A stretch of 6,797 nt of DNA, from NCBI GenBank assembly GCA_023136815.1, contig JAGLQM010000043.1, positions 1 to 6,797 of the forward strand, given 5' to 3'. The translations under genes were made by a program, and so were the position numbers. Below, piece after piece: positions 1-6,797 of this stretch (positions are counted from its first letter, which is position 1; every line of letters begins with the position of its first letter). The DNA is from Thermoplasmata archaeon. Lineage in GTDB: Archaea > Thermoplasmatota > Thermoplasmata > SG8-5. A model generated the notes under the pieces. That model did not search any database. It was not told the origin of the DNA and saw only the letters and a list, made by a program, of their open reading frames with translations.

Positions 1-72
1 TGGTTTGCGTTAGGATGAATCTTGAATTCATCTGTTTTTGACTGTGATTTATACATAAAGTGTTAAAAATAG
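1..72 (+). repeat. Modular palindromic repeat, copy 1 (left end cut by window edge)
   Basis: The window opens with TGGTTTGCG, the right arm of hairpin A as seen in full at 3119-3140. GTTAG follows, then hairpin B (GATGAAT 14-20, ATTCATC 26-32, 5-nt loop) and hairpin C (TTTTTGAC 35-42, GTTAAAAA 62-69, one G-U pair), ending in TAG at 72. Positions 1-24 are identical to 3132-3155. Positions 25-83 match 3207-3265 at 52 of 59 sites, so similarity runs slightly past the hairpins. The copy lies beyond the 3' end of the LamG gene. Function is unknown; it could act as a transcript end, a REP-like element or a small non-autonomous mobile element. Confidence 0.85.
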
Positions 73-136
73 GCTTTAATTGTCAAATTTTTGGTGGAAT
101 TCGAACAGAAACTGAAAGAAGAATCGAAAAGAGAAA

Positions 137-1816
137 TTATATATTGTCTCGATTCTTTGTGTCCACTATGAAGGGGGTCACTCCACCATCACCATCGTAA
201 TCAGCATTTTCAATATCATCGATTAATGCATTTAATTGTTCTCGTGCATCATCATCTATGACCCAGTCATTGCCAGCGTAGTGACCTTCTGGTTTTTTCC
301 CGTGACCGCTACTTTTATCTTCATGCCCTGGGTCGCCATCCATTTTTGACCTTATATCATCTTCTAATTTATCCAAGGCTTCGGTGTAATTTCCATTGTT
401 CGTTAACTCTATTATCGCATCTAATTTATTTGCAAAAGCATTTTTTCGTTGCTCTGGGGGATATTTAAATGCTGAGTTAGGTAAATTCTGAATTGCGGCA
501 TTTAGTGCATTTATATCGTCTACAAAATCTTGAATGTACCATTCAGAAGAAGTAACAACAATCTTCAAAGCATCCGCTGGAAAATAATAATTCCCCAAAC
601 CACTGTTTTTCTCTACTTGGCCTACGGCTAAACCATTTGCCCTTGCATTATTTATCTGTGTAGATCCCCATCCTGCAACATCATTGCCATCATCCCACTG
701 AAGTTCTCCGACCTCCCAATTGGTTCCAGACATTACTTGTCCGGCATTAAATTCCCAACCGCCAGCAATTATAATGTAATATGTTCCTTCAGTACTTGGT
801 GCGGTCACATCAATATCCACCGTGGTTGTACCTGTTCCCGTTCCAAAAGTTCCTTCATCCCAATATGATGATGAATGTGACCCCCAACTTGAAGTTGCTC
901 CAATCGCATAAACTGCACTGCCTGGGCCAGTGTTGTCTAATGAAATGTTAACTGAACCACTAATTATGCTGTATGGTTCAACTTCTATGGACTTGCTTCC
1001 AGAATCGTATGTTAAACCAGAAAATGAACCAGACGTAATATAAATATAACTGTCGGCAGCGAAACCATTTTGAATGTTAGAATTGCTTTGATAATTGGCA
1101 TCAACTTGACTTGCTGTCAGACCGTAATTATAGATTTTCACTTCATCTATTATGCCATCAATTCGTGTACTTGAAGAGCCCCCCCAAGTATGTTTTCCAA
1201 TAAACACAGGTTTAGCATTATTCGCTATGTTGGTAATTGATGTTGATTTACTCTCAATAAGATTCCCATCTACATATAGTGAAATAGTACTGCCGTCGTA
1301 AGTTCCTACGATATGATGATCCACATTCTTAGAAAACTCGTATGAGGAATAAACTAAAGTAGAAGATGCATCATTTCCGATTTTATAGTTGAATTTAAGC
1401 ATATTAGTCGATGGATTCTCATAAACATGCAAGTTGTATTTACTGTGAGTCAAGTCATCTCCAGTACCGATTATATTTTCTCCTTCATCGAGAATGTAAA
1501 CACTGTTGATATTCACCCAGGCTTCCAGAGTAAGTTGGTTAAAATTCTTCAAAGTGGGATTATGGGGAATTTCGACATAATCATCAATACCGTCAAAAGT
1601 TAAACCATTTCCGCTAATTCCTGTTGTCCAAGTAGCACCGTGGACGGTTCCGGTATTTCCATTTCCACTGGTGTCACTTACGGTATTTCCACTTCCTTCT
1701 TCAAATTTCCATTCACCTACTAATTCATCGGCAGCCAATACATTAGTACTCATGAGTGATGCTCCGGTCATCAATAGTAGTGAAATTATCACTGAAATTG
1801 TAATTAATTTCCTCAT
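137..1816 (-). CDS. Secreted LamG-domain surface protein with C-terminal FIMAH-like region
   Basis: This 559-residue exported protein probably binds carbohydrate or another surface ligand; no enzymatic motif is visible. Residues 1-28 form a signal peptide (MRK, a hydrophobic stretch at 5-18, likely cleavage near NVLA-AD). Residues about 32-243 are a LamG/concanavalin-A-like domain of the Laminin_G_3 type: GEWKFEEGSG at the start, LTFDGIDDYVEIP, LTLEAWVN, HHIVGTYDGS, LYVDGNLI, IDGIIDEVKIYNYGLTASQV. Residues about 250-423 are a beta-rich segment I cannot name. Residues about 426-540 are helical and resemble FIMAH domains (AFANKLDAIIELTNNGNYTE, then DWVIDDDAREQLNALIDDI), interrupted by a charged Gly/His/Lys linker at about 494-515. 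No C-terminal membrane helix or PGF-type sorting tail is seen, so it may be released or held non-covalently. The start is supported by GAGGTGA 4 nt upstream. The DNA 3' of the stop is pyrimidine-rich on this strand, which could end transcription. The gene stands alone beside a transposase remnant. Confidence 0.85.
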   Translation of the reverse strand: MRKLITISVIISLLLMTGASLMSTNVLAADELVGEWKFEEGSGNTVSDTSGNGNTGTVHGATWTTGISGNGLTFDGIDDYVEIPHNPTLKNFNQLTLEAWVNINSVYILDEGENIIGTGDDLTHSKYNLHVYENPSTNMLKFNYKIGNDASSTLVYSSYEFSKNVDHHIVGTYDGSTISLYVDGNLIESKSTSITNIANNAKPVFIGKHTWGGSSSTRIDGIIDEVKIYNYGLTASQVDANYQSNSNIQNGFAADSYIYITSGSFSGLTYDSGSKSIEVEPYSIISGSVNISLDNTGPGSAVYAIGATSSWGSHSSSYWDEGTFGTGTGTTTVDIDVTAPSTEGTYYIIIAGGWEFNAGQVMSGTNWEVGELQWDDGNDVAGWGSTQINNARANGLAVGQVEKNSGLGNYYFPADALKIVVTSSEWYIQDFVDDINALNAAIQNLPNSAFKYPPEQRKNAFANKLDAIIELTNNGNYTEALDKLEDDIRSKMDGDPGHEDKSSGHGKKPEGHYAGNDWVIDDDAREQLNALIDDIENADYDGDGGVTPFIVDTKNRDNI

Positions 1817-1820
1817 CTCT

Positions 1821-1827
1821 TCACCTC
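1821..1827 (-). promoter_or_regulatory. Shine-Dalgarno site of the LamG gene
   Basis: The minus strand reads GAGGTGA, then AGAG and the ATG at 1816. This complements the archaeal 16S 3' end well and fixes the start. It implies a transcript with a leader, unlike pdaD and rnhB in the same window. The AT-rich stretch at about 1835-1862 may hold the promoter, but no single box stands out. Confidence 0.75.
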
Positions 1828-1890
1828 ACTATTCTCCTTTAATCATATTCTATCTTATTAACTTAACGGGCGGTCTCCTTTTTTTACTGA

Positions 1891-2340
1891 TATACGTCCC
1901 TCCAGCTTTACTATGGAATCTATGACAATGCGACAACAGAAAATGTTATCCAGACACTGGAATCCGGATTCGAAGAATTCGGATATCCCAGAGAAATACT
2001 GACAGATCATGGAACACAATTCATAGCCTGCAAAAAGGACAAGAAAGGAAATTCAAAGCACCGGTTTCCAGAATTTCTGGAAACGCGCGGCATCAAGCAC
2101 ATACTGGCCAGAGTTCATCATCCACAAACAAATGGTAAGATTGAACGGTTTTTTGGAACATTGGAACAGAAACGAAACTTGTTTGATGATGATATTGACC
2201 AGTTAATGCACTGATACAATACCGATAAACCTCACATGAGCCTGGATTTCGCAAATGCCGAGACTCCGGCTGAAGCTTTCTGGCGAAAGTTGCCGGAGGA
2301 AAGAATTTTGGGTTACGGGGGGTGGATGCTTGAAGTGTAA
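1891..2340 (+). pseudogene. Truncated DDE transposase (rve integrase core), IS481-like remnant
   Basis: One frame encodes the C-terminal part of an rve-type transposase. Recognisable pieces are NATTENVIQTLESGFEEFGYP, then ILTDHGTQF with the second catalytic Asp, then HHPQTNGKIERFFGT with the catalytic Glu (45 residues between Asp and Glu), then YNTDKPHMSL and ETPAEAFWRKLPEERILGYG before a TAA at 2338. The N-terminal half, including the HTH region and the first catalytic Asp, is absent. Recognisable homology begins at about 1906, and an in-frame TGA lies at 1888-1890. A TGA at 2212-2214 sits where this family usually has Trp (the WYN of the WYNxxRPH motif), so one G-to-A change would explain it. 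The element is therefore dead. It lies between the divergent LamG and pdaD genes, and its right end must fall within about 40 nt of the pdaD TATA box. Family assignment is by motif; IS481-like is an inference. Confidence 0.85.
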
Positions 2341-2382
2341 AATTAATTCGGGATATGACACAACGCCGTGGTTCTGAATACC

Positions 2383-2390
2383 TTTTTATA
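2383..2390 (+). promoter_or_regulatory. TATA box of pdaD
   Basis: TTTTTATA begins 30 nt before the A of the pdaD ATG. Archaeal transcription usually starts about 25-27 nt after the box centre, which falls on or next to 2413, so the mRNA is probably leaderless. There is no Shine-Dalgarno sequence before the ATG, which agrees. The box starts 43 nt after the transposase stop. Confidence 0.75.
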
Positions 2391-2412
2391 CCAAATTAAA
2401 AATCACCCTAAC

Positions 2413-2970
2413 ATGACCGAAAATCCTCTCCTTCCAAAGAAGGTGTTTTTCACCAAGGGCACAGGTAGACACAAGGAAAAGCTCAGCAGCTTTGAGCTGG
2501 CTCTGAGGAGTGCTGGCATTGAGAAATATAATCTTGTACGTGTTTCTTCAATACTGCCGCCCCACTGCAAGGTTGTTACAAAGAGCAAAGGACTGGAAGA
2601 GCTTGATCCTGGCCAGATTGTTTTTGTTGTACTGGCGGAAAATGAGACCAATGAACCAAACAGACTTCTTTCTGCATCCATTGGTGTTGCAATCCCTAAT
2701 AACAAGGAACAATATGGATACCTTAGTGAACATCATTCCTTTGGCCAGAGTGAGAAAGCCTGTGGTGAGTATGCGGAAGATCTGGCTGCCCAGATGCTGG
2801 CTTCCACTTTTGGCATACCCTTTGATGTTGATGCAAGCTATGATGAGAAGAAGGATATCTTCAAAATGGACGGTCGGATAATCAAGACCAAACATAACAC
2901 ACAGTCTGCAGTCTGCGGCAAGGACGGATTGTGGACCACCGTTGTTTCCGTAGCGGTCTTTGTACTATAG
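2413..2970 (+). CDS. pdaD: Pyruvoyl-dependent arginine decarboxylase
   Basis: PdaD decarboxylates arginine to agmatine (EC 4.1.1.19). In archaea agmatine feeds polyamine synthesis and agmatidine modification of tRNA-Ile2. The enzyme is cytosolic, and the family forms trimers of self-cleaved alpha/beta subunits. The 185-residue protein has the family landmarks: [20 protein letters not shown] near the N-terminus, then [13 protein letters not shown], where self-cleavage is expected between Ser45 and Ser46 to leave the pyruvoyl group on Ser46. [10 protein letters not shown] follows, whose Glu106 should correspond to the conserved catalytic Glu, and [12 protein letters not shown]. Length is slightly above the roughly 165 residues of the Methanocaldococcus enzyme. 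I chose the ATG at 2413 over an in-frame GTG at 2368. The GTG lies upstream of the TATA box, whereas the ATG sits at the predicted transcription start. The gene looks intact despite the adjacent dead transposase, and no partner gene is adjacent. Confidence 0.95.
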
Positions 2971-3001
2971 CCAGTTGCGAAATACTTGTTTATGGGGGTC
3001 G

Positions 3002-3025
3002 TCCAAATCCTATGTCCAATTTGGA
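3002..3025 (+). terminator. Possible hairpin after pdaD
   Basis: TCCAAAT (3002-3008) and ATTTGGA (3019-3025) are exact complements with a 10-nt loop, 31 nt after the pdaD stop. No oligo-T run follows, so it does not look like a classical archaeal terminator. It may instead be a 3'-end or processing structure. Low confidence. Confidence 0.3.
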
Positions 3026-3109
3026 ATACAGTCATCCTACCATTGATGAGATTGAAGCAAGAACAAACATTTTCAACGTAAACTTGATATTAAAATCAAA
3101 TCTGTGTTA

Positions 3110-3254
3110 CACCTATTTCGCAAACCACATTTGGTTTGCGTTAGGATGAATCTTGGATTCATCGCAAATTTGACATTTAAGTACCCATTGTCTTTGTCAA
3201 AGTTAGAATTCATCTGTTTTTGACTGTGATTTATGCACAAAATGTCAAAAATAG
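3110..3254 (+). repeat. Modular palindromic repeat, copy 2 (most complete)
   Basis: The copy begins CACCTA, as copy 3 does. Hairpin A is CGCAAACCA (3119-3127), loop CATT, TGGTTTGCG (3132-3140): 9 perfect pairs. TTAG follows, then hairpin B, GATGAATC (3145-3152), loop TTG, GATTCATC (3156-3163): 8 perfect pairs. Hairpin C is TTTGACA (3169-3175) with TGTCAAA (3195-3201). A second, shortened B (TTAGAATTCATC, 3203-3214) leads into a second C, TTTTTGAC (3217-3224) with GTCAAAAA (3244-3251), and a closing TAG. It sits between the 3' end of pdaD and the 5' end of the glycosyltransferase gene. Function unknown. Confidence 0.9.
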
Positions 3255-3324
3255 ATTTTAACTGTAATTTCAGAGAACTTCATCTGCATCAAGCCCAAGG
3301 AAAGCATAAATTATTATATTAGCC

Positions 3325-3330
3325 TATAAA
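3325..3330 (+). promoter_or_regulatory. Candidate TATA box of the glycosyltransferase gene
   Basis: CCTATAAAG has its TATAAA about 33 nt upstream of the ATG at 3361, which predicts a start at about 3353-3355 and a leader of only a few bases. No Shine-Dalgarno sequence precedes the ATG. A second AT-rich candidate lies at 3311-3320, so the box is not certain. Confidence 0.5.
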
Positions 3331-3360
3331 GCCAAAATTTTAATACTGTTCTTCAATCCA

Positions 3361-4074
3361 ATGTTGATGACAGGGGAACCAAAGGTTACTGTTGTAATAC
3401 CCACCATGAACGAGGAAGAGGCCATAGGCCAGGTCATGGACGAGGTTAATGCTGCTCTGAAAGGTATGGACTATGATATAATGATAGTTGATACAAATTC
3501 CAAAGATAAAACCCGGGAAATCGCAGCCAGCAAGGGTGCGAAAATAATTGATGAGCCAAGGCGCGGTTATGGGAGAGCTTACAAGACTGGCTTTAAGGAG
3601 GCAAAAGGAACATTTATTGCAACACTGGATGCAGACTGCACTTATCCAGCAGCCGATATTCCAAAGTTCATGAAGATGCTTGAATCCGAGAACATTGATT
3701 TCATTTCCGGCGATAGATTATCCACCCTGGGAAAAAATGTAATGAACTTCAAGCACAGATTGGGCAACTGGATGCTGAAAGTTGCTATGAACATGCTTTT
3801 CTCCATGAGAGTAGCAGATTCCCAGACTGGCATGTGGGTTTTTCGTCGATCAATTTTACCAAAGCTCAATCTGACCAGCGATCAGATGGCACTTTCAGAG
3901 GAAATAAAAATTGAAGCTGCCAAGCACTGCAAGTTCAAGGAAGTTCCAATCAAATACTGCCCACGGGTGGGCGAGGTTAAACTGAACACATGGAAGGACG
4001 GTTATGACAATATGATGTTCTTTTTCAGCAAGAAAATGGGAAAGGCCAGCAAGACAGAAGGCGAGAAATTTTAA
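3361..4074 (+). CDS. Family 2 glycosyltransferase, dolichol-phosphate mannosyltransferase-like
   Basis: This 237-residue enzyme has a GT-A fold of the DPM1/DPG-synthase group and probably transfers a sugar from a nucleotide sugar to a polyprenyl (dolichyl) phosphate at the inner membrane face. Visible motifs in order: VTVVIPTMNEEEAIG (9-23), IVDTNSKDKT (42-51, the usual nucleotide-binding VDxxSxDxT), RRGYGRAYKTGF (67-78), TLDADCTYP with the metal-binding DAD at 90-92, SGDRL (116-120), HRLGNW (132-137), ADSQTGMWVFRR (152-163), and LSEEIKIEA (178-186). There are no C-terminal membrane helices, unlike longer archaeal relatives. The ATG at 3361 is two codons before another ATG at 3367, and either could be used. 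The gene converges on uppP with 3 nt between stops. A shared role in lipid-carrier glycosylation is an inference from this pairing. Sugar and acceptor cannot be told from sequence. Confidence 0.9.
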   Translation: MLMTGEPKVTVVIPTMNEEEAIGQVMDEVNAALKGMDYDIMIVDTNSKDKTREIAASKGAKIIDEPRRGYGRAYKTGFKEAKGTFIATLDADCTYPAADIPKFMKMLESENIDFISGDRLSTLGKNVMNFKHRLGNWMLKVAMNMLFSMRVADSQTGMWVFRRSILPKLNLTSDQMALSEEIKIEAAKHCKFKEVPIKYCPRVGEVKLNTWKDGYDNMMFFFSKKMGKASKTEGEKF

Positions 4075-4077
4075 CAA

Positions 4078-4875
4078 TTACCCCATAAGCCAGAACAGCA
4101 AGGCCATGGATATTGCCAGACTGCCGAATACCATGCAGAATTTTGAGAAGTCCACATTTTTGGCGACCTTGACAAGAACAGACATTGATATGTATCCAAA
4201 GATAAATGATGATATTGCTGCAATTATCAGGAGCCAGATGCCTATCTCAGTCATCTCGCCAAACACCACAAAATAGGCAAATGAGGCAATTGAAACTGGT
4301 ACAGAAAGCAGGAATGAGAATACCAGGGCTTCAGTTTCCCTGAATTTTCGCATGAGAAGGGTTGTGATAGTCATTCCCGAACGAGACACGCCAGGAAGCA
4401 CAGCGAATGCCTGGGCCAGTCCTACAATAGCATAATCCACATAGCTGCCGGCAGAAATTGGCTTGAAGGTTCCTTTTGGCCGCCTTCCCAGCATTATTCC
4501 TGTTAAAATAAGGGCCGCACCAATGAATAGAGTTATTGTCATCCCGGTCCAGAGCTGGCTGTCGAAGGTCTGCTCCAACAGGAAAAGAATCGGCAAGGCA
4601 CATATTAATGAGATTATTGTTGTGGTCCAGTAGAATTTCTTCTGGTTGGTGAACATTCTAATGTCCAGCATTTTGACAAGGTGTCCGGGGTACCTGGCAA
4701 AGACCGCTGCCGCCGTACCGATGTGCACCGCCAGGCCGAAGGATATGGCCAGTTCCGGACGTATGCCCATGAAATCCACCATGACCAGGGTTGTCTGGCC
4801 AGAGCTGGATACTGGAAGCCATTCCAGAACGCCCTGGAGAACTCCTATCAGAATGGCAGTGAACCAATCAAACAT
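4078..4875 (-). CDS. uppP: Undecaprenyl/polyprenyl-diphosphate phosphatase family (UppP/BacA)
   Basis: This 265-residue polytopic membrane protein should remove a phosphate from a polyprenyl diphosphate so the lipid carrier can be reused. In archaea the carrier would be a dolichyl-type lipid. The two family signatures are present: QGVLEWLPVSSSGQ (14-27, containing the QxxxE motif with Glu18) and PGVSRSGMT (161-169, Arg165). Hydrophobic segments occur at about 44-60, 84-100, 109-129, 147-160, 184-205, 212-236 and 246-263, and the size matches the family. The His that usually follows SSSG in bacteria is Gln27 here. I recall Q or N at this site in archaeal homologues, so it may be a lineage trait rather than a defect. 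The ATG at 4875 has no Shine-Dalgarno and an AT-rich box about 26 nt upstream, suggesting a leaderless transcript. The gene is convergent with the glycosyltransferase gene. Confidence 0.92.
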   Translation of the reverse strand: MFDWFTAILIGVLQGVLEWLPVSSSGQTTLVMVDFMGIRPELAISFGLAVHIGTAAAVFARYPGHLVKMLDIRMFTNQKKFYWTTTIISLICALPILFLLEQTFDSQLWTGMTITLFIGAALILTGIMLGRRPKGTFKPISAGSYVDYAIVGLAQAFAVLPGVSRSGMTITTLLMRKFRETEALVFSFLLSVPVSIASFAYFVVFGEMTEIGIWLLIIAAISSFIFGYISMSVLVKVAKNVDFSKFCMVFGSLAISMALLFWLMG

Positions 4876-4896
4876 GAGTGTGGATTGTCAGTCCGG

Positions 4897-4910
4897 TTAA
4901 TAATAATTAT
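4897..4910 (-). promoter_or_regulatory. Candidate promoter box of uppP
   Basis: The minus strand reads ATAATTATTATTAA, with the TTATTA part centred about 25-26 nt before the uppP ATG. That placement matches a leaderless archaeal transcript, and no Shine-Dalgarno is present. The box departs from TTTATA, so confidence is moderate. Confidence 0.5.
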
Positions 4911-4925
4911 GACCTACATTTGAGA

Positions 4926-4949
4926 GTTATACCCCTCCGTAAGTATAAC
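4926..4949. promoter_or_regulatory. Inverted repeat upstream of uppP, possible operator
   Basis: GTTATAC (4926-4932) and GTATAAC (4943-4949) are exact complements separated by 10 bases, centred about 62 nt upstream of the uppP start. The symmetry and spacing would suit a dimeric regulator, and TTATAC itself is TATA-like. AT-rich inverted repeats of this size can arise by chance. Confidence 0.3.
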
Positions 4950-5040
4950 TTGGAACTTATATGAGTTGGTGTACTCCGATAATTACAAAAAACTGACGTG
5001 GTTTAGTATAATCAAAAATTCATATCACAAACTTGCGTCT

Positions 5041-5184
5041 CACCTAACTCGTGAATCAAAATGATTCACGTTAGAATGAAGCATAGCTTCATTCGGTTCG
5101 AAAACCATGCTTGGTTTATGTCAGAATGAATTTCTAATTCATTCTGTCTTTGACATCTATCTAAACACCAATTGTCAAAGCTAG
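5041..5184 (+). repeat. Modular palindromic repeat, copy 3 (expanded A-B-A-B-C form)
   Basis: It starts CACCTAACTCG, matching the CACCTATTTCG of copy 2. Hairpin A is CGTGAATCA (5050-5058), AAA, TGATTCACG (5062-5070): 9 perfect pairs. Hairpin B is GAATGAAGC (5074-5082), ATA, GCTTCATTC (5086-5094): 9 perfect pairs. A second A is AAACCA (5102-5107), 4-nt loop, TGGTTT (5112-5117), followed by ATGTCAG. A second B is GAATGAATT (5124-5132), TCT, AATTCATTC (5136-5144): 9 perfect pairs. Hairpin C is CTTTGACA (5148-5155) with TGTCAAAG (5173-5180), followed by CTAG. Arm sequences differ from copy 2 while pairing is kept. The copy lies between the 3' end of the SCP2-like gene and the 5' side of uppP. Confidence 0.9.
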
Positions 5185-5260
5185 CTCAATATGGAGTGTT
5201 TAGTAATTTATTAGCATTCTTTTTTGGCTTATTTGTTACCAGAGTTTAGTATCTGCCTTT

Positions 5261-5285
5261 CTTTAAAATAGCCAACATTTGTTGG
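5261..5285 (-). terminator. Probable terminator of the SCP2-like gene
   Basis: On the minus strand, 9 nt after the stop codon, CCAACA and TGTTGG (5272-5285) form a 6-bp stem with a 2-nt loop. CTATTTTAAAG follows. The hairpin plus short T-run is suggestive, but the T-run is weak. Confidence 0.4.
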
Positions 5286-5294
5286 GGCCAGTCA

Positions 5295-5633
5295 TCAGAT
5301 TAGTTTTTTAACTCGCATAATATCTTCTATGCTGGCATCAAATTTCAGGCGCTTTGTGGCCCAGGCTCTCATTGGTTTCAGTTCGCCAGTGAAAAGAAGT
5401 TTAAAATCTGCAGTTGTGGCATGTATGGTTATTTCTGCCTCGTCAATTGTCCCGCGCTTGAATTCAAGTATCTGGCCCTTGTCAATGATAAAGCTGAAAC
5501 CTTCATTGTCTGTTGTGTCTATATTGACCTTGCGAACAATATCTGCAAGTTCTTTCTTTAGCTCCTCATCTTCCTCTATCTTGGCTTTGTACTTGTCAAT
5601 TGCATCTTTAATATTTTCTTCAAGTTTATCCAT
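5295..5633 (-). CDS. SCP2 sterol-binding-like domain protein
   Basis: This small soluble protein of 112 residues carries an SCP2-type lipid-binding fold. Residues 1-36 are a charged, largely helical stretch (EENIKDAIDKYKAKIEEDEE). Residues about 45-75 are beta strands (FSFIIDKGQILEFKRGTIDE, AEITIHAT). The family's typical C-terminal half follows: TTADFKLLFTGELKPMRAWA, then KRLKFDASIEDIMRVKKLI. Relatives bind hydrophobic molecules, but the ligand in archaea is not known. The ATG is preceded by AGGTGA with a 6-nt spacer. The gene starts 31 nt after the rnhB stop on the same strand, so the two are probably co-transcribed from the rnhB promoter, and this gene uses Shine-Dalgarno initiation as the internal cistron. 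No link in function to RNase HII is evident. Confidence 0.85.
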   Translation of the reverse strand: MDKLEENIKDAIDKYKAKIEEDEELKKELADIVRKVNIDTTDNEGFSFIIDKGQILEFKRGTIDEAEITIHATTADFKLLFTGELKPMRAWATKRLKFDASIEDIMRVKKLI

Positions 5634-5639
5634 TATAAA

Positions 5640-5645
5640 TCACCT
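5640..5645 (-). promoter_or_regulatory. Shine-Dalgarno site of the SCP2-like gene
   Basis: The minus strand reads AGGTGA followed by a 6-nt spacer and the ATG at 5633. It lies within the 31-nt gap after rnhB, which supports internal translation initiation on a two-gene transcript. Confidence 0.75.
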
Positions 5646-5664
5646 ATATTTCATGGTTTCAGTT

Positions 5665-6345
5665 CTATTCGAATGTATCAAGTTTGGTAATACTTAACTC
5701 GTTTATTATCCTGTTTACTGTCTTCCAGGACTTGCGGGTATGCGGAGGCATCTCACCGTGCTCCGTGTACCAGTCTTTCATAAATCCAATTGTCTTGGGG
5801 TCAGAGGGATAACCGCTGCCTATCTCCATTCCCAGTTCTTCCTGGAACTCCTTGATAATAGCATCCCTGTGGGTCTTGGCGATTATGCTGGCTGCCGAGA
5901 CAACAGGATAAATATCATCTGCCCCGTGCCGTGAGATTATTTTCACATCACCACCCAGTTCCCTGGCCACGTATCTGCCAAAAACGTCTTCATTGGAATC
6001 TGCAGCATCAAGATAGGCAACTTTCGGGCCAAGCTTCTCAATTACCGTGGCAAAGAGTTTTGATTCCATTACATTCATGGTCATTGACTGCCTCAGCATG
6101 TCAATATCCTCCGCACTGGCCTCAACTACTTCCCATTTACATATTGCCTTTATCTGATCCACCAATTCAAAGCGTCTGGCTGGCGTGAGTTTCTTTGAAT
6201 CCTTAACTCCCAGTGCTTTTAGTTGGACATCATCTTCAACCATTACACCAGCAACAATAATCGGGCCGAGGACCGGGCCACGACCGGCCTCATCAACACC
6301 GCAAATGGTGCCTTCCTGGGGTGCATAGTCATCAAGTGTTCTCAT
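5665..6345 (-). CDS. rnhB: Ribonuclease HII
   Basis: RNase HII cuts the RNA strand of RNA-DNA hybrids and removes single ribonucleotides from DNA. The 226-residue protein shows the family's motifs: GVDEAGRGPVLGP (16-28, catalytic Asp18 and Glu19), VKDSKKL (47-53), YLDAADSN (111-118, catalytic Asp113), RHGADDIYPVVSAASIIAKTHRD (139-161, with Asp143 as the probable fourth acidic residue), and GSGYPSDPKT followed by HTRKSWKTV near the C-terminus. Length is normal for archaeal members. No Shine-Dalgarno precedes the ATG at 6345, and a TTTTTATA box starts exactly 30 nt before it, so translation is probably leaderless. It is the first gene of a likely two-gene unit with the SCP2-like gene. Confidence 0.96.
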   Translation of the reverse strand: MRTLDDYAPQEGTICGVDEAGRGPVLGPIIVAGVMVEDDVQLKALGVKDSKKLTPARRFELVDQIKAICKWEVVEASAEDIDMLRQSMTMNVMESKLFATVIEKLGPKVAYLDAADSNEDVFGRYVARELGGDVKIISRHGADDIYPVVSAASIIAKTHRDAIIKEFQEELGMEIGSGYPSDPKTIGFMKDWYTEHGEMPPHTRKSWKTVNRIINELSITKLDTFE

Positions 6346-6367
6346 TGCCAGGTAATTAATGTTTATC

Positions 6368-6375
6368 TATAAAAA
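6368..6375 (-). promoter_or_regulatory. TATA box of rnhB
   Basis: The minus strand reads GTTTTTATAG. The first T of TTTTTATA lies 30 nt before the A of the rnhB ATG, the same box and distance as at pdaD. The predicted start coincides with the start codon, so the transcript is probably leaderless. Confidence 0.78.
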
Positions 6376-6391
6376 CCTACGAACTCTATTC

Positions 6392-6517
6392 TTAATAGAT
6401 GGTGCGGAGCCATATTCTAAGGTTCTCAATACCTGCTTCACCAGAAAGCCAGCTCTTGAGCAATTCATACTTTCCTTGGTATTTTCCAGAATATTCTTTA
6501 TGGTTGCGATATATCAT
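6392..6517 (-). other. Possible small ORF upstream of rnhB (41 codons)
   Basis: An ATG-initiated minus-strand frame encodes MIYRNHKEYSGKYQGKYELL and continues with KSWLSGEAGIENLRIWLRTIY to a TAA at 6392. Composition is protein-like, with basic and aromatic residues. There is no Shine-Dalgarno and no convincing TATA box. A second, overlapping minus frame (6367-6513) is also open for 48 codons without a start near its beginning and ends inside the rnhB TATA box. At most one can be coding. The stretch may instead be the remnant of an older gene. I do not recognise either product. Confidence 0.2.
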
Positions 6518-6584
6518 CTAATCATCGGGTATTACTTATGATTCTGAAACAATATAGAAATGTCTGTTAAAATATCAGAAATGA

Positions 6585-6592
6585 TTTTTATA
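6585..6592 (+). promoter_or_regulatory. TATA box of the rightmost gene
   Basis: TTTTTATA occurs here in an AT-rich setting, identical to the boxes of pdaD and rnhB. With the same geometry transcription would begin near 6615, giving a leader of about 40 nt before the ATG at 6655. Confidence 0.6.
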
Positions 6593-6654
6593 AATAAATA
6601 ACTTTAATATCAATTTTGTATTCCCCGGTTCATTATTAATCAGGATGGGATTCA

Positions 6655-6797
6655 ATGGAATATGAATTTAAATGGGGCAAGAACACATGGTTTGTGGCCT
6701 TGCTGCTTTCTGGACTGCTTGGAGTTTTCATACTGCTTGCAAGTTACTGGGGAATGGGCGAAGGCTGGCATAATATGTACTATGTGCCATTATTGGG
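6655..6797 (+). CDS. Partial membrane protein, N-terminus only
   Basis: A frame opens at 6655 with MEYEFKWGKNTWFVALLLSG and stays open to the window edge (47 complete codons). Residues about 12-29 (WFVALLLSGLLGVFILLA) form a clear membrane helix. An aromatic, Gly-rich stretch follows (SYWGMGEGWHNMYYVPLL), probably outside the membrane or leading into a second helix. A weak GGATGG sits 6 nt before the ATG, and a TATA box lies at 6585-6592. A nearby ATG at 6645 stops after six codons and can be excluded. The fragment is too short to assign a family. Confidence 0.6.
   Translation, partial: MEYEFKWGKNTWFVALLLSGLLGVFILLASYWGMGEGWHNMYYVPLL

What the first reader, a model, noticed from the sequence alone, without database searches (positions are those of the whole stretch)
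3110..3254. Modular A-B-C palindromic repeat family in archaeal intergenic DNA
Three intergenic copies (1-72, 3110-3254, 5041-5184) share an ordered set of short perfect hairpins. The left edge is CACCTA. Hairpin A has arms bounded by CG and is followed by GTTAG. Hairpin B is RATGAA...TTCATY with a 3-5 nt loop. Hairpin C is TTTGAC, 19-20 nt, GTCAAA, closed by TAG. Copy 3 repeats A-B before C, and copy 2 repeats B-C. All sit just beyond gene 3' ends. I cannot match this to a named repeat. It could be a REP/MITE-like element, a structured 3'-UTR or a recombination hotspot.
Basis: seen in the sequence. Interest (0 to 1): 0.75.

Follow-up and report, generated by a model that had tools for sequence, protein, structure and literature searches.

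The report
Hairpins nested inside other hairpins
This archaeal genome carries dozens of copies of a mosaic repeat made of short DNA hairpins, in which a 50-letter double hairpin sits inside other hairpins, among them the end hairpins of a family of jumping genes whose enzyme likely moves it.

Summary
The repeat is real and one of many. The own genome (0.95 Mb draft) holds 56 long-loop hairpins TTTGAC-N17..22-GTCAAA (control pattern 0) and 29 places matching a model of the A-TTAR-B double hairpin. The long-loop pattern is above background in two genomes of the genus only; the double hairpin reaches the order. A and B are kept by compensatory changes. The A-B unit is inserted inside other hairpins: in C (empty and filled versions coexist) and in the loop of the right-end hairpins of two IS200-type transposons whose Y1 genes are present. 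In one relative, 20 of 22 copies read sit at the same point of that loop, each with a different downstream flank, so the double hairpin travels inside non-autonomous IS200 derivatives. Arrays avoid genes but show no preference for gene 3' ends or a strand, which speaks against a 3'-UTR role. The closest published parallel is in Haloquadratum: PATEs, and SMR-A repeats that insert into their near-terminal palindromes and whose mobilisation is called enigmatic. This is a new variant of that kind: smaller, a double hairpin without terminal inverted repeats, likely in Thermoplasmata. Movement by Y1 transposases in trans is inferred, not shown.

The parts
1..73 (+). copy 1, cut by the contig end: right half of hairpin A (1-9), TTAG (10-13), hairpin B (14-32), C hairpin (35-42 with 62-73)
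   Evidence: sequence; repeat families D1/D2; R1 match 6-39, E 1.8e-4
3095..3106 (+). remnant of the right arm of module D before copy 2
   Evidence: sequence compared with 18 D-C junctions
3112..3118 (+). CCTATTT, left arm of the interrupted C hairpin
   Evidence: comparison with filled and empty C hairpins
3119..3140 (+). hairpin A of copy 2
   Evidence: perfect 9-bp stem; R1 match 3119-3170, E 2.7e-12 (this copy is in the model's training set)
3141..3163 (+). TTAG linker and hairpin B of copy 2
   Evidence: sequence; covariation
3163..3201 (+). module D hairpin (CGCAAATTTGAC, 21-nt loop, GTCAAA)
   Evidence: core 3169-3201
3207..3216 (+). right half of a hairpin B (AATTCATCTG)
   Evidence: sequence, aligned to copy 1 (D2)
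3212..3256 (+). C hairpin of copy 2, 13-bp stem, 19-nt loop
   Evidence: core 3219-3249
5031..5037 (+). remnant of module D before copy 3
   Evidence: sequence compared
5043..5049 (+). CCTAACT, left arm of the interrupted C hairpin of copy 3
5050..5094 (+). first A-TTAG-B unit of copy 3 (A 5050-5070, B 5074-5094)
   Evidence: R1 E 1.6e-10 (training copy)
5099..5146 (+). second A-TCAG-B unit of copy 3 (A 5099-5120, B 5122-5146)
   Evidence: R1 E 1.3e-10 (training copy)
5149..5184 (+). inner part of the C hairpin of copy 3 and closing GCTAG
   Evidence: core 5149-5179
137..1816 (-). flanking gene: protein with a Laminin_G_3 domain; its 3' end faces copy 1
   Evidence: E 1.7e-26
2413..2970 (+). 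flanking gene: pyruvoyl-dependent arginine decarboxylase
   Evidence: E 4.4e-62
3361..4074 (+). flanking gene: family 2 glycosyltransferase
   Evidence: E 1.2e-27
4078..4875 (-). flanking gene: UppP/BacA family
   Evidence: E 4.3e-44
5295..5633 (-). flanking gene: SCP2 family
   Evidence: E 5.2e-9

Best explanation
The three copies belong to a family of dozens of non-coding hairpin mosaics in a likely Thermoplasmata genome, in which a double hairpin of about 50 nt (A-TTAR-B) sits inside other hairpins, among them the end hairpins of IS200-type transposons, and is likely moved as single-stranded DNA by Y1 transposases acting in trans. Shown: copy number, compensatory changes in A and B, coexisting empty and filled host hairpins, one exact insertion point in the right-end loop (CCCTTT|A-B|TTTAGGGG), and many near-identical filled elements with different flanks in one relative. 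Inferred: that A-B is itself a minimal end-only element (hairpin A as left end, hairpin B as right end), that Y1 enzymes cut it, and that the exposed T-rich part of a hairpin is its target. The larger units then carry it as a passenger. The C/D long-loop hairpins would be a second layer of the same kind, amplified within the genus.
For: Copy number. Covariation: 96.1% of 332 cells paired and 9 of 17 pairs changed on both sides, 0 of 500 shuffles reaching the observed value on four of five measures (20 sequences); 92.1%, 9 of 17, 0 of 500 on the same four measures for 23 distinct rows from other genomes (alignment fitted to the model). Insertion inside hairpins: removing A-B leaves an enclosing hairpin scoring >= 7 in 26 of 43 copies against 13.6% of 353 control places, and >= 9 in 10 of 43 against 2.0%. 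Empty and filled right ends: IS200-a beside its Y1 gene in G003 reads CCAGTCCCTTTAGGGGCTGGTAGTTTAC, and G007 (L158) reads CCAGTCCCTTT[A-B]TTTAGGGGCTGGTAGTTTAC; IS200-b beside its unbroken Y1 gene in the own genome is empty, C175 is filled. In G007, 20 of 22 copies read have exactly this point, 7 distinct A-B sequences, and 20 distinct downstream flanks. Left ends of two non-autonomous elements resemble that of IS200-a (L158 46 of 66, L167 49 of 68 columns; 300 shuffles of L158: mean 35, maximum 44). Y1 genes occur in 13 of 31 genomes searched, own included. Folded alone, two of three filled hosts form a host stem carrying A and B (L158, L034).
Against: None of the 8 Y1 loci read carries A-B (0 matches to R1 at E <= 0.1 in 25 kb) and none has a C/D core nearer than 5 kb. 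G007, with the most A-B copies after the own genome, has only a third type of Y1 gene. G002 has no Y1 match but two A-B matches. Two other left ends (L160 43, L072 38 columns) do not exceed the shuffle maximum against IS200-a of G001. Two of five covariation tallies are not all favourable in both sets: the number of pair types equals shuffles (298 and 309 of 500). 17 of 43 A-B copies leave no enclosing hairpin above the cut-off, some passing hairpins are not the host I name, and 6 of the 43 are near-identical G007 copies; a cruder score gave equal medians. The TTT repeated at both sides of a filled site can be read as a target duplication, which IS200-type insertion is not known to make (recalled), or as part of the element; one search does not settle it. 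In the third folded host (L007) the outer host stem is absent from the best fold.
Confidence: 0.53

Rival explanations
1. The palindromes spread and nest by replication slippage, template switching or homologous recombination at hairpins, with no transposase for the small modules.
For: Chimeric joints lie at palindromes: an array with two opposite halves meeting in A (C101), an inverted loop between the arms of a C hairpin (C151), a left C arm joined through A-B to a right IS200-a-like arm (C178). No Y1 locus read carries A-B.
Against: The insertion point in the right-end loop is exact and shared by 20 of 22 copies with different flanks, and the A-TTAR-B build is kept by compensatory change across genera.
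Confidence: 0.26
2. Structured RNA in 3' untranslated regions, acting as terminator or stability element.
For: The window copies lie about 65-140 nt beyond gene ends; strong folds also as RNA.
Against: No preference for convergent or tandem gaps, no strand preference (4 with, 6 against), no Rfam family, strong folds as DNA on both strands.
Confidence: 0.08
3. Binding sites of a DNA-binding protein: the constant TTTGAC/GTCAAA arms with 19- or 21-nt spacers would be an operator or chromatin site.
For: Among 51 sites recovered of 56, spacers cluster at 19 (22), 21 (15) and 20 (10) while the outer arms differ (the exact core is a condition of the search).
Against: Does not explain A-B inside IS200 ends, nor the restriction of the amplified pattern to two genomes of the genus.
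Confidence: 0.08

Closest known systems
SMR-A small mobile repeats of Haloquadratum walsbyi (PMC3119063, passages read)
   Same: Transposase-free, multi-copy, archaeal; inserted within the near-terminal palindromes of PATEs and IS605-type transposons; means of movement unknown.
   Different: SMR-A are about 110 bp with prominent terminal inverted repeats and no target duplication; A-B is about 45-52 nt, two hairpins, no terminal inverted repeat, possible TTT duplication. The paper suggests that SMR-A inactivate their target; here 20 filled elements with different flanks suggest that filling did not stop the carrier.
PATEs, palindrome-associated transposable elements (PMC3119063, passages read)
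   Same: Non-autonomous, palindromes near both ends, related to ends of IS200/IS605 transposons; a 52-bp end-only form is reported there.
   Different: No TnpB above the cut-off in the order (0 of 13 genomes; 3 weak matches below it); the carriers contain further nested hairpin modules.
REP/BIME and RAYT transposases (PMC2817692, PMC3733652, passages read)
   Same: Intergenic mosaics of palindromes linked to Y1 transposases; palindromes kept while sequence changes.
   Different: No GTAG or CGTC tag in the A-B alignment; hairpins nested, not only side by side; no Y1 locus read carries A-B.
IS1397, ISKpn1 and other IS that insert into REP palindromes (PMC1525189, passages read)
   Same: Palindromes as insertion targets.
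   Different: Those are insertion sequences with their own transposase; A-B is non-coding and about 50 nt.
Double hairpin elements of fungal mitochondria (mentioned in PMC2800124, passages read)
   Same: Two adjacent hairpins as a unit thought to be mobile.
   Different: Organelle DNA; no link to IS200 elements is mentioned in the passages seen.

Membership tests
PATE (the carriers) | too short to code for a transposase, palindromes near both ends | tested here: met
   four carriers are 253-335 nt from left-end hairpin to right end, longest stop-free stretch 48-81 codons; hairpins at both ends
PATE (the carriers) | ends related to a transposase-coding IS200/IS605 element | tested here: met
   right end matches IS200-a in all four; left end above shuffles in two (L158, L167), not in two (L160, L072)
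PATE (the carriers) | no target duplication | tested here: inconclusive
   TTTAG or TTTAC lies at the left of five of six left ends and TTTAC closes the right end; no empty genomic site was compared
SMR-A | inserts within near-terminal palindromes of IS605-type elements | tested here: met
   (for A-B, in IS200-type right ends)
SMR-A | about 110 bp with prominent terminal inverted repeats | tested here: not met
   A-B is about 45-52 nt; its two ends are not inverted repeats of each other (read by eye)
REP (GTAG or CGTC tagged) | tetranucleotide tag GTAG or CGTC at one end of the hairpin | tested here: not met
   the linker before B is mostly TTAR or TCAG; no GTAG or CGTC tag at A or B in alignment A2 (read by eye)
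RAYT system | transposase gene flanked by two inverted copies of the repeat | tested here: not met
   0 A-B matches at 8 Y1 loci; no C/D core within 5 kb. Drafts are incomplete
MITE with terminal inverted repeats | terminal inverted repeats | tested here: not met
   ends of A-B differ (read by eye)

The most novel reading that the evidence does not exclude
A-B is among the smallest single-strand transposons yet seen: a 50-nt pair of hairpins with no interior, a parasite of other single-strand transposons that inserts into the tip of their end hairpin, leaves them mobile, and is copied with them.
Probability: 0.3. Interest if true: 0.78.

Novelty: new variant of a known kind. Interest (0 to 1): 0.58.

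Why it matters
How transposase-free repeats enter the end palindromes of IS200/IS605 elements is called enigmatic in the one archaeal case that my searches turned up (PMC3119063, passages). Here is a further case, likely in another archaeal class, with a much smaller unit, an exact insertion point, matched empty and filled ends, Y1 genes beside the empty ends, and a genome in which filled elements are numerous. That makes the question testable in vitro with short oligonucleotides. It also bears on the suggestion in that paper that such insertions disarm their target: 20 filled elements with different flanks suggest that here they did not.

Tried and rejected
RNA family: no Rfam match apart from a weak one to U2 outside the arrays at E 3, below the gathering score. 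TnpB guide-RNA ends: rejected, 0 of 13 genomes of the order over the TnpB cut-off, 3 weak matches below it. Virus-borne: 0 exact matches of two patterns in viral contigs. Wider spread: one scan of genome contigs for an exact A-TTAG-B pattern gave one Planctomycetota record without a visible B hairpin, probably chance; the tool says that records of the window's own or very near genomes may be left out. First flank-pairing score: medians 4 and 4, >= 7 in 5 of 43 against 2.6% of 1478; replaced by the enclosing-hairpin score. A naive ORF call misplaced the gene at copy 3 and was replaced by a hexamer-based one. A first extraction with wrong strands (9085 conflicts) was redone; only + rows are used. 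Orthologous empty site for copy 3: not usable, because what follows SCP2 differs in G001 and G002. A Y1 gene with A-B or C/D at its ends: not found at 8 loci. Literature: searches; none of the listings (10 to 25 titles each) showed this family or a Thermoplasmata counterpart, in a library that lacks most subscription papers.

Full report
1. Observation. The window is contig C149 of a 949,536-base draft genome (61% complete, 210 contigs). Copies 2 and 3 fold as DNA with z-scores of -8.1 and -9.8 on the + strand and -6.4 and -9.4 on the other, none of 200 shuffles doing as well. The anatomy needs correction. Each full copy is preceded by the remnant of a fourth module, D, and copy 2 contains a D hairpin and half a B between its B and its C. 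Copy 1 is cut by the contig end.

2. The family. Copy 2 as query gives 63 matches in the own genome at E <= 10, copy 3 gives 26; several can fall in one array. The exact pattern TTTGAC-N17..22-GTCAAA, the core of C and D, occurs 56 times in the own genome, 27 times in G001 and 3 times in G002 of the same genus, and 0 to 2 times in each of the other 58 of 61 genomes; the reversed control pattern gives 0, 1 and 1 in the first three and 0 to 3 elsewhere. So it stands above background in the own genome and G001. I recovered 51 of the 56 with flanks; spacers are 19 nt (22), 21 (15), 20 (10), 18 (3), 17 (1). At 18 places a D-like right arm is followed within a few bases by a C left arm, so D-C is a recurrent unit.

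3. The double hairpin. I aligned 20 A-B units from the own genome. With the two-hairpin structure, 96.1% of 332 cells pair, 9 of 17 pairs show changes on both sides, 39 cells do; none of 500 shuffles reaches these values or the covariation score, while the number of pair types is as in shuffles (298 of 500); sliding the partners by one to three columns drops pairing to 29-50%. A covariance model (R1) finds 58 matches at E <= 1 in the own genome (150 of 552 candidates scored), many of them the other strand of the same palindromes, and 30 at E <= 0.0014, two of which are one place on both strands, hence 29 places. Some are partial. In the 13 genomes of the order (150 candidates scored in each), 9 have a match at E <= 0.05: own 33, G007 26, G001 8, G002 2, and one each in G003, G005, G006, G010 and G012, of which G003, G005 and G012 are weak (0.01-0.05) and G006 and G010 show the same contig in two bins. 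On 36 matches from other genomes (23 distinct rows) 92.1% of cells pair, with 9 of 17 pairs changed on both sides, 0 of 500 shuffles on four measures and 309 of 500 on pair types; this alignment was fitted to the model and leans towards it.

4. Where the double hairpin sits. It lies inside other hairpins. C hairpins exist empty (for example C146, C201, C192, C156) and filled (C126, C129, C137, C165, C113), with A-B after CCTATTT, CCTAACT or a variant and before the inner TTGAC. The right ends of two IS200-type transposons are further hosts. IS200-a has its Y1 gene in G001:C80 and G003:C15 and an empty right end, CCAGCTCCTTTAGGGGCTGGTAGTTTAC or CCAGTCCCTTTAGGGGCTGGTAGTTTAC. IS200-b has an unbroken Y1 gene in the own genome (C127) and an empty right end, GATGCCCCACCCTTTAGGGTTGGGGAGCCCTCACT. 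Filled IS200-b: C175 of the own genome. Filled IS200-a-like ends: C112, C178 and C187 of the own genome (C178 chimeric, C187 cut by the contig end), L131 of G001, and 20 of 22 copies read in G007, out of 26 matches there. The 20 share the exact point CTTT|A-B|TTTAGG, have 7 distinct A-B sequences and 20 distinct 12-nt downstream flanks. Test over 43 copies (37 from G000, G001, G002, G003, G005, G010 and G012, and 6 of the G007 copies; copies at contig edges left out): after removing A-B the flanks form an enclosing hairpin of score >= 7 in 26, against 13.6% of 353 control places; >= 9 in 10, against 2.0%. Some of the passing hairpins are not the host I would name, and the 6 G007 copies are near-identical. 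An earlier, cruder score showed equal medians. 17 copies do not pass.

5. Carriers. Four G007 and G001 carriers run from a left-end hairpin to the IS200-a right end over 253-335 nt, with no stop-free stretch above 81 codons. Their left ends share 46 of 66 (L158), 49 of 68 (L167), 43 of 68 (L160) and 38 of 64 (L072) columns with IS200-a of G001, where 300 shuffles of L158 give a mean of 35 and a maximum of 44. They are PATE-like, the last two less surely. G007 has no IS200-a transposase in its 85% complete draft, only a third Y1 type, so what moved them there is open. None of 8 Y1 loci carries A-B.

6. Genes. Gene calling by hexamer scores on 45 segments (234 kb, held because they carry matches) gives 46 arrays; 17 lack a called gene on one side, 29 can be classed: none lies mainly in a gene, 14 are in tandem, 8 in divergent, 7 in convergent gaps; all 103 gaps of 60 bases or more split 50, 31, 22. 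Of 18 A-B units looked at, 10 lie in tandem gaps, 4 pointing with the genes and 6 against. This is what insertion wherever it does no harm would give. 11 of the 30 best A-B matches lie within 200 bases of a contig end, where 8.8% is expected: the repeats seem to break the assembly and the true number is probably higher.

7. Host. The best-ranked named relatives of the window's RNase HII are from Thermoplasmata: 73% identical in a Candidatus Thermoplasmatota archaeon, 73% and 75% in two Thermoplasmata archaea, 66% in Candidatus Proteinoplasmatales archaeon SG8-5. The class is inferred from this.

8. Mechanism. IS200/IS605 enzymes bind subterminal hairpins of single-stranded DNA and insert beside a short target (recalled; single-stranded intermediate and short target also stated in PMC3119063, passages). 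A unit made of two hairpins and nothing else is what remains of such an element if the interior is lost; PMC3119063 reports a 52-bp end-only form that may be mobile. A-B has that size and build. I therefore take A-B to be an end-only element that Y1 enzymes move in trans, and T-rich parts of hairpins to be its target. Steps shown: build, conservation, nesting, insertion point, multiplication inside carriers. Steps inferred: recognition, cutting, the enzyme, the target rule.

9. Known relatives. The nesting itself has a precedent: SMR-A repeats in Haloquadratum insert within near-terminal palindromes of PATEs and IS605-type transposons (PMC3119063, passages read). A-B fails the SMR-A description in length and terminal inverted repeats. 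It fails the REP tag and, at the loci read, the RAYT arrangement. The carriers fit PATE. Hence: new variant of a known kind.

Noticed in passing
L094 (G007:C42) 1738-1990; L093 (G005:C77): A third Y1 type in G001, G003, G005 and G007 has, in 2 of 4 loci, a multi-hairpin repeat of about 200 nt right downstream; that repeat has 36 matches in G007, 42 in G003, 20 in G008, 16 in G005, 9 in G001, 1 in G002 and 1 in the own genome (E <= 0.01, candidates capped at 40 in two genomes). This looks like a REP and RAYT pair in archaea.
   Followed up: partly
window 1891-2337: Remnant of an integrase-core (rve) transposase with an internal stop, between the gene of copy 1 and the arginine decarboxylase (PF00665, E 1.7e-8 for the piece 1891-2211; none for 2215-2337).
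   Followed up: partly
G006:C69 and G010:C58: Two bins of different families hold a contig of the same length (46,715) with the same match at the same place and identical sequence around it, so one bin is probably contaminated.
   Followed up: no
G000:C151:3600-3840, C101:8450-8720, C178:5170-5340: Chimeric arrays: loop inverted between its arms, two opposite halves joined within A, left C arm joined through A-B to a right IS200-a-like arm.
   Followed up: partly
L139, L142 (G001): The two hairpins lie inside another long palindrome (TTTACTGCC...GGCAGTAA) with changed linkers (ACAG, AAAG instead of TTAG).
   Followed up: no
window 5184-5295 against L184 (G001:C80) and L174 (G002): In G001 and G002 the gene after SCP2 is a small ORF and not UppP, so copy 3 sits at a synteny break; in G001 an IS200-a right end follows that ORF.
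   Followed up: partly
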